NCBI RefSeq assembly: GCF_030056795.1 | Contig: NZ_JASHKQ010000001.1 | Coordinates: 1,054,001 to 1,118,000 of the forward strand | Source: Rhodococcus sp. IEGM 1381 | Lineage (GTDB): Bacteria; Actinomycetota; Actinomycetes; Mycobacteriales; Mycobacteriaceae | Direction: 5' to 3' | DNA: 64,000 nucleotides | Shown: positions 1 through 64,000 of the stretch, one piece after another | Layout: each line of letters opens with the position of its first letter | How positions within the stretch are numbered: position 1 is the stretch's first letter | Notes under the pieces: generated by a model | What the model was told of the DNA's origin: nothing | What the model saw: the letters and a program-made list of their open reading frames with translations, nothing else | Databases searched by the model: none | Position numbers and translations under genes: made by a program

Positions 1-1
1 G

Positions 2-589
2 CGAGCGGTGGAGTCCGATCTGGGGCTCACCCCGACGGTCGCCCAGTCGAATGTGGAGGACGCGTCGCTCGACATCGGGGCACCGTCCCGGCGTCGCGGT
101 CTCGAGGACGCCATCATGATCGTGGTCGGGGCGTCGGCAGGGGTCGGGCTCGGACGCCTGGTGGTCTCCCCGATGGCGCTCGTGCAGGCATGGGCGGTGG
201 CCAACACCGTGATCACCCTCGTTCTCGGCGGGGCGCTCGCGTGGTGGTTGACGCGGTCGCGGGCACTGGTGGCCGATCGGGCACACATGCGGAGCTGGAC
301 GCAGGAATGCCTGGCCCGGGTGAAGTCCGCGGTGGAGCAGCGGCTGCTCTCCCGCATTCTCGAAGCCGAGTCCGCTCTCGCGGCCGCAGTCGCGGTCGCG
401 GACCGGGAGGCCGCGGTCCGCATCGACGTCGCGCTTGCCGAGGTGGACGGCGAACTGCGCAGGCTTGCCGACCACCGATCGGCGCTGCTGTCGGCGTGCG
501 ATCGCGATCTCTCTGCACTCGAACGGGGGCTGGAGCGATTCCGCGGCCCGGTGGAACCGTTCGATGCGTCCGTGCGTCGGAGTCAGTAG
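2..589 (+). CDS. Membrane protein with C-terminal coiled coil, probably 5'-truncated
   Basis: The frame is open to the left edge, so this is probably the C-terminal part of a longer protein; the only start visible is a GTG at position 8, giving 193 residues. From that start, residues about 37-80 hold two hydrophobic segments separated by a short turn, a hairpin membrane anchor. Residues about 95-180 are Ala-, Glu- and Arg-rich with heptad-like spacing and look like a coiled coil. There is no catalytic motif in the visible part. The gene ends 33 bases before the next small gene and lies upstream of pckG, the place held by Rv0210 in M. tuberculosis. Function is not recognised. Confidence 0.6.
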   Translation, partial: RAVESDLGLTPTVAQSNVEDASLDIGAPSRRRGLEDAIMIVVGASAGVGLGRLVVSPMALVQAWAVANTVITLVLGGALAWWLTRSRALVADRAHMRSWTQECLARVKSAVEQRLLSRILEAESALAAAVAVADREAAVRIDVALAEVDGELRRLADHRSALLSACDRDLSALERGLERFRGPVEPFDASVRRSQ

Positions 590-622
590 GTGCAGTGTGG
601 GTCGAACAGGTGAGGGGCGTCG

Positions 623-925
623 ATGATCGCGGTGGATGGCTTCGCGGCGGAAGGTTTTCCCACGGATGACGTGGCGCAACACGAGTTCGACGCGGGTTCG
701 CCCGGTGTCTCGGCTGATCTCTTGGATCTCGACGGCGACGGTCACTACGAGACCACCGTGCGGCATACCGGTGCCGGGATCACTGTGGCGACCGACGTCG
801 ACGGGGATGGTGTGACAGACAAGTTCACTGCCTTCGGACGTGACGGGCAATACCGAAGCTGGGAGATTTTTCGAGAAGCGAACGGTATCGGGCGGGGCGA
901 AATGACCGAATCGGGCGAGCTGTAG
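623..925 (+). CDS. Small acidic protein with two DxDGDG loops (DUF6802-like)
   Basis: A 100-residue acidic protein. Two Asp-rich loops, DLDGDGHYET (about 33-42) and DVDGDGVTDK (about 58-67), resemble calcium-binding EF-hand or dockerin-type loops, each followed by a short beta-strand-like segment. This two-loop pattern is seen in small DUF6802-type proteins of Rhodococcus and relatives; the family name is from memory. No signal peptide or membrane segment is visible. The ATG has a purine-rich GAGGGG about 7 bases upstream. It follows the upstream gene at 33 bases, so co-transcription is plausible. Metal binding is inferred from the motif only. Confidence 0.65.
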   Translation: MIAVDGFAAEGFPTDDVAQHEFDAGSPGVSADLLDLDGDGHYETTVRHTGAGITVATDVDGDGVTDKFTAFGRDGQYRSWEIFREANGIGRGEMTESGEL

Positions 926-1234
926 CGCGAAAGAACGGACCAGGCATCGCCCCTGCTCGAGGGCTTCTTGCGCGGATCTTTCCCAATCTGAATCGGTCTT
1001 GTGACCAATCGGACAACACCCTGTTTCTGGATTCACGTCGCTCGGCGTTAACCTGATGAACAGGACATCCGGCGCTCGGTCCTCGGGTTGCCGTACCCAG
1101 TAACATGGTGTACTGCAGCTCGGACGGCCGAGCAGCGCCCCGCCGAGAGGGGAAAACCGAGATCTACTCGTGCGTGCTTGCCCACAGCGATCGTGCGAAT
1201 TCTTCCCGGTTCCGGCTAACCCCAGGAGAGTTAG
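926..1234 (+). other. Intergenic region upstream of pckG
   Basis: This 309-base stretch holds no convincing gene: short frames here lack ribosome sites and coding character. It must carry the pckG promoter and leader. A TAACAT hexamer at 1101-1106 could be a -10 box but has no good -35 partner. The pckG Shine-Dalgarno AGGAGAG sits at about 1224-1230. No riboswitch or clear hairpin was recognised. Confidence 0.5.
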
Positions 1235-3064
1235 ATGACCTCAGCGACCATTCCCGGTTTGAGCGGCACCGACAGCGTGCCGACTCGACACAAAGAACTG
1301 CTTGCCTGGGTTGCTCAGGTAGCCGAACTGACCGAACCGGACTCCGTGGTGTTCGCTGACGGATCCGACGCCGAATGGGAGCGCCTGACCGGCAAGCTGG
1401 TCGAGGCCGGCACCTTCACTCGTCTCAACGACAAGAAGAAGCCCAACTCCTTCCTCGGCAACTCCGACCCCTCGGATGTCGCTCGGGTCGAGTCGCGTAC
1501 GTACATCTGTTCCAAGGAAGAGATCGACGCCGGTCCCACCAACAACTGGATGGACCCCGCCGAGATGCGGACGCTGATGACCGAGCTGTACCGCGGCTGC
1601 ATGCGCGGACGCACCATGTACGTGGTCCCGTTCTGCATGGGACCGCTCGATGCGGCCGACCCCAAGCTGGGCGTCGAGCTCACCGACTCCGAGTACGTCG
1701 TGGTGTCCATGCGCGTGATGACCCGCATGGGCCAGGCTGCGCTCGACAAGATCGGCGACGACGGCTTCTACGTCAAGGCACTGCACTCGCTCGGCGCTCC
1801 GCTGGCCGAGGGTCAGGCCGATGTGCCGTGGCCGTGCAACGACACCAAATACATCACCCAATTCCCCGAGGACCGCGAGATCTGGAGCTACGGATCCGGT
1901 TACGGCGGCAATGCACTGCTGGGCAAGAAGTGCTACTCGCTGCGTATCGCCTCGGCGATGGCTCACGACGAGGGCTGGCTCGCCGAGCACATGTTGATCC
2001 TCAAGCTGATCTCGCCCGAGGACAAGGCGTACTACATCGCGGCAGCATTCCCGTCCGCATGCGGCAAGACCAACCTCGCCATGATTCAGCCGACCATTCC
2101 GGGCTGGCGCGCCGAGACCATCGGCGACGACATTGCGTGGATGCGCTTCGGTGAGGATGGTCGTCTCTACGCCGTCAACCCCGAATTCGGTTTCTTCGGC
2201 GTCGCGCCCGGCACCAACTGGGACTCGAACCCGAATGCGATGAAGACCATCGATCAGGGCAATTCGGTGTTCACCAACGTCGGCCTGACCGATGACGGCG
2301 ACGTGTGGTGGGAAGGGCTCGAAGGCAAGCCCGAGCACCTCATCGACTGGAAGGGCAACGACTGGACGCCCGAGTCCGGAACCGATGCCGCACACCCCAA
2401 TTCGCGTTACTGCGTGCCGATGGCCCAGTGCCCGTCCATGGCTCCCGAGTGGGACGATCCCCAGGGCGTGCCGATCTCGGCAATCCTGTTCGGCGGACGT
2501 CGCAAGACCACCGTTCCGCTGGTGACCGAGGCCCGCGACTGGCAGCACGGCGTGTTCATGGGAGCCACAGTCGGCTCCGAGCAGACCGCTGCCGCCGAGG
2601 GCACCGTCGGTACCGTCCGACGCGACCCGATGGCGATGCTGCCGTTCCTCGGCTACAACGTGGGCGACTACTTCCAGCACTGGATCGACCTCGGCAAGAA
2701 CGCCGACGAGTCCAAGCTGCCGAAGGTGTTCTACGTCAACTGGTTCCGCCGCGGCGACGACAAGCGCTTCCTGTGGCCCGGATTCGGTGAGAACTCGCGC
2801 GTGCTCAAGTGGATCGTCGAGCGCATCGAGCACAAGGCAGCCGGCGTCGAGACACCGATCGGCGTGGTCCCCACCGCCGAGGCACTCGACATCGACGGTC
2901 TCGACACCACCGTCGAGGACGTGGCCGAGGCGCTCGCGGTGAACACCGACGAGTGGAAAGCCGAAATCCCGCTGATCCAGGAGTGGTTCGACTTCGTCGG
3001 CGAGAAACTGCCCACCGGAATTCAGGACGAATTCGACGCCCTCAAGCAGCGTTTGGGCGCGTAG
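1235..3064 (+). CDS. pckG: Phosphoenolpyruvate carboxykinase (GTP)
   Basis: Converts oxaloacetate and GTP to phosphoenolpyruvate, GDP and CO2, the first committed step of gluconeogenesis from fatty acids and C4 acids, in the cytoplasm. The product is 609 residues, the usual length for the GTP-dependent class. The P-loop [11 protein letters not shown] with the reactive Cys near residue 276 is intact, followed by the metal/nucleotide segment [10 protein letters not shown] and [14 protein letters not shown]. The ATG is preceded by a strong AGGAGAG. A perfect-looking terminator follows 14 bases after the stop, so the gene is probably monocistronic. The same gene holds this place (Rv0211) in M. 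tuberculosis. The long frame on the opposite strand is a codon-bias shadow. Confidence 0.98.
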
Positions 3065-3077
3065 TATTCACGACACG

Positions 3078-3109
3078 GAACGGGGCTCACCGAGGGGTGG
3101 GCCCCGTTC
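3078..3109 (+). terminator. Rho-independent-type terminator of pckG
   Basis: A 14-bp stem (3078-3091 with 3096-3109, one G-T pair) closes a 4-base GAGG loop just after pckG. There is no long T tract, which is common for GC-rich actinobacterial terminators. It sits between convergent genes and could serve both. Confidence 0.8.
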
Positions 3110-3121
3110 TGGCTGTGTGGG

Positions 3122-4003
3122 TCAGGCAGTGAGCGCGGCTGCCCCGGCCAGAGTTCCGAGGCCACCCAACGCAGCCGGCACCACCTGCAGGCCGTCCAGG
3201 AATTTCAACCGGGCGTGCAACCCGATCGACTCGTGGATGGGATCCCACAGCGGCGGGCCGGCCTGAGCGAAACCGCCGCCGATCACCACCATGCGAACGT
3301 CCGTCAGCGCGACGGCCGAGGCAATCGCCTGGCCCAGAGCAACTCCGGCGCGTTGCAGTGCGGTGATGGCGCGCGGTTCACCTGCGGCGGCGTCCGCGGC
3401 CAATTCGACACCAGTGCTGCCCGGCCACCCCTGTTCACGCGCCCATCGAACCGCCGACGGCCCGCTCGACACCGTTTCCACGCACCCGATTCCGCCGCAC
3501 GCGCAGGGCGTCGTCGAACCGGGCACGACGATGTGGCCGATGTGACCGGCATTGCCGCTGGCTCCGGTGACGATCTTTCCGCCCAGCACCAAACCGCCGC
3601 CGATGCCGGTCGACACGACCAGGCTCAGTACGTCGGGCACACCGACGGCGGCACCGAAGCGATACTCACCCAGTGCCGCTGCGCTGCCGTCCATCGCCAG
3701 ACGTATTTCGGCATCGGGAAGCACGGCGGAGATGTGCTCGCCCAAACCGAATCCGTTCTTCCATTCGTCGATGTTGATTGGTGCGACCGATCCGGTCTCG
3801 AGGTTCACCGGCCCGGAGCAGGCGACGCCGATGCGGTCGATGTGCTGTCCAGGAGCGATTTTCCGAAGCAACGAAGCGCATGCCGGCCACACCCCGGATT
3901 CGGGAGTCGGCACGGTCACCGGGTTCTGCGGCCGACCGTCCTCGCCGACGAGTCCCGCTGTCATCTTGGTGCCGCCGATGTCGAGCGCGAGTGCCGTCAT
4001 CAT
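3122..4003 (-). CDS. ROK-family sugar kinase (glucokinase-like)
   Basis: A 293-residue cytoplasmic kinase of the ROK family, which phosphorylates glucose or N-acetylhexosamines with ATP. The N-terminal phosphate loop LALDIGGTKMTAGLV and the central STGIGGGLVLGGK are present. The ROK zinc signature appears as a GH followed by CACGGIGCVE (about 165-180). The catalytic Asp is probably in LAMDGSAAALGE (about residue 104), where the usual ND is MD. Two consecutive ATG codons could start it. It lies 6 bases after the methyltransferase gene on the same strand and is probably co-transcribed with it. The substrate cannot be fixed from sequence; glucokinase is most likely. Confidence 0.85.
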   Translation of the reverse strand: MMTALALDIGGTKMTAGLVGEDGRPQNPVTVPTPESGVWPACASLLRKIAPGQHIDRIGVACSGPVNLETGSVAPINIDEWKNGFGLGEHISAVLPDAEIRLAMDGSAAALGEYRFGAAVGVPDVLSLVVSTGIGGGLVLGGKIVTGASGNAGHIGHIVVPGSTTPCACGGIGCVETVSSGPSAVRWAREQGWPGSTGVELAADAAAGEPRAITALQRAGVALGQAIASAVALTDVRMVVIGGGFAQAGPPLWDPIHESIGLHARLKFLDGLQVVPAALGGLGTLAGAAALTA

Positions 4004-4009
4004 TCCAGG

Positions 4010-4780
4010 TTAATCAGTCGGTTTCAGGACCAGGACCAGGTTGCTGCCGAGGAACTCGCGCAGTATCGGGACGCGCATCATCCACCATGCCCAGCGCGGA
4101 TGGTAGCGCGGAAAAGCAGCCAGTAGCTCTGCGTTGGTAGTGCTTCGCGCCCAACGTAATCCGTCCGACGCGCTGATGTCGAACAGCGATTCGCCGAAGC
4201 GATTCTTCGGTTCGTGTCCGGTGGTGCGGGTGTAGCGGCGGGCCGCGTATTCGCCGCCGAGGTAGTGCCAGGGGCGGGTCTCGTGGCCGCCGAACGGGCC
4301 GAACCAAATGGTGTACGAGAGCACCGTGAGGCCGCCGGGTTTGGTGACACGGAGCATCTCCTCGGCCATGGTCCAGGGCTCGCGCACGTGCTCGGCGACG
4401 TTGGACGAGAAGCAGATATCGACGCTGTCGTTGCGAAAGGGCAGTGCCATGCCGGAGCCGCGCACCGAACCTGGAATCTGCAGTCCCGCTGCATGCATCT
4501 CCGAGGCATCGGGTTCGACGGGCAGGTAGCGCGCGCAACTCGCTCCGAACACCTCGGCGAAATAGCCGGGGCCGCCGCCGACGTCCAACACCGTTGCCGC
4601 CGACATGTCCGTGCCGGTCAGGCCCCGATACAGGTCGCCGATCAGCTCGACGGAATCGCGCGCCAGGGCCCCATAGAAGATGTCCGGAGCGCTCTGCTCG
4701 TGGCCGAAGTCCTTCAGCAGCTCCACCGAGCGGCGCAGTGTCGCGCGAGAGGCGAACAAACGGGTCACGGCGGAAGTCAC
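4010..4780 (-). CDS. Class I SAM-dependent methyltransferase (Rv0224c-like)
   Basis: A 256-residue methyltransferase. The SAM-binding motif I reads TVLDVGGGPGYFAEVFG (about 63-79), with the acidic VEPD of motif II and the post-motif region MLRVTKPGGLTVLS (about 142-155), typical of the Methyltransf_11 fold. Start is a GTG. It is divergent from the glycosyltransferase gene, the same pairing as Rv0224c/Rv0225 in M. tuberculosis, which places it in the cell-envelope glycan block. The acceptor is unknown; a sugar or glycolipid is a reasonable inference from the neighbours. Confidence 0.85.
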   Translation of the reverse strand: MTSAVTRLFASRATLRRSVELLKDFGHEQSAPDIFYGALARDSVELIGDLYRGLTGTDMSAATVLDVGGGPGYFAEVFGASCARYLPVEPDASEMHAAGLQIPGSVRGSGMALPFRNDSVDICFSSNVAEHVREPWTMAEEMLRVTKPGGLTVLSYTIWFGPFGGHETRPWHYLGGEYAARRYTRTTGHEPKNRFGESLFDISASDGLRWARSTTNAELLAAFPRYHPRWAWWMMRVPILREFLGSNLVLVLKPTD

Positions 4781-4850
4781 GAAAACGAACCCTAGCGGTT
4801 ACTGTGGCAGCGGTAATCGACGGCGGTCGAGACGAGCATGCGGAAATTGG

Positions 4851-6110
4851 GTGAAGCGAGCTGTGCGCGAGGTTCTGTTGCTGTGCTGGCGCGATACCGG
4901 GCACCCGCAGGGCGGCGGCAGCGAGCGTTACCTCGAGCAGGTAGGCGCAGGTCTGGCTCGACGCGGCGTACGCGTCACGCTTCGGACGGCGTCGTACCCA
5001 GGAGCTCCGGCCGAGGAGATCGTCGACGGCATCCGCATCAGTCGCGGTGGTGGCCGCCTGTCGGTGTATCCCCGTGCATTGGCCGCCATCGCAGCCGGTC
5101 GGCTCGGTTTCGGCCCGCTCAAGGGCATCGCACCCGACGCGGTGATCGACACCCAGAACGGCATTCCCTTCTTCTCACGTGCCGCGCTCGGCGTTCCCGT
5201 CACGTTGCTGGTGCACCACTGCCATCGCGAGCAATGGCCGGTCGCGGGACCGATGATGGCCAAGCTCGGCTGGTGGCTCGAATCGACGGTGTCTCCCCGA
5301 GTGCACCGTCGCAATCAGTACTTGACGGTGTCGCTGCCGTCAGCGGACGAGCTCATCGCCCTCGGCGTCGACCGCGAGCGCATCGCCGTGGTCCGCAACG
5401 GAGCCGACGAGATCCCGCAGTCGGTGTCGGAGGGGGACGAGAGCACCCGCACCTCGCACCCATCGCTCACTGTGTTGTCCAGGTTGGTTCCGCACAAGCA
5501 GATCGAGGATGCTCTCGACGTCGTCGCGGCGCTGCGCGGCCGGATCCCCGACATCCACCTCGACGTCATCGGTGGCGGCTGGTGGGAGCAGAACCTCCGC
5601 GACTACGTGAGCGAACTGGGGATCGAGCAGTACGTCACTTTCCACGGGCACGTCGACGAGGAGCGCAAGCACGACCTGCTCGGCCGTTCGTGGGTGCACG
5701 TCATGCCCTCGCGCAAGGAGGGTTGGGGCCTTGCGGTCGTCGAAGCCGCTCAGCACGGCGTTCCCACGGTCGGCTATCGCAGCTCCAAAGGGCTCACCGA
5801 TTCCATCATCGACGGTGTGACTGGTGTTCTGGTGGGCGGGCTTTCGGATGGTGAAGAGGACCGGGACGTCTCGGGATTGACTGCCGCCGTCTCCGAGCTG
5901 CTGCAGGACGCCGAAGCCCGCACTCGTTTGGGTGAGAAAGCGCGCGTCCGTGCGGGGGAATTCTCCTGGGAGCAGTGCGCAGAAGGCGTCTACTCTGTAC
6001 TCGACGCAACGACGCGTGGAACGTGGTCGTCAGGTCTTGTCGGAGCGTCTGGCGTTGTGTCGCAAGGTGAATCGGCTGGAGCGTTGAATGCGTCTCAGTC
6101 CTATCGCTAG
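4851..6110 (+). CDS. GT4-family glycosyltransferase (Rv0225-like)
   Basis: A GT-B fold glycosyltransferase of about 419 residues, using a nucleotide-sugar donor on the cytoplasmic face. The N-terminal glycine loop GHPQGGGSERYLEQ fits the acceptor domain. The C-terminal donor domain has SRLVPHKQIEDALD and the E-x7-E motif in SRKEGWGLAVVEAAQHG. I chose the GTG at 4851, with a GGA about 8 bases upstream; another GTG at 4863 is possible, and the frame is open further upstream without coding character. Its 3' end overlaps the convergent membrane-protein gene by 81 bases. The last 30 residues look unconserved. The product is probably a lipid-linked or envelope glycan; the exact sugar is unknown. 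Confidence 0.88.
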   Translation: MKRAVREVLLLCWRDTGHPQGGGSERYLEQVGAGLARRGVRVTLRTASYPGAPAEEIVDGIRISRGGGRLSVYPRALAAIAAGRLGFGPLKGIAPDAVIDTQNGIPFFSRAALGVPVTLLVHHCHREQWPVAGPMMAKLGWWLESTVSPRVHRRNQYLTVSLPSADELIALGVDRERIAVVRNGADEIPQSVSEGDESTRTSHPSLTVLSRLVPHKQIEDALDVVAALRGRIPDIHLDVIGGGWWEQNLRDYVSELGIEQYVTFHGHVDEERKHDLLGRSWVHVMPSRKEGWGLAVVEAAQHGVPTVGYRSSKGLTDSIIDGVTGVLVGGLSDGEEDRDVSGLTAAVSELLQDAEARTRLGEKARVRAGEFSWEQCAEGVYSVLDATTRGTWSSGLVGASGVVSQGESAGALNASQSYR

Positions 6111-7793
6111 TCCCCCGAGAAGCAGCAGTGCCCAGGCCAGGTGGGCGACGACGACTGCCGTGTTCGAGCGGCTCTCGCTGAGTATCGGATCGGGGACCCG
6201 GTAGAGCGTGAGCTGCTCGTCGGAGTACACGGCATCGAGTGGGTTCAGCGTCTGCTCGGAGTTGCCGAGTTCGCCGGGAGTGGGGTGTTCCACCAACACC
6301 CACCCGACGCCGAATTCTGCGAGTGTCTCCGCGGATTCGCCTGCAAGAAGGGCATTCTGGACGTCCGTGGCGCGAGTGCCCTCGCCCCGCACGGTCCCGC
6401 CTGCAACGATGAGCTCGCCGGTCTGCAACACGTCCAGTGGCAGCATGCGCGGCGCAGGATCGAGTACGGGCGCATCGCCGCTGTACGGAAAGCGACGGAA
6501 CATTCCGGCTGGTAGAACCGCGACATCGCCGGTGCTGCCCTGCAACTCGGCTGCGACCGCCTGCCAGGACGCCGGGTACTCCACGGGCCGCATCGAGTTC
6601 CCGACGCCCCAGCCCAGGTCGGGTAGTGCGATCAGCAGGGCCAATATTGCAACGGCGCTGCCGAATCGGGTGCGCTGGACCGCGCTCAGCGCGGTTGGTT
6701 GCACCGGATTCGGTCGACGCCGGGGAGAAAGCGCAGCCGCGGCGGCCAACGCATAGATCGGCATCGCCAACGCGACCCACTTCTGCGAGTCCCGGAGCAG
6801 ACCGGCACCGGGCACCGTCTCGCCCAGCTCTCGGGCGACTGCCAGCCCCGGTCCCGTTGCTGCCAGCGCAGGGGCCGCGATGGCAAGCAACGCAACGACA
6901 GCGAGTCCCAAGATCACCGGATTTCTTCGACGCCTGATGAGCGGCCGCACACCGAACGCGACCACGGTCAGCAGAATCGCGGTGCCCACGAATGCGAAAA
7001 TGCTTGTACGAGAAGCGGGTACAGCATCGGAGTTCCAGACTCCGCCGAGGCCGGCCAGGGAGCCGAGGGTGCCGAGGCCAGGCTCCGCACGAGCCGCGAA
7101 CGCCGCCCATCCGGCCGGATCCGACTGCTCGACGCCACTGCCGGACACGGCTGTCGCCACCAGCCACGGCGCCGACGCCACCACCGCGATCGCCAGGGTG
7201 ATGACCACGCGCAGGCCGCGTCGGGCACCCCCGGGGGCGGCGAGAACGACCACCGCGATAGTGGCGGCAAGCAGTGCGCCGGTGGGGGTGAGGCCGGCGG
7301 CGGCCAAGCAGACGGCAAGGGCCCACCAGGAACGACCCTGTCTGACTGCGAGTGCGGCAACCACGGTCCAGGGGAGGGCTGCGTAGCCGACGAGCAGGCT
7401 CCAATGTCCCTGCAGCAGGCGCTCGGCGACGTACGGGTTCCACATCGCCACGGTCGACGCGACGAGCAGCGCTGGCAGGGGAGCGGTGGGCAGTACCTTC
7501 TGTGCCATTACGGCCGCGCCCCAACCGGCCAGCCACAGCGCCAGCAGCAGGATGATCTTGACGACGAGGCCACCGTCGAACACCGTCGTCAACGCTGCGA
7601 TTGCGGCGTCCTGCGGGACGGCCCGCGCGGCCGCGTCGGCGATTCCCCAGGCGGAGTCGGTGAAGAAGGAACGGGGAGTACTGACGGCGTCGCGCAGCAG
7701 GAGGTAGCCGGGGCCGAGAAGTGGTCCGAGAATGACCAGCGCGAGCACCAGACTGTAGAGCGGTGGCGTCCACCTCGACCTCGACCGCGCCAT
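6030..7793 (-). CDS. Multi-pass membrane protein, Rv0226c-like
   Basis: A protein of about 587 residues. It starts with a basic stretch MARSRSRW followed by a hydrophobic helix, then about ten further hydrophobic helices up to about residue 365. A large, probably extracytoplasmic, domain follows, and a last helix (LAWALLLLGGLAIGL) lies near the C-terminus. This layout resembles GT-C glycosyltransferases and associated envelope-biogenesis proteins, but no defining acidic motif is certain. The ATG at 7793 was preferred over starts at 7820 and 7853, which would run into the divergent gene. Position and topology match Rv0226c. A role in arabinogalactan or lipoglycan assembly is inferred from context. 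Confidence 0.8.
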   Translation of the reverse strand: MARSRSRWTPPLYSLVLALVILGPLLGPGYLLLRDAVSTPRSFFTDSAWGIADAAARAVPQDAAIAALTTVFDGGLVVKIILLLALWLAGWGAAVMAQKVLPTAPLPALLVASTVAMWNPYVAERLLQGHWSLLVGYAALPWTVVAALAVRQGRSWWALAVCLAAAGLTPTGALLAATIAVVVLAAPGGARRGLRVVITLAIAVVASAPWLVATAVSGSGVEQSDPAGWAAFAARAEPGLGTLGSLAGLGGVWNSDAVPASRTSIFAFVGTAILLTVVAFGVRPLIRRRRNPVILGLAVVALLAIAAPALAATGPGLAVARELGETVPGAGLLRDSQKWVALAMPIYALAAAAALSPRRRPNPVQPTALSAVQRTRFGSAVAILALLIALPDLGWGVGNSMRPVEYPASWQAVAAELQGSTGDVAVLPAGMFRRFPYSGDAPVLDPAPRMLPLDVLQTGELIVAGGTVRGEGTRATDVQNALLAGESAETLAEFGVGWVLVEHPTPGELGNSEQTLNPLDAVYSDEQLTLYRVPDPILSESRSNTAVVVAHLAWALLLLGGLAIGLRRIQRSSRFTLRHNARRSDKT

Positions 7794-7818
7794 GATCGGC
7801 ACCCTATACCGTGGGCTC
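7794..7818. promoter_or_regulatory. Very short divergent promoter region
   Basis: Only 25 bases separate two divergent start codons. TATACC (about 7805-7810) on the plus strand lies 8 bases before the flippase ATG. On the minus strand the overlapping TATAGG lies about 10 bases before the membrane-protein ATG. Both transcripts would be leaderless or nearly so. This is inferred from spacing only. Confidence 0.35.
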
Positions 7819-9030
7819 ATGTCTTTCCGCGCCTCGTCCGAGGCAGACCACACGGCGGGCGCCTCTGTCGCCGGGATGGGGATGGTGACGGCCGGTTCGA
7901 TGTTCGCGAACGTTGCGGCGTATCTGCTGCAGGTGCTCGCGAGTCGGATGCTCGGCGTCGAGGGGTACGGCGAGTTCGCGAGTCTGCTTGCCGCACAACT
8001 CGTTCTCGCAGTTCCGGCGTTGGCGTTGCAGTCCGTCGTCGCGCGTGAAGTGGTGCGCGGGCGCAGTTCGCGAGAGTTGCGGACCGTCGGCTATCGGTGT
8101 GCGGCGGTCGTGGGCATGCTGGCGGTGGCGCTCGCTCCCGCACTGTCCGCTGCCCTGGACATCTCGATGGCCGCAACTGTGTCGGCGGTCATCGCTGCGC
8201 CGGTGTTGGTGCTGCTGGCCGCCGAACAGGGGTTGTTGCAGGGGCGGGGGCGCTTCGGGGCTCTGAGCCTCGTGCTGGCTGCAGCCGGTTTCGGCAAGGT
8301 GGCACCCGCAGTGGTGGTGCTTGCACTCGGTGGCGGACCCGGTGCGGTCCTCCTGGCGACGGCTGTCGGAATCGGAGCGGTGGCCATCGGTGCGCGATGG
8401 ACGGCAGGCGTGCCGGTGAACTCGGTGTCGGAAACCAAGGTGACCGTTCTGGCCGTACTGCAGGCATCGCAGGTGCAATTGGTGCTGATCGCGATGTCGG
8501 CGCTGGATCTGGTCCTTGCTCGCACTCTGCTCAGTAGCAACGAAGCCGGGCTGTACGCCGTCGGTGCCGTTGCGTCCAAAGCGGCGTTCTGGTTGCCGCA
8601 GGCCGTGGGGGTGGTGCTGTACCCGAGGATGGCGAACCCTCTGCATTCTGCTGCCGCGGTGCGCTCGGCTCTGGCCGTGGTCGCCGGTCTGGGCACGGTG
8701 CTGGTGATCGGCGGGGCACTGGCGTCGCCGTTACTGCCGTTGGTGGTGGGCGATACGTATTCCGGTGTGCAGAACTATGTCTGGCTGTTCGTGTTGCAGG
8801 GCGCGTGCCTGGCTGTGCTGCAGAGCGCTCTGCTGTGGGCCATCGCAGGCGAGCGCACCCGCATTGCTCTTGTCGCTTGGTTCGCCCTCGCCGCCGAGGT
8901 GTTGCTGCTGCTGATCGTGGCCTCGACGCTGGCGCAGTTCGTCACCGTCGCCGCAGTCACGGCCGCGGTGACAATGGTCGTGGTGTGTGCACTGGTGTTG
9001 TGGGGCAACCGCGTCACGGCATCGTCGTGA
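7819..9030 (+). CDS. Oligosaccharide/lipid flippase-like membrane protein (MOP superfamily)
   Basis: A 403-residue protein with about 12 to 14 hydrophobic helices and small, Gly/Ala/Val-rich loops. The N-terminal helix GMVTAGSMFANVAAYLLQVL and the following SRMLGVEGYGEF resemble Wzx/polysaccharide-biosynthesis flippases of the MOP superfamily. These move lipid-linked saccharides across the membrane. The ATG at 7819 directly follows a possible leaderless promoter. It lies between homologues of Rv0226c and Rv0227c, so it is an extra gene relative to M. tuberculosis. A role in flipping an envelope glycan intermediate is inferred. Confidence 0.8.
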   Translation: MSFRASSEADHTAGASVAGMGMVTAGSMFANVAAYLLQVLASRMLGVEGYGEFASLLAAQLVLAVPALALQSVVAREVVRGRSSRELRTVGYRCAAVVGMLAVALAPALSAALDISMAATVSAVIAAPVLVLLAAEQGLLQGRGRFGALSLVLAAAGFGKVAPAVVVLALGGGPGAVLLATAVGIGAVAIGARWTAGVPVNSVSETKVTVLAVLQASQVQLVLIAMSALDLVLARTLLSSNEAGLYAVGAVASKAAFWLPQAVGVVLYPRMANPLHSAAAVRSALAVVAGLGTVLVIGGALASPLLPLVVGDTYSGVQNYVWLFVLQGACLAVLQSALLWAIAGERTRIALVAWFALAAEVLLLLIVASTLAQFVTVAAVTAAVTMVVVCALVLWGNRVTASS

Positions 9031-9081
9031 CATCACCGCTGCCACCCGATGATGTCGACTGCCGGTCGTGTCGGTGATCGG

Positions 9082-10140
9082 TCACGAGATGTGTACGGCA
9101 CCGTCGGCCCGCCGTGTGCGGTGTCCCCACACCAGCAAGCCTGTTCGCAGATCCTCCTGCCAGTTCGAAAGGCACATGGCCACAATGGAATCAGGAGAAT
9201 CCAGTGGAGAGCCGGAAAAGTCGTCCTCGGATAGAGGAAGCTGCAACGTCATCGCGAACGTAGTCGGATTCTCTGCCCAACGAAAATAGACGCAGACCTG
9301 ATCCTGCTCGACGTGGACGCGGATGGGGCGAAACCTGCTGGCGACTCGTCCGCGAACCCGCACCCTCCGAATCAGACTTCTCGCGGTAGCGGCCGCCGGC
9401 GGCGGGAGACTTTCTGTGTCGGCACCGGTCATGTGGAGACGCCATCCGCCATCGGCCTCGGTATTCGGGTCGCGGAAGTCGTCGGTCTCGAAAAACGGAC
9501 CCACGGCCTCGAGGTGCGCCGCGACCGCAGGTGATGTCGGGACGATCTTGCGGGCCGAATCGATCCCGTTCCATACCCGCTGGAAAGCGAAATTGTCGGG
9601 TGCAAGTGTCGGCTCACCGTCGGCATCGAGCAACAGCGCATAGACGCGCTGTGCGAACAACATTCGCGTCGCCGTGTTCGTCGGTGGCCTCGGAGTGCGC
9701 ACCAATTCGTACGCATAGTCGGCCCATCGGCGGCCCAGGAGCGCACGCGTCCAGGCCTCGCCTTCGGGATCCGTCACCGAGTCCACGAGATTCGACCGCG
9801 CAGCTGTGCGGTCCAGGTATTCGTCGGAGAACCCTTGGACGTGGATACGCAGAAGGAGCGGATTCGATTCGGCCGGAAACGATCCCAGATCGGCCGCGTC
9901 CTGGTAGCTGTGCCGTACGTGGATTCGCAGACCTGGAACGGTGAGCGAGGGCCCTTCTACCGGGCGATCGTCGACCGACCGACGCGGGTTGGACAGCGTG
10001 CGATCGGCGGCAAGCCGCCGTAAGAAGCGTTGATAGACCGCTATTTCATCTGCGTACACCGACGTGATGTGGTCGGTCATGGCGAAGACATCGGGCGCGC
10101 CGTTCGATGGTGCGCCGTCGTTCTCAGTGGGCCGAGACAT
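9082..10140 (-). CDS. Hypothetical protein, 352 residues
   Basis: Not recognised. The protein is soluble, with no signal peptide or membrane segment. The N-terminal 40 residues are polar and helix-prone (YADEIAVYQRFLRRLA). The C-terminal third has alternating basic beta-like strands (LIRRVRVRGRVASRFRPIRV) and ends with an Arg-rich tail. Codon use is like its neighbours, so it is probably expressed. The ATG has AGAAAG just upstream. It is separated from the DUF3068 gene by a strong hairpin and a repeat, so it has its own promoter. It seems absent from the equivalent M. tuberculosis gene order. Confidence 0.7.
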   Translation of the reverse strand: MSRPTENDGAPSNGAPDVFAMTDHITSVYADEIAVYQRFLRRLAADRTLSNPRRSVDDRPVEGPSLTVPGLRIHVRHSYQDAADLGSFPAESNPLLLRIHVQGFSDEYLDRTAARSNLVDSVTDPEGEAWTRALLGRRWADYAYELVRTPRPPTNTATRMLFAQRVYALLLDADGEPTLAPDNFAFQRVWNGIDSARKIVPTSPAVAAHLEAVGPFFETDDFRDPNTEADGGWRLHMTGADTESLPPPAAATARSLIRRVRVRGRVASRFRPIRVHVEQDQVCVYFRWAENPTTFAMTLQLPLSEDDFSGSPLDSPDSIVAMCLSNWQEDLRTGLLVWGHRTRRADGAVHIS

Positions 10141-10201
10141 TCTTTCTGCGTGTTGTCAGCATTCCGACACCGTAGACCATCGTCGGTCCCCGCACAGACG
10201 A

Positions 10202-10243
10202 GTGGCGTGGTTGCGTGCCCTCACGGGCACTCAACCACGCCAC
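10202..10243 (-). terminator. Strong hairpin terminator downstream of the DUF3068 gene
   Basis: A 12-bp outer stem (10202-10213 with 10232-10243) and a 6-bp inner stem (10215-10220 with 10225-10230) enclose a TCAC loop; one C/T mismatch separates them. It lies downstream of the gene ending at 10287 on the minus strand and upstream of the gene starting at 10140. Confidence 0.75.
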
Positions 10244-10250
10244 GTCATCT

Positions 10251-10277
10251 GGGTCGTTCCGCAGGCTCCACTCCTGC
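10251..10277 (+). repeat. Dispersed 27-bp repeat, copy 1
   Basis: The 27 bases starting GGGTCGTTCCGCAGG are identical to 19721-19747. The unit contains a small stem, GCAGG with CCTGC. In both places it sits within 10 bases of a strong hairpin, outside genes. Confidence 0.8.
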
Positions 10278-10286
10278 GTAGCGCAC

Positions 10287-11411
10287 TTACTCCTTGTTGA
10301 GGTTCGTCCTCGGAATTTCTTCCGTGCGATCCGTCGTCCAGTCGCGGTTCGGTGCGGTTCCGCCGGTCGGGGTCGGTCGCGGAGCCGCGTCCGTGCGGGC
10401 CGGCTGACGGTGTCCACCGTTTCCGCCGCCGCGCAGGAGCAGGAACGCCCCGGCGATCAAAGAGATGACGCCCAGGATGCCGGCGACGATCGGAACCGTG
10501 CGGCCGAAGAGCGAGAGCTTGTCCTGGCCGTCCTTGGCCTGCTGGATCTGGTATTCGACGGTGTTCTCGTCGAACGTGATCGGTGCGTTGAGCACGTCGA
10601 CCTCGGGCTTGCCTGCCTCACGTCCGTAGTACTGGTGAATCTGCTCTTCACCCTTGACGACGACACCGGTCTCGGGCTCGACGTAGAGGGTGCGGGTGTT
10701 CTCGTACCAGCGGGTCATCGTGACCGGTGCCGCTCCGCCTTCGACACCCCAGGTGTCGGCGGGCAGGGTCACCTTGTTGGTCGGCAGGTTGACCACCGTC
10801 GACAGGTCCACCGGGCCGACGGTCTGCTGGTACTGGTACACCGGCGTGCCGTTGATCTCGGTGGCCTCGACGAAATCGATGTCCTTGGATGCACGAGCGT
10901 TGACGTCGAAGTACGGGTAGCTCTTCTGCTCGGAGTTGAACGGGAACTTGTACTGAAGACCGGTGTGGGCAACTTCCTCGGCGGGCTTGTCGCCGGCCAC
11001 CTGGATGGTGCCGATCGGGCTCTCGACGGGCATCGAGGTCTTGCGGTCGATGGTGACGCGGTCGACGCTGGCGGTCAGCAGTCCGGTGTCGGCCTGCTTG
11101 TCGCTGCGGCGCAAGGTCTGACCGGCCTGCAGCGTCATGATGTCGGCGTCGGAGGGATCCTCGACGGTGACGAATCGCTGTGAGACGAGCGGAACGTTCT
11201 GGTCGACGACCGCGCGACCGGCGGCGAGGGAGCTTGCGTTCAGCACACTGCCTTCGCCGGTGGAGACGGTAGTGACCTCGAGATCCAGCGGCGTCTTCTC
11301 GAGCGCCGAGACCGTGTAGGTAGGAATGAGGATGGCGGCGACCACCAGAAATGCACCCAAGCCGATGAGTACAAGAGCCAATATCCGGCTCGGCCCTGAG
11401 CGCTCCGCCAT
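10287..11411 (-). CDS. DUF3068 membrane-anchored protein (Rv0227c-like)
   Basis: A 374-residue protein with an N-terminal helix (ILALVLIGLGAFLVVAAIL, about 9-27), a large extracytoplasmic domain, and a second helix near 315-335 followed by a short Pro/Arg/Thr-rich tail. The extracytoplasmic part has the DUF3068 pattern, including YQYQQTVGPVDLSTV and TRWYENTRTLYVEPETGVV. This family occurs in mycolic-acid bacteria; some members are annotated as PorA-family proteins. The ATG has AAGGAGA at a good distance. It is divergent from the acyltransferase gene, as in M. tuberculosis. A role in envelope assembly is inferred. Confidence 0.88.
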   Translation of the reverse strand: MAERSGPSRILALVLIGLGAFLVVAAILIPTYTVSALEKTPLDLEVTTVSTGEGSVLNASSLAAGRAVVDQNVPLVSQRFVTVEDPSDADIMTLQAGQTLRRSDKQADTGLLTASVDRVTIDRKTSMPVESPIGTIQVAGDKPAEEVAHTGLQYKFPFNSEQKSYPYFDVNARASKDIDFVEATEINGTPVYQYQQTVGPVDLSTVVNLPTNKVTLPADTWGVEGGAAPVTMTRWYENTRTLYVEPETGVVVKGEEQIHQYYGREAGKPEVDVLNAPITFDENTVEYQIQQAKDGQDKLSLFGRTVPIVAGILGVISLIAGAFLLLRGGGNGGHRQPARTDAAPRPTPTGGTAPNRDWTTDRTEEIPRTNLNKE

Positions 11412-11579
11412 GCTGATTCTCCTTGTTCGACCGCTTCACTGGAAGACACCGCAGGCGGGACCAACGTTCGCCCCCGACCAGATGCCCGATTTCTTACGAC
11501 ACGTCGCAGGTGACAGTAACAGTCGACAGTGGTGCCGGTCTCGTCCGAGCCGGTTCGACACGGCACACTTGAGGCCACC

Positions 11580-12728
11580 ATGAGCACACAGACCCGTTCG
11601 GCAAGCGTTGTCCCGCTTCGTGGGTTCGTACCGTCACTCGAGGGGATGCGTGCCGTCGCGTGTATCGGAATCGTTGTCACCCACGTGGCCTTTCAGACCG
11701 GTGGCGCGACGTCGCCGATCTTCGGTCATATCTGGGGAAGGTTCGACCTGACTGTGGCGATCTTCTTCTCGCTGTCGGGATTCCTGCTGTGGCGTCCGCA
11801 CGCGGCGGCAGCTCGCGGTCATCGGAGTGCTCAGCCGCTCGGCCGCTATTTCCGTTCGCGGTTCGCGAGGATTCTGCCCGGTTACTGGGTCGGCGTGATG
11901 CTGATCCTGCTGTTTCTTCCCGATACCGGTGGTGACTACCGCGTGTGGCTGGCGAACCTGTCGTTCACTCAGGTGTTCGTGCCGCTGACCCTGACCCAGG
12001 GCTTGACGCAGATGTGGTCGCTGTCGGTCGAGATCGCCTTCTATCTGCTGCTGCCGGTGTTCGCTTGGCTGATGGTGCGCCTGCGCGGTGCGGCCGCTGC
12101 CCGCCGTATCCCAGTCATTCTGGGTGCTGCGGTGCTGACACTGTCGTGGGCATTTGTTCCGGTGTCGACCCCCGACGGCATTCACCATGACAACTGGCTC
12201 CCCGGCTACTTCCCGTGGTTTGCGGCTGGGATGCTGCTCGCCGAGGTCTCGGTGGGGCCACCGACATGGGTGCATCGGTTGGCTCGTCGCCGATTTGTCA
12301 TGTCGTCCATCGCGGTTGCCGCGTTCGCCTTGTCGGCGACTCCGCTGGCGGGTCCGCAGGGCTTGGTGCGTCCGGCGGCCTGGCAGTTCGAGATCAAAAT
12401 CCTGCTCGGCGCGATACTGGCCTTCGCGATGCTCGCCCCGCTGATTCTCGCCGAGGACGGTCGCCGGCATCGCTTCCTCGAGCATCCTGTGATGCTGACG
12501 CTGGGCCGCTGTTCGTACGGGTTGTTCATCTGGCATCTGGCTGTGCTCGCCGTCGTGTTCCCGGTGTTCGGCATCATCCCGTTCTCGGGCGGGATGTGGT
12601 TCGTGTTGCCAGTGACTCTCGCACTGTCGATTCCGGTGGCAGCGGCGAGCTACGCGCTGGTCGAAGAACCCGCTCGACGGCGATTCGCGCCGAAGAAGAC
12701 ACCTCTCACGGACGCCGTATCGCACTGA
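11580..12728 (+). CDS. Acyltransferase-3 family membrane protein (Rv0228-like)
   Basis: A 382-residue integral membrane O-acyltransferase with about ten helices. The N-terminus has the family hallmark LEGMRAVACIGIVVTHVAFQ with the conserved Arg and His. The next segment, FFSLSGFLLWRP, is also typical. Members transfer acetyl, succinyl or other acyl groups to envelope glycans. The ATG at 11580 was chosen because the frame upstream is short and unconserved. Its 3' end overlaps aftD by 23 bases tail to tail, the same arrangement as Rv0228 near Rv0236c. The acyl group and acceptor are unknown. Confidence 0.88.
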   Translation: MSTQTRSASVVPLRGFVPSLEGMRAVACIGIVVTHVAFQTGGATSPIFGHIWGRFDLTVAIFFSLSGFLLWRPHAAAARGHRSAQPLGRYFRSRFARILPGYWVGVMLILLFLPDTGGDYRVWLANLSFTQVFVPLTLTQGLTQMWSLSVEIAFYLLLPVFAWLMVRLRGAAAARRIPVILGAAVLTLSWAFVPVSTPDGIHHDNWLPGYFPWFAAGMLLAEVSVGPPTWVHRLARRRFVMSSIAVAAFALSATPLAGPQGLVRPAAWQFEIKILLGAILAFAMLAPLILAEDGRRHRFLEHPVMLTLGRCSYGLFIWHLAVLAVVFPVFGIIPFSGGMWFVLPVTLALSIPVAAASYALVEEPARRRFAPKKTPLTDAVSH

Positions 12729-15700
12729 TCGCCAGCGCGACGATCCCGATCAACGCCGCCAGCTGAACTACGTAGGATCCGCCCACGTACCCGTCGGACG
12801 ATCGCCACGGACCGAGCGACAGCAGCGCGGGGCCGAGCATGGCGAATCCGCCTGCGATGCAGACCAATACACGCGAAGACAACGCGCGGTCGAAACGGCG
12901 ATCCAGATACACCGCACCTACTCCGATCACGGCGACGGTGACAACGCCGGCGATCCCGGCCAGCACGGTCGTCGCTGCGAGCAGTGCCACGAATGCGGCA
13001 GTGATGCTGCGCCACGGGCGCGGCGCCGGACCCGGATTCGGTACCGTGCGGGGCGTGCGAATCGCCGCGAACAGCAACGGGATCAACAGCAGTAGCCCCC
13101 CGAAGATGCCCAGCCTGTACCAGCGATCGGTGGTGAAATCCAACGAGATCGTGCCCGACGCCCCCGCCGGAACGATCCAGGCCTGTTGCCACCCGTCGAC
13201 GACAACCGAGTTCAGCTCGATCCCTCCGGGAGTCGTTGCCCGCCAGCCGCTGTTGTTGCTCTCCGGAATCACCAGCAGACGATCCTCGGTTGCCGACGTG
13301 AGCGTCACCTCGCGGTGATCGGGGCTCCATGCGGTCGTCCTGGCCGCCTGTGGTGCGGAGCTCGTCGGCCAGTCGGCCGGAATAGGCATGGTGCGCAACC
13401 GAATACCGTCGACGAAGAACGATGCTCCAGGCTCCACCACCACGTCCTGACGGCCCTCGGGCAACGACACCGGGTTGACGAAGTTCTCGTTCACCGGGGT
13501 GTCGGCGTCGCACACCGACGCCTTCAGCGGTTCGCCGGAACGGAATTGGTCGGCGGTAGCGGTCACCGACGTGCGCACCGTCTGCCCGGCAATGGAGACG
13601 ATGGGACCGTTGAAGCAATCCACCGTGATCTGACGGTCACCGTCGTACGGGGCACCGATCGGCTCGCCCGCGGACAGCGGCGTCACTTCGGAAAAACCAG
13701 GTGGTTGAGATTGGATGAAGCCCAATGAATTTCGATCCAAGACGCCGTCCCAGTCCACGATGGACAGCACGATCCTGTCGGTCACATACGGTGCCAGTTC
13801 GACTGTCGTCGAACCGTCGGTGTCCAGGTCGCGGACCATCGGGCCGTTGCCGAGGTTGACCGCGACCTGGGTCGGATGGGCCGGAAGTGCGCCGAGGCTC
13901 GGGCTGAGTTTCAGGCCGTCCACCATTGTGGGAGCGGGCAATTGGATGGTCAAAGTGGGGTTGGTGCCGGCTCGGTCGGTGATCGACTTCTCCGGTGCCG
14001 TCCAGGATGTGCGCGGGTCACCGTCGGTGGCGGCGAAGGCGGAACCATGCAGGTCCGCGACGTCCGACGCCCCACTGGCCAGCGGACGACCCGGCTGAGC
14101 CAGCAGTGCCTCGAGTTCGGGCGACTGCCGCGTGCGTACCGTCAGATCGGGGATCACCGCGGTACCCATCGGCACGTCGATCGTGCGCGAGAAACGCCCC
14201 AGCTCCTCCGGAGACTTGGACAGTCCACTGCTGCAACGGATTCGATCCTCGGTGTCGAGGCATCCCGGGCGCCCAGGAAATTCCTGGCCGAGTTCCCACG
14301 CGTCGACGCTCGCCCCGGCCGGAGTATCGGGCAACACTGCACGGTGCACGATCGGCACCGGCTTCGGGTTGTCTCGATCGGAGTAGTCGTCCACCGAGAC
14401 CTCGCTGATGCCGAATTGGCTTCCGCGGGTTCCATCGACCGTCGACTTCGCAGTGATCCGCAGCCACGGCGTTTCGCCACCCGGCAGTGACACCGTCATC
14501 GGGTCCCCGGGCTTGTCGACCCGCGCCGCGGTGGAACCGTTCGGGGTGGTGACCTCGACCCATTTCACTGGGTCGCCGATCGTTCCGGGACTGGTGCGCA
14601 GGTGCAGCAGACCGCCGCCAACCGGGGTATCGAAATCCAACTGAAGCCATTGCCCCACAGCGCGTTCGATACCGTTGCTGATCCAACTGGTAGCCAGATC
14701 GCCGTCCACTGCGGCCGCGACACCGCTGCCGGGTGCGCTGCCACCGATCTGCGTTGCGTCCGATGCCGAACTCGACGCCGTCAGCGCCGCACCTTCCCAC
14801 TCGGCGTCCACGGTCTCCGCCCCGTACACCGGGTAGTCGGGAACCTCGTTGAGCGATCGCCGGGGTTCGTCCGCGGCCCGCAGTGCAGAATTGTGATTGT
14901 CGACCTGGCCGAAGTCGGTCTCGCGGTTCATCGGGGTGTCCGTCACCGTCACCGAGTCGACGGGTAGTCCGGCGGCAGCCGCGTCCGACGCCAGCAGTGT
15001 CGGCCCGGCCGGCACGGGAGTGCGAATCCCGTTGTTGCGCAGCTCATTCGAGCGCAGAATCGACTCCGGCCCGCCCTGTGTCACCGGGACCCGATCGAGA
15101 TCGACCGTGTACGGGCCGGACGAGGGAGTGTCGGCCGAGCCGTTCACCGAATAGATCTCGACAGCGGGATACGGCGGTCGCAGGTCGCCATCGAGCACGA
15201 CGCCGTCGACCTGACCGGGAGCAACGTCCTCGCCGAACTCGGCCACTCGGGCCAACCCCGGCGAACCGTCGAGCACCTGGTGCACCGATGCCGGGCGGGT
15301 GGATCGGGAGTTCTCGGGATCGAGGTCGTTGCGCACGACGACGTAGCTGATGCCCTGACCTTCGAGGGTATCGGCCAGTCCGCTGGACGGACGCCCGTCG
15401 GCGAAGAGTCGTTGCACGGAGTCCAGCGCGCGAATGGCTCCGGGCGGGGTGAGCGGCACAGCGTCGCGGACGGCCCAGGGCGTCGTGGCGAGAGCCTGCA
15501 ACGGCTCGTCGCGGGTCAGTCCCCAGGTCTGCAGTGCGAACGGTGCACCGGGCACGATCAGTGCGCGCTGCGCGTCGGAACCGTCAGGACTCGACCCGGA
15601 CGCGTGGGCGGTGAGCCAATCCGCGGCGTCGTGCCAGTACTGCGGAACGGCCTCGTAGGCTCCGCGAGGTGCGAGCTTGCCCGTCCACGCCAGCGAGGTG

Positions 15701-16953
15701 GACAGCGCCAAGGCCACCAACACCAATGCGGTCACTGCCATCATCGGCTGCTTCTCAGGATGCGCGACGGCCGATCGCCACTGCGGCGGCGGCACCGAAC
15801 CGGGCAGCGGAACGCGGCCCAACAGGTGAGCCAGGCCCAGTACCAACGGGATTCGAATGACCGGCTCGAGTTTGTGAATGTTGCGTAGCGGCGCGCCTGC
15901 AGAATCGAGGAACACCCGCACTGTTGCCGCGAACGGGCCGTCCAGATCGCCGACGAACCCGGCACCGAGCCCGACGAGACCGACGAACAACATGATCGTC
16001 AGCCGGCCTCGAGCGGGCATCGATCGCATCGCCAAGCCTGCGATTCCTGCAGCCGCGATCAAGCCCGTTGCGATGACCGCGGCAGGCTGGGTCACCAGAA
16101 CGGCACCGGCCACCCGCTCGGGTGAGACGAACGGCGTCCAACTACCGGTGCCGCGCAACACTTCCGTCAACGACGTCCACTGGGTGGTGGTGCCCGAGGA
16201 CTCTATGTAGTCCAGAAACGGTGGAGAGACTTTGCCCAGCAACAACAATGGCACAATCCACCACAGCGTTGCGAGCACGAGGAAGCCGGTCCACCAGGCG
16301 CTGAACACGAGCCAACGCTTGTTCGGCCGATGCGAGAGCATCCAGATCACCGCGACCGCGACCGCTGCAGCCGTCGCGACGGCATTGACCGCCCCCATCA
16401 ACGCCACTGCGAGCGCCGATTGTGCTGCCGCTCGTCGGACGCTGTAGTTCCTGGACTCGGTGTTCAGGCAACGCACGATGGGAATGAGCACCCACGGCGC
16501 GAGCATCATCGGCATCGTCTCCGACGAGATCGACGCGAGGGTGGTGATCACTCGAGGAGACAGAACTAACGCCGTTGCCGCGATCAGGCGAGAACTGCGG
16601 CTGCCGATGCCGAGGGCCTCGGCGAGTCGGACGATTCCCCAGAACCCGGCGATGAGCAGCAGCGCCCACCAGATGCGCTGGGTGATCCACGGTGGGATCG
16701 ACAGCAGGTCACCGCCGGCGAAGAACGCTCCGTGCGGGAAGAAGTAGCCGTAGGCCTGGTTCTGCACCTGGCTCAACGGTGCCGCGCTGTTCCACTGATG
16801 CGATGCGCGTTCGAGAAATCCGAGGGGGTTCTGCGCCAGGTCGTATTTGGTGTCGGCGACAGTGAAGCCGGGGACCTGCAGAAAGGTGAGAAGAAATGCC
16901 AGAGCCGAGACGCCGAGAAGCCATTTACGGCCGAGCGGCTCGGCCGAGATCAT
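12706..16953 (-). CDS. aftD: Alpha-(1->3)-arabinofuranosyltransferase AftD
   Basis: A very large (about 1415 residues) GT-C glycosyltransferase that adds arabinofuranose from decaprenylphosphoryl-arabinose to arabinogalactan and lipoarabinomannan on the periplasmic side. The first extracytoplasmic loop carries VADTKYDLAQNP with acidic residues at about 34 and 38, and AYGYFFPHGAFF follows. About a dozen helices span roughly 1-450. A long extracytoplasmic region then contains F5/8-type carbohydrate-binding-like modules, and four helices close the protein from about 1285. I chose the ATG at 16953; a TTG at 16995 would overlap the small upstream gene by 20 bases. It corresponds to Rv0236c, including the upstream DUF2613 gene. 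Confidence 0.93.
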   Translation of the reverse strand: MISAEPLGRKWLLGVSALAFLLTFLQVPGFTVADTKYDLAQNPLGFLERASHQWNSAAPLSQVQNQAYGYFFPHGAFFAGGDLLSIPPWITQRIWWALLLIAGFWGIVRLAEALGIGSRSSRLIAATALVLSPRVITTLASISSETMPMMLAPWVLIPIVRCLNTESRNYSVRRAAAQSALAVALMGAVNAVATAAAVAVAVIWMLSHRPNKRWLVFSAWWTGFLVLATLWWIVPLLLLGKVSPPFLDYIESSGTTTQWTSLTEVLRGTGSWTPFVSPERVAGAVLVTQPAAVIATGLIAAAGIAGLAMRSMPARGRLTIMLFVGLVGLGAGFVGDLDGPFAATVRVFLDSAGAPLRNIHKLEPVIRIPLVLGLAHLLGRVPLPGSVPPPQWRSAVAHPEKQPMMAVTALVLVALALSTSLAWTGKLAPRGAYEAVPQYWHDAADWLTAHASGSSPDGSDAQRALIVPGAPFALQTWGLTRDEPLQALATTPWAVRDAVPLTPPGAIRALDSVQRLFADGRPSSGLADTLEGQGISYVVVRNDLDPENSRSTRPASVHQVLDGSPGLARVAEFGEDVAPGQVDGVVLDGDLRPPYPAVEIYSVNGSADTPSSGPYTVDLDRVPVTQGGPESILRSNELRNNGIRTPVPAGPTLLASDAAAAGLPVDSVTVTDTPMNRETDFGQVDNHNSALRAADEPRRSLNEVPDYPVYGAETVDAEWEGAALTASSSASDATQIGGSAPGSGVAAAVDGDLATSWISNGIERAVGQWLQLDFDTPVGGGLLHLRTSPGTIGDPVKWVEVTTPNGSTAARVDKPGDPMTVSLPGGETPWLRITAKSTVDGTRGSQFGISEVSVDDYSDRDNPKPVPIVHRAVLPDTPAGASVDAWELGQEFPGRPGCLDTEDRIRCSSGLSKSPEELGRFSRTIDVPMGTAVIPDLTVRTRQSPELEALLAQPGRPLASGASDVADLHGSAFAATDGDPRTSWTAPEKSITDRAGTNPTLTIQLPAPTMVDGLKLSPSLGALPAHPTQVAVNLGNGPMVRDLDTDGSTTVELAPYVTDRIVLSIVDWDGVLDRNSLGFIQSQPPGFSEVTPLSAGEPIGAPYDGDRQITVDCFNGPIVSIAGQTVRTSVTATADQFRSGEPLKASVCDADTPVNENFVNPVSLPEGRQDVVVEPGASFFVDGIRLRTMPIPADWPTSSAPQAARTTAWSPDHREVTLTSATEDRLLVIPESNNSGWRATTPGGIELNSVVVDGWQQAWIVPAGASGTISLDFTTDRWYRLGIFGGLLLLIPLLFAAIRTPRTVPNPGPAPRPWRSITAAFVALLAATTVLAGIAGVVTVAVIGVGAVYLDRRFDRALSSRVLVCIAGGFAMLGPALLSLGPWRSSDGYVGGSYVVQLAALIGIVALAISAIRRP

Positions 16954-16975
16954 CGATCCACGAATGCGACCAGCG

Positions 16976-17146
16976 TCAGCGGCTGCCGTACTCAACCTGG
17001 TTCAGCAAGGACGAGTCGGCGTTTCCGGTGCGATCGATGTCCGGACGAGAGTTGTCGGCTGCAGCGGCGGTCACTCCGAACACGACGCCTGCACCCAGTA
17101 CGGCTCCGACGACGGCGGCAATGACACCCGGGACAGCGAACTTCAT
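16976..17146 (-). CDS. DUF2613 small secreted/membrane protein (Rv0236A-like)
   Basis: A 56-residue protein. It begins MKFAVPGVIAAVVGAVLG, a hydrophobic segment that may be a signal peptide or anchor, followed by VVFGVTAAAADN and a polar tail ending NQVEYGSR. It is short and could be missed by gene finders. The stop lies 22 bases before the chosen aftD start, so the two are probably co-transcribed. The same small gene sits upstream of aftD in mycobacteria as Rv0236A. The function is unknown; association with AftD is inferred from conserved adjacency. Confidence 0.85.
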   Translation of the reverse strand: MKFAVPGVIAAVVGAVLGAGVVFGVTAAAADNSRPDIDRTGNADSSLLNQVEYGSR

Positions 17147-17248
17147 CTCGGTTCTCCAGTCAGTCGGCTCACAGATAAAAGGGTGAGGTGGACCCCCACG
17201 CGGGCATCACGGTATCACTTGCGTCACTGAAAACAGTCGTCGGACGCT

Positions 17249-17716
17249 CTACCTGCCGGGGGGAACGATCAGGACAGGGCGGTGACTGTGTCGCAGCACG
17301 TGCTCGGCCACCGAACTTTGCAGTAGCGCACGCAGACCGGTGGTACCTCGGGTGCCGGTGACGATGATGTCGACGTCCATCTCGTCGGCTTTCTCCACTA
17401 TCGCGCTCCAGATGGCGGTGGAGCATTCGGTGCACTGACCCTCCACCTTCAGGCCTGCGGCCTCGGCCAGCGCGACGCCCTCGCTGTTGGTCACTTTCGC
17501 GTCGGTGAGGGCAACGTCCTCGGCCTCGTCGTCGGGCACCCATTCGGGCTGCATGACCCCCGATAGACCGGACATTCGAGCTGCCTGACGCACCATCGGT
17601 TCCCATGCCGTGACAACGATCGCGCGGGAGGTGGTGAGAAACCGGCCCGCGTAGTCGATCGCTCGTTTTGCGTTGTCGGAGCCGTCGTAGGCAATGAGTA
17701 TGAGGTCAGCAGTCAT
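17249..17716 (-). CDS. Universal stress protein (UspA family)
   Basis: A 155-residue cytoplasmic protein. The start LILIAYDGSDNAKRAIDYA has the Asp of the nucleotide site, and the C-terminal ATP-binding region reads TGTRGTTGLRALLQSSVAEH. In the common G-2x-G-9x-G-S/T motif the last Gly is replaced by Ser here, so ATP binding may be weakened. The chosen ATG has AGGAG about 10 bases upstream; an upstream ATG would add 6 residues. It is divergent from lpqI and shares a 153-base control region with it. Such proteins help in stress or dormancy; the trigger here is unknown. Confidence 0.88.
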   Translation of the reverse strand: MTADLILIAYDGSDNAKRAIDYAGRFLTTSRAIVVTAWEPMVRQAARMSGLSGVMQPEWVPDDEAEDVALTDAKVTNSEGVALAEAAGLKVEGQCTECSTAIWSAIVEKADEMDVDIIVTGTRGTTGLRALLQSSVAEHVLRHSHRPVLIVPPGR

Positions 17717-17767
17717 TGTGGTGATTCTCCTCATGTCGCGTTCGTCCAGATTACCCCCACCCCCTTC

Positions 17768-17820
17768 GGGATCAATGCGGGTTTCAGTCGCTCAGATTGC
17801 AACAAAGTCGCATTGATCCC
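17768..17820. promoter_or_regulatory. 12-bp inverted repeat between usp and lpqI
   Basis: GGGATCAATGCG (17768-17779) and its exact reverse complement (17809-17820) are separated by 29 bases in the divergent promoter region. The spacing is too wide for one compact operator but fits two sites on nearby helical faces, or a large hairpin in the lpqI leader. Confidence 0.5.
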
Positions 17821-17869
17821 CACCGGAGGGGCGGCAGCAACACCGACGATCTCGACTACCGTCGTGTCC

Positions 17870-19045
17870 ATGCGATTTCGGTACTCGGTTCGGTCCGCTG
17901 CAGTGATGACGGTCGGCGTGGGGTTGTTGGTCTCGTGCTCGAGCGAGTCCACTCAGGTCGCGTCGACGCAGGCAGTGCCCCCTGCTTCGACGACGACCGC
18001 AGCCGACACGACCGTCCCGCAACCTGTGCCGCCGGTCGACGATTGCGCGGCGTTCGTCGGCGGATTGTCGGAGCGGCAGCGTTTGGCCCAGTTGCTCACT
18101 GTCGGAGTCACCGGTACTGCGGACGCGGTGGAAATCATGTCCACCGAGCAGGTCGGCGGCCTCTTCGTCGGCAGTTGGACCGACGAGTCGATGCTCGGCA
18201 ATCGGGAGGTACCGCAGGTTCTCGACGCGTCCGCGGTCGCTCCGATGATCACGATCGACGAGGAGGGTGGACGGGTTTCGCGGGTCGCGGATCTGCTGGG
18301 GGAGGCACCGTCGGCGCGGGTGTTGGCACAGACGATGACGGTGGACGAGGCATATCAGGAGGCGTTGACGCGTGGCCGGGGTCTGAAGGATCTCGGGGTC
18401 ACCGTCGACTTCGCTCCGGTGGTCGATGTGAGTGCACAGCCCGACGATTCCGTCATCGGCGATCGGTCGTTCTCCGATGATCCGCAGGTCGTCATCGAGT
18501 ACGCGGGGGCGTACGCGCGAGGTCTCGAAGACGCGGGAATCAAGCCTGTCATCAAGCACTTTCCCGGGCACGGCTCGGGTTCGGGCGATTCCCACACCGG
18601 TGCCGTCACCACTCCGTCGCTCGACGAGCTGAAGACCACGGACCTGCTGCCGTTCGCGGCGCTGAACAACACCGGTGTCGGAGTCATGGTGGGGCACCTC
18701 GACGTGCCCGGACTGACCGAGCCCGGAGTGCCCGCGAGCATCAGTCCGGCGGCGATGGCGTTGTTGCGCGATGGCGTCGGATACGGTGCCGCTCCGTTCG
18801 ACGGTCCGATCTTCACCGACGATCTGAGCGGCATGGCGGCGATCACTGCGCGGCTCGGAATCGTCGACGCGGTGGAGGCGGCATTGGTTGCGGGTGCCGA
18901 TGTGGCGTTGTGGCTCACCACCGATCAGGTGCCCGAGGTGTTGGACAATCTCGAAGACGCGGTGGCAACGGGACGCCTCGCCGCGGCGCAGGTGGACGAG
19001 GCCACGGCGACGGTTGCCCGGTTCAAGGGGGCGTGCGGGGCCTGA
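17870..19045 (+). CDS. lpqI: Lipoprotein beta-N-acetylglucosaminidase LpqI (GH3, NagZ-like)
   Basis: A 391-residue exported lipoprotein that removes N-acetylglucosamine from muropeptides during peptidoglycan recycling; this role has been shown for mycobacterial LpqI. The signal peptide ends in the lipobox LLVSC, with the Cys near residue 24, followed by a Ser/Thr/Pro linker. GH3 NagZ features are present: TIDEEGGRVSRV, then KHFPGHG (from residue 229) with the His of DSH at 242, and the candidate nucleophile Asp in IFTDDLSGM. The ATG at 17870 gives a proper signal peptide. It precedes the TetR gene by 62 bases, as Rv0237 precedes Rv0238. Confidence 0.92.
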   Translation: MRFRYSVRSAAVMTVGVGLLVSCSSESTQVASTQAVPPASTTTAADTTVPQPVPPVDDCAAFVGGLSERQRLAQLLTVGVTGTADAVEIMSTEQVGGLFVGSWTDESMLGNREVPQVLDASAVAPMITIDEEGGRVSRVADLLGEAPSARVLAQTMTVDEAYQEALTRGRGLKDLGVTVDFAPVVDVSAQPDDSVIGDRSFSDDPQVVIEYAGAYARGLEDAGIKPVIKHFPGHGSGSGDSHTGAVTTPSLDELKTTDLLPFAALNNTGVGVMVGHLDVPGLTEPGVPASISPAAMALLRDGVGYGAAPFDGPIFTDDLSGMAAITARLGIVDAVEAALVAGADVALWLTTDQVPEVLDNLEDAVATGRLAAAQVDEATATVARFKGACGA

Positions 19046-19062
19046 TTGGCAGGTAATGGACC

Positions 19063-19076
19063 TTACCGTGGAGTAA
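19063..19076 (+). promoter_or_regulatory. Palindromic operator at the tetR promoter (TTAC-N6-GTAA)
   Basis: TTACCGTGGAGTAA lies 31 bases before the tetR ATG. It matches sites at 22088-22101 and 28820-28833 beside the lipid genes. The position suggests autoregulation by the TetR protein. An overlapping GGTAA-N6-TTACC (19052-19067) may be a second binding register. Confidence 0.6.
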
Positions 19077-19107
19077 CGTCTAGTACTTCGTACGTATTGG
19101 AGGGTCC

Positions 19108-19710
19108 ATGGCTGGCGGCACCAAGAGATTGCCCCGCGCCGTCCGTGAGCAGCAGATGCTCGACGCGGCGGTGGATGTGTTCTCCGACAACGGTTTTCAC
19201 GAGACATCGATGGATTCGATCGCCAAGAAGGCGGCCATCTCCAAGCCGATGTTGTATCTGTACTACGGGTCGAAGGACGAGTTGTTCGCCGCGTGCATCC
19301 ATCGTGAGGGCGTCAAATTCATCGAAGCGTTGACGCCGGCCGCAGACCCGACGCTGACGCCGCGCGAGCAGTTGCGCAAAGCGCTGATCGGCTTCCTCGG
19401 ATTCGTCGGCGAGAACCGGAAGTCGTGGATGGTGCTCTACCGCCAGGCCATCGGCCAGCAGGCCTTCGCCTCACAGGTGCAGAGCAGCCGCGATCGGTTG
19501 ATCGAACTGACGGCGGGTTTGCTGGCGATGAGCACCAGGGACCCGGAGCAGTCACACAATTTCGGGTTGATGGCCGTCGCGTTGGTCGGTGCAGGCGAGG
19601 CCGTGGCCGACAGGGTGGCAGGCGGCGAAATCGAGGTCGACGCGGCTGCCGATCTCCTGGAAAATCTGGCGTGGCGCGGCCTGGCCGGCAAGAAGACCGC
19701 CGCAACCTAG
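19108..19710 (+). CDS. TetR-family transcriptional regulator (Rv0238-like)
   Basis: A 200-residue regulator. The N-terminal helix-turn-helix spans about 13-58: MLDAAVDVFSDNGFHETSMD, then SIAKKAAISKPMLYLYYGSK, which includes the canonical TetR recognition helix. The C-terminal 140 residues form the ligand-binding domain. GGAGGG precedes the ATG. It stands beside htdX, fabG4 and fadA2, and its promoter carries a palindrome also found at the fabG4/fadA2 and fadE5 promoters. It is therefore a good candidate repressor of this lipid set, perhaps responding to an acyl-CoA. Family and fold are clear; the regulon is inferred. Confidence 0.9.
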   Translation: MAGGTKRLPRAVREQQMLDAAVDVFSDNGFHETSMDSIAKKAAISKPMLYLYYGSKDELFAACIHREGVKFIEALTPAADPTLTPREQLRKALIGFLGFVGENRKSWMVLYRQAIGQQAFASQVQSSRDRLIELTAGLLAMSTRDPEQSHNFGLMAVALVGAGEAVADRVAGGEIEVDAAADLLENLAWRGLAGKKTAAT

Positions 19711-19720
19711 CTGGCCCCCC

Positions 19721-19747
19721 GGGTCGTTCCGCAGGCTCCACTCCTGC
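19721..19747 (+). repeat. Dispersed 27-bp repeat, copy 2
   Basis: Identical to 10251-10277. It begins 10 bases after the tetR stop and ends 7 bases before the 18-bp inverted repeat at 19755. Confidence 0.8.
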
Positions 19748-19754
19748 TGTCCAA

Positions 19755-19802
19755 CTCGAAGTTATGGACGAAAATCCAAGGAAATTCGTCCATAACTTCG
19801 AG
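19755..19802. terminator. Perfect 18-bp inverted repeat between convergent tetR and htdX
   Basis: The arms 19755-19772 and 19785-19802 are exact reverse complements with a 12-base loop. The arm contains GTTATGGACGAA and is notably less GC-rich than its surroundings. Lying between two convergent genes, it most likely ends transcription in both directions, though no T run is present. Confidence 0.6.
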
Positions 19803-19818
19803 CTCGGCGAAACAACAG

Positions 19819-20676
19819 CTACCGCAGCGTTCCCGTCAGATGCGGGTAGCCCTTCTTCGGGTTCTTCAGCGACAGGTCCCAGCCGGTACCGACGGCCTCG
19901 GCGTAGGCGTTGATCGTCGCGGGCAGGATGATCGGCTTACCGAAGCGGATGCTGTAGTTCACGGCCTCCGGGATTCGACCCTCGACGGTCTGCAGTACTG
20001 CTGCCGCACTCCACATTCCGTGCGCGATGGTCTTCGGGAAGCCGAATGCCTTTGCGCCGAGCGAGGATACGTGGATCGGGTTGCGGTCTCCGGAGATGGC
20101 CGCATACCGGCTGATGATCCGCTGATCGACGCGCAGGGTGCGGGTCGGGGGCGGCGGAACCTCGTCTGCAGGCGGTGTTTCGCGGGGTCCACCCGACAGC
20201 GAGGTCTTCTGCAGGCTCAGGAAGCTCGAGGTCTGCTTCCAGACCAGCTCGCGTCCTACCTTGACCTCGCTGATCAGGTCCACCAGCAGGCCCTTGCGGT
20301 GCTCGCGCAGGTTCTCCGCGTGCACTCTCACATCCAACGGCTCGGTGGCAGAGATGCCACGGAACTGCTCGATGACGTTCTCGGCGTGCACCGAACCGAT
20401 GGCGGCAAACGGAAAGCCCTTGGAGACCATCAGTTTCATCACTGTCGGGAACACCAGCGTGAACGGGTAGGTCACCGGGAGCTGATCGCCGAATCGCAGA
20501 CCCGTCGCGCGGCAGTACCCGGCGAGGTTGTCGGGGTCCACTCGCAGACCCTTGAGCTCGTACACCGTGCTGGGAACCGAAGACGACCTGGATCCGAAGA
20601 ACGGCAGCGCGCCGAGCACAGCCGAGGTGTAGATGTCGGAGGTCTTCGGCTGCGCGGTGAGCGTGACGGTGCTCAT
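19819..20676 (-). CDS. htdX: MaoC-type (3R)-hydroxyacyl dehydratase HtdX
   Basis: A 285-residue double-hotdog (R)-specific hydratase/dehydratase that interconverts 3-hydroxyacyl and trans-2-enoyl thioesters. The active-site segment in the C-terminal hotdog reads [12 protein letters not shown], with Asp and His in the hydratase-2 spacing, followed by [15 protein letters not shown]. The ATG (20674-20676) overlaps the stop of fabG4 as ATGA, so the two are translationally coupled. The order matches Rv0241c-Rv0242c. With FabG4 it supplies two steps of a fatty acid chain-modifying cycle on CoA or ACP substrates. Confidence 0.92.
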
Positions 20677-22019
20677 GCGCCGAGCAGGCTCTGGCCGCAC
20701 ACGCGCACGACCTGGCCGGTGACGGCGTTGGATGCGGGAGAAGCGAAGTACGAGACCAACTCTGCGACGTCCACGGTCTCGCCGCCCTGCAGCAGCGAGC
20801 TCATGCGTCGTCCGGCCTCGCGGGTGGCGAACGGGATTGCTGCGGTCATCGCGGTTTCTATGAAGCCGGGAGCAACGGCGTTGATCGTGATGTTCTTCTT
20901 CGCCAGCACCGGCGCGGAAGCATGCACCAAGCCGATGACACCGGCCTTGGATGTGCCGTAGTTGGTCTGGCCGCGGTTGCCCGCGATGCCGGCGATCGAG
21001 GAGACGTCGACGACGCGGCCGCCGTCCTTGAGTGCGCCGGAGGCCACCAGTTCGTCGGTGATGCGCTGCGGCGCAGCAAGGTTGACGCCGATGACCGAGT
21101 TCCAGCGGGAGTCGTCCATGTTGGCGAGAGTCTTGTCGCGGGTGATGCCGGCGTTGTGCACGATGATGTCGGCCCCGCCGTGACGCTCCAGGAGGTGCTT
21201 GCTCAGTACCTCTCCCGCGTCGGGGGAGGTGACGTCGAGTGCGAGCGACGTGCCGCCGACCTTGTTGGCCGTCTGCGAGAGTGCCTCTCCGGCAGCGGGA
21301 ATGTCGGCTGCGATGACGGTTGCTCCGTCGCGGGCGAGGACCTCGGCGATGGTGGCGCCGATGCCGCGGGCTGCTCCGGTGACGACGGCTACCTTGCCTG
21401 CGAGCGGCTTGTCCCACGAGGCCGGTGCCTGCGAATCGGCGTCACCGACGGCGATGACCTGGCCGTCGACGAATGCCGACTTGGCCGAGAGGAGGAAGCG
21501 GAGGGTGGATTCGAGGCCGGACAGGCCGGTCGATGCCTTGGGGGAGATGTAGACGAGCTGCGCCGTGGCACCGCGCTTGACCTCTTTGCCGACGCTGCGC
21601 GTGAAGCCTTCGAGGGCGCGCTGAGCGATGTGCTCGTCGACGCTCGAGGTCTCTTCGGGAGTGGTGCCGATGACGACGACGCGAGCCGACGGTGCCAGGT
21701 TGCGGATGACCGGCTGGAAGAACTTGAAGAGCTGCTCGAGCTCGGCGACGTTGCTGATTCCGGTGGCGTCGAATACGAGTCCGCCGTGCTTGTCGTCGTG
21801 CGGCTGCGACTGCGGGTAGTCCGAGAGCAGCTCACGCAGGGGCTCGACGAGGCGGCCGCTGCCACCGATCAGGACCGGGCCGGCCAGTGCGGGCTCACCT
21901 GCCTTGTAACGACGCAGCTTCTCGGGCTGCGGCAGGCCTGCCTGCTTGGCGATGAAAGCTCCCGGCGCGGACGCGAGGAACGTTGAGTAGAGATCTGGGG
22001 CTCCCTTGGAGGCTGCCAC
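20673..22019 (-). CDS. fabG4: 3-oxoacyl reductase FabG4 (two-domain SDR)
   Basis: A 448-residue NAD(P)H-dependent 3-ketoacyl reductase of the high-molecular-weight FabG type. An N-terminal flavodoxin-like domain (about 1-200) precedes an SDR Rossmann domain with [20 protein letters not shown], Ser in [10 protein letters not shown], and the catalytic YGTSK. I chose the GTG at 22019 because AAAGG lies 7 bases upstream; an ATG at 22034 would add 5 residues but lacks a ribosome site. It is divergent from fadA2 across a region holding a TTAC-N6-GTAA palindrome, and coupled to htdX. It corresponds to Rv0242c; mycobacterial FabG4 prefers NADH and long acyl-CoAs. Confidence 0.93.
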
Positions 22020-22087
22020 TGTCGTACCTTTCATTCAGCGCTGCTCGCTCGAGGAGCAAGGCGCACGACCGGGTGTCGACAACCAAC

Positions 22088-22101
22088 TTACTCGCCAGTA
22101 A
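22088..22101. promoter_or_regulatory. Palindromic operator between fabG4 and fadA2
   Basis: TTACTCGCCAGTAA is a TTAC-N6-GTAA palindrome in the 139-base divergent region. It lies 57 bases from the fadA2 GTG and 68 from the fabG4 GTG, so one site could control both directions. It matches the site at the tetR promoter. Confidence 0.65.
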
Positions 22102-22158
22102 GATGAAACTCCACCAGGGCCATTCCCCACATGCTGGGGACGATGTTTGGAGACGTCA

Positions 22159-23457
22159 GTGACAAGCAAGCAGCTACGACCGGTCGCAATCGTCGGTGGC
22201 AACCGCATTCCGTTCGCGCGTTCGGACAAGAAGTACGCGCTGGCCTCCAACCAGGACATGCTCACTGCCACCATCGACGGTCTCGTGTCGCGATTCGGTC
22301 TGCAGGGCGAGCGCCTCGGTCTCGTCGCCGCCGGTGCCGTGCTCAAGCATTCGCGCGATTTCAACCTCACCCGCGAGGTCGTTCTCGGTAGCGCGCTGAG
22401 CCCGTACACCCCGGCCTTCGACATTCAGCAGGCCTGCGGCACCGGCCTGCAGTCGATCATCGCGGTCGGCGACGCCATCGCGTCGGGTCGTATCGATGCA
22501 GGTATCGGTGGCGGTGTCGACACCACGTCCGACGCCCCGATCGGCGTCAACGACGAACTGCGCGAGTTCCTGCTGTCCCTGAACCGGGCCAAGAGCACCG
22601 GCGATCGCATCAAGCTCCTCGGCAACGTCCGTCCCGGCATGCTCGGCATCGAGATCCCGCGCAACGGCGAGCCGCGCACCGGCTTGTCGATGGGCGACCA
22701 CGCCGCCATCACCGCCAAGGAATTCGGCGTCCGCCGCGAGGACCAGGACGAACTGGCCGCAGCGAGCCACCACAATATGGCGGCGGCCTACGACCGCGGT
22801 TTCTTCGACGATCTGGTGACGCCGTTCCTCGGCCTCACACGCGACGACAACCTGCGTCCGGGATCGACCGTCGAGAAGTTGGCCACGCTCAAGCCGGTCT
22901 TCGGAACCAGGCTGGGCGACGCCACCATGACGGCCGGTAACTCGACGCCGCTCACCGACGGCGCGTCGGCTGCCCTGCTGTCGAGCGACGAGTGGGCTGC
23001 CGAGCGCAACCTCCCGGTGCTCGCGCACCTGGTCGATTCCGAGACCGCAGCGGTCGACTACGTTCACGGCAACAGCTCGTTCAAGGACGGCCTGCTGATG
23101 GCTCCGACCTACGCGATTCCGCGTCTGCTCGCGCGCAACGGCCTGACGCTGCAGGATTTCGACTACTACGAGATCCACGAGGCGTTCGCCTCGGTGGTGC
23201 TCGCAACTCTGCAGGCATTCGAGAGCGACGAGTACTGCAAGGAGCGTCTGGGTCTCGACGGCGCGCTCGGCTCCATCGATCGCAGCAAGCTCAACGTCAA
23301 CGGATCCTCGCTCGCTGCGGGCCACCCGTTCGCCGCGACCGGCGGACGCATCGTGGCGTCGTTGGCGAAGATGCTGGCCGAGAAGGGCTCGGGCCGTGGC
23401 CTGATCTCGATCTGCGCGGCCGGTGGCCAGGGCGTCACGGCCATCATCGAGCGCTGA
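22159..23457 (+). CDS. fadA2: Acetyl-CoA acetyltransferase FadA2 (thiolase)
   Basis: A 432-residue thiolase that cleaves 3-ketoacyl-CoA to acetyl-CoA and shortened acyl-CoA, or runs in reverse. The acylated Cys is residue 93 in FDIQQACGTGLQ. HEAFAS and NGSSLAAGHPFAATGGR provide the His residues, and the second Cys is in SICAAGGQG in place of the usual CIGGGQG. I chose the GTG at 22159 with GGAG 8 bases upstream; a TTG at 22147 is the alternative. It corresponds to Rv0243 and shares a promoter region with fabG4-htdX. Confidence 0.94.
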   Translation: MTSKQLRPVAIVGGNRIPFARSDKKYALASNQDMLTATIDGLVSRFGLQGERLGLVAAGAVLKHSRDFNLTREVVLGSALSPYTPAFDIQQACGTGLQSIIAVGDAIASGRIDAGIGGGVDTTSDAPIGVNDELREFLLSLNRAKSTGDRIKLLGNVRPGMLGIEIPRNGEPRTGLSMGDHAAITAKEFGVRREDQDELAAASHHNMAAAYDRGFFDDLVTPFLGLTRDDNLRPGSTVEKLATLKPVFGTRLGDATMTAGNSTPLTDGASAALLSSDEWAAERNLPVLAHLVDSETAAVDYVHGNSSFKDGLLMAPTYAIPRLLARNGLTLQDFDYYEIHEAFASVVLATLQAFESDEYCKERLGLDGALGSIDRSKLNVNGSSLAAGHPFAATGGRIVASLAKMLAEKGSGRGLISICAAGGQGVTAIIER

Positions 23458-23552
23458 TCACTGCAGCTTCGGCTGCTCACTATTCGGGGGAACACAGGGT
23501 CGGCGGATCCGGTAATCGAGGGGTTTTCGGATCTGCCGTCCACTACGTGAAA

Positions 23553-23583
23553 AAGGGCACGCAGAGTTTCTCTGTGTGCCCTT
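23553..23583 (+). terminator. Terminator of fadA2
   Basis: AAGGGCACGCAGAG pairs with the right arm 23570-23583 through 14 bp with one G-T pair around a TTT loop. It starts 95 bases after the fadA2 stop. Confidence 0.7.
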
Positions 23584-23659
23584 AGTGTGTCCGAACGCGC
23601 CACGATTAATCCGTTTGAATGAATTGACGAGACGATTTTTTGCTCGGTGTAACGCACAG

Positions 23660-23740
23660 TCGAAAAGTGCATATATTCCAGTTGGCTCCGTGCTGCTGCC
23701 TGACCCCCGACCCGGCAGCAGCGCGGAGCCTCTTTCGTTC
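23660..23740 (+). ncRNA. Putative small RNA at the F6 sRNA location
   Basis: A 17-bp stem (23684-23700 with 23714-23730, one G-T pair) with a C-rich 12-base loop is followed by the T-rich TCTTTCGTT, a typical intrinsic terminator. No plus-strand gene ends just upstream, since the fadA2 terminator lies about 100 bases earlier. A promoter-like TTGACG (23624-23629) and TGTAAC (23648-23653), spacing 18, would start an RNA near 23660. A second -10-like TATATT (23672-23677) would start it at the stem itself. In M. tuberculosis the SigF-dependent sRNA F6 lies between fadA2 and fadE5. Homology is inferred from location and form, not from alignment. Confidence 0.5.
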
Positions 23741-23751
23741 GGATACCGAAC
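23737..23751. promoter_or_regulatory. Short palindrome upstream of the VanW gene
   Basis: GTTCGG-ATA-CCGAAC is a perfect 6-bp inverted repeat with a 3-base spacer, 105 bases before the VanW GTG. It could be an operator; no binding protein is suggested by the motif. Confidence 0.35.
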
Positions 23752-23855
23752 ATCGCAGAGTGAGCGTCGCCGTTCGGTTTGCGTAAGCTCGTGCGCGGGG
23801 TACTCCGTGCCACGGGTGGAACTTTCATCGAACGGTGGTCCTGGAAGGGTCGAAC

Positions 23856-26090
23856 GTGAGCGAGGGCAAGAGTAGGTCGGGCGACGCTCCGAAGGGCGAC
23901 GAGCCCCATCCCGACATACCGCCGTACGACGCTCCCACCGAGACGTTCGGAGCTGTCGGGAACGCGGCCGACGCATCGAAGCATGCGTCCGAGGCCGATC
24001 GTCCGTCCGACGACGCGCACGTAGACCGTGTGGTCGAAGTCGACGGCACGGACGCCGCAGAATCAACGGTTCACGAACCCTGGATCACAGATTTCGCCAC
24101 CACTGATTTCGACACCACTGATTCCGACAGCACGGAGGTCGTCGAATCTGCCGGTCCGCCGGACGCAGTCGAATCCGATTCGGCGACGTCGACCCCGCAG
24201 CAGACCCCGGTCGCGGACGAATCTCCTACCGTGGCACAGTCCGTCGTTCCTGGGCAGCCTGTTGTTGCTGAGCTGCCCATCATTGCCGAGCAGCCCAAGT
24301 CGGCTGGTGAACCGCCCTCGATTCCTCCCAGCGACGGTAGTGCGCAGGCAGATGCAGCCGGCGTCACGCCGCCGTGGCGGAAGATTGCCATCGGCACCGG
24401 TGCAGTGTTCGCTGTCCTCACGCTGCTGTATGCCGCGGATTGGTTCACGTCGAGTGATCGTGTGCCCCGCGGTGTCACGGTTGCCGGAATCGACGTCGGC
24501 GGTAAAGCTCACTCCGACGCCGAAGCCGCCCTGCGATCCGAGCTCGGCCCCCGCGCCGAGCAACCCGTTCAGGTCGACGTCGGCGATCGGCAAGTCGAAG
24601 TGCTCCCCGTCGATGCCGGTCTCGGGGTGGATTGGAATGCGACGCTCGACCGCGCGGGATCGCAACCGATCAATCCGATCACCCGGTTGACGTCGTTCTT
24701 CGGTAGCCGCGAGATCGGCGTCGTGTCGACCACGGACGAGCAAGCATTGACCGTCGCCATCGACGGACTCCGCGCTCAGACCGATCGCGCTCCCGTCGAA
24801 GGTGACGTCGTGTTCGACGGTGTCACTCCTGTTGCTGTTGCACCACTGGAGGGTCGGGTTTTGGATGCCGACGGGACGCGTCGAAATCTGCAGACCGAAT
24901 GGGCTTCGGGGTCAGCGGAAGTGGCCTACGAGTCCACCCCCGTCTCGGTGACGCAGGACGCGGTCGACCGAGCCATTGCCGACGTCGCCGCTCCCGCGAC
25001 GTCGGCTCCGGTGATCGTCGCGGGCAGGCAGAACGTCGACGCGACCCTGGCTCCGAATCGCGTGGGTGAGGTTCTGCGCTTCGATCCGGACGGCCAGGGC
25101 GGGCTGACTCCGATCTACGACACCGATGTCGCCGCCGGCATTCTCGCTCCGCAACTCGTGCGCACCGAGGTGCCGCCGAAGGACGCGTCGTTCACGTTTT
25201 CCGCAGGTGCGCCGACCGTCGTGCCCGGCGTGATGGGCGAGCTGGTGGAGTGGCGGAAGACTCTCGAGCAGCTGCCTGCATTGCTGTCCGCGGACGGTCC
25301 CCGCACCACCGAGGCGATCTACGAACCGGCTCCGCCCGCACTGACCACCGAAGCTGCGCAGAATCTCGGTGTGCGAGAGGTGATCGCCGAGTACACCACC
25401 GGCGGGTTCGAGTATGCGTCCGGCGTCAACATCGGGCTCACCGCGCAGATCGTCAACGGTGCGCTCGTGAAGCCGAAAGAGACGTTCTCGCTCAACGGAT
25501 ACACCGGTCCACGAGGTACTGCGCAGGGTTTCGTCGAGTCGGGGATCATCGACAACGGCAGACCCGATCGCGCCGTCGGCGGTGGCATCAGCCAGTTCGC
25601 GACGACGCTGTACAACGCGTCCTACTTCGCCGGTATGGAAGACACCGACCACACCGAGCACAGCTACTACATCAGCCGGTATCCCGAGGCCCGCGAGGCG
25701 ACTGTCTTCGAGGGTGCAATCGACCTGAAGTTCACCAATCCCAATGACACCGGAGTCGTGATCGAATCGTTCGCCGATTCGTCCAGCGTCACCGTTCGAC
25801 TGTGGGGCACGAAGACCGTCGACGTCGAATCCATTACCGGGTCGCGAACCAACCCCACTTCACCCAACACGGTGACGCTGCCCGCCGGTGCAGGCTGTGT
25901 CGCATCAGGTGGAGGACCGGGATTCACGGCCAGCGACACCAAGGTGATCAGCGACGCCGCGTCGAACAGGGAATTGTCGCGGAACACCAGAACGGTGAAG
26001 TACGACCCGATTCCGATCGTGAAATGCGTCCAGCCCGACCGCCCGGACCCTTCGCCGGCACCTCGACCCGAACCCGAGCCGGATGAGTGA
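23856..26090 (+). CDS. VanW-family envelope protein with PG_binding_4-like repeats
   Basis: A 744-residue type II membrane protein. Residues 1-170 are cytoplasmic, acidic, low-complexity and rich in Thr, Asp, Ser and Pro. One helix (about 176-195, IAIGTGAVFAVLTLLYAADW) leads to an extracytoplasmic part. It begins GVTVAGIDVGGKAHSDAEAA and holds two modules of the type seen in putative peptidoglycan-binding repeats. The VanW domain follows from about 505, with KETFSLNGYTGPR, DRAVGGGISQFATTLYNAS and the His-rich TDHTEHSYYISRYPEARE. The tail has two Cys and ends Pro/Glu-rich. The GTG at 23856 has GGAAGGG upstream. VanW's biochemical role is not established; cell-wall binding is likely. Confidence 0.88.
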   Translation: MSEGKSRSGDAPKGDEPHPDIPPYDAPTETFGAVGNAADASKHASEADRPSDDAHVDRVVEVDGTDAAESTVHEPWITDFATTDFDTTDSDSTEVVESAGPPDAVESDSATSTPQQTPVADESPTVAQSVVPGQPVVAELPIIAEQPKSAGEPPSIPPSDGSAQADAAGVTPPWRKIAIGTGAVFAVLTLLYAADWFTSSDRVPRGVTVAGIDVGGKAHSDAEAALRSELGPRAEQPVQVDVGDRQVEVLPVDAGLGVDWNATLDRAGSQPINPITRLTSFFGSREIGVVSTTDEQALTVAIDGLRAQTDRAPVEGDVVFDGVTPVAVAPLEGRVLDADGTRRNLQTEWASGSAEVAYESTPVSVTQDAVDRAIADVAAPATSAPVIVAGRQNVDATLAPNRVGEVLRFDPDGQGGLTPIYDTDVAAGILAPQLVRTEVPPKDASFTFSAGAPTVVPGVMGELVEWRKTLEQLPALLSADGPRTTEAIYEPAPPALTTEAAQNLGVREVIAEYTTGGFEYASGVNIGLTAQIVNGALVKPKETFSLNGYTGPRGTAQGFVESGIIDNGRPDRAVGGGISQFATTLYNASYFAGMEDTDHTEHSYYISRYPEAREATVFEGAIDLKFTNPNDTGVVIESFADSSSVTVRLWGTKTVDVESITGSRTNPTSPNTVTLPAGAGCVASGGGPGFTASDTKVISDAASNRELSRNTRTVKYDPIPIVKCVQPDRPDPSPAPRPEPEPDE

Positions 26091-26170
26091 CGCCCGAGCT
26101 GCAAGGACACAGTTCGAATCACCTCGAGTCGGACTGTGGCGTCGACGCCCGATCGGGTGTTTGCTTGTAA

Positions 26171-26752
<582 letters not shown>

Positions 26753-26882
26753 TCTCTGGTTCGTCGGCTTCTCATCCCGCGGTGCGCTCCGTGTCCACAA
26801 TTCGCCTCGCGAGGCGGGATCCCGTCATCGACGGCAAATAGTGGACAGTCACCGCACTTGGCTACACCCAGCACACAAAGAA

Positions 26883-26916
26883 CAACGGCCGCACCCGAGA
26901 ACAGGTGCGGCCGTTG
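26883..26916. terminator. Terminator between flavin reductase and fadE5
   Basis: A perfect 13-bp stem (26883-26895 with 26904-26916) with an 8-base loop lies 14 bases beyond the fadE5 stop. Convergent genes flank it, so it may act on both strands. Confidence 0.8.
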
Positions 26917-26929
26917 CAGTGTCAGTGGA

Positions 26930-28765
26930 TCAGAACGCTGCTTCGTCGAGTTCCATGATGTCGTTGTCGATGTTGGTAAGGATTGCTCGCGTCGCGGTGA
27001 GCTGCGGGAGGATGTTCTTGGCGAAGAACGAGGCCACTGCGACCTTGCCTTCGTAGAACGCCTTGTCCTTGCCCTCTGCACCGTTGTCGAGTGCGGCGAT
27101 GGCGATTTCGGACTGACGCAGCAGCAGCCAGCCGATGAGCAGGTCGCCGAAGCCCATGAGGAAGCGCACCGATGCCAGGCCGATCTTGTACAGCTCGGTG
27201 GGCTGGTCCTGTGCGCCCATGAGGTGCTGGGTCATCGAGGTGACGATGGCCTGCACGTCTTCGAGGGCGGTGGCCAGCAGTGCGCGTTCGGCCTTGAGGC
27301 GTCCGTTGCCTGCTTCGCTGTCGATGAACGACTTGATCTGTCCGGCAACGTGAGCCAGGGCCACGCCGCGGTCGCGGGCGATCTTGCGGAAGAAGAAGTC
27401 CTGCGCCTGGATGGCGGTGGTTCCTTCGTACAGCGAGTCGATCTTGGCGTCGCGAACGTATTGCTCGATGGGGTAGTCCTGCAGGAAGCCGGAACCACCG
27501 AAGGTCTGCAGCGACTCGGCCAGCACCTGGTAGGCGATTTCCGATCCGACGCCCTTGACGATGGGGAGCAGGAGGTCGTTGACGCGGTATGCGATGTCTG
27601 CGTCGGCGTCCGAAACCTGCTTGGCGGTGACCGGATCCTGGTGTGCGGCGGTGTAGAGGTACACCGCGCGCAGGCCCTCCGAGTAGGCCTTCTGCATCAT
27701 CAGGCTGCGGCGCACGTCGGGGTGGTGGGTGATGGTGACGCGGGGTGCGGCCTTGTCGGTCATTTGCGTCAGGTCTGCGCCCTGGACGCGCTCCTTGGCG
27801 TACCCGAGTGCGTTGAGGTAGCCGGTGGAGAGGGTGCCGATTGCCTTGGTGCCGACCATCATTCGAGCGTGCTCGATGACGTCGAACATCTGCGCGATGC
27901 CCTTGTGAACCTCGCCGACGAGCCAGCCCTTGGCAGGGACGCCGTGGCCACCGAAGGTGAGCTCACAGGTGGCCGAGGCCTTGAGGCCCATCTTGTGCTC
28001 GACGCCGGTGACGAAGACGCCATTGCGCTCGCCCGGTTCGCCCTTCTCGAAGTCGAAGTGGGTGGCGGGGACGAAGAACAGGCTCAGGCCCTTGGTGCCC
28101 GGTCCGGCACCTTCGGGACGCGCTAGTACGAGGTGGAAGATGTTCTCGAACAGGTCGTCCGAAACGGCGGAGGTGATGAAGCGTTTGACGCCTTCGATGT
28201 GCCAGGAGCCGTCGTCCTGCTTGATCGCTTTGGTACGGCCTGCGCCCACGTCGGATCCGGCGTCGGGCTCGGTGAGCACCATCGTGGCACCCCAGCCGCG
28301 CTGGACGATGACCTTCGCCCATTCCTTCTGCTCATCGGTTCCGTTGTGGAACAAGATGTTTGCGAAGCCGGGCCCCGCGTTGTACATGAATGCTGCGGGC
28401 TGAGAACCGAGGAGCATCTCGTTGATACCCCACAGGAGGTTGCGAGGCGCTGCCATGCCGCCGAGTTCCTCGTCGAGGCCGACGCGCCACCACTCACCGT
28501 CGTAGAGCGCCTTGAACGACTTCTTGAAGGAGTCGGGCAGCTTCAGGCTGTGGGTTTCCGGATCGAAGACGGGCGGGTTGCGGTCCGTGTCCGCGAAGGA
28601 CTCGGCCAGCGGTCCCTCGGCCAGGCGAACGACCTCGCGCAACATGTCGCGGGCCACCTCGCCGTCCATGTCTCCGAAATTGTCGCCTTCGAGTGTCTCG
28701 TCGAGTCCGAAAAGCTCGAAGAGGTTGAACTCGAGGTCCCGAAGGTTGCTCTTGTAATGGCCCAT
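26930..28765 (-). CDS. fadE5: Acyl-CoA dehydrogenase FadE5
   Basis: An FAD-dependent acyl-CoA dehydrogenase of 611 residues, first step of beta-oxidation, with broad chain-length use in mycobacteria. The catalytic Glu is residue 447 in [14 protein letters not shown], the same number as reported for M. tuberculosis FadE5. Other family segments include [18 protein letters not shown] (FAD and substrate), [18 protein letters not shown] and [13 protein letters not shown]. The extra N-terminal and C-terminal parts fit the long FadE5 subclass. Its promoter region carries the TTAC-N6-GTA(A/G) palindrome shared with tetR and fabG4/fadA2. It corresponds to Rv0244c. Confidence 0.95.
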
Positions 28766-28819
28766 TGCTCGTTCGCTCTCCAGTCGGTGGTGCGGTCTCG
28801 TGAGTACCGCCCAAGTTAG

Positions 28820-28833
28820 CTACTCGTCGGTAA
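28820..28833 (-). promoter_or_regulatory. Palindromic operator upstream of fadE5
   Basis: Read on the minus strand TTACCGACGAGTAG lies 54 bases before the fadE5 ATG, in the 79-base gap after the upstream methyltransferase gene. It differs from the perfect palindrome at one base. A further GGTAAC/GTTACC pair (28829-28849) overlaps it. Confidence 0.6.
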
Positions 28834-28844
28834 CTTAAGGGATG

Positions 28845-29468
28845 TTACCCCCGATCCGTGTTGCTGCCAAGGGCGGACCTACTCGCCAGTAGCAATGCGT
28901 CGATCGCAGTGCCGCCGCTCACGTCCCGATACCGATTCTCGGCGGTCACAATGGTCAGGCAGGAGTCGATGTCGGACACCAAATCCTTTGGCGTGTAGAG
29001 GATTTCGATCTCCTGGGGTCCTCCGGCTCCGGACTCGATGTTGGATGTGTGATGCCCGAGAATCATGAGGATTCCATCAGGTTTCAGCGCCGACGCCGCG
29101 GCCGAGACGGCCTTTCGTCGTGCTTCCGGGGGCAAGTGCAGGTAGAACATGAGAACCAGGTCATAGTTGGGTTCCGTTGCCAATTCCGTCACATCGGCAT
29201 GAATCCAGGTGAGGCGCTCGCGCACCGACCTCGGGGCCGAGTCGGCAACGTGACTTGCTCGCGTCAGCGCCACCGAGGAGAAATCGACGGCGTCGACGGT
29301 CCAGCCGCGGGTTGCCAACCAGATGGCGTTTCGACCCTGGCCGGATGCGAGATCCAATGCGCGACCACGCTTCAGCGTCGTCGCCACTTCGACCAAGGTC
29401 GCATTCGGTGCCTCGCCGTACACGAGTTCTCGGCCATCGTATTTGCGATCCCAGTCTGTGGCGTCCAC
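28845..29468 (-). CDS. Class I SAM-dependent methyltransferase
   Basis: About 207 residues. It begins DATDWDRKYDGRELVYGEAP, then has motif I RALDLASGQGRNAIWLATRG, the acidic VDAVDFSS and the post-I WIHADVTEL. This order resembles the tellurite-resistance/UbiE-like small-molecule methyltransferases. I chose the GTG at 29468; the frame is open for 78 more codons upstream but that part has no family character. It precedes fadE5 on the same strand with a 79-base gap holding operator-like sites, so it is probably a separate unit. The substrate is unknown. Confidence 0.8.
   Translation of the reverse strand: MDATDWDRKYDGRELVYGEAPNATLVEVATTLKRGRALDLASGQGRNAIWLATRGWTVDAVDFSSVALTRASHVADSAPRSVRERLTWIHADVTELATEPNYDLVLMFYLHLPPEARRKAVSAAASALKPDGILMILGHHTSNIESGAGGPQEIEILYTPKDLVSDIDSCLTIVTAENRYRDVSGGTAIDALLLASRSALGSNTDRG
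28879..28892 (-). promoter_or_regulatory. Second copy of the operator palindrome, inside the methyltransferase gene
   Basis: CTACTCGCCAGTAG is a perfect 14-bp palindrome differing from the fabG4/fadA2 site only in its outer base pair. It lies 59 bases upstream of the other fadE5 site, within the 3' end of the methyltransferase coding region. Confidence 0.45.
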
Positions 29469-29703
29469 CTCGGGAAGCTTAGTGGGGACTCCTGCAACGT
29501 GGCACGCAGCAGTAGAACGTTGTAGTTCTGGTAGACGGTCGCCAGCAACTACGTATTTGGGCACCCATCGAGAACGAGTGGATGTAATGCGCGTGGGCGT
29601 AGCCGTTGCTGTTGTTGGGCCCGACATGCCTGTGAGCGGGATCGAGGAATTTCTCGTTTTGCCGAATCGGGCGAATGCACCTCGATGTCGTAATCTGGAC
29701 ATT

Positions 29704-30138
29704 GTGAGTGATCTACCCGATTCCGGGCTGGCCAGGGATTTGTCCGTCAGTGCGATGCGGCTGAACCGGAGGCTGCGTCTGCGCCATTCCAGCGACAGAT
29801 TGCCCGTCGCTCAGCTGTCGATTTTGACGACTCTGCTGCGCGAGGGGCCGATGACGACGGGTGAGTTGGCGGCGCGGGAGCGAATAAAGCCACCGTCGGT
29901 ATCGAGGTCCTCGCACACGTTGGGGGAGTCGGGTTTGATCTCTCGGGCACCGCACCCGACCGACGGCAGGCAAGTGGTTCTGCAGCTGACCGATACCGGG
30001 ACCGCTACCGCGCGGAAAGAAATCGCGTCTCGGGAAATTGCGCTGGCCGAGCAGTTGGAGAACCTGACGGCCCGGGAGCGGGAGACGTTGGCTGCCGCCG
30101 CGAGCATTCTCACCGAGATCGTCGAACAGGTCGACTGA
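29704..30138 (+). CDS. MarR-family transcriptional regulator
   Basis: A 144-residue winged-helix regulator. The wHTH spans about 38-105: LSILTTLLREGPMTTGELAA, RERIKPPSVSRSSHTLGESG and the wing SRAPHPTDGRQVVLQLTDTG. Start is a GTG at 29704; TAATCT ends 7 bases before it, which suggests a leaderless mRNA. Frames upstream continue but lack conservation. It is divergent from the methyltransferase gene 235 bases away and convergent with a small membrane-protein gene. Target genes are unknown; the neighbours are candidates. Confidence 0.88.
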   Translation: MSDLPDSGLARDLSVSAMRLNRRLRLRHSSDRLPVAQLSILTTLLREGPMTTGELAARERIKPPSVSRSSHTLGESGLISRAPHPTDGRQVVLQLTDTGTATARKEIASREIALAEQLENLTARERETLAAAASILTEIVEQVD

Positions 30139-30144
30139 GCTTCG

Positions 30145-30306
30145 TCAGTTGTCGTTCCGGACTTCGTGATCGAGGGTGTCGATGTCCCACTCGAGAATCG
30201 AGCCCAATTCTTCCGAATCGCCCCGGCGTGCGACGCGACCGAGGACGGTGGCGACGACTGCCGCGCACATCATCCATACGGTAACGACTATCCACAACCC
30301 GTTCAT
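30145..30306 (-). CDS. Small single-helix membrane protein
   Basis: A possible 53-residue protein starting MNGLWIVVTVWMMCAAVVA, one membrane helix, followed by basic residues and an acidic C-terminus (SILEWDIDTLDHEV). GAAAG lies about 7 bases before the ATG. A longer frame to 30399 exists, but its extra residues look unconserved. The gene converges on marR with a 6-base gap. No family is recognised. Confidence 0.5.
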   Translation of the reverse strand: MNGLWIVVTVWMMCAAVVATVLGRVARRGDSEELGSILEWDIDTLDHEVRNDN

Positions 30307-30474
30307 GACACACTTTCTAGCACCAGTGTCTGTGAAATCGCCGAGAAACGGTGATTCGGCTTTGTTGCGATTCGGTATTGATCGTCGACGGTTCGACAAT
30401 CAGGACATATCGAAGGCCATGTTCCGCAACAGATGTGGAGGATGGATTCGCTGAAAATTCGGACGAAACAAACT

Positions 30475-31149
30475 CTACGTAACGGACTCGACATCCCGTT
30501 TGGACCGAATTCGGTCGACCGCAATACGGAATCGGCTGTCCGGTGTGCACCTACGCGATACCGGGTCCAGATCCGATTCGAAATCGACATCCCGTAATTC
30601 CGCGAGCATTGTCAACGACGCCCCCGCGGCCGTCAGCGCGGCGTGTGTATCGGTGCCCGTCGACGGTGCGGACATGGGCACGTCGAGCAGGGCCCGTGCC
30701 ATGGCAGGGTCGCGCAGGCCCAGCGCCCACCAACCGCCGTCCTCGGCCGATCCGAGCACGTCGCCACTGCCGAGCCGCACGGCCGCGTCGGACAGTATCT
30801 GCGCGGTTACCTGGGGTGTGTCCATGCCGATCTGCAGCACGGCTCCGTCGGTGGCCGCGTCTGCATGTGCATTCGCCAGCCGTTCCCCCAGTCCGTCGCC
30901 GCGTTGCGTGATCACCGTGAACGACGCCAGAGCACGAGTCAGTTCGTCGGTGCGGGCCGCGTCGGCAAGGCTGCCGGTGAGAGCCACGACGCGGTGATCG
31001 ACGTCGGCTGCGGAGACAGCATCGAGGGTGTCCAGCAGCGAGGCTGCGGCCAGCTCGGCCGCAGCGGCATCTCCGATCGTGGCGGCGAGGCGTGTCTTGG
31101 CCAGGCCGGGAACGGGAGCTTTGGCTACGACGAGAGCGGTGACGATCAC
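30475..31149 (-). CDS. DUF2064 (TIGR04282-type) glycosyltransferase-like protein (Rv0540-like)
   Basis: About 224 residues with a nucleotidyl/glycosyl-transferase A-like fold. The N-terminal VVAKAPVPGLAKTRLAATIG resembles the nucleotide-binding start of this family, with QRGDGLGERLANAHADA and the IGMDTPQVTAQIL acidic motif further on. The GTG start overlaps the stop of the upstream GT2 gene as GTGA with a GGAAGG site, so translation is coupled. The order epimerase-GT2-DUF2064 is like Rv0536, Rv0539, Rv0540. The reaction is not established. Confidence 0.82.
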   Translation of the reverse strand: MIVTALVVAKAPVPGLAKTRLAATIGDAAAAELAAASLLDTLDAVSAADVDHRVVALTGSLADAARTDELTRALASFTVITQRGDGLGERLANAHADAATDGAVLQIGMDTPQVTAQILSDAAVRLGSGDVLGSAEDGGWWALGLRDPAMARALLDVPMSAPSTGTDTHAALTAAGASLTMLAELRDVDFESDLDPVSRRCTPDSRFRIAVDRIRSKRDVESVT

Positions 31150-31799
31150 GAAAGAACCTTCCAGAAATCTCGTACGGCGACGATGGTCCCCTTCACCGAG
31201 CCCGAGACCTTGGACGTACCAGCCGTTCTCGGCCGGTAGTCCACGTCGTGCTCGGCAACGGTCCACCCGGCTTCGGCTGCCAACACGAGCAACTGCAGCG
31301 GGTAGCCCGAGCGACGGTCGGTGACGCCGAGGTCCAGCAGTGCCTGGCGGCGGACCGCGCGGATGGCGCCGAGGTCGTGCACCGGCAGCTTGTATTTGGT
31401 CCGGAGCCGAAGGGACAGAATGGCATTGCCGATCCTCGCGTGCAGGGGTGAGCTTCCCTTGGCCGGTCGTCGACGGCCGACGGCGAGGTCGGCGTGATCC
31501 AATGCGGCCACGAGCGTCGGTAGGTCACCCGGATCCATCGAGCCGTCTCCGTCGAGGACGCAGACGATCTCGGTGTCGGCGGCGAGGACGCCCGCGTGCA
31601 CGGCTGCACCGTAACCGGGCACGGATTCGGACACCACGGTGGCTCCGTGGGCCGCGGCGACGGCGGCGGTGTCGTCGGTGGAGTTGTTGTCCACCACGAT
31701 GGTTCGATACCCCGGCGGCATAGAATCGAGAACTGCAGGAAGCGATTCTGCCTCGTTCATGCAGGGAACGACGACGGTGACCGAGCCCGGGTCAGACAC
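31146..31799 (-). CDS. GT2-family glycosyltransferase (Rv0539-like)
   Basis: About 217 residues, GT-A fold, similar to polyprenyl-phosphate sugar synthases and dolichyl-phosphate mannose synthase. It starts TVVVPCMNEAESLPAVLDSM, with IVVDNNSTDDTAAVA and the metal-binding DXD region in LDGDGSMDPGD. No C-terminal membrane helices are present. The GTG at 31799 overlaps the end of the epimerase gene by 8 bases, and its own stop overlaps the next start. It is the middle of a coupled operon. Donor and acceptor are unknown. Confidence 0.87.
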   Translation of the reverse strand: MSDPGSVTVVVPCMNEAESLPAVLDSMPPGYRTIVVDNNSTDDTAAVAAAHGATVVSESVPGYGAAVHAGVLAADTEIVCVLDGDGSMDPGDLPTLVAALDHADLAVGRRRPAKGSSPLHARIGNAILSLRLRTKYKLPVHDLGAIRAVRRQALLDLGVTDRRSGYPLQLLVLAAEAGWTVAEHDVDYRPRTAGTSKVSGSVKGTIVAVRDFWKVLS

Positions 31800-32850
31800 G
31801 AGGTGGACCCGTACCCTCGGCGTCGCGCAACGGCGCGTCGGCGAATGCGGTGAGGCCCTCGCGAGGCATGACCTTCGCGCGGAATCCCAGAGTCCGTTCG
31901 GCCAGTTCCGAACTGGCGACGATGTGCCGCACATCGCCCGCGCGGTACTGTCCGGTGATCTGGGGTGCCGGTCCACCGCGTGCGTCTGCGAGGATGCCGG
32001 CGACTTCACCGATGGTGATCGGTTGTCCCGAACACACGTTCAGCGCAGTGAAGCCGTCCAGCTCGGCAGAGATCGACGCGATGTTGGCTGCCGCTACGTC
32101 GTGAACGTGGACGAAATCACGGGCCTGCTTGCCGTCCTCGTAGACCGTCGGGGCCTGGCCGCGTTCGAGGGACGATCGAAACATCGCTGCCACACCGGAA
32201 TACGGGGTATTGCGCGGCATGTGTGGGCCGTAGACGTTGTGGTAGCGCAGCGCTACCACCGATCCACCGGTAGCGATCGCCCAGGCGGAGGCGTAGTTCT
32301 CCTGCGCAAGCTTGCTGGCGGCGTAGGTGCTCCTGGGCTCGAGTCTCGAATCCTCCTCGACCAGAAGCCAATCGAGTGGCTCGCCGGACTTGGGATCGCG
32401 GTTGTCGAACATGCCGGCGTCGAGGTCGGCTCGGGTGCGGGGAGGCGGAACGACGGTCTCGCCCGACGAATTGAGGTACCGCCCCTCGCCGTAGACCACC
32501 ATCGACGAGGCGAGAACCAGTCGGGTGCATCCCGCCTCGTACATGGCTGCGAGCAGGACTGCCGTCCCGTAGTCGTTGTGGCTTGCGTAGGCCGGGGCAT
32601 CTGCGGCGTCGACACCCGCTCCGACGACTGCGGCCTGATGACACACGACGTCCACCCCGCGCAGTGTCTCGACGAGTGCGTCCTTGTCTCGGACATCGAG
32701 GTCGATGATCCCATCGGCACGCGTGCCGGGGCCGTGAGCCGATTCGAGCATCGCGTCGACGGCGACCACGTCGAGGTCGGCGGTGCGCGCGGCGTCGAGG
32801 ATGTGGCCGCCGATGAATCCGGCTGCGCCGGTGAGGAGTACCCGTGTCAT
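31792..32850 (-). CDS. NAD-dependent sugar epimerase/dehydratase (Rv0536/GalE-like)
   Basis: A 352-residue extended SDR acting on nucleotide sugars. The NAD-binding GAAGFIGGHILDAAR is at about 8-22, the catalytic Ser and SSMVVYGEG at about 120, and the Tyr/Lys pair in YAASKLAQENYA. The insert with VVPPPRTRADLDAG is longer than in classic GalE. The ATG overlaps the stop of the MTA phosphorylase gene as ATGA. With the following GT2 and DUF2064 genes it probably makes and uses a modified nucleotide sugar. UDP-glucose 4-epimerase is one possible activity. Confidence 0.87.
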   Translation of the reverse strand: MTRVLLTGAAGFIGGHILDAARTADLDVVAVDAMLESAHGPGTRADGIIDLDVRDKDALVETLRGVDVVCHQAAVVGAGVDAADAPAYASHNDYGTAVLLAAMYEAGCTRLVLASSMVVYGEGRYLNSSGETVVPPPRTRADLDAGMFDNRDPKSGEPLDWLLVEEDSRLEPRSTYAASKLAQENYASAWAIATGGSVVALRYHNVYGPHMPRNTPYSGVAAMFRSSLERGQAPTVYEDGKQARDFVHVHDVAAANIASISAELDGFTALNVCSGQPITIGEVAGILADARGGPAPQITGQYRAGDVRHIVASSELAERTLGFRAKVMPREGLTAFADAPLRDAEGTGPPRV

Positions 32851-33644
32851 GGCAGCTCGATCGGCAGGGTGATCCCGGTGTGCACACGGCACGTGGGGCA
32901 CTCACCGGTCGGAGCGTCACGAACGGCCGATCGCACCAGGGACTTGAGTGGTTCGATGTTCTTCTGGAATTCCGCGAACACGTCCACGGCCTTGACGCCC
33001 TGACCGGATTCGATGCCGGCATCGAGGTCGGTCACCAGTGCTATCGGTGCGTAACAGAGTTCGAGCTCGCGAGCGAGAACGGCTTCGGGATGACCGGTCA
33101 TGTTCACCAGTGTCCAACCCTGGCGGGCGAACCACTGGCTCTCCGCGCGAGTGGAGAATCGTGGACCCTCGACGACGACCATGACGCCGCCGTCGATCGC
33201 GGTGTCCTGGAGGGCCGCCGCGCGCAACTGTGTGCAGTACGGGTCGGCGAACTCGACGTGGATTCCCCCCTCGTCGAAGTACGTCTGTACGCGCCCGGAC
33301 GTCCGATCGACGAGCTGATCGGGAATCACCACGGTGCCGGGGCCGTATTCGGGCACCAGTGATCCGACGGCGCACGGCGCGAACACTCGACTCACCCCGA
33401 GCATTCGCAGCGCCCACATGTTCGCGCGATACGGCAACGTGTGCGGTGAGTACTCGTGGTTCCTGCCGTGTCTGGGCAGGAACGCGACCTGCCGACCCTC
33501 CACCTCACCCAAGGTGATCGGAGCGCTCGGGGCTCCGTAGGGCGTATCGAGCACGATCTCCTCGGCGTCGTCGGCGAAGAACGAGTAGAAGCCGCTACCG
33601 CCGATGACGGCGATCTCGGCCCGTCCCTGCGCGTCCTTGTTCAT
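32847..33644 (-). CDS. mtnP: S-methyl-5'-thioadenosine phosphorylase (MtnP/Rv0535-like)
   Basis: A 265-residue purine nucleoside phosphorylase family 2 enzyme that splits methylthioadenosine (or methylthioinosine) with phosphate, salvaging adenine and methylthioribose-1-phosphate. The phosphate-binding FLPRHGRNHEYSPHTLPYRA, the substrate segment EGPRFSTRAESQWF and VNMTGHPEAVLARELELCYA are intact. A C-terminal Cys pair, CPTCRVH, is unusual for the core family. It leads a coupled operon with the epimerase. The equivalent in M. tuberculosis, Rv0535, is an MTA phosphorylase; specificity versus the inosine form cannot be read here. Confidence 0.9.
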   Translation of the reverse strand: MNKDAQGRAEIAVIGGSGFYSFFADDAEEIVLDTPYGAPSAPITLGEVEGRQVAFLPRHGRNHEYSPHTLPYRANMWALRMLGVSRVFAPCAVGSLVPEYGPGTVVIPDQLVDRTSGRVQTYFDEGGIHVEFADPYCTQLRAAALQDTAIDGGVMVVVEGPRFSTRAESQWFARQGWTLVNMTGHPEAVLARELELCYAPIALVTDLDAGIESGQGVKAVDVFAEFQKNIEPLKSLVRSAVRDAPTGECPTCRVHTGITLPIELP

Positions 33645-33689
33645 CTACTCATCCTCCATCACCGTCGGTCGATATGCTTGTCCGAGGTC

Positions 33690-35039
33690 GTGTTCGTCAG
33701 TAATTCGCAGGGAGAAAACACTATCCGCTACTGGAGAGAAGCCGTCGCCGGCACGTTGGCCGTCGCGCTCGTCGTGGTCGCGTTCATCGTGCCTTATCTG
33801 GGAAACGAACTCGTCACTCCCATCATCAACAGAACCCCACAGCAGGTGCGCGATTTCGCAGACGCGGCACCGCTGTTCGGATTCCGTGAGTTTCACGTCG
33901 GCTGGGGAACCCCGTTCGCCGTCCTCATAGCCGTGGCCACCGTGCTGTGGGGCCCTACGGTGGCCCGCCGGTTGTCCTGGACGCGCTTGTTGTTGGTCGT
34001 ATGGGGCGCATCCGCAGCATGGACGATGTCGTTGGCGATGGTCGATGGGTGGAAGCGCGGCTTCGTCGACAGGCTGGCGTCGACGGACGAGTACTTGCAC
34101 GAAGTGCCGGGGATCACCGACATTCCCGCAACTCTGCGCGGATTCTCCGAGCGAATCCTGGATTTCCAGGCGGATTCGTGGACCACGCACGTCTCGGGGC
34201 ACCCGCCCGGGGCGTTGCTGACGTTCGTCTGGCTCGACCGTCTCGGTCTCGGTGGTGGTGCGTGGGCGGCGACGCTGTGCGTTCTGGTCGGGACGAGTGC
34301 TGCAGTGGCGGTCGTCGTCACGCTGCGGGTGTTGGGCGACGAGAAGATGGCAAGGCGCGCAGCACCGTTCGTGGCCGTCGCGCCGGCCGCGATCTGGATC
34401 GCCGTGTCGGCGGATGCGTTCTATGCCGGGGTCGCCGCGTGGGGTGTCGCGCTGCTGGCGATCTCCACGAAGCGGTACCTGTGGCCCGCATCGATCGGTG
34501 CGGGAGTACTCCTCGGTTTCGGTATCTATCTCAACTACGGGCTGGTGCTGATGGGCCTGCCCGCGGTGGCAGTACTGATTGCCGGTCGAAAGATTCTGCC
34601 GTTCGTGGGCGCGCTCGTCGGAGCGCTGATCGTCGCGGGAATCTTCACGGCGTACGGATTCTGGTGGTACGACGGCTACGAGCTGGTGCAGGAGCGTTAC
34701 TACCAGGGCATCGCCAAGGATCGTCCGTTCGAGTACTGGGGTTGGGCGAACTTCGCGGCGCTGTTCTGTGCGCTGGGTGTCGCTGTGCCAGCGGCGTTCC
34801 CGCGAATTCTCACGCGAGTGCAGCCGATCAACCTGCTGGTGATCGGCGGCGTGGCGGCGGTGGTGATGGCAGATCTGAGTCAGTTGAGCAAGGCCGAGAC
34901 CGAGCGGATCTGGCTGCCGTTCGCGATGTGGATGCTCATTGCGCCCGCGGTGTTACCGCTGCGCACGCATCGATTCTGGTTGGCCCTGCAGGTGATCGGC
35001 GCATTGGCGATCAATCATCTGCTGTTCACGAATTGGTGA
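33690..35039 (+). CDS. Multi-pass membrane protein, Rv0541c-like
   Basis: A 449-residue protein, the same length as Rv0541c, with about ten hydrophobic helices. The first is GTLAVALVVVAFIVPYLGNE. A polar extracytoplasmic stretch between helices has STDEYLHEVPGITDIP and a GHPPGALL turn. I chose the GTG at 33690, preceded by GAGG and a TATGCT -10-like box; the frame is open upstream but overlaps mtnP antisense. It is divergent from mtnP and its last 14 bases overlap a methyltransferase gene tail to tail. A GT-C-like or transport role is possible but unproven. Confidence 0.8.
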   Translation: MFVSNSQGENTIRYWREAVAGTLAVALVVVAFIVPYLGNELVTPIINRTPQQVRDFADAAPLFGFREFHVGWGTPFAVLIAVATVLWGPTVARRLSWTRLLLVVWGASAAWTMSLAMVDGWKRGFVDRLASTDEYLHEVPGITDIPATLRGFSERILDFQADSWTTHVSGHPPGALLTFVWLDRLGLGGGAWAATLCVLVGTSAAVAVVVTLRVLGDEKMARRAAPFVAVAPAAIWIAVSADAFYAGVAAWGVALLAISTKRYLWPASIGAGVLLGFGIYLNYGLVLMGLPAVAVLIAGRKILPFVGALVGALIVAGIFTAYGFWWYDGYELVQERYYQGIAKDRPFEYWGWANFAALFCALGVAVPAAFPRILTRVQPINLLVIGGVAAVVMADLSQLSKAETERIWLPFAMWMLIAPAVLPLRTHRFWLALQVIGALAINHLLFTNW

Positions 35040-35691
35040 GCGGGGCCGGCGTCATCTGGGCGAACCAGCGCCCGTCGATCGGTGCCACGTCGATCATTCG
35101 AAGGCCTGCTGCCCGGGCGAGATCCGCGGTGGCGTCGGCGCTGACACTCGACCACGCGAACCAGTCTCCGACCATAGTGTCGGTTTCCCAGCGCACGGTG
35201 CGGTGCCGCACTCCGTAGTTGCTCGGCGCATCCACTTCGGCGATGACGGCTCCGTGCGGAGCCAGCAGGTCGGCAGCGCGGCACAGCAGCCGAACCGGGT
35301 CGCCGCCGATGCCGATGTTTCCGTCCGCGAGCAGCACACAGGACCATTCGCCGGTGTCGGGCAGTGGCTCGAAAATGTCTTTCAGGACGGCGTTACCGCC
35401 GCGACCGATGGTCAGGTCGACGGCTGCTTTCGAGGTGTCGACGCCGAGAGCCGAAACTCCTCGTCGGGCAAGTGCTTCGGTGAGGCGCCCGGGCCCGCAG
35501 CCGAGATCGAGGGTGGGTCCGGTACATCGACTGATCATCGCGTGGTCGGCGCGGCGATCCTCCGCGGACGAGGCATCCCCGCCCATCCAGCGGGCCGTGG
35601 GCAGACGTTGCCGAGAGCCGTCGGAATCACCTATCCAACAGGGCAATCCGGCTGCTGCGCGGTTGAAAAGTGTATCGGCGGTAACGCTCAT
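35026..35691 (-). CDS. Class I SAM-dependent methyltransferase
   Basis: A 221-residue methyltransferase. Motif I is TLDLGCGPGRLTEALARRG (about 60-78), followed by ALGVDTSKAAVDL and LADGNIGIGGDPVRLL. The N-terminus is short and contains GLPCWIGDSDGSRQRLP. The ATG overlaps the stop of the upstream membrane protein as ATGA, so the two form a coupled pair. The substrate is unknown; the partner suggests a membrane-associated role. Confidence 0.83.
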   Translation of the reverse strand: MSVTADTLFNRAAAGLPCWIGDSDGSRQRLPTARWMGGDASSAEDRRADHAMISRCTGPTLDLGCGPGRLTEALARRGVSALGVDTSKAAVDLTIGRGGNAVLKDIFEPLPDTGEWSCVLLADGNIGIGGDPVRLLCRAADLLAPHGAVIAEVDAPSNYGVRHRTVRWETDTMVGDWFAWSSVSADATADLARAAGLRMIDVAPIDGRWFAQMTPAPLTNS

Positions 35692-36158
35692 GCTCGGCTC
35701 CGTACGAGGATCAATCGAAGGAAGTAAGCGGCTGCGCTCACGGTGAACAACGCGGTGGTGAGCGCGAGCCAACGACCGAGGAAGGGCTCTTGCGTCAAAC
35801 CGGTTGCGGCCCGGTACGACTCCGCACCCTGAGTGAGTATCCCGGGGAAGAACATGAGAAACGTCAGTCCGGCTCCCAGAGCGGGAACGCGAACGTAGTT
35901 GACCGGAGACAGCGTCCAGTTGCGGTGCGTCGATCCGGTGAGAAGTCGGTCGGCGAGCGAGTAGAGCGGATACAGCACGGCGTCGTGCAGCAGTACAGAA
36001 CCGAAGAACCACACGATGATGGATTGCCACCACACGTCGTTGTTCCACAGTGTTGCCGGTCCTGCAATCGCAATGACATAGCCGACGAGGGCGAACGACA
36101 GCAGCAAACCGACTGCGTGCAGTGGGTGCCCACCGTAGATCTTCGTGAACGCTCTCAT
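35688..36158 (-). CDS. Four-helix membrane protein
   Basis: A 156-residue integral membrane protein with four hydrophobic segments: VGLLLSFALVGYVIAIAG, SIIVWFFGSVLLHDAVLYPL, LGAGLTFLMFFPG and ALTTALFTVSAAAYFLRLIL. Between them lies the polar RLLTGSTHRNWTLSPVNYVR. The ATG at 36158 has AGGAG 7 bases upstream. It is coupled by stop/start overlap to the methyltransferase gene. No family is recognised with confidence. Confidence 0.8.
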   Translation of the reverse strand: MRAFTKIYGGHPLHAVGLLLSFALVGYVIAIAGPATLWNNDVWWQSIIVWFFGSVLLHDAVLYPLYSLADRLLTGSTHRNWTLSPVNYVRVPALGAGLTFLMFFPGILTQGAESYRAATGLTQEPFLGRWLALTTALFTVSAAAYFLRLILVRSRA

Positions 36159-36183
36159 TCGAGGCTCCTGACCGTGCGATGCA

Positions 36184-36239
36184 AACACCCGTGCGCGAGC
36201 GTCACCGTCTTTCACGGCGACGTCTCGCGCACGGGCGTT
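36184..36239 (-). terminator. Long hairpin terminator after the lipoprotein gene
   Basis: A stem of 21 bp (36188-36208 with 36214-36235, one bulged T and one G-T pair) with a CTTTC loop lies just beyond the lipoprotein stop on the minus strand. Outer AAC/GTT bases can extend it. Confidence 0.8.
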
Positions 36240-36249
36240 CAGGAGATGA

Positions 36250-36939
36250 TTAGGCAGTGCTGACCGTGATGGTCGCAACGCCCACGAGCAGTCCCGGGGT
36301 GACAGCGTCGGTCTTGAACGTGTCGTTGAGCAGTCCGGCAGCAGTCTCCGAGATCTTCACCTGGGTGCCCTGCAGGATTGCGGTGTTGTCGGGTCCGGTC
36401 GCCAGCGGCTGCAGGGTGCGGCCGTCGAGATCGAACAGCACTGCGTCTGCGGCAGCTTCTGCGCCGTTGACGGATACGTCACCGGTGAGAACCGAAGTGC
36501 CCGGGTCGATGTCGAAGTTGGTGAGCTCGACAACGGTCTCGCCGGCGGTCAGCGACAAGCCGCTGCCGTCGTGCATGATCATGCCCTGGACGTAGGGATC
36601 CACGGTGCCGGGCTCCCAGTACTTGACGTCTCCGCCTGTGATCGGGAAGCGGATGGATCCGTCTGCGAGAGTTGCGGTACCGACTACGCCGGGCGTGAGG
36701 CCCAGGGTGGTCAGTGCGCCGAGGAAGCCGGGATCGAGAGCAACCGCGGTATCGACGCCGTTGCTGAGGTCGGGGACCTCGGCTGCGGGCTCGGGAGTGG
36801 CTTCGGTGGTGGCTGCCTCGGACGAAGCCGAAGACGTCTCGGTCGTGGTCGACGAGTCGTCGCTCGAGCATGCGGCAAGCGGGACAATAGTGAGTGCACC
36901 GATTGCGGTGGCGGCCAAAGCTTTACGAACAGTGAACAT
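36250..36939 (-). CDS. Exported lipoprotein, function unknown
   Basis: A 229-residue lipoprotein. The signal peptide MFTVRKALAATAIGAL ends in the lipobox VPLAAC, with the lipidated Cys at residue 24. A Ser/Thr/Glu-rich linker (25-60) follows, then a beta-rich domain with PGVVGTATLADGSIRFPITG and two more repeats of the theme strand-turn-DG. GGAAGG lies 10 bases before the ATG. A strong terminator follows, so it is monocistronic. It resembles Ser/Thr-rich lipoproteins with no assigned role in Rhodococcus. Confidence 0.85.
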   Translation of the reverse strand: MFTVRKALAATAIGALTIVPLAACSSDDSSTTTETSSASSEAATTEATPEPAAEVPDLSNGVDTAVALDPGFLGALTTLGLTPGVVGTATLADGSIRFPITGGDVKYWEPGTVDPYVQGMIMHDGSGLSLTAGETVVELTNFDIDPGTSVLTGDVSVNGAEAAADAVLFDLDGRTLQPLATGPDNTAILQGTQVKISETAAGLLNDTFKTDAVTPGLLVGVATITVSTA

Positions 36940-37100
36940 GTCGGTCAACCTTCCGTGCTCGTCTCTCGAGCGTTGTGGGTCATTCGGCGCTGCTTGCCGA
37001 GCGGATGGGTCACATCTCGATCCCTGCTGGGAGCGTGACAACCTGTTACCCGACAAACCGGACCGTCAAACCGGAAAGTTTCCGGAGGTTCATTGCAGGT

Positions 37101-38687
37101 TCAGCGCAGTATCAAATCCGCAGCCCGTTCCCCGATCACCACCGACGGCGCATGGGTGTGGCCGCGGATGATGCTCGGCATGATCGACGCATCGGCCACG
37201 CGAAGGCGGTCTACTCCCCGCACCCGAAGCGCGGAATCTACGACGCTGTCCTCGTCGTTGCCCATCCGGGCGGTGCCCACGGGGTGGTACAGAGTGTGCG
37301 CATTCTGCTCGAGGGCTTCGGTGAGCAGGTCCGCCGGGGAGATGTTCGACGCCACCCTGGGGCGGACGATGTCGCCCAGCTCTCCCTTCAGTGATGGGGT
37401 TTCCGAGATCGCGACGCAGGCCCGGAGCCCTTCGATCATGGCGCGTCGGTCGAGGCCGCCGGGGTCGCTGAGGTAGCGCGGTTCCACGATGGGCTTGGCC
37501 AGCGGATCGGCCGAGCGAAGGGTGATCTCGCCTCGGCTCTCAGGTTTGACGAGTACCGCGCCGATGACGGCGGCGTGCGAGTCCTGCCCGACGAGTCCCT
37601 CGTCGAAGAACGGTGCCGGTCCGAAGATGAGTTCCACGTCGGGCAGGGCGAGGTCTTCTCGGCTCTTGATGAATCCGTACGCCTCGGCGACGTTCGAGGT
37701 GAGCATGCCGCGACGGCGCGTGATGTAGTTGACCAACTCGGGGATCTTCTCGGCGTGGAAGAGGGAGTCCCTTTCGGTTTTCCAGCCGATGAGGGCCGCC
37801 AAGTGGTCGAGGAGGTTCTGCCCGACGCCCGGTGAGTGGTGCTGAACGGTGATGCCGTGCGACTTCAGCTGTTCCTGGTCGCCGATGCCCGAGAGCATGA
37901 GCAGCTGCGGGGTGTTGATCGCGCCACCGGAGAGGATCACTTCCTTGTGCGCGCGCACGGTGTGTACCTCGCCACCGGAGGTGTATTCGACACCGACTGC
38001 GGCAGTGCCCTCGAAGAGGACGCGATTGGCATGTGCCTCGGTGAGGACGGTGAGGTTCTTGCGCTTCTTCGCCGGTCGCAGGTAGGCATCCGCGGTGCTC
38101 CACCGTGCTCCGCGCTTCTGGTTGACCATCGTGCGGGTGAAGCCCTTGGGCTCGGGCAGGTTCGCGGTTTCCAGCGGATAGCCCGCTTCTTCGACGCCGT
38201 CGAGGAACGACGACGTCAGGTCGCGGGGGCTGCGCTGGTGGGAGACGATGAGTGGGCCGTCGGTGCCGGCGTCGAGTGCTGTTGTGCCCTCGATGTTCTC
38301 GATCTTGCGAAAGTATCCGACCAGGTTGCGAAACGACCACGAGTCGTCGGACACAGCCGCCCAATCGTCGTAGTCGGCGGCGAATCCGCGCACCCACATC
38401 ATGGCGTTCATCGACGACGAGCCGCCGAGCATCTTGCCGCGCGGCCAGTAGATGCTGCGATCTCGGAGCTCCGGCTGCGGTTCGGTCAGGTAATCCCAAT
38501 CCACCTCGCTACGAAAGAGCTTGGAGAACGCAGCCGGGATGTGGGCGAACTTGTTCTTGTCCTCGGGGCCTGCTTCGAGCAGGATCACCTCGTTGCGAGG
38601 GTCAGCGCTGAGGCGATTGGCCACCACTGCGCCGGCGGACCCTGCGCCCACCACGATGTAGTCGGCAGTTTTGTGCTGTGAGCTCAT
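37101..38687 (-). CDS. GMC-family FAD oxidoreductase (choline/alcohol dehydrogenase-like)
   Basis: A 528-residue flavoprotein oxidising an alcohol to an aldehyde. The FAD fold YIVVGAGSAGAVVANRLS is at about 9-26, GMC signature 1 is WPRGKMLGGSSSMNAMMWVR and signature 2 is GGAINTPQLLMLSGIG. The C-terminal catalytic His is in LYHPVGTARMG, and HTHAPSVVIGERAA closes the fold. The ATG follows AAGGAC. It starts 34 bases after the aldehyde dehydrogenase gene on the same strand; together they would take an alcohol to an acid. Choline is one candidate, but no betaine-specific neighbour is present. Confidence 0.9.
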   Translation of the reverse strand: MSSQHKTADYIVVGAGSAGAVVANRLSADPRNEVILLEAGPEDKNKFAHIPAAFSKLFRSEVDWDYLTEPQPELRDRSIYWPRGKMLGGSSSMNAMMWVRGFAADYDDWAAVSDDSWSFRNLVGYFRKIENIEGTTALDAGTDGPLIVSHQRSPRDLTSSFLDGVEEAGYPLETANLPEPKGFTRTMVNQKRGARWSTADAYLRPAKKRKNLTVLTEAHANRVLFEGTAAVGVEYTSGGEVHTVRAHKEVILSGGAINTPQLLMLSGIGDQEQLKSHGITVQHHSPGVGQNLLDHLAALIGWKTERDSLFHAEKIPELVNYITRRRGMLTSNVAEAYGFIKSREDLALPDVELIFGPAPFFDEGLVGQDSHAAVIGAVLVKPESRGEITLRSADPLAKPIVEPRYLSDPGGLDRRAMIEGLRACVAISETPSLKGELGDIVRPRVASNISPADLLTEALEQNAHTLYHPVGTARMGNDEDSVVDSALRVRGVDRLRVADASIMPSIIRGHTHAPSVVIGERAADLILR

Positions 38688-38721
38688 GTTTGTCCTTGAA
38701 GTCGGTGCGGGCGCAGAGGTG

Positions 38722-40470
38722 TCAGCCGCGCAGGGCAGAGGCGAATACCGCAGGCAGTTTGGACCAGGACGGCGCACCTGCGAATGCAGTGAGCAATTTG
38801 CCGGTCGACGCTGCGGTCTTGTTGGTGACGAACCACGGTGGTTTCGGGGAGATGGAGAGTTCCCCGTTGATCAGTGAACGCGACAGGGGACGGAATGGGC
38901 CGCGCACCACTGTTCTCTCGGCGCCGTCGATCAGCAATGCGTTGTGCACGATGCCGATTCCGCTCTGCACGTCGTCGATGGTGTGACCGGGGTAGGCACC
39001 CCAGGTGGCCGTCGCGGTGAGGAATCCGAGCGCCGTCCAGGCGTTCACGGCGATGGTGCCGTAGCGCAGTTCGGCGAGCATGGTGTCGAACTTCTCGCCG
39101 AGTCCTTTGATGGTGGCGGGGGTGCCGATGATGTTGATACCGAGGGTGCCGGTGAATTCCTCGTTCGCGGCCTGCACGGCTTTGGCAGCGAATGCAGCAC
39201 CGCTGTAAGGCAATTCGATGACGCCCATGACCGGCGCGAAGTACTCGGTTTGCAGCAGGGGTGCGTATTCACCGGGGTTCAGATCGGTGATGAGCACGCG
39301 GCCACCACCGTCGCCCAGTCGTTCCGCGGCCGGGTAGGTGGCGGTGGCGTCGGACACCCTCCGGTCGCTGCCGGGGTAGTAGGGGGTACGTGCCGGTGCG
39401 CGGTCGAGTGCCGCCCGCAGAGCGGCGACGAATTCGTCGCGCTGCTTCCATTCGGACGACAGCACAACGACCTGTGACGCCACACAGTTGTACCCACTGT
39501 TGTGCAGGCGTTGGGTGGCAACGTGTTCGGCCTGGAACAAGATGTCGGCGCGGCTCCATTCACCCGGTAGCACGATGGTGGGCGAGACGCCGCCGAGTTC
39601 ACTGGAGATGTCCTTGGTGAGAATCGGGTCGTTCGCGGCCTTGCGGGCCGCGCCGTCGTTGCCCGTACCGAACACGATCGCGTCGTGCGTGAGGGAACTT
39701 CCGGTCATGTGCACGTGGTCGACGCGATCGTGCCGAACCAGATAGGTGCCCACATCGGCTCCGCCGGTGAGCAGGCGCAGTGCGCCGATGTCGACGAGGG
39801 GTGCGAGCACCTTCTCGAACACCGGCAGCAGTGGATCCATGATGGGGTTCAGCTTCAGTGCGACCACCCGGTTGAACGCGAGCAACTCGTACAGGGCGTC
39901 GAGCGGGGCGATCGAGGTGATGTTGCCTGCGCCGAGTACCACTCCGATGCCCGCGGTGTGGGCGGGATCGAGTTGGGCGAGCCCCGCTGTGCGCTGTGCG
40001 GTCGCACGATCGATTCCGGGCTTCAGCCATACCTCGCCGGTGAACCCGTTGAGCAGCAGGCGGTCGAAGATGTTGAGCGGCAGCACCGACACCGTCGTCC
40101 GCCCGCCGGGTGCCGTCCCGAACTTCACATCGGCCAGCGGACTGGTTCCCGCTTCCAGAGCCGTGAGTGTGTGGGTGAGCGCCCCGAGTGCGCCGAGGAA
40201 GGAGTACGGGCCGGACAGCCATTCCTCGCCGACGAGGCTGGACGAGCTGTCGAGTCCCTTGATCGACGAGGCCGCTGTCACCCATTCCTGGGCGTGAGTC
40301 GACGTCAGCGCGTGCATGCGTTCGAGCAGTGCCCGCCGATCGGCCAGGGTGAGCTGTCCCCAGTTCTTCTCACCTTGCGACAGATCGGTGAGAGCAGCAT
40401 CGACGGCTGGCTGGGAGTCGAAGCCAGTGGTCGGGACGGGGTGCAGGTGCGGGGTGGCTTCGCTGGTCAA
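38722..40470 (-). CDS. Aldehyde dehydrogenase family protein
   Basis: A 582-residue NAD(P)-dependent aldehyde dehydrogenase-like enzyme, longer than the usual 480-500. The catalytic Glu lies in SSELGGVSPTIVLPG and the catalytic Cys in HNSGYNCVASQVVVL, with VHMTGSSLTHDAIVFG in the cofactor region. The C-terminal extension (from about 510) is unusual. The start is a TTG with GGAG 9 bases upstream; no ATG or GTG gives a better N-terminus. It is the first gene of an operon with the GMC oxidoreductase and is divergent from the PucR regulator. Confidence 0.87.
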   Translation of the reverse strand: MTSEATPHLHPVPTTGFDSQPAVDAALTDLSQGEKNWGQLTLADRRALLERMHALTSTHAQEWVTAASSIKGLDSSSSLVGEEWLSGPYSFLGALGALTHTLTALEAGTSPLADVKFGTAPGGRTTVSVLPLNIFDRLLLNGFTGEVWLKPGIDRATAQRTAGLAQLDPAHTAGIGVVLGAGNITSIAPLDALYELLAFNRVVALKLNPIMDPLLPVFEKVLAPLVDIGALRLLTGGADVGTYLVRHDRVDHVHMTGSSLTHDAIVFGTGNDGAARKAANDPILTKDISSELGGVSPTIVLPGEWSRADILFQAEHVATQRLHNSGYNCVASQVVVLSSEWKQRDEFVAALRAALDRAPARTPYYPGSDRRVSDATATYPAAERLGDGGGRVLITDLNPGEYAPLLQTEYFAPVMGVIELPYSGAAFAAKAVQAANEEFTGTLGINIIGTPATIKGLGEKFDTMLAELRYGTIAVNAWTALGFLTATATWGAYPGHTIDDVQSGIGIVHNALLIDGAERTVVRGPFRPLSRSLINGELSISPKPPWFVTNKTAASTGKLLTAFAGAPSWSKLPAVFASALRG

Positions 40471-40576
40471 CTTCTCGGCTCCAGTCGTTGTTCGGATACA
40501 CGGCGTCGAGTGTGATTGTCGTCGCGTTCGTGGCGCGGACGCTATGGGCCACCGCTCTCAATCGAGACCCACCGTT

Positions 40577-40590
40577 TGTGCCGTCGCACA
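40577..40590. promoter_or_regulatory. Palindrome in the aldehyde dehydrogenase/PucR divergent region
   Basis: TGTGC-CGTC-GCACA is a perfect 5-bp inverted repeat 46 bases before the pucR-type ATG. It could bind the regulator; this is inferred from position only. Confidence 0.35.
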
Positions 40591-40635
40591 GTTGAGGTGT
40601 GGCGTGGCTTACACAGGTGCGGCTACTGTTCTGTC

Positions 40636-41814
40636 ATGACCGCGACCGAGCTCGATGTGCATCCGTCACCGACCGATCTGGCCGCGACGATGCTCGACAG
40701 CGTCGACGATCTCGCCGGCGAACTGGTGCGTCGGATCCTGGGGGCCGAGCATGCATACCTCGAATCGACGCTGCTCACCCCCGAGCAGCTGTACGAGGCG
40801 GCGCGGAGCAATCTGGCGTCGATGCTGGGCAAGCTGTCCGGTCGCGCGCCCATGCGGCTCGAGTCGGCACAGGCCGCAGGTCGACTCAAGGCCGAGCAGG
40901 GGGTACCGCTGGCAGCGTTGCTGCACGCCTTCCGGCTCGGCGGCAGGTTGGTCTGGGACGAGTTGATGCAGCGCTCGGACGGCCGGGCGAGTCACGCACT
41001 TCTCGACATGGCCGCACAGGTGTGGGCTTTGGTCGACGTGTATTCCGACGAGGCTGCGGAGGCCTATCGGCAGAGCGCAGACATGCGTGCCCGCGAGAGT
41101 GCCGAGGCCCGCGGCCGACTCATTCGGGTGCTCTTCGCCGATCACACGGCGAACCCGTCTGCGGCTGCTGATGCGCTGCGCGCATTTCGCATTCCCGACC
41201 ACGGTTACTTCGCAGTGGTCTCGCAGGAGCCATTGACCACGGCCGTGGGAGTGGACGGGTTGATCGCGCGACTTCGCGCGGCCGGCACCGAGTCCGTGTG
41301 GGATGCCGAGGTCGACGGCAGTGTCGGGTTGATGTGCGCTGCAACGGAATCGGAGATCGATTCCGCGCTGGTGACGCTGAGCGAATTGTGTGCGGGGCGG
41401 GTCGGGGTGAGTTCGGTCTTTCGGTCTCCGTCGGGTATCGGTGACGCTGTGGGCCAGGCGCGATTGGCGAGGTCCTGTAGCCCTGCCGAGTCGACGCCGG
41501 TGCGGTACGACTCCGTACCGGTGCCGCTGTTGTTGGTCCGCGATCCCAAGTCGGGTCGCATCGCCTCGCGTCAGATCCTCGGCAATCTACTGGCGTTGCC
41601 TCGCGCCGAGCGGCAGAGCCTGCTGGCCACACTCGACGCGTGGTTCTCGTGCGGCGGATCCACCAAGGTTGCTGCCGAATCGCTGCACTATCACCGCAAT
41701 ACGGTGTTGTATCGGTTACGCCGCATTGCCGAGCTGACCGGCCGAGATTTTCGTGATCCCGTTCAGGCCGCAGAACTGTACGTCGGACTCAGAGCGCATC
41801 AACTGCTCACCTGA
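40636..41814 (+). CDS. PucR-family transcriptional regulator
   Basis: A 392-residue regulator. Residues about 1-160 form an all-helical sensor-like region ([20 protein letters not shown]). A middle GGDEF-like fold without catalytic motif follows. The C-terminal PucR HTH runs from about 335: [19 protein letters not shown], then [20 protein letters not shown]. The ATG lies 6 bases after TACTGT, so the transcript may be leaderless. It is divergent from the ALDH-GMC operon, which it probably controls, activating on an alcohol or amine substrate. Confidence 0.9.
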
Positions 41815-41818
41815 CACA

Positions 41819-42808
41819 TCAATTGTTGGCAAGCACCACGTCGAGGATTCCGGATCCCAGCGGTACCGGGACGCACGTCGGGGGGCGTGCGTTCGCCGGA
41901 TCCAGGGCGTTGAGCGCCAAGCGCAGTGCAGTGGGATCGTAGGTGAACGTGAAGTGCGCTACCTCGGTGTCGGGGCACACGTCCTGCACCACGATGTTCC
42001 GGGCTCCGGGATCCCGAAGTAGCGCGTTGGTATACGGCTGAATCACTTCGTCGACTCTGGTTGCGATGGACGTGTACCCGACGCCGGGCACGGTGTCGCC
42101 GCCTGCATTGAGGCGATCGAGAAAGTCGGATCCGGCCATCAGTTGCGTCAGCCCGGGTCCGAATTCGCCTGCCACCAGACTGGTTGCACCGGGCACAGCC
42201 TGCACGACGGGGGTGGTTCCGTACATAGTGCCGCCGTAGGTCGGCGATGCTATTCCCACCCAGCGACGGACCATGGCGTCACCGCCGAGTCGATTGACGA
42301 AGTATCGTGCGACCGCCGCACCCTGTGAGTAACCGACCACATCGACCGCTTCGGCCCCGGTCGCGTCCAGGATGGACTCGGTCATCGATTTCAGTTGTAC
42401 CGCACTGTCTTCGATGGCCCCGTAGCCGTTGCTCGTGCCGTCGGGAGATGCACCGTAGTTGATGGCGAACACGCAGAATCCGGCTGCTCGGAGTATGGGG
42501 GAGAAGCCGGCCCAATCGGAGTATGCGGTGGAGTCGGTGTCGTGCACCAGAACGACGGGATCGGGGTGCTCTGCGGTGGGTGTGCAGCTCATGTCGTTCG
42601 ACCCGGGCGGGGCGGCGTCGCGGTTGGTTGCCGCATAGCGGATGGCGTCGGCGTGATCGGGTTGCTCGGGCGCAGCCGCGATGGGCAGCAGCGGAGTCGC
42701 ACCGGCGGTCGGTGCAGCGATGGCGACAGCAGCAGCAGCGATGACGAGGGTGATCAGACTCTGGCGTGGTCTGCGCATGCATAGACGGTATTCCTGAAGT
42801 TGTGACAT
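41819..42808 (-). CDS. Secreted triacylglycerol lipase/esterase
   Basis: An exported alpha/beta-hydrolase of 329 residues (319 if the ATG at 42778 is used, which gives a more typical signal peptide MRRPRQSLITLVIAAAAVAI). After cleavage near PTAGA the mature protein has VVLVHDTDSTAYSDW (oxyanion region) and VDVVGYSQGAAVARYF, the GxSxG nucleophile elbow with Ser 161 (long numbering). The catalytic His is probably in EVAHFTFTYDP. Several Cys suggest disulfides. The pattern fits Lipase_2/EstA-type actinobacterial lipases. It converges on the PucR gene with a 4-base gap. Confidence 0.88.
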   Translation of the reverse strand: MSQLQEYRLCMRRPRQSLITLVIAAAAVAIAAPTAGATPLLPIAAAPEQPDHADAIRYAATNRDAAPPGSNDMSCTPTAEHPDPVVLVHDTDSTAYSDWAGFSPILRAAGFCVFAINYGASPDGTSNGYGAIEDSAVQLKSMTESILDATGAEAVDVVGYSQGAAVARYFVNRLGGDAMVRRWVGIASPTYGGTMYGTTPVVQAVPGATSLVAGEFGPGLTQLMAGSDFLDRLNAGGDTVPGVGYTSIATRVDEVIQPYTNALLRDPGARNIVVQDVCPDTEVAHFTFTYDPTALRLALNALDPANARPPTCVPVPLGSGILDVVLANN

Positions 42809-42901
42809 GTCCCTACGAGAAACGCATTCGACCAGTAAAAGTCATAGTAATTGTTCTGCTACAAAGAACCGAGCGAAAAGAAGAGAAGTGATCGACGCAC
42901 G

Positions 42902-42934
42902 ACGAGGGGCCCAGCCGATGCGGCTGGGCCCCTC
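42902..42934 (-). terminator. Terminator of the GH16 gene
   Basis: A perfect 14-bp GC-rich stem (42902-42915 with 42921-42934) with a GATGC loop, 25 bases beyond the GH16 stop. Confidence 0.85.
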
Positions 42935-42959
42935 GATCGATAATGAGCTGATCTGCAGG

Positions 42960-43811
42960 TCAGAGGCGACTGACGCGCAACCAGTCGACGCTCATGGTCT
43001 GTGGGTAGGGCGTGCTGTCGGGGGTTTTACCCACCCAGTTGTTGCCCACGGCTACGTTGAGCAGAATGTAATGCGGCCAGGCGCCCGAGAATGCCTTCCA
43101 ATTGCCACCTTTCGCCTCGTATTGGGCTTGATTCAGGGAGTATCGCGCAATACCGTCCACGAACCAGGTGATGCTGGTCGGCAGCCAGTCGATTCGGTAG
43201 GTGTGAAATCCATTCCCGACGGGACCCATGCCTCCGCCGGCTTTGACGTCCTGACCCGAATTCCATGCCGACGGGCCGTGCAGATTGAACGACGGCCCGT
43301 TCAAACCGGGAATTTCGACCGCATCTATCTCGCCTTGGCTGGGCCATGAGTATTCACCGCCGGGTTGCAGGCCGAGGGTCCAGAATGCGGGCAACAAACC
43401 CTGCGCGCTCGGCATTTTGATCGACGCTTCGATGCGTACCGGCGGTGTTGCCGACTGCTTGTACATGCTGACCACACGGGCGCTGGTGAAGTTGTTCGGT
43501 GCCCCCTTGCCGTCCGGCGTATTTTCGCGTCGCGCGGTGATGTTCAGGGCCCCATTGAACTGGTTCGCATTGTTCCAAGAGTCCGTATAATACTGCTGCT
43601 CACCGGAACTCGCGCCCCACCGGCCGGTCTGGAACCCCCACTTCGAGGGGTCCGGTCCACCATAGCCGTTGAACTGATCTTCCCATAGAACGGTGCCCGG
43701 CCCGCCTTGGGTTCTCGGGGGTGCGGTGAGTGCGGGAGCGGCGGTGGCCGACGATGCGGCAACGGCAATCGTCGTCAGAGTGACCGCAGCAATGGTCAAT
43801 AGTGATCGCAT
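42960..43811 (-). CDS. Secreted GH16 endo-beta-glucanase
   Basis: A 283-residue exported glycoside hydrolase. The signal peptide (MRSLLTIAAVTLTTIAVAAS) ends near TAAPA. The GH16 catalytic motif E-x-D-x-x-E is intact as GEIDAVEIPG with Glu161, Asp163 and Glu166. Aromatic substrate-cleft segments include PAFWTLGLQPGGEYSWP and TYRIDWLPTSITWFVDG. Likely substrates are beta-1,3- or mixed-linkage glucans of plant or fungal origin. AGGAA lies 11 bases before the ATG. A perfect terminator follows, so it stands alone. Confidence 0.93.
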   Translation of the reverse strand: MRSLLTIAAVTLTTIAVAASSATAAPALTAPPRTQGGPGTVLWEDQFNGYGGPDPSKWGFQTGRWGASSGEQQYYTDSWNNANQFNGALNITARRENTPDGKGAPNNFTSARVVSMYKQSATPPVRIEASIKMPSAQGLLPAFWTLGLQPGGEYSWPSQGEIDAVEIPGLNGPSFNLHGPSAWNSGQDVKAGGGMGPVGNGFHTYRIDWLPTSITWFVDGIARYSLNQAQYEAKGGNWKAFSGAWPHYILLNVAVGNNWVGKTPDSTPYPQTMSVDWLRVSRL

Positions 43812-44080
43812 GAGGGGATTCCTGTCAGGTCATTTGTCGTGTGAACGAACGTCGACATTCGATTTCTAGCACGCCGAAGAAGGCGGAAGAAGACTCTTCT
43901 GAAATGCAGGAATTCTTGCGAATACAATGAATGAATTCGCATATGCTTTCGGTCTTTTGTGGGGATACCGACTGATCGACCCGATGGTCGGTTTGTTTCA
44001 GGAGTGAATGCAGTGACTCGGGATAGTCGGTGAGTTCAGGGATGCGTACGAGCCGGGGGTGAGGCCGAAGAGTCGGTCCG

Positions 44081-44154
44081 TGGAGCCGGTGACGGGAATC
44101 GAACCCGCCTCTCAACCTTGGGAAGGTCGCGTTCTACCAATGAACTACACCGGC
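44081..44154 (-). tRNA. tRNA-Gly (CCC anticodon)
   Basis: The minus strand folds as a full cloverleaf: a 7-bp acceptor GCCGGTG with CACCGGC, D-arm GTTCATTGGTAGAAC, anticodon stem CGACC/GGTTG around loop TTCCCAA (anticodon CCC), and T-arm GCGGGTTCGATTCCCGT. The 3' CCA is encoded, with T as discriminator. The gene sits alone, 32 bases downstream of the GGDEF-EAL gene on the same strand. Confidence 0.95.
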
Positions 44155-44186
44155 TTGGTGCTGCGGTGTTCAGGTTAGCAGGGTGC

Positions 44187-45968
44187 TCAGACGTCGATTC
44201 GCTCACCGTGCAGCAGGATCAGGGCGTCCTCGGCGGCTATCGGTTTGGAGAACAGGTATCCCTGCGCGCGAATGCAGCCCAGTTCTATGAGGGTGTTTCT
44301 GGCGCTCTGTGTTTCGACGCCTTCGGCGATGATGCTGAGCCCGAACGCGTCGGCGAGTCCGATGATGGACTGGACGATGGCGAGGTCGCCGGTGGTTCCG
44401 TTGCCGAGTTCGGTGACGAAGGCGCGATCGATCTTGAGCGCGTCGACGGGCAGTTCCTTCAGGTGCGACAGTGAGCTGTATCCGGTACCGAAATCGTCGA
44501 TGGCTACTTGCACGCCGAGTTCGCGAAGTTCGCGAAGTGTCACGCGAGTGCGTGAAAGATCCTGCACCACCGCCACTTCGGTGATCTCGAGGCAGAGGTT
44601 GGGGCCTGCAATCGAGAACTCTTCCAGTGCTCTGGCTACTGCGCCGACGAAACCGTTGGTGACGAGTTGGACCGGCGATATGTTGACGCGCATCGAGATG
44701 TCGAGTTCGGGGATGTCGCGCTGCCAGTCGGCCAGCGTGCGGCAGGCATGTTCGAGAACCCAGCGACCGAGTTCGCCCGCGAGGTTCGTCTCCTCGGCGA
44801 CCGGGATGAACGCGGACGGGGGTAACAGTCCACGGGTGGGGTGTTGCCATCGAACCAAGGCTTCGACTGCGGTGATCCGTCCCGAGACGAGGTCCACCTC
44901 GGGCTGAAAATGCAGAATCAACGAGTCGCCTGCGATGGCGTCACGCAGGTGGATCTCGACGTCGTTGCGTAGTTCGGAATCGGCATGCATTTCGTCGGTG
45001 AACAGAGCGATGTCATGACCGCCAGCGCGTTTGGCAACCAATGCTGCTCGGTCTGCCTGTCGCAGCAATGATTCCGCGGTGTGCCGGCCGGGTTGGCCGA
45101 AGGCGATGCCGATGCTCGCTGTGCGGCTTATCCGTTCGACACCGAGGGTGACGGGTGCACCGATGGCATCGGCGATGACTTCGGCGTGGTGTGTCGCGAC
45201 GCGGGCCGAGCACGGTCCGGCGAGTACGACGACGAATTCGTCGCCGCCCAGACGCGCGACGATTCCGGCCGAATCACCGACGAAGCTGTGCAGTCGATCG
45301 GCGATGGTCTCGAGGAAGTGGTCGCCGGCGAGATGCCCGAGAAAGTCGTTCAGTGCCTTGAGCCGATCGAGGTCGATGTGCATCACCGCGACGGGGCCGG
45401 GCATGGACGGGTCGAGTCGTTCGCGGAGGTGCTGGGCGAGAGCTGTGCGGTTCGGCAGTGAGGTCAGCTGGTCGTGCAGTGCCGCGAATCGCAGTTGTTC
45501 CTCGGCGATCACTCGTGCCTGTAGTTGCGAGAGCAGTGCCGCAATTGCCTTGAGAGCGTTGAGCTCTACCTCGGACCAGGAGCGGTCGCCGATCTTGATC
45601 AGGCCGAGGATGCCGATGGTTCGTTCCGCGTGCAGCAGCGGCACCACGGCCATCGACGTCGCGGAGAATCCCGATCCCTGCTCGACGCGTCGGCGATAGC
45701 CTTCCTGTTGCTGGCCCGGCCGAAACACTGCCGGTTCGGTCAGTGTTTCGGCCAGTGCGAACACCGAATCGGCGTCGTCGAATTTCACGACGGCCAGCGG
45801 ATCCGGATCGGGCTTACTCAATCGTGGGGGCCATTCCGCGCTGAGCACAGTGGCTCTGGCCTCGAAATCGTTGTGCCTGAGGAAACTGAAGTCGATACCG
45901 AGGTGGTCCACGAGTCGCCTCAGCACGGATTCGTACGCCTCGCGCACCGTCGCCGCATCGACACCCAT
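44187..45968 (-). CDS. GAF-GGDEF-EAL cyclic-di-GMP synthase/phosphodiesterase (Rv1354c-like)
   Basis: A 593-residue bifunctional-type signalling protein. An N-terminal GAF-like sensor (about 10-155) precedes a GGDEF domain with DQLTSLPNRTALAQHL and RLGGDEFVVVLAG intact, and an EAL domain with VEALVRWQHP, DDFGTGYSSLSHLKELPVD and KIDRAFV. Both activities therefore look possible. The ATG at 45968 may be internal: the frame is open upstream and LEHTRTLEVLV continues the GAF-like helix, but the only candidate start there is a CTG at 46022 after GGGAGCGGGG. It follows the MoeY-like gene on the same strand, as Rv1354c follows Rv1355c. Confidence 0.92.
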   Translation of the reverse strand: MGVDAATVREAYESVLRRLVDHLGIDFSFLRHNDFEARATVLSAEWPPRLSKPDPDPLAVVKFDDADSVFALAETLTEPAVFRPGQQQEGYRRRVEQGSGFSATSMAVVPLLHAERTIGILGLIKIGDRSWSEVELNALKAIAALLSQLQARVIAEEQLRFAALHDQLTSLPNRTALAQHLRERLDPSMPGPVAVMHIDLDRLKALNDFLGHLAGDHFLETIADRLHSFVGDSAGIVARLGGDEFVVVLAGPCSARVATHHAEVIADAIGAPVTLGVERISRTASIGIAFGQPGRHTAESLLRQADRAALVAKRAGGHDIALFTDEMHADSELRNDVEIHLRDAIAGDSLILHFQPEVDLVSGRITAVEALVRWQHPTRGLLPPSAFIPVAEETNLAGELGRWVLEHACRTLADWQRDIPELDISMRVNISPVQLVTNGFVGAVARALEEFSIAGPNLCLEITEVAVVQDLSRTRVTLRELRELGVQVAIDDFGTGYSSLSHLKELPVDALKIDRAFVTELGNGTTGDLAIVQSIIGLADAFGLSIIAEGVETQSARNTLIELGCIRAQGYLFSKPIAAEDALILLHGERIDV

Positions 45969-46085
45969 GAGTTCGGTTGCGACGCCGGTGACGAGAACCT
46001 CGAGCGTCCGTGTGTGCTCCAGTGCCCCGCTCCCGCCTCTTCGCAGACGCAGTGCAGGACTGTTCCCTCTGGTCTTTGCCGGACT

Positions 46086-48227
46086 CTACCCCGATCCGAG
46101 TGCCGAAACAGGCACTCTGCGACTGTAAATCCCGTTTTTCGGGGCGCAACTGAGCCGCAACACCAGCGCTATCGATTCGACGTCGGTGATGTCGAGGAGT
46201 GCGCGAAACCTCGAGTTCAACTCCTGCAACGCTTCTCCGCGGTGCATCGACAGCTGCTGATGTTCTTCCGGGGTGCGTGCATACAGGAACGCGGGGGAAA
46301 CCGGTTGCACGGCGATACCGCGCAAATGCGCAGTTACCCAAACGTTCTCCGTTGCATATCCTCCTCGGATGTAATGTTCTGCGGTCGATCCGGGTACGAC
46401 GATCACCACGAGTGCCGAACTCGACAGCACCCGATCACGCATGTCGGATCCCAAGGCCGCGCCCGTATCCCAGGCATCGACGAGCGCCATGACGTCCGGC
46501 CGCTTGACGATCTCGAGCTTGGACAGATCCGCGTCGTCGATCCCCAGGCTCGATACTTCGATGCCTCGATTCGGATCGGGATCTCCCGGCCATCTCAACT
46601 CGGAGAACATCTCTCGGTGCAGATGCGGTGTGAGATACCGAATACGGTCGGCGTCGCCGAGGACGTCCGCAGCCACAGAGATGGATTCGCGTGCCGTCAG
46701 CAGCACGGCTCGCCCGCCTTCCGACGCGGCCGCGGCAACGAGGTCTGCTGCGACGCCCGCGTCGAGAGGCTCGGCGGTGCCCAACTCCCGATTTGTGCAG
46801 CGTCCGACAACGCCGTCGAGCAGGCGTCGATCGGTGATGTTTCCGGAATCACGTTCACCCAACGCGATCTCGACTCCATGGTCGGTGATGCGCTCACCGA
46901 AGAATCTGCCCTGCGCGGCGGCGGCCACGCGAGCGTTGAAGGCCGCGGCACCCACTGCTACACAACTGCCGCGGAAGCCGATATCGAGGGTCGAGGTGCG
47001 GGATCGGTCGATGCCGATCGCCACCGTGCGTCCGTCGGTCGACAGCGTCCACGGCTGACTGTTGCCGCCGGACGGTGCGCGTCGGGCAGCGTCGAGAACG
47101 GCCTCGTCGAGAACGGCCTCGTCGAGAACGGCGTCGTCGGGATCGAAGGAACTCGGCGGCGAACCGTCTGCACCATCGGCCGGAGGCAGTTCTTCCGTCC
47201 GAGTCGGATGTGGAGACGCGAGTGCATCGAGATGGGTTTCGAGGTCGATCCGGATTCGTCCGGACGGCAGGTGGGCTCCGGTGCCGAAGCGTCGAACAGC
47301 GGCCGCAACGGTGGCACCACCGAGCTGGACGTCGCCGCCCAGCTGTGGCCACGTCTCGATCGTCTCGCTCACCTCCACCATCGATGCGGCCATGCGCGCC
47401 GAGAGCAGTGCGGCGTCGAGCTGGTCGAGCACGATCGGAATCTTGTCGCGAGTGCCGAGGCCTCGCAGGCCCGTCGAGTCGATCTCTCCGAGTACGCCGT
47501 GGAACACCGGGCGCTCGGGTTCGAGGTCGAAGCGTTCGACGTCGAGTAACCCACGGTCGGATGTCTCCATCAACACCGGGATACGGCGCGATCTGGCTGC
47601 TTCGCGGGCCAGGACCTTGACGTCGAGTGAGTCGCATTCCTCCACGAGCAGGTCCAGTCCGTCGAAGAACCCGTCGATGGTGTCCTCGGTGATTCCGTCC
47701 TCGACTATTTCTATGCGCAGATACGGATCGATCTCCGCAATGCGTCTCGCCGCGACGACCGCTTTGTTGATGCCGAGATCGAGGATGGATGCCGGAATTC
47801 TGTTGAGATTGGAGAGTTCGATGTCGTCGAAATCTGCGAGGCGCAGCGTTCCGCAGATTCCTTCGAGTGCCAACGTGTGGGCAATGGCGTGTCCGACGCT
47901 GAGGCCGATAATTCCGATGGTGAGATCTCCCAATGAATCCTGTTCGGAACGGGTTATCTTGTTCCTGTTTCTGTCGAGTCTCAGGTGTCGAAATGCGGTG
48001 GGTCCGAGAACCGCGACAACCGTTTTTCTCCACGGGAAGTACACCCACCGGTCGTTCTCTTCGAGGAGGCTCTGCTCAGGGCTGGGAAGGAGAGTGCGCA
48101 AGCCGTTTCTCTGCGTCTCGCGCTCGTCGAGAAATGTCAGGCTCGTGTCCTGTTCGAGTTCCTTCAGGGCGGCGCACTGTGCAGCGTCCGTCTTGTCGAA
48201 TATCACAGGCTGCCATACCTCGGTCAT
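46086..48227 (-). CDS. ThiF-like E1 fused to a nitroreductase (MoeY/Rv1355c-like)
   Basis: A 713-residue fusion, close to the 715 of Rv1355c. Residues about 95-265 form an E1/ThiF adenylation domain: IGIIGLSVGHAIAHTLALEG, LADFDDIELSNLNRI with conserved Asp and Asn-Arg, and LLVEECDSLDVKV. A spacer with three VLDEA-type repeats (about 365-379) leads to a nitroreductase-like FMN domain with ARRAPSGGNSQPW and a long C-terminal part. The catalytic Cys typical of E1 enzymes is not evident. The ATG overlaps the preceding stop as ATGA. The name MoeY is historical; a role in molybdopterin synthesis is unproven. Confidence 0.88.
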   Translation of the reverse strand: MTEVWQPVIFDKTDAAQCAALKELEQDTSLTFLDERETQRNGLRTLLPSPEQSLLEENDRWVYFPWRKTVVAVLGPTAFRHLRLDRNRNKITRSEQDSLGDLTIGIIGLSVGHAIAHTLALEGICGTLRLADFDDIELSNLNRIPASILDLGINKAVVAARRIAEIDPYLRIEIVEDGITEDTIDGFFDGLDLLVEECDSLDVKVLAREAARSRRIPVLMETSDRGLLDVERFDLEPERPVFHGVLGEIDSTGLRGLGTRDKIPIVLDQLDAALLSARMAASMVEVSETIETWPQLGGDVQLGGATVAAAVRRFGTGAHLPSGRIRIDLETHLDALASPHPTRTEELPPADGADGSPPSSFDPDDAVLDEAVLDEAVLDAARRAPSGGNSQPWTLSTDGRTVAIGIDRSRTSTLDIGFRGSCVAVGAAAFNARVAAAAQGRFFGERITDHGVEIALGERDSGNITDRRLLDGVVGRCTNRELGTAEPLDAGVAADLVAAAASEGGRAVLLTARESISVAADVLGDADRIRYLTPHLHREMFSELRWPGDPDPNRGIEVSSLGIDDADLSKLEIVKRPDVMALVDAWDTGAALGSDMRDRVLSSSALVVIVVPGSTAEHYIRGGYATENVWVTAHLRGIAVQPVSPAFLYARTPEEHQQLSMHRGEALQELNSRFRALLDITDVESIALVLRLSCAPKNGIYSRRVPVSALGSG
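47091..47135. repeat. Three 15-bp tandem repeats in the MoeY linker
   Basis: Three copies of GTCGAGAACGGCCTC, the last with one change, encode VLDEA repeats between the ThiF and nitroreductase domains. The repeat keeps the reading frame and could vary in number between strains. Confidence 0.85.
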
Positions 48228-48937
48228 GATGCCACTGCTTCCGGGAGTTCGATGGACGGTCGACGGTGTGCGAGCAAGGTGACGGTATTGCGACGCATCC
48301 GTCGCCAGGTGGACAGTTCGGCGTCGAACGCGAGAGTTTGCCTGTCCCACCAGAACACCTCCGTTCGGTATCGCTCGTCGGGATAGGGGATCGGTTCGAT
48401 CTGGGAGGCGATGATCGCGCCGGTGTCGAGCCATGCGCTGCGGACATGGGAGGCCGCGGTGGCCAGGGCGTACCGCGCGCCGAGCAGCGCGGTGCTGTAC
48501 GCGGGCGATTCCGCGATCACTGCCGTGACGGCGCGGCCGCAGTGTGCGTCCGGTGCGACCCATGCCGACTTGAGTTCGACCACCCCGTGCGCGATGCGCT
48601 CGTCGAGCATGGCGTGAACGTGGCGGCGGCCGTTGGGATGTCCGGCGAATTCGACGAGTGCGTGTGATTGATCCACCGAGGAATACGGGCCCTGCACGCG
48701 CACCCCGCCGACCATCGCCTCGGCGTGATCGAGTGCTGCGAAGAACAGGGTGGTGGTTGTGCCGTCTCGAATTGTCGACATTTCGAGCGCCGAAGCAACA
48801 CCGTGTCTCATATAACTCTCTTCTGCGCCGTCGAGGAATTGTTCCCACAGTGCCGGATTGTTTCCGGGTGTTGCGGCGACAATGCGGCATCGAGATCGAT
48901 CGTCCTGGTACGACGGAACGTCGAATGGAATTCTCAT
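48224..48937 (-). CDS. Acyltransferase-like protein (GNAT/N-acyl amino acid synthase-like), tentative
   Basis: A 237-residue cytoplasmic protein. It begins with a basic beta segment (RCRIVAATPGNNPALWEQFL), followed by SYMRHGVASALEMSTI. The core has VVELKSAWVAPDAHCGRAVTA and ATAASHVRSAWLDTGAIIAS. This order resembles the GNAT-like fold of N-acyl amino acid synthases (FeeM type), but the match is only impressionistic. AGGAAG precedes the ATG. Its stop overlaps the start of the MoeY-like gene, so the two are made together. The actual reaction is unknown. Confidence 0.65.
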   Translation of the reverse strand: MRIPFDVPSYQDDRSRCRIVAATPGNNPALWEQFLDGAEESYMRHGVASALEMSTIRDGTTTTLFFAALDHAEAMVGGVRVQGPYSSVDQSHALVEFAGHPNGRRHVHAMLDERIAHGVVELKSAWVAPDAHCGRAVTAVIAESPAYSTALLGARYALATAASHVRSAWLDTGAIIASQIEPIPYPDERYRTEVFWWDRQTLAFDAELSTWRRMRRNTVTLLAHRRPSIELPEAVAS

Positions 48938-49077
48938 TTCACTCTTCCTGATAGGAGTTGCCCGAGTGTGAAAGGTGGTGCCGCTCGATTGTCCGGAATT
49001 TCTTTTGCCGGGCTACTCGCCCTGACCGGGACTCGGGTGTGTCGCGAGAGGCGGCGGTGGACCAGTAGCCTGCAGAG

Positions 49078-49656
49078 GTGCTGCTCTCCGACCGTGACAT
49101 CCGTGCCGAAGTGACCCTCGGCAACCTGGCGATCGAACCGTTCGACCCCGCGATGGTTCAGCCGTCGAGCGTCGATGTACGGCTCGACAAGCTGTTTCGC
49201 GTGTTCAACAACACGCGCTACACCCACATCGATCCGGCGTTGCAGCAGGACGAGTTGACGACGTTGGTCGAGCCCGAGGCCGGCGAACCCTTCGTTCTGC
49301 ACCCGGGCGAGTTCGTGCTCGGCTCCACCCTGGAACTGACGACGTTGCCGGATTATCTGGCCGGTCGACTCGAAGGAAAGAGCTCACTCGGACGTCTCGG
49401 TCTGCTCACCCATTCGACGGCAGGGTTCATCGACCCGGGCTTCAGCGGCCACATCACGTTGGAGCTCTCGAACGTCGCCAACCTTCCGATCACGCTGTGG
49501 CCGGGAATGAAGATCGGGCAGCTGTGCCTGTTCCGGCTGTCGTCGCCGGCCGAGAACCCCTACGGCAGCGCCGCCGTCGGATCGAAGTATCAGGGCCAGC
49601 GTGGACCGACCCCGTCCAAGGCGTACCTGAATTTCAACCAGTCGAGCGTGGACTGA
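49078..49656 (+). CDS. dcd: dCTP deaminase, dUMP-forming
   Basis: A 192-residue trimeric enzyme that converts dCTP to dUMP, combining deaminase and dUTPase activities as in M. tuberculosis Dcd. Conserved residues include [10 protein letters not shown] (101-110), [18 protein letters not shown] with Ala115 and Glu129, and the C-terminal [15 protein letters not shown] lid. Ala115 and Glu129 are the residues associated with the bifunctional form. Start is a GTG just 6 bases after a TAGCCT box, so the mRNA is probably leaderless. It is divergent from the acyltransferase-like gene. Confidence 0.95.
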
Positions 49657-49758
49657 CCCTTAAGTTTGTTTTCGCCCGGTGAAACATGACGAGCGGACGG
49701 TTGTAGCGGTACTCTGGTTACCGAACGTGGGTTGGGGCCTACCAGAACGAGGTTTCTT

Positions 49759-51387
49759 GTGTCCGCGGTTGTCGGTGCGTCTGTACTCGGTGCTTCACTC
49801 GGATCGAGCGGTGTTCGCAGCGTGATCAGCAACAACGCTCGCCCCGGTTCCGTCCTGGAAGTACACGAACCGGTGGCGTCCGGGCCCGCACCCAACGGTC
49901 TTGCTCCCGATCCCTGGGACGCCGTCATCACCTCGGTGCACACTCTGGCGGCCGAGCACGCGTCGGCAGACTTCTACCCGGTGCTCGCGCTTCGCGAGAG
50001 CGACCCCAGAACGGCCTTCGACCAGGATTTCTCCGACGGCGTCGTGCTCGTCTCGGAGCTCGGTGCCCAGTTGGGTGCGCTCCGGGAGACGGGCGTGCTG
50101 GCCGGGGAAGACTGCGTCGCACTGTTCGACGTCGGTGCGTCCGGCACGTCGGTGTCCGTGGTGGATGTCCACAGCGGCCGGGTACTCGCCGCGTCTCGCA
50201 CCGACGAACTGAGTGGTGATGCCTGCGATCGCGTCCTGTGCGATCACCTCATCGCCATGTTCGGGGCAGCAGAGGCACTGACGATCGAGGCCCGTCGACG
50301 CCTCGTCCACGACGTTCGAGTCGGCAAACACGAACTGTCGTCACTTCGCAGCGTCTCGGTTGTCGGACCTTTCGTCGGCGGTCGCGCGACACTGTGGCGC
50401 GGCACTCTCGATGAGCTCATCGGCGACTCGGTGCACCGAGCCGTCTCGATGGCAGTCGATGTGCTCGACGCCGTCGGCGCGCGGGGCATCCGCGTCGACG
50501 CCGTCGTCGCGGTGGGTGGTGGTGCTAACATGCAGATCGTTCGGCAGGTCTTGTTCGACGCGGTCTCGATGCCGGTATTCGTACCCGAGGAACCGGAACT
50601 CTTGGCGGCCCGCGGTGCTGCAGGAATTGCTCGGACGTTGGGCGTGCGGCCTGCGCCGACGACGCACGACGCGATCACCGAGCAATTCGCACGCGTCGGT
50701 AGCGATTCCGCCGATCAAGAGAAGGCCGCGGTTGTCCCGGTGGGCGCAGTGGTCTCCAGGCGTCCGCGGCACAGCGACGCGTCCTCCAAGCGGATGACCC
50801 GAGTCAACAAGTCCCGGCATCTCGGCGGCGCACTCGCCGCATTGGTTGCGGTCTGCGCGGCCGGGACCGTCGTTGCCGCAGCAGCGCGGACCAACAACGA
50901 CGATCCGGCACCGTCGGTGGGCAGCTCGCAGGATTCATCGCAAACCGTCCGCTCCCAGTCCGTGGAGCCTGCATCGGCCGGTTCCCTGGCAGATCCGGAT
51001 CGGTCATCGGTGCCGGTCGCGACCACCACGGCCTCGATATCCCCGTCCGGGGACGGCTCCTCCCCGGCGTCCACGACAGCCTCGTCGAACGCACCCACGA
51101 CCTCCGACGCGGCACGAGCAACCGCGCCGCGGCGGACGACTGCCCCTGACAGTTCGACTTCCGACAACGACGAGTCGACGGCTCCCGTCAGGCCCACGTC
51201 GGAGCAGTCGACGGCGGTTCCGACGACGACGGTTTCACCGCCCACCACGACGCAGGCTCCGGCCACCACCACGACGCGTCCGACCACCACCACCCGACCG
51301 ACGACAACCACGCGCCCGACGACCACCACGCGCTCGACTCGGACGTTCGATTTCCCGTTCCCGAAGCTGGACATGCCGCGAGGCTGA
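49759..51387 (+). CDS. Membrane-anchored actin/Hsp70-fold protein with Thr-Pro wall-spanning tail
   Basis: A protein of about 542 residues. The N-terminal domain (1-320) has Hsp70-like nucleotide motifs: LGASLGSSGVRSVI (phosphate 1), ALFDVGASGTSVSVVD (phosphate 2) and DAVVAVGGGANMQIVRQVL (adenosine). One helix (about 355-376) follows. The outer tail is rich in Thr, Ser and Pro and carries four TTTTRP/S repeats near 503-526, as in wall-spanning linkers. I chose the GTG at 49759; a TTG at 49732 would add 9 residues. It resembles the DUF7159-type family of mycolata (family name from memory) and is paralogous to the gene at 54570. ATPase or chaperone function is unproven. Confidence 0.75.
   Translation: MSAVVGASVLGASLGSSGVRSVISNNARPGSVLEVHEPVASGPAPNGLAPDPWDAVITSVHTLAAEHASADFYPVLALRESDPRTAFDQDFSDGVVLVSELGAQLGALRETGVLAGEDCVALFDVGASGTSVSVVDVHSGRVLAASRTDELSGDACDRVLCDHLIAMFGAAEALTIEARRRLVHDVRVGKHELSSLRSVSVVGPFVGGRATLWRGTLDELIGDSVHRAVSMAVDVLDAVGARGIRVDAVVAVGGGANMQIVRQVLFDAVSMPVFVPEEPELLAARGAAGIARTLGVRPAPTTHDAITEQFARVGSDSADQEKAAVVPVGAVVSRRPRHSDASSKRMTRVNKSRHLGGALAALVAVCAAGTVVAAAARTNNDDPAPSVGSSQDSSQTVRSQSVEPASAGSLADPDRSSVPVATTTASISPSGDGSSPASTTASSNAPTTSDAARATAPRRTTAPDSSTSDNDESTAPVRPTSEQSTAVPTTTVSPPTTTQAPATTTTRPTTTTRPTTTTRPTTTTRSTRTFDFPFPKLDMPRG
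51265..51336 (+). repeat. Four 18-bp units encoding TTTTRP
   Basis: Four in-frame hexapeptide units (TTTTRP three times, then TTTTRS) are encoded with varied codons, so the repeat is kept at the protein level rather than by recent DNA duplication. They form part of the extracellular stalk. Confidence 0.8.
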
Positions 51388-51441
51388 CGGGTCTGCGCCT
51401 TCCGCCGCCGCCGGACCCGGTACTCGAGGCAGGATGGTCGT

Positions 51442-52884
51442 ATGGAGTCGATTCAGACCGAGCGCGAAGACAAGTTCGACGTCGACGCACATTTCGAGTT
51501 GCCCACTCTCGCTTCGCTGGTGCCCACCGACGGGGTTCTGGCGTCGAGTGAGACCGATCTGATCAGCGAGTACTTCGACACTGCCGGTCACGATCTGTTG
51601 CGACGGGGAATCACGCTGCGGCGGCGCACCGGAGATTCCGACAACGGTTGGCATGCGAAGGTTCCAGCCGAGAAGGCGCGAACGGAGATTCGACTACCTC
51701 TCGGCAGTGGTGCCGACGACGTGGTGCCGGACGAGCTGGCCGACGTCCTTCGCGGTGCCGTGATGGGTGGGCAGTTGTCCGCGGTCGCGACCTTGACGAC
51801 GCGTCGGACGGTGCATTCGGTGTCCGACTCGGACGGGGCGGTGGTTGCGGAGATCGCCGACGACGAGGTGTCGGTGGTCTTGATCGGCGGCGCGACGGGT
51901 CCGCGGTGGCGAGAGGTCGAGGTCGAACTCGGCCCTGCCGGCTCCGAGTCGTTTCTGAAGAAAGCCGGAAAGCTGCTGCGCGGTGCCGGTGCTCGCCCGT
52001 CGGCGCATCCGTCGAAGTTGGATCGGGCGCTGTCGGTGGTGCGCGAGGTGCCGGCCGACACCGGAGTTCAGCTGCTGACGGACTACCTCGACGAGCAGGT
52101 GCAGGCCATCGTCGCGGGTGATGTGTATCTGCGTCGCGGGTTGGATCCGATCCATTCCACCCGGGTGGCCATCAGACGGTATCGCAGCACTCTTCGGGTG
52201 TTCGGGAGTCTGTTCGAGGACGAGGCCGCAGCTCATCTGGAGGCCGAACTGTCTTGGTACGCAAATCTTCTGGGTGAGGTCCGAGACCGTCAGGTGCAGC
52301 GCGCCCGGTTCGCGGCGGCGCTGCGAGAACTGCCCTCCGAATTGGTGCTGGGGCCGGTGGCCTCGCGTATCGAGAACGATCTGCTGGCAGAGCAGATTCG
52401 GCATCGCGAAACGGCGATGGCCGAACTCGACGGCGACCGCTATCGCGCACTGCTGACGCAGTTGTCGGCGTGGTCGCGTGGACTGCCGATCGACGGCGAG
52501 GTCAACGACCGCCTGCTGGTCAAACTTGCGCGCAAGGCCGGGAAGAAGGCGATCGATCGTACGAAGAGTGCGGTGCTCGGTACCGACGACGAGGCATTGC
52601 ACCGCGCTCGCAAGGCGTCGAAGCGAGCTCGGTACGCGGCCGAGCTGGTAGCGCCGGTGGTGGACAAGAAGGTCTCGAAGGCAAACATCAAGCGTTTCAA
52701 GATGATTCAGGAAGTACTCGGCGAGCATCAGGACGCGGTGATCGCGGCGGACATTCTGCGGACGCTGGGTGCGCGAGCAGGAACGACGGCAGGGGAGAAC
52801 GGTTTCACGTTCGGTCTGCTCTTCGAGCGCGAGCGCCGCGCGGCAGAATCGGCCCGAGACGAGGCGAGCAAGCTGGAGTTCTGA
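51442..52884 (+). CDS. CYTH and CHAD domain-containing protein
   Basis: A 480-residue protein. The N-terminal CYTH domain (about 1-205) has the E-x-E-x-K signature as EREDKFDV and is of the triphosphate-tunnel metalloenzyme type, which acts on triphosphates or polyphosphate. The CHAD domain (about 215-480) has the helical His/Arg/Lys pattern: HSTRVAIRRYRSTLRVF, HRARKASKRARYAAEL and LGEHQDAVIAADIL. CHAD domains bind polyphosphate. AGGA lies 8 bases before the ATG. It is in line with the actin-like genes on both sides and may belong to the same unit. Confidence 0.93.
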   Translation: MESIQTEREDKFDVDAHFELPTLASLVPTDGVLASSETDLISEYFDTAGHDLLRRGITLRRRTGDSDNGWHAKVPAEKARTEIRLPLGSGADDVVPDELADVLRGAVMGGQLSAVATLTTRRTVHSVSDSDGAVVAEIADDEVSVVLIGGATGPRWREVEVELGPAGSESFLKKAGKLLRGAGARPSAHPSKLDRALSVVREVPADTGVQLLTDYLDEQVQAIVAGDVYLRRGLDPIHSTRVAIRRYRSTLRVFGSLFEDEAAAHLEAELSWYANLLGEVRDRQVQRARFAAALRELPSELVLGPVASRIENDLLAEQIRHRETAMAELDGDRYRALLTQLSAWSRGLPIDGEVNDRLLVKLARKAGKKAIDRTKSAVLGTDDEALHRARKASKRARYAAELVAPVVDKKVSKANIKRFKMIQEVLGEHQDAVIAADILRTLGARAGTTAGENGFTFGLLFERERRAAESARDEASKLEF

Positions 52885-52968
52885 TCGTCGCTGAAAACAA
52901 TTGAATTCCCCGTTTGACCTTCCGAAGGGTACTCTGAGTCGGAATTGGATTCGGGGGAGTCGACGATC

Positions 52969-54027
52969 ATGTCCATAGCGCTCGGCGTACACGTCGGTGT
53001 CGAAGAAGTGTCGGCCGTTCTGGTCGAGGCCGATCTGCCCGAACTCGGGCCTATATCCACCCGCACTGTTTCTGTTGCCGCAGCTCCGGGCGGTGTCGGT
53101 GACGCTGTCACCACGATGCTCGGAATCATGAGGGTGCAGGCGGCCCAGAACGATCTGCACATCGTCGGTTCCGCGGTGGTCTGCGACAGCATCGCGCTCT
53201 GCGGAATCGTTCGCGCCGCCTTGGCTGCCCATGATGTTCGCGACGTCGGGGTGGTGGATGCCGGAGATCCGCGTTTGGACGCCGAGGTTCCGTTCGCAGT
53301 GGCAGCCGCACTGTTCGGTACCGCGACCGGCCCTGCGGCGTGGCGGGGCGAGCTGTCGGCTGACGGGCTCGAAGCGGGTGAGGACGTCGGAAGTCCGTTC
53401 GTTCGCGATCGGACGGACACCCCGCGCAGTGCGCGACTGACGATGATCGGTTTGGGTGTCGCAGTTCTGGCCGCGCTCAGCGGTGCGACGGTCTGGGCAC
53501 TGGCGGCGACCGGCCCGGAGCAAAGTCCCGCGGTCGATACCGCAGACGCCATCGTCGTCGCCGAGACGCCGTCGTCGGCGACAGTCGTGGCCGATTCCAC
53601 GGGCGCACCCCTCGATTCGTCGAGTGTTCCTTCCGTAGATCCGCGGGCCGTGGAGGCACCCCCGTTCGGACCGGTGCCGGTCGGCGCGTGGAGCGAACCA
53701 CCACCGGCGGGCCTTGTGCCGACTCCGGTGGCCGAAGCGGCGTCGGGCACCGGTGGTTCGGGCGGCGGCGGCTCGGCCGACGGGGGGAGGCCCGACCGAG
53801 TGATCGTCGGCGGCGGCGGCAACTCGCCCTTTGATGACGAGGCGGGCGGTGGGCAAACTCCGACCAAGGATCCGAAGCCCGAGCCGGAACCCGAGCCCGA
53901 GATTCCGGACACGGATCCGCCCACGACCACCGTGGAGGTTCCGGTGACAACCGAGCCCACGTCCACCCCGGAGGAGCCTGCCGCGGAGCCCACGGTGGAC
54001 CGATCCGAAGACGCTGTTCCATTGTGA
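52969..54027 (+). CDS. Reduced actin/Hsp70-like membrane protein with Pro-rich tail
   Basis: A 352-residue protein. It starts MSIALGVHVGVEEVSAVLVE, matching the phosphate-1 beta-hairpin of the two neighbouring paralogues, but the phosphate-2 and adenosine motifs are missing, so nucleotide binding is unlikely. A helix at about 157-180 (MIGLGVAVLAALSGATVWAL) leads to a long outer tail with Gly-rich and PEPEPEPE/Thr-Pro stretches. The ATG at 52969 has GGGGGAG upstream. It looks like a degenerate or accessory partner of the other two proteins. Confidence 0.7.
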   Translation: MSIALGVHVGVEEVSAVLVEADLPELGPISTRTVSVAAAPGGVGDAVTTMLGIMRVQAAQNDLHIVGSAVVCDSIALCGIVRAALAAHDVRDVGVVDAGDPRLDAEVPFAVAAALFGTATGPAAWRGELSADGLEAGEDVGSPFVRDRTDTPRSARLTMIGLGVAVLAALSGATVWALAATGPEQSPAVDTADAIVVAETPSSATVVADSTGAPLDSSSVPSVDPRAVEAPPFGPVPVGAWSEPPPAGLVPTPVAEAASGTGGSGGGGSADGGRPDRVIVGGGGNSPFDDEAGGGQTPTKDPKPEPEPEPEIPDTDPPTTTVEVPVTTEPTSTPEEPAAEPTVDRSEDAVPL

Positions 54028-54152
54028 GCGAGCGGGTTTGATACTCGGACAAGTCCTTCTTATGACGGGTGTGTGAATTCCTTTTCGACACCTGAACTTC
54101 TGCTCGGGCCTCGCTACGATCGGGTGATCGACCAGTAGACGGTGAGTATCCG

Positions 54153-54440
54153 ATGACCGACAATCCCGCAGCAGAAGTGGTGACCCGCACGACGATCGAC
54201 AGGGCAGTGGGTGTTCTCATCGCGCTGCGTGGCTGTAGTCCCGATGATGCGTTCGCGGAGTTGGCGGCGCACAGCTTCCGTTTCGATGTGTCTCTGGTGC
54301 AGTCGGCTCGTTCCATCGTTGCCGCCGCCCGTGGGATGGACTCGGCCAACGGTGTCGCCGGTGTGGCCATGACGTCGGCGCGGGAGGACTGGGGACCGCT
54401 GTTGGCCGACCGCCGTGATCCCTTCGATCACGTGGCCTGA
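54153..54440 (+). CDS. ANTAR-domain protein (RNA-binding antiterminator-like)
   Basis: A 95-residue protein that is almost only an ANTAR domain: TIDRAVGVLIALRGCSPDDA, FAELAAHSF and the closing SARSIVAAARG helix (about 14-67). ANTAR domains bind paired hexaloop RNA hairpins to prevent termination and normally follow a GAF or response-regulator sensor, which is absent here. The ATG has AGTATCCG upstream, a weak site. It lies between two actin-like genes, so it may govern them or respond to them. Confidence 0.8.
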   Translation: MTDNPAAEVVTRTTIDRAVGVLIALRGCSPDDAFAELAAHSFRFDVSLVQSARSIVAAARGMDSANGVAGVAMTSAREDWGPLLADRRDPFDHVA

Positions 54441-54569
54441 CGTCGGTCGCTGTGTCGACGAATCGCATAAAACAAACTTCGAGTTCAAATAAGTTGCTGT
54501 TTTGCTGTCCAGAAGGCGGTTCGAGGGCTACTATCGGCAGGTCGGAGTAGCTATTCGAGTCGAGGGAAC

Positions 54570-55538
54570 ATGAGAACAGTCCTTGGTGTCTCGGTGGGTT
54601 CTGCCACTGCCCGAGGGGTCGCCGTCGATGCGATCGACGAATCCGTGCGGTCGGCCCACATCGTGCACTCGTTCGACCCTGGCGACCATCTCCAGGTCGC
54701 CCTCGATCTGCTCGACTCGATGTCGCGCGATCAGATGGTCGAGCGAGCAGACATCGTCCTGGCCGTCCCCGACGATCCTGGTGCCCGTGGCCGGACGTCG
54801 GCCTACTCCACGTACGAGGCCGATCGTCTGCTGGTCGCGTCGGAACTCGGTGCTCAGCTGCGGTATCTGCGAGGCTCGGGTCAGCTCGAGGGCGCACGTA
54901 CCGTCGCGATCTGCGACATCGGTGCGTCCGGCACCACGATGTCCATCGCAGACCCCGCTAGCGGCAGGGTTTTCAGCTCGGTGCGCACCACGCTGTTCGG
55001 CGGCATCGGTTGCGATGAGCAGATTTCGCGCTACTTGCTCTCTACCTTCGGAGCTGACGAGTTGGCGTCCGATCACGCGCGAGCGGACCTGATGGTCGCG
55101 ATTCGCACGGCTCGGGAGCAACTGTCCAGGTTACGGGTGGCCGAGGTGGCCGGCCCGTTCGTCGGTGGTCCGGTTCGTTTGTGGCGCAACACCTTCGACG
55201 ATGTACTCGAGCGCAGTATCGGTTCGCTCGAGGATTGGGTGGCCAGTGTCATCGTCGATGCTCCCTGTGCCGTGAACGCCTTGGTGATGGTCGGCGGCTG
55301 CGCCAACCTTCCGTCGCTTCGCCGGCTGTTTCGCCGCGATCTGATGTTACCGGTCATCGCGCCCGCGAATCCGGAGTCACTCACTGCTCACGGCGCTGCG
55401 CTGATGGCCGTCGATGCCGTTGCGTCGCGCCAACACCACCCGCGTGGGGCGATGAGCCGAGCCGGTGGGCTGTCGGCATCGGACGGGATGGTGGGCGTCG
55501 TGGGTTACAACGACGCCGCGCGACACCGTTCCGCTTGA
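54570..55538 (+). CDS. Soluble actin/Hsp70-fold protein
   Basis: A 322-residue protein paralogous to the N-terminal domain of the gene at 49759. Motifs: VLGVSVGSATARGVAVD (phosphate 1), TVAICDIGASGTTMSIAD (phosphate 2), VAGPFVGGPVRLWRNTFDD and ALVMVGGCANLPSLRRLF (adenosine). No membrane helix or stalk follows; the C-terminus is short and His/Gly-rich. GAGGGAA precedes the ATG. It could be the cytoplasmic partner of the two membrane-bound relatives. Substrate and partners are unknown. Confidence 0.78.
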   Translation: MRTVLGVSVGSATARGVAVDAIDESVRSAHIVHSFDPGDHLQVALDLLDSMSRDQMVERADIVLAVPDDPGARGRTSAYSTYEADRLLVASELGAQLRYLRGSGQLEGARTVAICDIGASGTTMSIADPASGRVFSSVRTTLFGGIGCDEQISRYLLSTFGADELASDHARADLMVAIRTAREQLSRLRVAEVAGPFVGGPVRLWRNTFDDVLERSIGSLEDWVASVIVDAPCAVNALVMVGGCANLPSLRRLFRRDLMLPVIAPANPESLTAHGAALMAVDAVASRQHHPRGAMSRAGGLSASDGMVGVVGYNDAARHRSA

Positions 55539-55587
55539 TCGACCATCCTGGCCAACCAGCGTCGTCGTTGGGTAGGTTTCTCGGGTA

Positions 55588-56703
55588 ATGACGAACAGCA
55601 GGGGACGAGACGGTGGGTCAACAGTGGCAGAGCAGGTAGCGGAGTCCGGTGCGGTAGCAACCGACGAACAGGCATTCGACCCGGCGGAGCACGCACGGAG
55701 CATGGTCGGTTATCACTACCGCACCGAGGACTACTACGAGGTGGGTCGCGAGAAGATTCGTGAGTACGCCCGCGCGGTCCAGGATTTCCACCCCGCGCAC
55801 TGGGACGGCGATGGCGCGGCCGCGCTGGGTCACAGCGCTCTCGTTGCACCTCTGACGTTCATGTCTCTGGTCGGCACACTCGCGCAGAAGAAGCTCCTCC
55901 AGTCCATCGCCGAGGGCTACGACCTGAGCCAGATTCTGCAGACCGACCAGGTGCTGGTGTTCCAGAAGCCGATCCTCGCCGGCGATCAGTTGACCTGCGA
56001 TGTTTCCCTCGACGCGTTCAAGACGGTCATGGGCCGAGACATGATGGTCACCAAGAACGTCGTGTCCAACCAGAAGAACGAACTGGTGCAGACCACCTAC
56101 ACCACCCTGCTCGTCGGACGGTCCGGTGAAATCGACCCGGCCATCGCCGAGGCAGCTCGCAATATCGTGATGTTCGGTGCGACGACCGATACCAGCGGTG
56201 CCGATTCAAGTGAGCACGACACTCTGTCCACTCCGCAGGAGCACGAGCCGCTCATCGTCGAGGAGTACCGGGGCCAGCCGACGCAGAGGTTCGACGAGGT
56301 GAATGTCGGCGACGAGTTGCCCACGCGCACTGTGCGATTGACTCGCGGAGATCTCGTCAACTACGCCGGCGTCGCGGGTGATGCGAATCCGATTCACTGG
56401 GACGAGAAGTTCGCCAAGATGATCGACCTCGACAACGTCCTGGCGCACGGCATGCTCACGATGGGCGTCGGCGGTGGATACATCAGCGAGTGGCTCGGCG
56501 ATCCGGGTGCCGTCAAGGATTACACCGTTCGCTTCACCACCCCGATCCCGGTGGACACGCACAAGCCGGCCGAAATCGTCTTCAGTGGCAAGATCAAGTC
56601 GAAGGACGAGGCCACTCGAACCGCAGTGGTGTCCATCGGTGCGACATTCGAGGGCAAGCGAATTTTCGGTCACCGCGCTACGGCAACAGTGCAATTGGGC
56701 TGA
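55588..56703 (+). CDS. Fused HadA/HadB-type (3R)-hydroxyacyl-ACP dehydratase
   Basis: A 371-residue double-hotdog enzyme. The N-terminal half (about 30-190) resembles HadA: VGYHYRTEDYYEVGREKIRE and LVAPLTFMSLVGTLAQKK. The C-terminal half (about 235-370) resembles HadB with the catalytic GDANPIHWDEKF and NVLAHGMLTMGVGGGYISE. In M. tuberculosis these are separate subunits of the FAS-II dehydratase used for mycolic acid chains; fused forms occur in rhodococci. The start may be the ATG at 55588 or a GTG at 55624 with a better GGTGGG site. No other FAS-II gene is adjacent. Confidence 0.9.
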   Translation: MTNSRGRDGGSTVAEQVAESGAVATDEQAFDPAEHARSMVGYHYRTEDYYEVGREKIREYARAVQDFHPAHWDGDGAAALGHSALVAPLTFMSLVGTLAQKKLLQSIAEGYDLSQILQTDQVLVFQKPILAGDQLTCDVSLDAFKTVMGRDMMVTKNVVSNQKNELVQTTYTTLLVGRSGEIDPAIAEAARNIVMFGATTDTSGADSSEHDTLSTPQEHEPLIVEEYRGQPTQRFDEVNVGDELPTRTVRLTRGDLVNYAGVAGDANPIHWDEKFAKMIDLDNVLAHGMLTMGVGGGYISEWLGDPGAVKDYTVRFTTPIPVDTHKPAEIVFSGKIKSKDEATRTAVVSIGATFEGKRIFGHRATATVQLG

Positions 56704-56806
56704 GATCACGCCCTGCGCCGCGTATCGGCTCCCCAGTTTTGGATTTCTGACTCCGATCGGCGTCGGTTATCCGAATGTGGGGAGCTGATGTGCAGATGCG
56801 CCGCGT

Positions 56807-57202
56807 TCAGGCCCCTACGAAGATGCAGAAGGGGTGGCCCGCCGGGTCAGCATAGATTCGGATCGGCTCCTCCGGATCGTCGTGTAGATCTCGCAGCAGT
56901 CGTGCGCCCAATTTCACTGCACGCGAATGTTCTTCGTCGAGTTCGGCCACGGTGCTCACCATGAAATCGAGGTGCGCCATCTGCGGGTGTTCGCCGTCCG
57001 GCCACGTTGCTTCGGGAAGAGTGTCGATCTGCTGGAACGCGATGCGCCACGAGCCGTCGGGTGCGTTGATGGCGAGCCAGTCCGGGTTCATCGGTTCGGC
57101 GTCGCCGGGAACGTACTCGAATCCCAGGAGTTGCCGATAGAACTCGGCGAGTTGGCGGGCGTCCGTGCAGTCGAGGACTACCTGGCGTACCGAAATGTTC
57201 AT
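56807..57202 (-). CDS. VOC-family (glyoxalase-like) protein
   Basis: A 131-residue protein with one glyoxalase/bleomycin-resistance fold repeat pair: VRQVVLDCTDARQLAEFYRQ, GFEYVPGDA, QMAHLDFMVSTVAELDEE and the end IYADPAGHPFCIFVG. The usual metal ligands (His and Glu) are only partly visible, so it may be a non-enzymatic or divergent member. Its ATG overlaps the stop of the CGNR gene as ATGA, so they form a coupled pair. Confidence 0.85.
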   Translation of the reverse strand: MNISVRQVVLDCTDARQLAEFYRQLLGFEYVPGDAEPMNPDWLAINAPDGSWRIAFQQIDTLPEATWPDGEHPQMAHLDFMVSTVAELDEEHSRAVKLGARLLRDLHDDPEEPIRIYADPAGHPFCIFVGA

Positions 57203-57753
57203 GATCCGCGTTTCTCCTTTGCGTGGTGTCGTGCCGCACGCGCTCTATTCCCACATGCGCTGCAACACCATTGCTGATTGGGCCGATCCTGCAGAAACAG
57301 TTGACCGCATCGCGGAGCGTCGCACAAGGCCAATCGTGTGCGATCAGGCCCATTGAGTAGATCGATGACGGCGGAAGCCGTACGCGCGCACAGTGATTCG
57401 ACCGGATCTTCGGTTCCCACAACATCTCCGACGCCACCGCAGTCTCCGAGATCGAGCCGTCGGGTCACCGGATGGCGCCGGGCAATGCTGTCGATGTGGT
57501 CCACGCTTTCTCGCGGAACATCCATGTTCGACGCCACCGCCCGCAGTAGCGACAGCATGTGATCGCGCGTCACCTTGAATGTGTCGATGTCGGCATCGGC
57601 GGGGATGACCTCGGGTACTCGTGCACCCTGTAGTTCGGCCCAGGCCTGGAGGTCGGCGACCGAGTCGATCAAATCGGCGTAGACGCTGCGCTGCAACTGC
57701 ACGGTGTTGACCACGTCGAGGGCGAAGTGATCGCCGAGCCAGTGCCAATCCAT
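57199..57753 (-). CDS. CGNR zinc-finger, ABATE-domain putative regulator
   Basis: A 184-residue protein. The N-terminal ABATE (ligand-binding) part starts HWLGDHFALDVVNTV. The C-terminal CGNR zinc finger has CDAPRCGQLFLQDRPNQQWC followed by SACGNRARAARHH, with four Cys to bind zinc and the CGNR signature. Such proteins are stress-related DNA-binding regulators. It is coupled to the VOC gene and divergent from the LysE exporter gene, 53 bases away, which it may control. Confidence 0.88.
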   Translation of the reverse strand: MDWHWLGDHFALDVVNTVQLQRSVYADLIDSVADLQAWAELQGARVPEVIPADADIDTFKVTRDHMLSLLRAVASNMDVPRESVDHIDSIARRHPVTRRLDLGDCGGVGDVVGTEDPVESLCARTASAVIDLLNGPDRTRLALCDAPRCGQLFLQDRPNQQWCCSACGNRARAARHHAKEKRGS

Positions 57754-57806
57754 ACGTCAAACTCTAACGGTTTACTAATCGAAAAGCATCAGATACGGTC
57801 GAGGCA

Positions 57807-58397
57807 ATGACGGACATTCAATGGTTACCGTTCCTCGGCGTCGTGCTCCTGGCCTACGCGATACCCGGTCCTGACTTCGCGGTGGTGGTCCGAGCGGCGG
57901 CGAGCAGCCGCGCCGCAGGGTGGCGAGCGGGCCTCGGCGCGCAGACCGGACTGTGCGTGCACATGGTCGCAGCAGTGGTGGGGCTGTCGCTGCTCATCTC
58001 TCGATCACCGACCGCGCTGAACATTCTCCAGATTCTCGGGGGTCTCTACCTGGTGTGGCTGGGTATCTCGGCGCTGCGGCAGGCGTCGTCGGAGGGGAGT
58101 GTGACGTCCGATGTGCGTTGGTTTCGCATGGGTCTGGTGACGAACCTGCTCAATCCCAAAGCCGTTCTGTTCTTCGTCGCGCTCCTGCCGCAGTTCGTCG
58201 ATGCCGACGGAGCACTTCCCCTTCAGATCGGTGTACTCGGAATCGTCGATGTGGCAATCGGATTGGCAGTCTGGGCGGTGGTTACCGCGGCTGTGGGCCG
58301 CCTGGCCGACGGTTCGTCGAACTCGACATTCTGGAACCGAGTGGTCGGGTTTTTGTTCATCGGTATCGGAGTCGCACTCGCCGTCGAGGCGGTGTGA
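57807..58397 (+). CDS. LysE/RhtB-family amino acid exporter
   Basis: A 196-residue inner-membrane exporter with about six helices. Family hallmarks are the early LLAYAIPGPDFAVVV and the LVTNLLNPKAVLFFVALLPQ segment before helix four. It likely exports a neutral or basic amino acid, homoserine lactone-type compound or analogue. GAGG lies 5 bases before the ATG. Divergent from the CGNR gene. Confidence 0.9.
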   Translation: MTDIQWLPFLGVVLLAYAIPGPDFAVVVRAAASSRAAGWRAGLGAQTGLCVHMVAAVVGLSLLISRSPTALNILQILGGLYLVWLGISALRQASSEGSVTSDVRWFRMGLVTNLLNPKAVLFFVALLPQFVDADGALPLQIGVLGIVDVAIGLAVWAVVTAAVGRLADGSSNSTFWNRVVGFLFIGIGVALAVEAV

Positions 58398-58478
58398 CCC
58401 ACAGGATGCCGCCGACGCGTGCGAAAAAATCAGCGAACGATCCCGATGTTCGGATCGTATTCGGTAGTCCGGCAGCCA

Positions 58479-58946
58479 TCAGGCAATGCGCACTCGCAGC
58501 TCGTTCATCGGCACTTCGGAACCGCGGTCGTCGGTGACGCGTACGCGGACGGGCTCGCCGTGTGAATCGACCACGTCGAGCGGTCCGTCGTCGTCTTGCA
58601 GGTATTGGTCGCCCCACTGCATCAGTCCGAGTACGACGGGCAGCAGATCCTCGCCCATCGTCGTCAGAACGTATTCGTAGCGCGTTCTGCCCTTGTCCGG
58701 TCGGTAGGGCTGTTTGACGAAGATGCCGACGTCCACCAGCTCTTTGAGTCGGGCCGCACTGCTGGCGTCGGTGATACCGACGCGTCGGCTGAAGTCGTCG
58801 AAGCGGGTGGTTCTGTAGAAGGCTTCGCGCAGGATGAGCATGGTCGATCGCGTGCCGACCACGGACAAGGCGCGCGCAATGGAGCATCGGTCGCCTGCTG
58901 TCCAGGTGCCGAGGTCGGACAGTGGTCCGTCCATGTGGAGGGGCAT
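58479..58946 (-). CDS. HxlR-family transcriptional regulator
   Basis: A 155-residue winged-helix regulator. The HxlR pattern is clear: DRCSIARALSVVGTRSTML, ILREAFYRTTRFDDFSRR and LKELVDVGIFVKQPYRPDKG, followed by YVLTTMGEDLLPVVLGLMQW. An ATG at 58934 would shorten it by 4 residues. It is divergent from the thiolase gene with a 93-base gap containing the AT-rich CTATAGCTAG, so it may control that gene. Confidence 0.9.
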   Translation of the reverse strand: MPLHMDGPLSDLGTWTAGDRCSIARALSVVGTRSTMLILREAFYRTTRFDDFSRRVGITDASSAARLKELVDVGIFVKQPYRPDKGRTRYEYVLTTMGEDLLPVVLGLMQWGDQYLQDDDGPLDVVDSHGEPVRVRVTDDRGSEVPMNELRVRIA

Positions 58947-59039
58947 GCCACGATCCTACTGACTTTACAAAACTATAGCTAGCTCGTACGGTGGTGACAG
59001 CGATCCGATAGGAACGGATCGATCAGACAAGAAGCCGTC

Positions 59040-60209
59040 ATGAGAGACGCAGTCATCGTCGAGGCAGTCAGAACCCCGGTCGGACGGGGCAAAGCGAACG
59101 GCACGTTGCATCCCGAGCATCCAGTCGACCTGATGGCCCACAGTCTGCGGGAAGTAGTGCAGCGCAGTGGGATAGACCCGAATGAGATCGACGATGTCAT
59201 CGGCGGAGTTGTCACCGCAGTAGGGGATCAGGCGTCGAACATGACTCGGCGCGCGGCGCTGGCGGCGGGCTATCCGGAATCGGTGCCCGCAACCACTGTC
59301 GACCGACAGTGTGGAAGTAGCCAACAAGCAATACATTTCGCCGCGCAGGGTGTCATCTCCGGTGCTTACGATCTGGCCGTGGCTACCGGCTCGGAGTCGA
59401 TGAGCCGCATTCCGATGGGTTCGAATCTGGTCGGAACCGAGGATCCGGCAGGTGTCGGTTTCACCGAGAGGTACCCGGAAGGGCTGGTGCCGCAGGGAAT
59501 AAGTGCCGAATTGATCGCGGCGAAGTGGGGTATCAGCCGCACCGAGATGGACGAGTTTGCTCTGTCGAGTCATGCGAAGGCTGCCGCAGCCACCGAAGAG
59601 GGGCGCTTCAAGCGGGAGATCACCGCAATCCGCGGGCTCGACCGTGACGAGGGAATCCGCACCGGATCCACTCTCGATGCGCTGGCGGGACTGCGACCGG
59701 CCTACTACAGCGACGCCATGGCGCAGCGGTTCCCGGAAATCGGTTGGAACATCACCGCGGGCAACGCAAGTCAGGTCAACGACGGTAGTGCAGCCGTCAT
59801 GATCACGACCAGCGACAAGGCTCGACAGCTCGGACTCACCCCGAGGGCCAGGCTGCACAGCTTCGCCGTGGTAGGCGACGATCCGCTGATGATGCTCACC
59901 GCAGTCATCCCGGCGACAAAGAAGGTGCTCGCCAAAGCCGGGCTGACCATGAACGACATCGACCTGTTCGAGGTGAACGAGGCCTTCGCATCCGTGGTGC
60001 TCGCGTGGGCCAAAGAGACCGGCGCGGACCTGAACAAGGTCAACGTCAACGGGGGAGCCATCGCCATCGGTCATCCCCTCGGAGGCAGCGGTGCCCGCAT
60101 CATGACAACCATGGTTCACGCACTCGCCGAGCGCGAGCAGCGATTCGGATTGCAGGTGATGTGCGAGGCGGGTGGACTCTCGAACGCCACCATCATCGAG
60201 CGCCTGTAG
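59040..60209 (+). CDS. Acetyl-CoA C-acyltransferase (thiolase)
   Basis: A 389-residue thiolase for beta-oxidation or ketone/aromatic side-chain breakdown. The acylated Cys is residue 91 in DRQCGSSQQAIHF, His345 lies in NGGAIAIGHPLGGSGAR, and the second Cys, residue 375, is in MCEAGGLSNATI. The length is standard. It resembles acetyl-CoA acyltransferases used for steroid or branched-chain side chains more than biosynthetic thiolases, but this cannot be settled by eye. No partner beta-oxidation gene is adjacent. Divergent from hxlR. Confidence 0.92.
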   Translation: MRDAVIVEAVRTPVGRGKANGTLHPEHPVDLMAHSLREVVQRSGIDPNEIDDVIGGVVTAVGDQASNMTRRAALAAGYPESVPATTVDRQCGSSQQAIHFAAQGVISGAYDLAVATGSESMSRIPMGSNLVGTEDPAGVGFTERYPEGLVPQGISAELIAAKWGISRTEMDEFALSSHAKAAAATEEGRFKREITAIRGLDRDEGIRTGSTLDALAGLRPAYYSDAMAQRFPEIGWNITAGNASQVNDGSAAVMITTSDKARQLGLTPRARLHSFAVVGDDPLMMLTAVIPATKKVLAKAGLTMNDIDLFEVNEAFASVVLAWAKETGADLNKVNVNGGAIAIGHPLGGSGARIMTTMVHALAEREQRFGLQVMCEAGGLSNATIIERL

Positions 60210-60226
60210 TGCGGCGGAGCCGCACT
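60208..60226. terminator. Short bidirectional terminator between thiolase and GntR genes
   Basis: AGTGCGGC-GGA-GCCGCACT is a perfect 8-bp stem overlapping the ends of both convergent genes. Confidence 0.6.
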
Positions 60227-60939
60227 CACTCCCAGCTGGAGACGACTTTGCGTGTCGGTCGTTCGTTGCTGTTGGAGAACAGGTGTGGGCTCTTGCTCTT
60301 GATGTATTCGACATCGGCGAACACGGCACGCAGATGCTCGCGCATCGACCGGGCGGCGGCCTCGAAGTCTCGTGCTTCGAGGCCGTCGACTATTGCGGTG
60401 TGTTGTTCGATGAGGTCGGGAATGGGTCGGGTGTCACGCAGCCCCAGTCGTCGTGCTCGGTCCAGATGAGCCTTCGCCGACTCGACGGACCGCCAGGCGG
60501 CAGAGTGTCCGCCGGCTGCGAGGAGCAGTTGGTGGAATTGCTCGTCCAACTCGAAGAACTGGTCCATGTCGATTTCGGGCTCGGCCTGCGCAACGAGATT
60601 TGCTCGCAACGCGGCCAGATCCTCGTCCGACCGAGACGTGACCGCATCGCTGAGCGACGCGGTTTCTATTGCCTCCCGGACGAATTGGGCATCGGCAACA
60701 CGCTCGGTGTCGACGCGTGAGACGAATGTGCCGAGTTGCGGAAAGACCTGAACCAGGCCCTCTTCGGCCAGCAGGATCAAGCTCTCGCGGACGGGTGTGC
60801 GGCTCACGGACATCTGCTCGGCAAGTTCGTTCTCCGACAGCGGGCTACCCGGGGGGAGCGTCAAGGACACGATGCGTAGGCGTAATTCTCTGTACGCCCG
60901 CTCTCGTGCGGTGACTTTCCTGCTGCTCTGTGTGCTCAC
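60226..60939 (-). CDS. GntR-family (FCD/FadR) transcriptional regulator
   Basis: A 237-residue regulator. The N-terminal wHTH has YRELRLRIVSLTLPPGSPLS, ENELAEQMSVSRTPVRESLI and LAEEGLVQVFPQLGTFVSRV (about 16-75). The FCD ligand domain from about 85 shows the metal-binding pattern Asp, His (FELDEQFHQLLLAAG), His and His (REHLRAVF). Start is a GTG. It is divergent from the dehydrogenase-mannonate dehydratase-kinase operon, so it most likely represses that operon until a sugar acid binds. Confidence 0.92.
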   Translation of the reverse strand: MSTQSSRKVTARERAYRELRLRIVSLTLPPGSPLSENELAEQMSVSRTPVRESLILLAEEGLVQVFPQLGTFVSRVDTERVADAQFVREAIETASLSDAVTSRSDEDLAALRANLVAQAEPEIDMDQFFELDEQFHQLLLAAGGHSAAWRSVESAKAHLDRARRLGLRDTRPIPDLIEQHTAIVDGLEARDFEAAARSMREHLRAVFADVEYIKSKSPHLFSNSNERPTRKVVSSWE

Positions 60940-61011
60940 CGGTCAAGACTAACGCGGGGTGCCGGGTGACCCGCAGTGCCGAACCCTTGACGAAGTGGCC
61001 GCCGTCACTAG

Positions 61012-61027
61012 TATGGTAGTACTGATA
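61012..61027 (+). promoter_or_regulatory. Possible GntR operator and promoter of the sugar-acid operon
   Basis: TATGGTAGTACTGATA includes TGGT-N3-ACTG, close to the TGGT-N3-ACCA form bound by many FCD-type GntR proteins. It lies 31 bases before the dehydrogenase ATG. Inferred from the motif and position. Confidence 0.4.
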
Positions 61028-61058
61028 TTCAAGGAACTACGGCGGAGGCTCTACAGCG

Positions 61059-62105
61059 ATGGCAGTGATCAGCGGCAACGACGAGGCGGCCGTTCTGCAC
61101 GGTCCACGTGACCTGAGGATCGAGAAGATCGACCGTATGCAGGTCGGCGACGGCCAGGTCAGGGTGGAGGTGCACGGCGTGAGCCTGTGTGGCTCGGACC
61201 TGCACTACTACGCCGACGGCCGCAACGGCTCCAACTCGCTGACACAGCCCACCGTATTGGGGCACGAGGGATTCGGGGTCATCACCGAGGTCGGCGCGGG
61301 CGTGTCTCAGGACCGAATCGGCCAGCGAGTGGCCATCGAGCCCGCGGTTCCGAACGGCACCTCGCCGCTGAGCCTGAGCGGTCACTACAACGTCTGCCCC
61401 AGCGTCGTCTGCTTCGGATCCCCACCGAATCACGGACTGCTGCGGCAATCTGTTGTCCTGACATCCGAATTCGCGCACCCGCTCCCGGATTCGATCGACG
61501 ACGGCGTCGCTGCGCTGATCGAGCCCTTGGCCGTCGCAGCGTGGGCCGCAGCCAGGGTCGGGTCGGTGTTGGGCAAGCGCATCGCGATCACCGGCGCCGG
61601 GCCCATCGGACTGCTGGTTCTGCAGACGGTCATTGCCCTGGGCGCATCGGAGACGACCATCACCGACGTCGCACCCGCGCGGCTCGAGGTTGCGGCAGCG
61701 CTCGGTGCCACCACGACGTTGCGCTCGGGCGAAGATGCACTGCCCGAGGGCGCTTTCGACATCGCTTTCGACTGCTCGGGTCATCCCGGAGCCATTGCCG
61801 ACGCAGCACGCTCCCTCGGCCCGGCAGGCATCCTGGCTCTCGTCGGCGTGCCGGGACGCGCGGTCGCCGAATTCCCCATCGGAGCAGTGCAACGCTGGGA
61901 GCTCGATATCCGCGGGTGCTTCCGCTATGGCCCTTCGGCATTCGCCGACGCGATCGCACTCGCCGGATCGGCGCGAGTGGACCTCGCGGCACTCGTCACA
62001 TCGACGTACCCGTTGGCCGAATCGGCTGCAGCGCTCGAGGCCGCGCTCACCGACCCCACCCAGCTCAAGATCGTCATCGACACCACTTCGCAAGGACCGC
62101 AATGA
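61059..62105 (+). CDS. Zinc-type sugar (idonate/sorbitol-like) dehydrogenase
   Basis: A 348-residue medium-chain dehydrogenase. Catalytic zinc ligands Cys44 ([12 protein letters not shown]) and His69-Glu70 ([10 protein letters not shown]) are present, with the later Glu in [12 protein letters not shown]. The NAD fold has [13 protein letters not shown]. The structural zinc lobe, normally four Cys, is reduced to [12 protein letters not shown] with most Cys gone, so only the catalytic zinc is likely bound. GGAGG precedes the ATG by 10 bases. Its stop overlaps the ManD start as ATGA. In context it probably oxidises L-idonate, L-gulonate, D-mannonate or a related sugar acid. Confidence 0.88.
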
Positions 62106-63307
62106 AAATCATCGACGCCACCGTCATCGTGACGGCTCCGGGCCGTAACTACGTCACGCTCAAGATCACCACCGACGAGGGCATCGTCGGGTGGGGTGAT
62201 GCGACTCTGAACGGACGCGAGCTCGCGGTCGAGTCATACCTGAAGGACCACATTGCGCCGCTCCTGATCGGACGCGACCCACATCGGATCGAAGACATCT
62301 GGCAGTACCTGTACAAGGGTGCCTACTGGCGGCGTGGTCCGGTGACGATGACGGCCATCGCAGCGGTCGACGTCGCACTGTGGGACATCAAGGGCAAGGC
62401 CGCCGATATGCCGGTCTACCAGCTCCTCGGTGGTGCTGCACGAGACGGGATCATGGTCTACGGTCACGCCAGCGGCGGCAGCATCGAAGAGATGCTCGAC
62501 GACGTCCAAGCTCACCTCGACAAGGGCTACAAAGCAATTCGTGCCCAGTCGGCCATTCCCGGTCTGAAGAAGACCTACGGAATTCCGGTCGACGGCTTCT
62601 ACGAACCCGCATCCGGCTCTGCGCCGCAGGAGGATTCGTGGGACACCGCCCCGTACATGAGGTTCGCGCCCCAGATGCTCGGTGCCGTCCGAGAACGTCA
62701 CGGGTTCGACTTCCATCTGCTGCACGACGTGCATCATCGCCTGAGTCCGATCGAAGCGGGACGACTCGGGCGAGACCTCGAAGAGATGCGCATGTTCTGG
62801 ATCGAAGATCCCACCCCCGCCGAGGATCAGAGCGCCTTCGCCGTCATTCGTCAGCACACCACCACCCCGATTGCCGTCGGAGAGATCTTCAACTCGATCT
62901 GGGACTGCCAGGATCTGATCACCAACCGGTGGATCGACTACATCCGTGCGTCGGTCTCGCACGCCGGCGGTATCACCCATCTGCGCAGAATCTTCTCGCT
63001 GGCCGATCTGTACGGCGTTCGATCGGGATCTCATGGTGCGGGCGATCTTTCACCGGTATCTCTCGCTGCCGCGTTGCACGTGGATCTGTCGATTCCCAAC
63101 TTCGGAGTGCAGGAGTACATGGGTCACGTCGACCCGACGGGCGACGTGTTCCAGACGAGCTACACCTTCACCGACGGCTTCATGCATCCGGGAAACCAGC
63201 CGGGCATCGGCGTCGAGGTCGACGAAGAGGCTGCCGCGAAGTACCCGTACAACCCCAAGTATCTGCCCGTCAATCGCCGTCTCGACGGCAGTATGCACGA
63301 TTGGTGA
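62102..63307 (+). CDS. manD: D-mannonate dehydratase (ManD/RspA, enolase superfamily)
   Basis: A 401-residue enolase-superfamily dehydratase, which converts D-mannonate to 2-keto-3-deoxy-D-gluconate. Recognisable parts are the N-terminal cap [56 protein letters not shown] (metal ligands), [11 protein letters not shown] and [14 protein letters not shown]. The usual ManD length is about 400. The ATG overlaps the dehydrogenase stop, so translation is coupled. Some ManD-like proteins act weakly on D-gluconate; high- or low-efficiency type cannot be told here. Confidence 0.93.
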
Positions 63308-63315
63308 AGCGACAC

Positions 63316-64000
63316 ATGACCACAACGCAGTTCGATGTAGTCCTGCTCGGCGAGCCGCTCGTCGAGGTCTCGACTACCGAGGCCTTTCGGCACGGAGCAG
63401 ACGGTGTGCTCGGAGTATCGGGAGATGTCGTCAACGCAGGTGCCGCGGTTGCTGCTGCGGGTGCTTCGGTGGCCCTCGTCGCGCGGGTATCCGACGACGA
63501 GCTCGGCGACGCTGTCTGTCGGCGAATTCGTGAGCTCGGCATCGATGACACCTACATTCGGCGAGTCCCCGGCCAGCAGGGTGTCTACTTCCTGCACATC
63601 GATCCGGAGGGCAATCGTCAGTTCTCCTATGCCCGAGCCGGTTCGGTGGGCAGCCAGCTCGACGTGGCGGACCTGCCCGAGGGCGTGATCGAGCATGCGG
63701 GTGCTGTCTTGGGCGGCGGAATCGCTGCGGCACTGTCGCCGACCCTCGCCCGCACGATGCTGCACGTGGCGCAGCATTCGGGCAGATTCGTCTACGACCC
63801 CAACTTCCGGCCCCGGTTGACGACGGCCGATCAGGCACGCGACTTCCTGCAGAACATTGCCCCCTACTGCGAGGTGATGGTGCCGTCGGCGCCGAGTGAG
63901 ATCGAATTGCTTCTCGGCACAGACGATCCGGCGAGTGCTGCGGCGTCCCTGATGGGCTGGGGTGCGCGATCTGTGGTGGTCACCCAGGGTTCCGAAGGGT
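63316..64000 (+). CDS. PfkB-family sugar kinase, 3'-truncated by the window edge
   Basis: The first 228 residues of a ribokinase/PfkB-type kinase are visible, with no stop before the edge. It starts TTTQFDVVLLGEPLVEV; VNAGAAVAAAGASVALVARV and FVYDPNFRPRLTT are typical of the substrate and lid regions. The catalytic GAGD near the C-terminus lies outside the window. It begins 8 bases after the manD stop. By context it is probably 2-keto-3-deoxygluconate kinase (KdgK), the next step after ManD. Confidence 0.85.
   Translation, partial: MTTTQFDVVLLGEPLVEVSTTEAFRHGADGVLGVSGDVVNAGAAVAAAGASVALVARVSDDELGDAVCRRIRELGIDDTYIRRVPGQQGVYFLHIDPEGNRQFSYARAGSVGSQLDVADLPEGVIEHAGAVLGGGIAAALSPTLARTMLHVAQHSGRFVYDPNFRPRLTTADQARDFLQNIAPYCEVMVPSAPSEIELLLGTDDPASAAASLMGWGARSVVVTQGSEG

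Follow-up and report, generated by a model that had tools for sequence, protein, structure and literature searches.

A palindromic putative operator of an FdmR-type TetR repressor before fatty-acid degradation genes of Rhodococcus

Background

The FadR proteins of Escherichia coli and Bacillus are repressors of beta-oxidation that are released by acyl-CoA. E. coli FadR, which is of the GntR type, also acts on fatty-acid synthesis, one protein doing both jobs, whereas here two TetR paralogues come into play. The primary study of mycobacterial FdmR (Rv0238) is reportedly that of Dong et al. 2021 (PNAS 118:e2019305118). FdmR is described as repressing genes of fatty-acid degradation and as responding to long-chain acyl-CoA (PMC12403877), and fadE5 has been named as one of its targets (PMC9262360). 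Its paralogue FasR (Rv3208), which has a similar recognition helix, is described as the activator of fas-acpS and as a long-chain acyl-CoA sensor (PMC7382501). FasR, which activates synthesis, is encoded by a separate gene in the Rhodococcus genome studied here, whereas the TetR protein dealt with below is a candidate repressor of degradation.

Results and discussion

The regulator and its gene block

The window, by which we mean the whole stretch of 64,000 nucleotides that was analysed, has an orthologous-type TetR gene in a block with the gene order lpqI-htdX-fabG4-fadA2-fadE5. We take this to be the gene order of M. tuberculosis, and by synteny we call the window TetR a probable Rv0238 orthologue; the names htdX and fadE5 are likewise presumed from synteny. 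The genes of the block are as follows.

19108 to 19710, + strand: tetR, putative FdmR (Rv0238-type) repressor, 200 aa, domains TetR_N and TetR_C_46
19819 to 20676, - strand: htdX-like hotdog dehydratase, 285 aa, convergent with tetR, weak HadB-type matches
20673 to 22034, - strand: fabG4, 3-oxoacyl-ACP reductase, 453 aa, NF006110 at 680.9 bits (cut-off 410)
22147 to 23457, + strand: fadA2, acetyl-CoA C-acetyltransferase, 436 aa, NF006740 at 775.1 bits (cut-off 539), start codon taken as called
26930 to 28765, - strand: fadE5, acyl-CoA dehydrogenase, 611 aa, Acyl-CoA_dh domains and Acyl-CoA_dh_C

The window TetR matched PDB 3f1b with 352.5 bits over residues 1-197 and the two very probably belong to the same orthologous group, 3f1b being listed as a TetR-like transcriptional regulator with no named function. 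The recognition helix, at about residues 46-53, was invariant in 34 sequences; a predicted structure of the window TetR (mean pLDDT 84.1) served solely to place this helix. The window TetR is not FasR because it scored only 94.7 bits against the curated FasR model, which has a cut-off of 330, and the FasR of this genome is found elsewhere, at C19:361246, with 378.9 bits against the same model. The sequence-only reading had called the regulator Rv0238-like, and this agrees with Rv0238 being in print as FdmR with fadE5 as a target, but it also means that the regulator is not new. Since FdmR has already been published as a repressor of degradation genes, the Rhodococcus site set looks like a member of the FdmR system. 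As in Mycobacterium, the TetR gene lies in the corresponding block and the probable targets are degradation genes that include fadE5; the difference is that here, in Rhodococcus, the operator and the target list come from sequence alone.

Four palindromes in the window

The four 14-bp sites that had been proposed for this locus are all present, as listed here.

19063 to 19076, + strand: operator 1 (putative), TTACCGTGGAGTAA, 31 bp before the tetR ATG (19108)
22088 to 22101, - strand: operator 2 (putative), TTACTGGCGAGTAA, between fabG4 and fadA2
28820 to 28833, - strand: operator 3 (putative), TTACCGACGAGTAG, 54 bp before fadE5 (28765, - strand)
28879 to 28892, - strand: operator 4 (putative), CTACTGGCGAGTAG, 113 bp before fadE5

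With up to one mismatch allowed, the pattern YTACYGNSGAGTAR has exactly four matches in the window, all without mismatch, whereas 100 dinucleotide shuffles of the window gave a mean of 0.27 and at most 2, and four was never reached. However, the count in the window is by itself circular because the pattern was derived from these same four sites, and it is the remainder of the genome, together with other genomes, that supplies an independent test. The pattern as it was first proposed matches all four sites but is only one strand's form of the symmetric palindrome YTACYSNNSRGTAR, which is the best notation of the site. Operator 2 sits mid-way in the 112-bp divergent gap between fabG4 and fadA2, 53 bp before fabG4 (22034, - strand) and 45 bp before the called start of fadA2 (22147, + strand). 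All four sites lie 31-113 bp before genes. Operator 4 is inside the 3' end of the neighbouring methyltransferase ORF (28845-29702, - strand), upstream of fadE5, and not in an empty gap.

Palindromes across the genome and at orthologous loci

In the whole genome the full palindrome YTACYSNNSRGTAR has 27 copies, against 4 for the reversed control, and the strict pattern has 11 sites, against 0. A purely local module is ruled out by these 27 genome-wide copies. By our own functional classing, made from ORFs and families with a few names assigned by eye, 19 of the 27 palindromes precede the window tetR or genes of acyl-CoA, acetyl-CoA or lipid metabolism, and the other 8 are without a clear lipid link. 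The targets include fadE5, fadA2/fabG4, fadE24-23, fadAB, etfBA, aceA and glcB, while one of the 19 lipid-linked sites precedes a synthesis operon, fabG1-inhA. Thus the sites precede fatty-acid degradation genes, fadE5 among them, and we infer that these are the sites to which FdmR would bind. The role of etfBA and etfD is electron transfer from acyl-CoA dehydrogenases.

Conservation was followed in 80 named loci of the Rhodococcus/Nocardia group. A palindrome precedes fabG4/fadA2 in 67 of the 71 testable loci, being absent from the other 4, and at least one precedes fadE5 in 16 of 17; the reversed control had 0 matches in 1.55 Mb. The motif is therefore conserved at the orthologous promoters, which had been named as a check on the proposal. 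The earlier claim that the TetR controls the lipid module around it is partly supported by the conserved fadE5 and fabG4/fadA2 sites, but the probable target set is genome-wide. Autoregulation had also been claimed; of the loci outside Nocardia, 27 of 33 have a site before tetR (fdmR), whereas the 47 Nocardia loci have none, so autoregulation looks lineage-limited.

Beyond this group, 79 strict sites from other genera were hand-picked for spread, and 31 of them are followed, at -60 to +400 bp, by a relative of a target in our genome, whereas uniform placement, as a rough estimate, predicts 0.3. These relatives are fadE5 (12), etfB (5), etfD (3), glcB (3), fadE24 (2), fdmR (2), aceA (1), gabD2 (1), DUF4442 (1) and another acyl-CoA dehydrogenase (1; 39% to fadE23). 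The 53 genomes with FdmR have 206 strict sites against 42 for the control, and the five genomes in which neither FdmR nor FasR was found at the thresholds used have 2 against 0. A sixth genome of the latter kind (G014), which is 66% complete and has 5 strict sites against 0, was set aside.

Proposed mechanism

Very probably, the TetR protein encoded at 19108-19710 has the four palindromes as its operators; it would be the Rhodococcus counterpart of FdmR and would repress a fatty-acid degradation regulon until it binds long-chain acyl-CoA. The FdmR dimer would bind YTACYSNNSRGTAR over or beside the promoters of tetR, fabG4-htdX, fadA2 and fadE5 and, elsewhere in the genome, at about a dozen operons of beta-oxidation, etfBA and etfD, the glyoxylate shunt (aceA, glcB) and neighbouring acetyl-CoA metabolism. 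When the ligand is absent FdmR would keep these operons low, and long-chain acyl-CoA at its C-terminal domain would release it from DNA. The position of the sites, their palindromy, their genome-wide enrichment, the genes that they precede and their conservation are direct observations. For mycobacterial FdmR, repression and the response to acyl-CoA are taken from the literature (PMC12403877), and by analogy the window TetR would bind the sites, act as a repressor in Rhodococcus and respond to the same ligand. Its relatedness to FasR is the sole support here for a release by acyl-CoA. The analysis thus defines a putative operator and a probable regulon that would include aceA, glcB, etfBA, etfD and fadAB.

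Which regulator reads the palindrome

That the palindromes are chance sequences selected by eye deserves practically no credence: the earlier pattern was indeed chosen after the sites had been seen, but chance is made very unlikely by the shuffles (0.27 against 4), by the genome count (27 against 4) and by enrichment, gene content and locus conservation outside the window. Among other regulators, MadR is rejected as the owner since its motif as given in PMC8872791, TCTGTGxxxxxxxGT, differs. Rv0238 is absent from the 30 motif rows of Table 2 in Balhana et al. 2015 (PMC4482099), and PMC8728441 names FdmR and FasR in its reference list only. A clean correlation between FdmR and the sites was expected, and its failure in one genus (g7) raised the question of FasR. 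In Segniliparus-type genomes fdmR is gone from its block, where htdX is followed by aftD and the intervening genes have left no trace. Two genomes without detectable fdmR have kept exact sites at the same genes of beta-oxidation, and therefore FdmR is not the sole reader everywhere. It is very unlikely, however, that FasR is the only owner of the sites and that FdmR reads something else. The resemblance of the sites to the published FasR oligo and their persistence in genomes where a search found FasR and not FdmR speak for it, but Rv0238/FdmR is in print as a repressor of degradation genes (PMC12403877) including fadE5 (PMC9262360), a site precedes fdmR in the 27 non-Nocardia loci mentioned above, and the 18 kb around fasR in our genome are without a palindrome.

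A shared operator is a serious possibility, although we hold it to be somewhat improbable. FdmR, as the repressor of degradation, and its paralogue FasR, as the activator of synthesis, would both read the palindrome, with exact copies at degradation operons and copies usually one base off at fas, so that two long-chain acyl-CoA sensors would use one cis-code. Among 30 fas promoters, the best-scoring 30 of 52 fas matches, 7 carry an exact copy and 22 a copy with a single mismatch, which makes 29 within one mismatch, and 1 has none, whereas shuffled fas promoters gave a mean of 0.38 and a maximum of 2 promoters (60 shuffles) and the reversed pattern gave 0; of the mismatches in the fas copies, 28 of 35 are at the outer two positions. 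The oligo of the M. tuberculosis FasR co-crystal has 11 contiguous bases in common with operators 2 and 4 but just 4 and 5 with operators 1 and 3. The recognition helices are alike (SKPMLYLYYGSK in FdmR and SKPVLYQHFPGK in FasR), and TetR_C_46 is matched by FdmR (103.6 bits) and weakly by FasR (31.3 bits; cut-off 27), but this domain is not private to them because 6 proteins of our genome score above the cut-off and each of the two fdmR-less genomes has another protein that outscores FasR on it, though FasR is closer to FdmR over its length. In these two genomes 17 of 19 palindromes precede fadE5, fabG4/fadA2, etfD, etfB, fadE24, citrate synthase, DUF4442 or fasR. However, their fas promoters have no copy within 2 mismatches (221-328 bp scanned at 3 loci with uncertain starts), which does not agree with FasR using a single code at both ends there. 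Moreover, the palindrome precedes fasR in just one of the two, none is found near fasR in our genome as noted above, and the binding described for FasR is at the fas-acpS promoter (PMC7382501). Sole ownership of the motif by the window TetR is doubtful because FasR may use a nearly identical operator. More tentative again, and in our opinion unlikely, is the wider proposal that one operator code serves FasR and FdmR across mycolate bacteria, with the same acyl-CoA signal setting both arms, and that in Segniliparus-type genomes FasR, whose promoter has a site in one of the two, took over the degradation operators, so that the regulator would have been exchanged while the operator was conserved.

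Conclusions

Taking the palindromes as operators of an FdmR-type repressor, the analysis describes in simple sequence terms what is probably the operator of a repressor of fatty-acid catabolism, and it yields a testable list of operons for Rhodococcus, a group used to convert oils and lipids. Should FasR read these sites too, a single class of DNA element would couple the synthesis of fatty acids to their degradation in mycolate bacteria, and the genus that lacks fdmR would offer a natural experiment on how one regulator replaces another.

The palindrome and its probable regulator in the window

All four palindromes described in the sequence-only reading were found by a pattern search of the window, exactly where that reading had placed them.

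Palindromic sites and the regulator gene in the window
19063-19076, plus strand: site 1, 31 bp upstream of tetR
19108-19710, plus strand: tetR, Rv0238-type TetR regulator gene
22088-22101, minus strand: site 2, middle of the 112-bp fabG4/fadA2 intergenic region
28820-28833, minus strand: site 3, 54 bp upstream of fadE5
28879-28892, minus strand: site 4, 113 bp upstream of fadE5, within the end of the adjoining methyltransferase ORF

The symmetric form of the element is YTACYSNNSRGTAR. These sites are the only matches in the window with up to one mismatch, while shuffled windows gave a mean of 0.27 matches and none of 100 shuffles had four. Because the pattern was derived from these same sites, the real test of it lies outside the window.

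The TetR protein has TetR_N and TetR_C_46 domains, is 97-99% identical to the proteins of the nearest Rhodococcus loci, and its recognition-helix residues 46-53 (KPMLYLYY) show no variation in 34 aligned sequences. Its place in the gene block matches that of Rv0238 in what we take to be the gene order there. The top PDB match is 3f1b (352.5 bits), followed by 6o6p and 6o6n (79 and 77 bits), which are presumably FasR structures; judging from this similarity, the FdmR group very probably has a solved structure in 3f1b, an entry whose listing says no more than TetR-like regulator. FasR, the paralogue that activates the fatty-acid synthase gene fas, is encoded separately in this genome. Rv0238 is described as FdmR, a repressor of fatty-acid degradation and modification genes that responds to long-chain acyl-CoA (PMC12403877), and fadE5 is named among its targets (PMC9262360). 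The most likely identity of the window TetR is Rhodococcus FdmR, the repressor that would read this operator at a fatty-acid breakdown set.

Conservation at orthologous loci

Conservation at the orthologous promoters was one of the checks proposed in the sequence-only reading, and it held for the lipid genes and in part for tetR. Among the best 80 of 481 confirmed tetR loci, which come from named genomes of Rhodococcus, Rhodococcoides, Prescottella, Antrihabitans and Nocardia, the palindrome was present upstream of fabG4/fadA2 in 67 of 71 testable loci, upstream of fadE5 in 16 of 17, and upstream of tetR in 27 of 80, that is, in 27 of 33 non-Nocardia loci but in none of 47 from Nocardia. Altogether these 80 loci (1.55 Mb) contained 125 palindromes against no reversed controls. 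The four fabG4/fadA2 loci without it are all from Rhodococcus (L027-L029, L039).

Palindromes also occur in pairs. Eleven Nocardia loci (L072, L079-L082, L084, L086, L090-L093) have pairs at a constant spacing of 27 bp, upstream of fadE5 in ten and, in L092, with the gene at the locus edge. Pairs spaced 22-23 bp apart occur in six loci (L011, L158, L174, L203, L303, L309), including fadE24 and fabG4/fadA2 promoters.

Candidate targets across the genome

In the 5.5-Mb genome of IEGM 1381 the strict pattern gave 11 sites against 0 for the reversed control, and the full palindrome gave 27 against 4, which suggests that about four of the 27 are chance sites. By our own classing from ORFs and family scans, 19 of the 27 precede fdmR or acyl-CoA, acetyl-CoA or lipid genes, and eight, several of whose genes were named by eye, have no clear lipid link.

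Genes at the 27 palindromes of IEGM 1381
Lipid class: fdmR itself
Lipid class: fabG4/fadA2
Lipid class: fadE5 (two sites)
Lipid class: fadE24-fadE23 (two sites)
Lipid class: fadA3-type thiolase
Lipid class: fadAB pair
Lipid class: etfBA
Lipid class: CCG-domain reductase, presumably EtfD
Lipid class: isocitrate lyase with fadB2
Lipid class: malate synthase G
Lipid class: icd2/gabD1
Lipid class: gabD2 (named by eye) with a secretory lipase
Lipid class: enoyl-CoA hydratase
Lipid class: pyruvate kinase with an acyl-CoA thioesterase
Lipid class: DUF4442 gene
Lipid class: operon of an ABC ATPase and an MlaE-type permease, L117:4712 (C2:40711)
Lipid class: fabG1-inhA, exact palindrome, L129:5750 (C29:117749)
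No clear link: aldo/keto reductase
No clear link: L011:2295, no gene assigned
No clear link: thioredoxin-reductase-type gene
No clear link: carboxylesterase
No clear link: second TetR
No clear link: prolyl-oligopeptidase-type gene
No clear link: zinc-dehydrogenase/quinone-reductase-type gene
No clear link: OsmC-type gene

The fabG1-inhA operon serves fatty-acid elongation in mycolic-acid synthesis and is at odds with a pure degradation regulon. The fully symmetric palindrome TTACCGTACGGTAA adjoins a different TetR gene (L123:5231; C11:2083230), whose product could be what it serves as an operator.

Across 61 genomes of the family, IEGM 1381 included, the strict pattern gave 219 sites against 42 for the control. 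From the matches listed, 79 sites in other genera were taken, chosen by hand for spread, and 31 of them precede a relative of a target in IEGM 1381, most often fadE5 (12), where uniform placement would give 0.3 by a rough estimate. By a crude ORF caller, six of the 79 are well inside an ORF and eight have no called gene start nearby. A family scan covered 40 of 100 candidate neighbour proteins, from loci outside these 31 except L185, whose acyl-CoA dehydrogenase is already counted within them. Six of the proteins are AMP-binding acyl- or acetyl-CoA synthetases and two are biotin carboxylases, with single cases of methylmalonyl-CoA mutase, citrate synthase, a succinyl-CoA synthetase type, a succinate dehydrogenase subunit, 2-oxoacid oxidoreductase, 2-oxoacid dehydrogenase E2, enoyl-CoA hydratase, fatty-acid desaturase and ACP synthase III; eight of the 40 had no match at threshold, and the remainder belong to families that are either unclear or unrelated, such as transport, peptidase, adenosine deaminase and trehalose phosphatase.

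FasR and genomes without fdmR

The 25-base oligonucleotide co-crystallized with M. tuberculosis FasR, as given in PMC7382501, has 11 contiguous bases in common with sites 2 and 4; for sites 1 and 3 the figures fall to 4 and 5. Because of the overlap with sites 2 and 4, fas promoters were examined. In the 30 best-scoring of 52 fas matches (L250-L279), 29 promoters have a copy with up to one mismatch, seven of them exact, about 100-360 bp upstream of the estimated fas start; 60 shuffles gave a mean of 0.38 promoters (maximum 2) and the reversed pattern gave none. The outer two positions account for 28 of the 35 mismatches in these copies; a pyrimidine at position 13 makes up 12 of the 35. At fabG4/fadA2 and fadE5, 83 of 88 sites are exact, a contrast with the fas copies that is indicative only, different genome samples lying behind each set. 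It is possible, from these likenesses, that FdmR and FasR have an operator in common, and the reader of the fas copy could be FasR, FdmR or both.

FdmR is present in 53 of the 61 genomes (E at most 1e-40) and FasR in 55 (E at most 1e-60). G007 and G037, of one genus and both with FasR, yielded no match for FdmR even when the threshold was E 1e-15. The gene next after htdX in each is of the aftD type, and a search of the stretch at E 1e-4 detected none of usp, GH3 and fdmR, which lie between these two genes in the window. The palindrome is nevertheless enriched, with 9 copies against 2 controls in G007 and 10 against 3 in G037, and all nine in G007 (L297-L303, L316) and eight of ten in G037 (L304-L312, L317) lie upstream of fadE5, fabG4/fadA2, etfD, etfB, fadE24, citrate synthase, DUF4442 (G037) or fasR (G007). 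FasR may have taken over the palindromes left behind, but a simple takeover is opposed by three results: the fas promoters of both genomes (221-328 bp scanned) have no copy at up to two mismatches, only G007 has a palindrome upstream of fasR, and in each of the two some other protein outscores FasR on TetR_C_46, although over its length FasR is closer to FdmR. Five genomes have neither regulator at those thresholds; they show no enrichment of the palindrome (9 copies against 25 controls), though each has a TetR_C_46 protein of some kind.

The positions of the sites, their enrichment and their conservation are observed in the genomes themselves. As Rhodococcus FdmR, with binding, repression and ligand carried over from the mycobacterial system, the window TetR would repress its own gene, the flanking lipid operons and the genome-wide fatty-acid breakdown set, and would let go of DNA on binding long-chain acyl-CoA. 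This would make it a further member of a kind already known, the FdmR system; the new part, if true, would be a possible operator in common with FasR and operators that persist where fdmR is gone.
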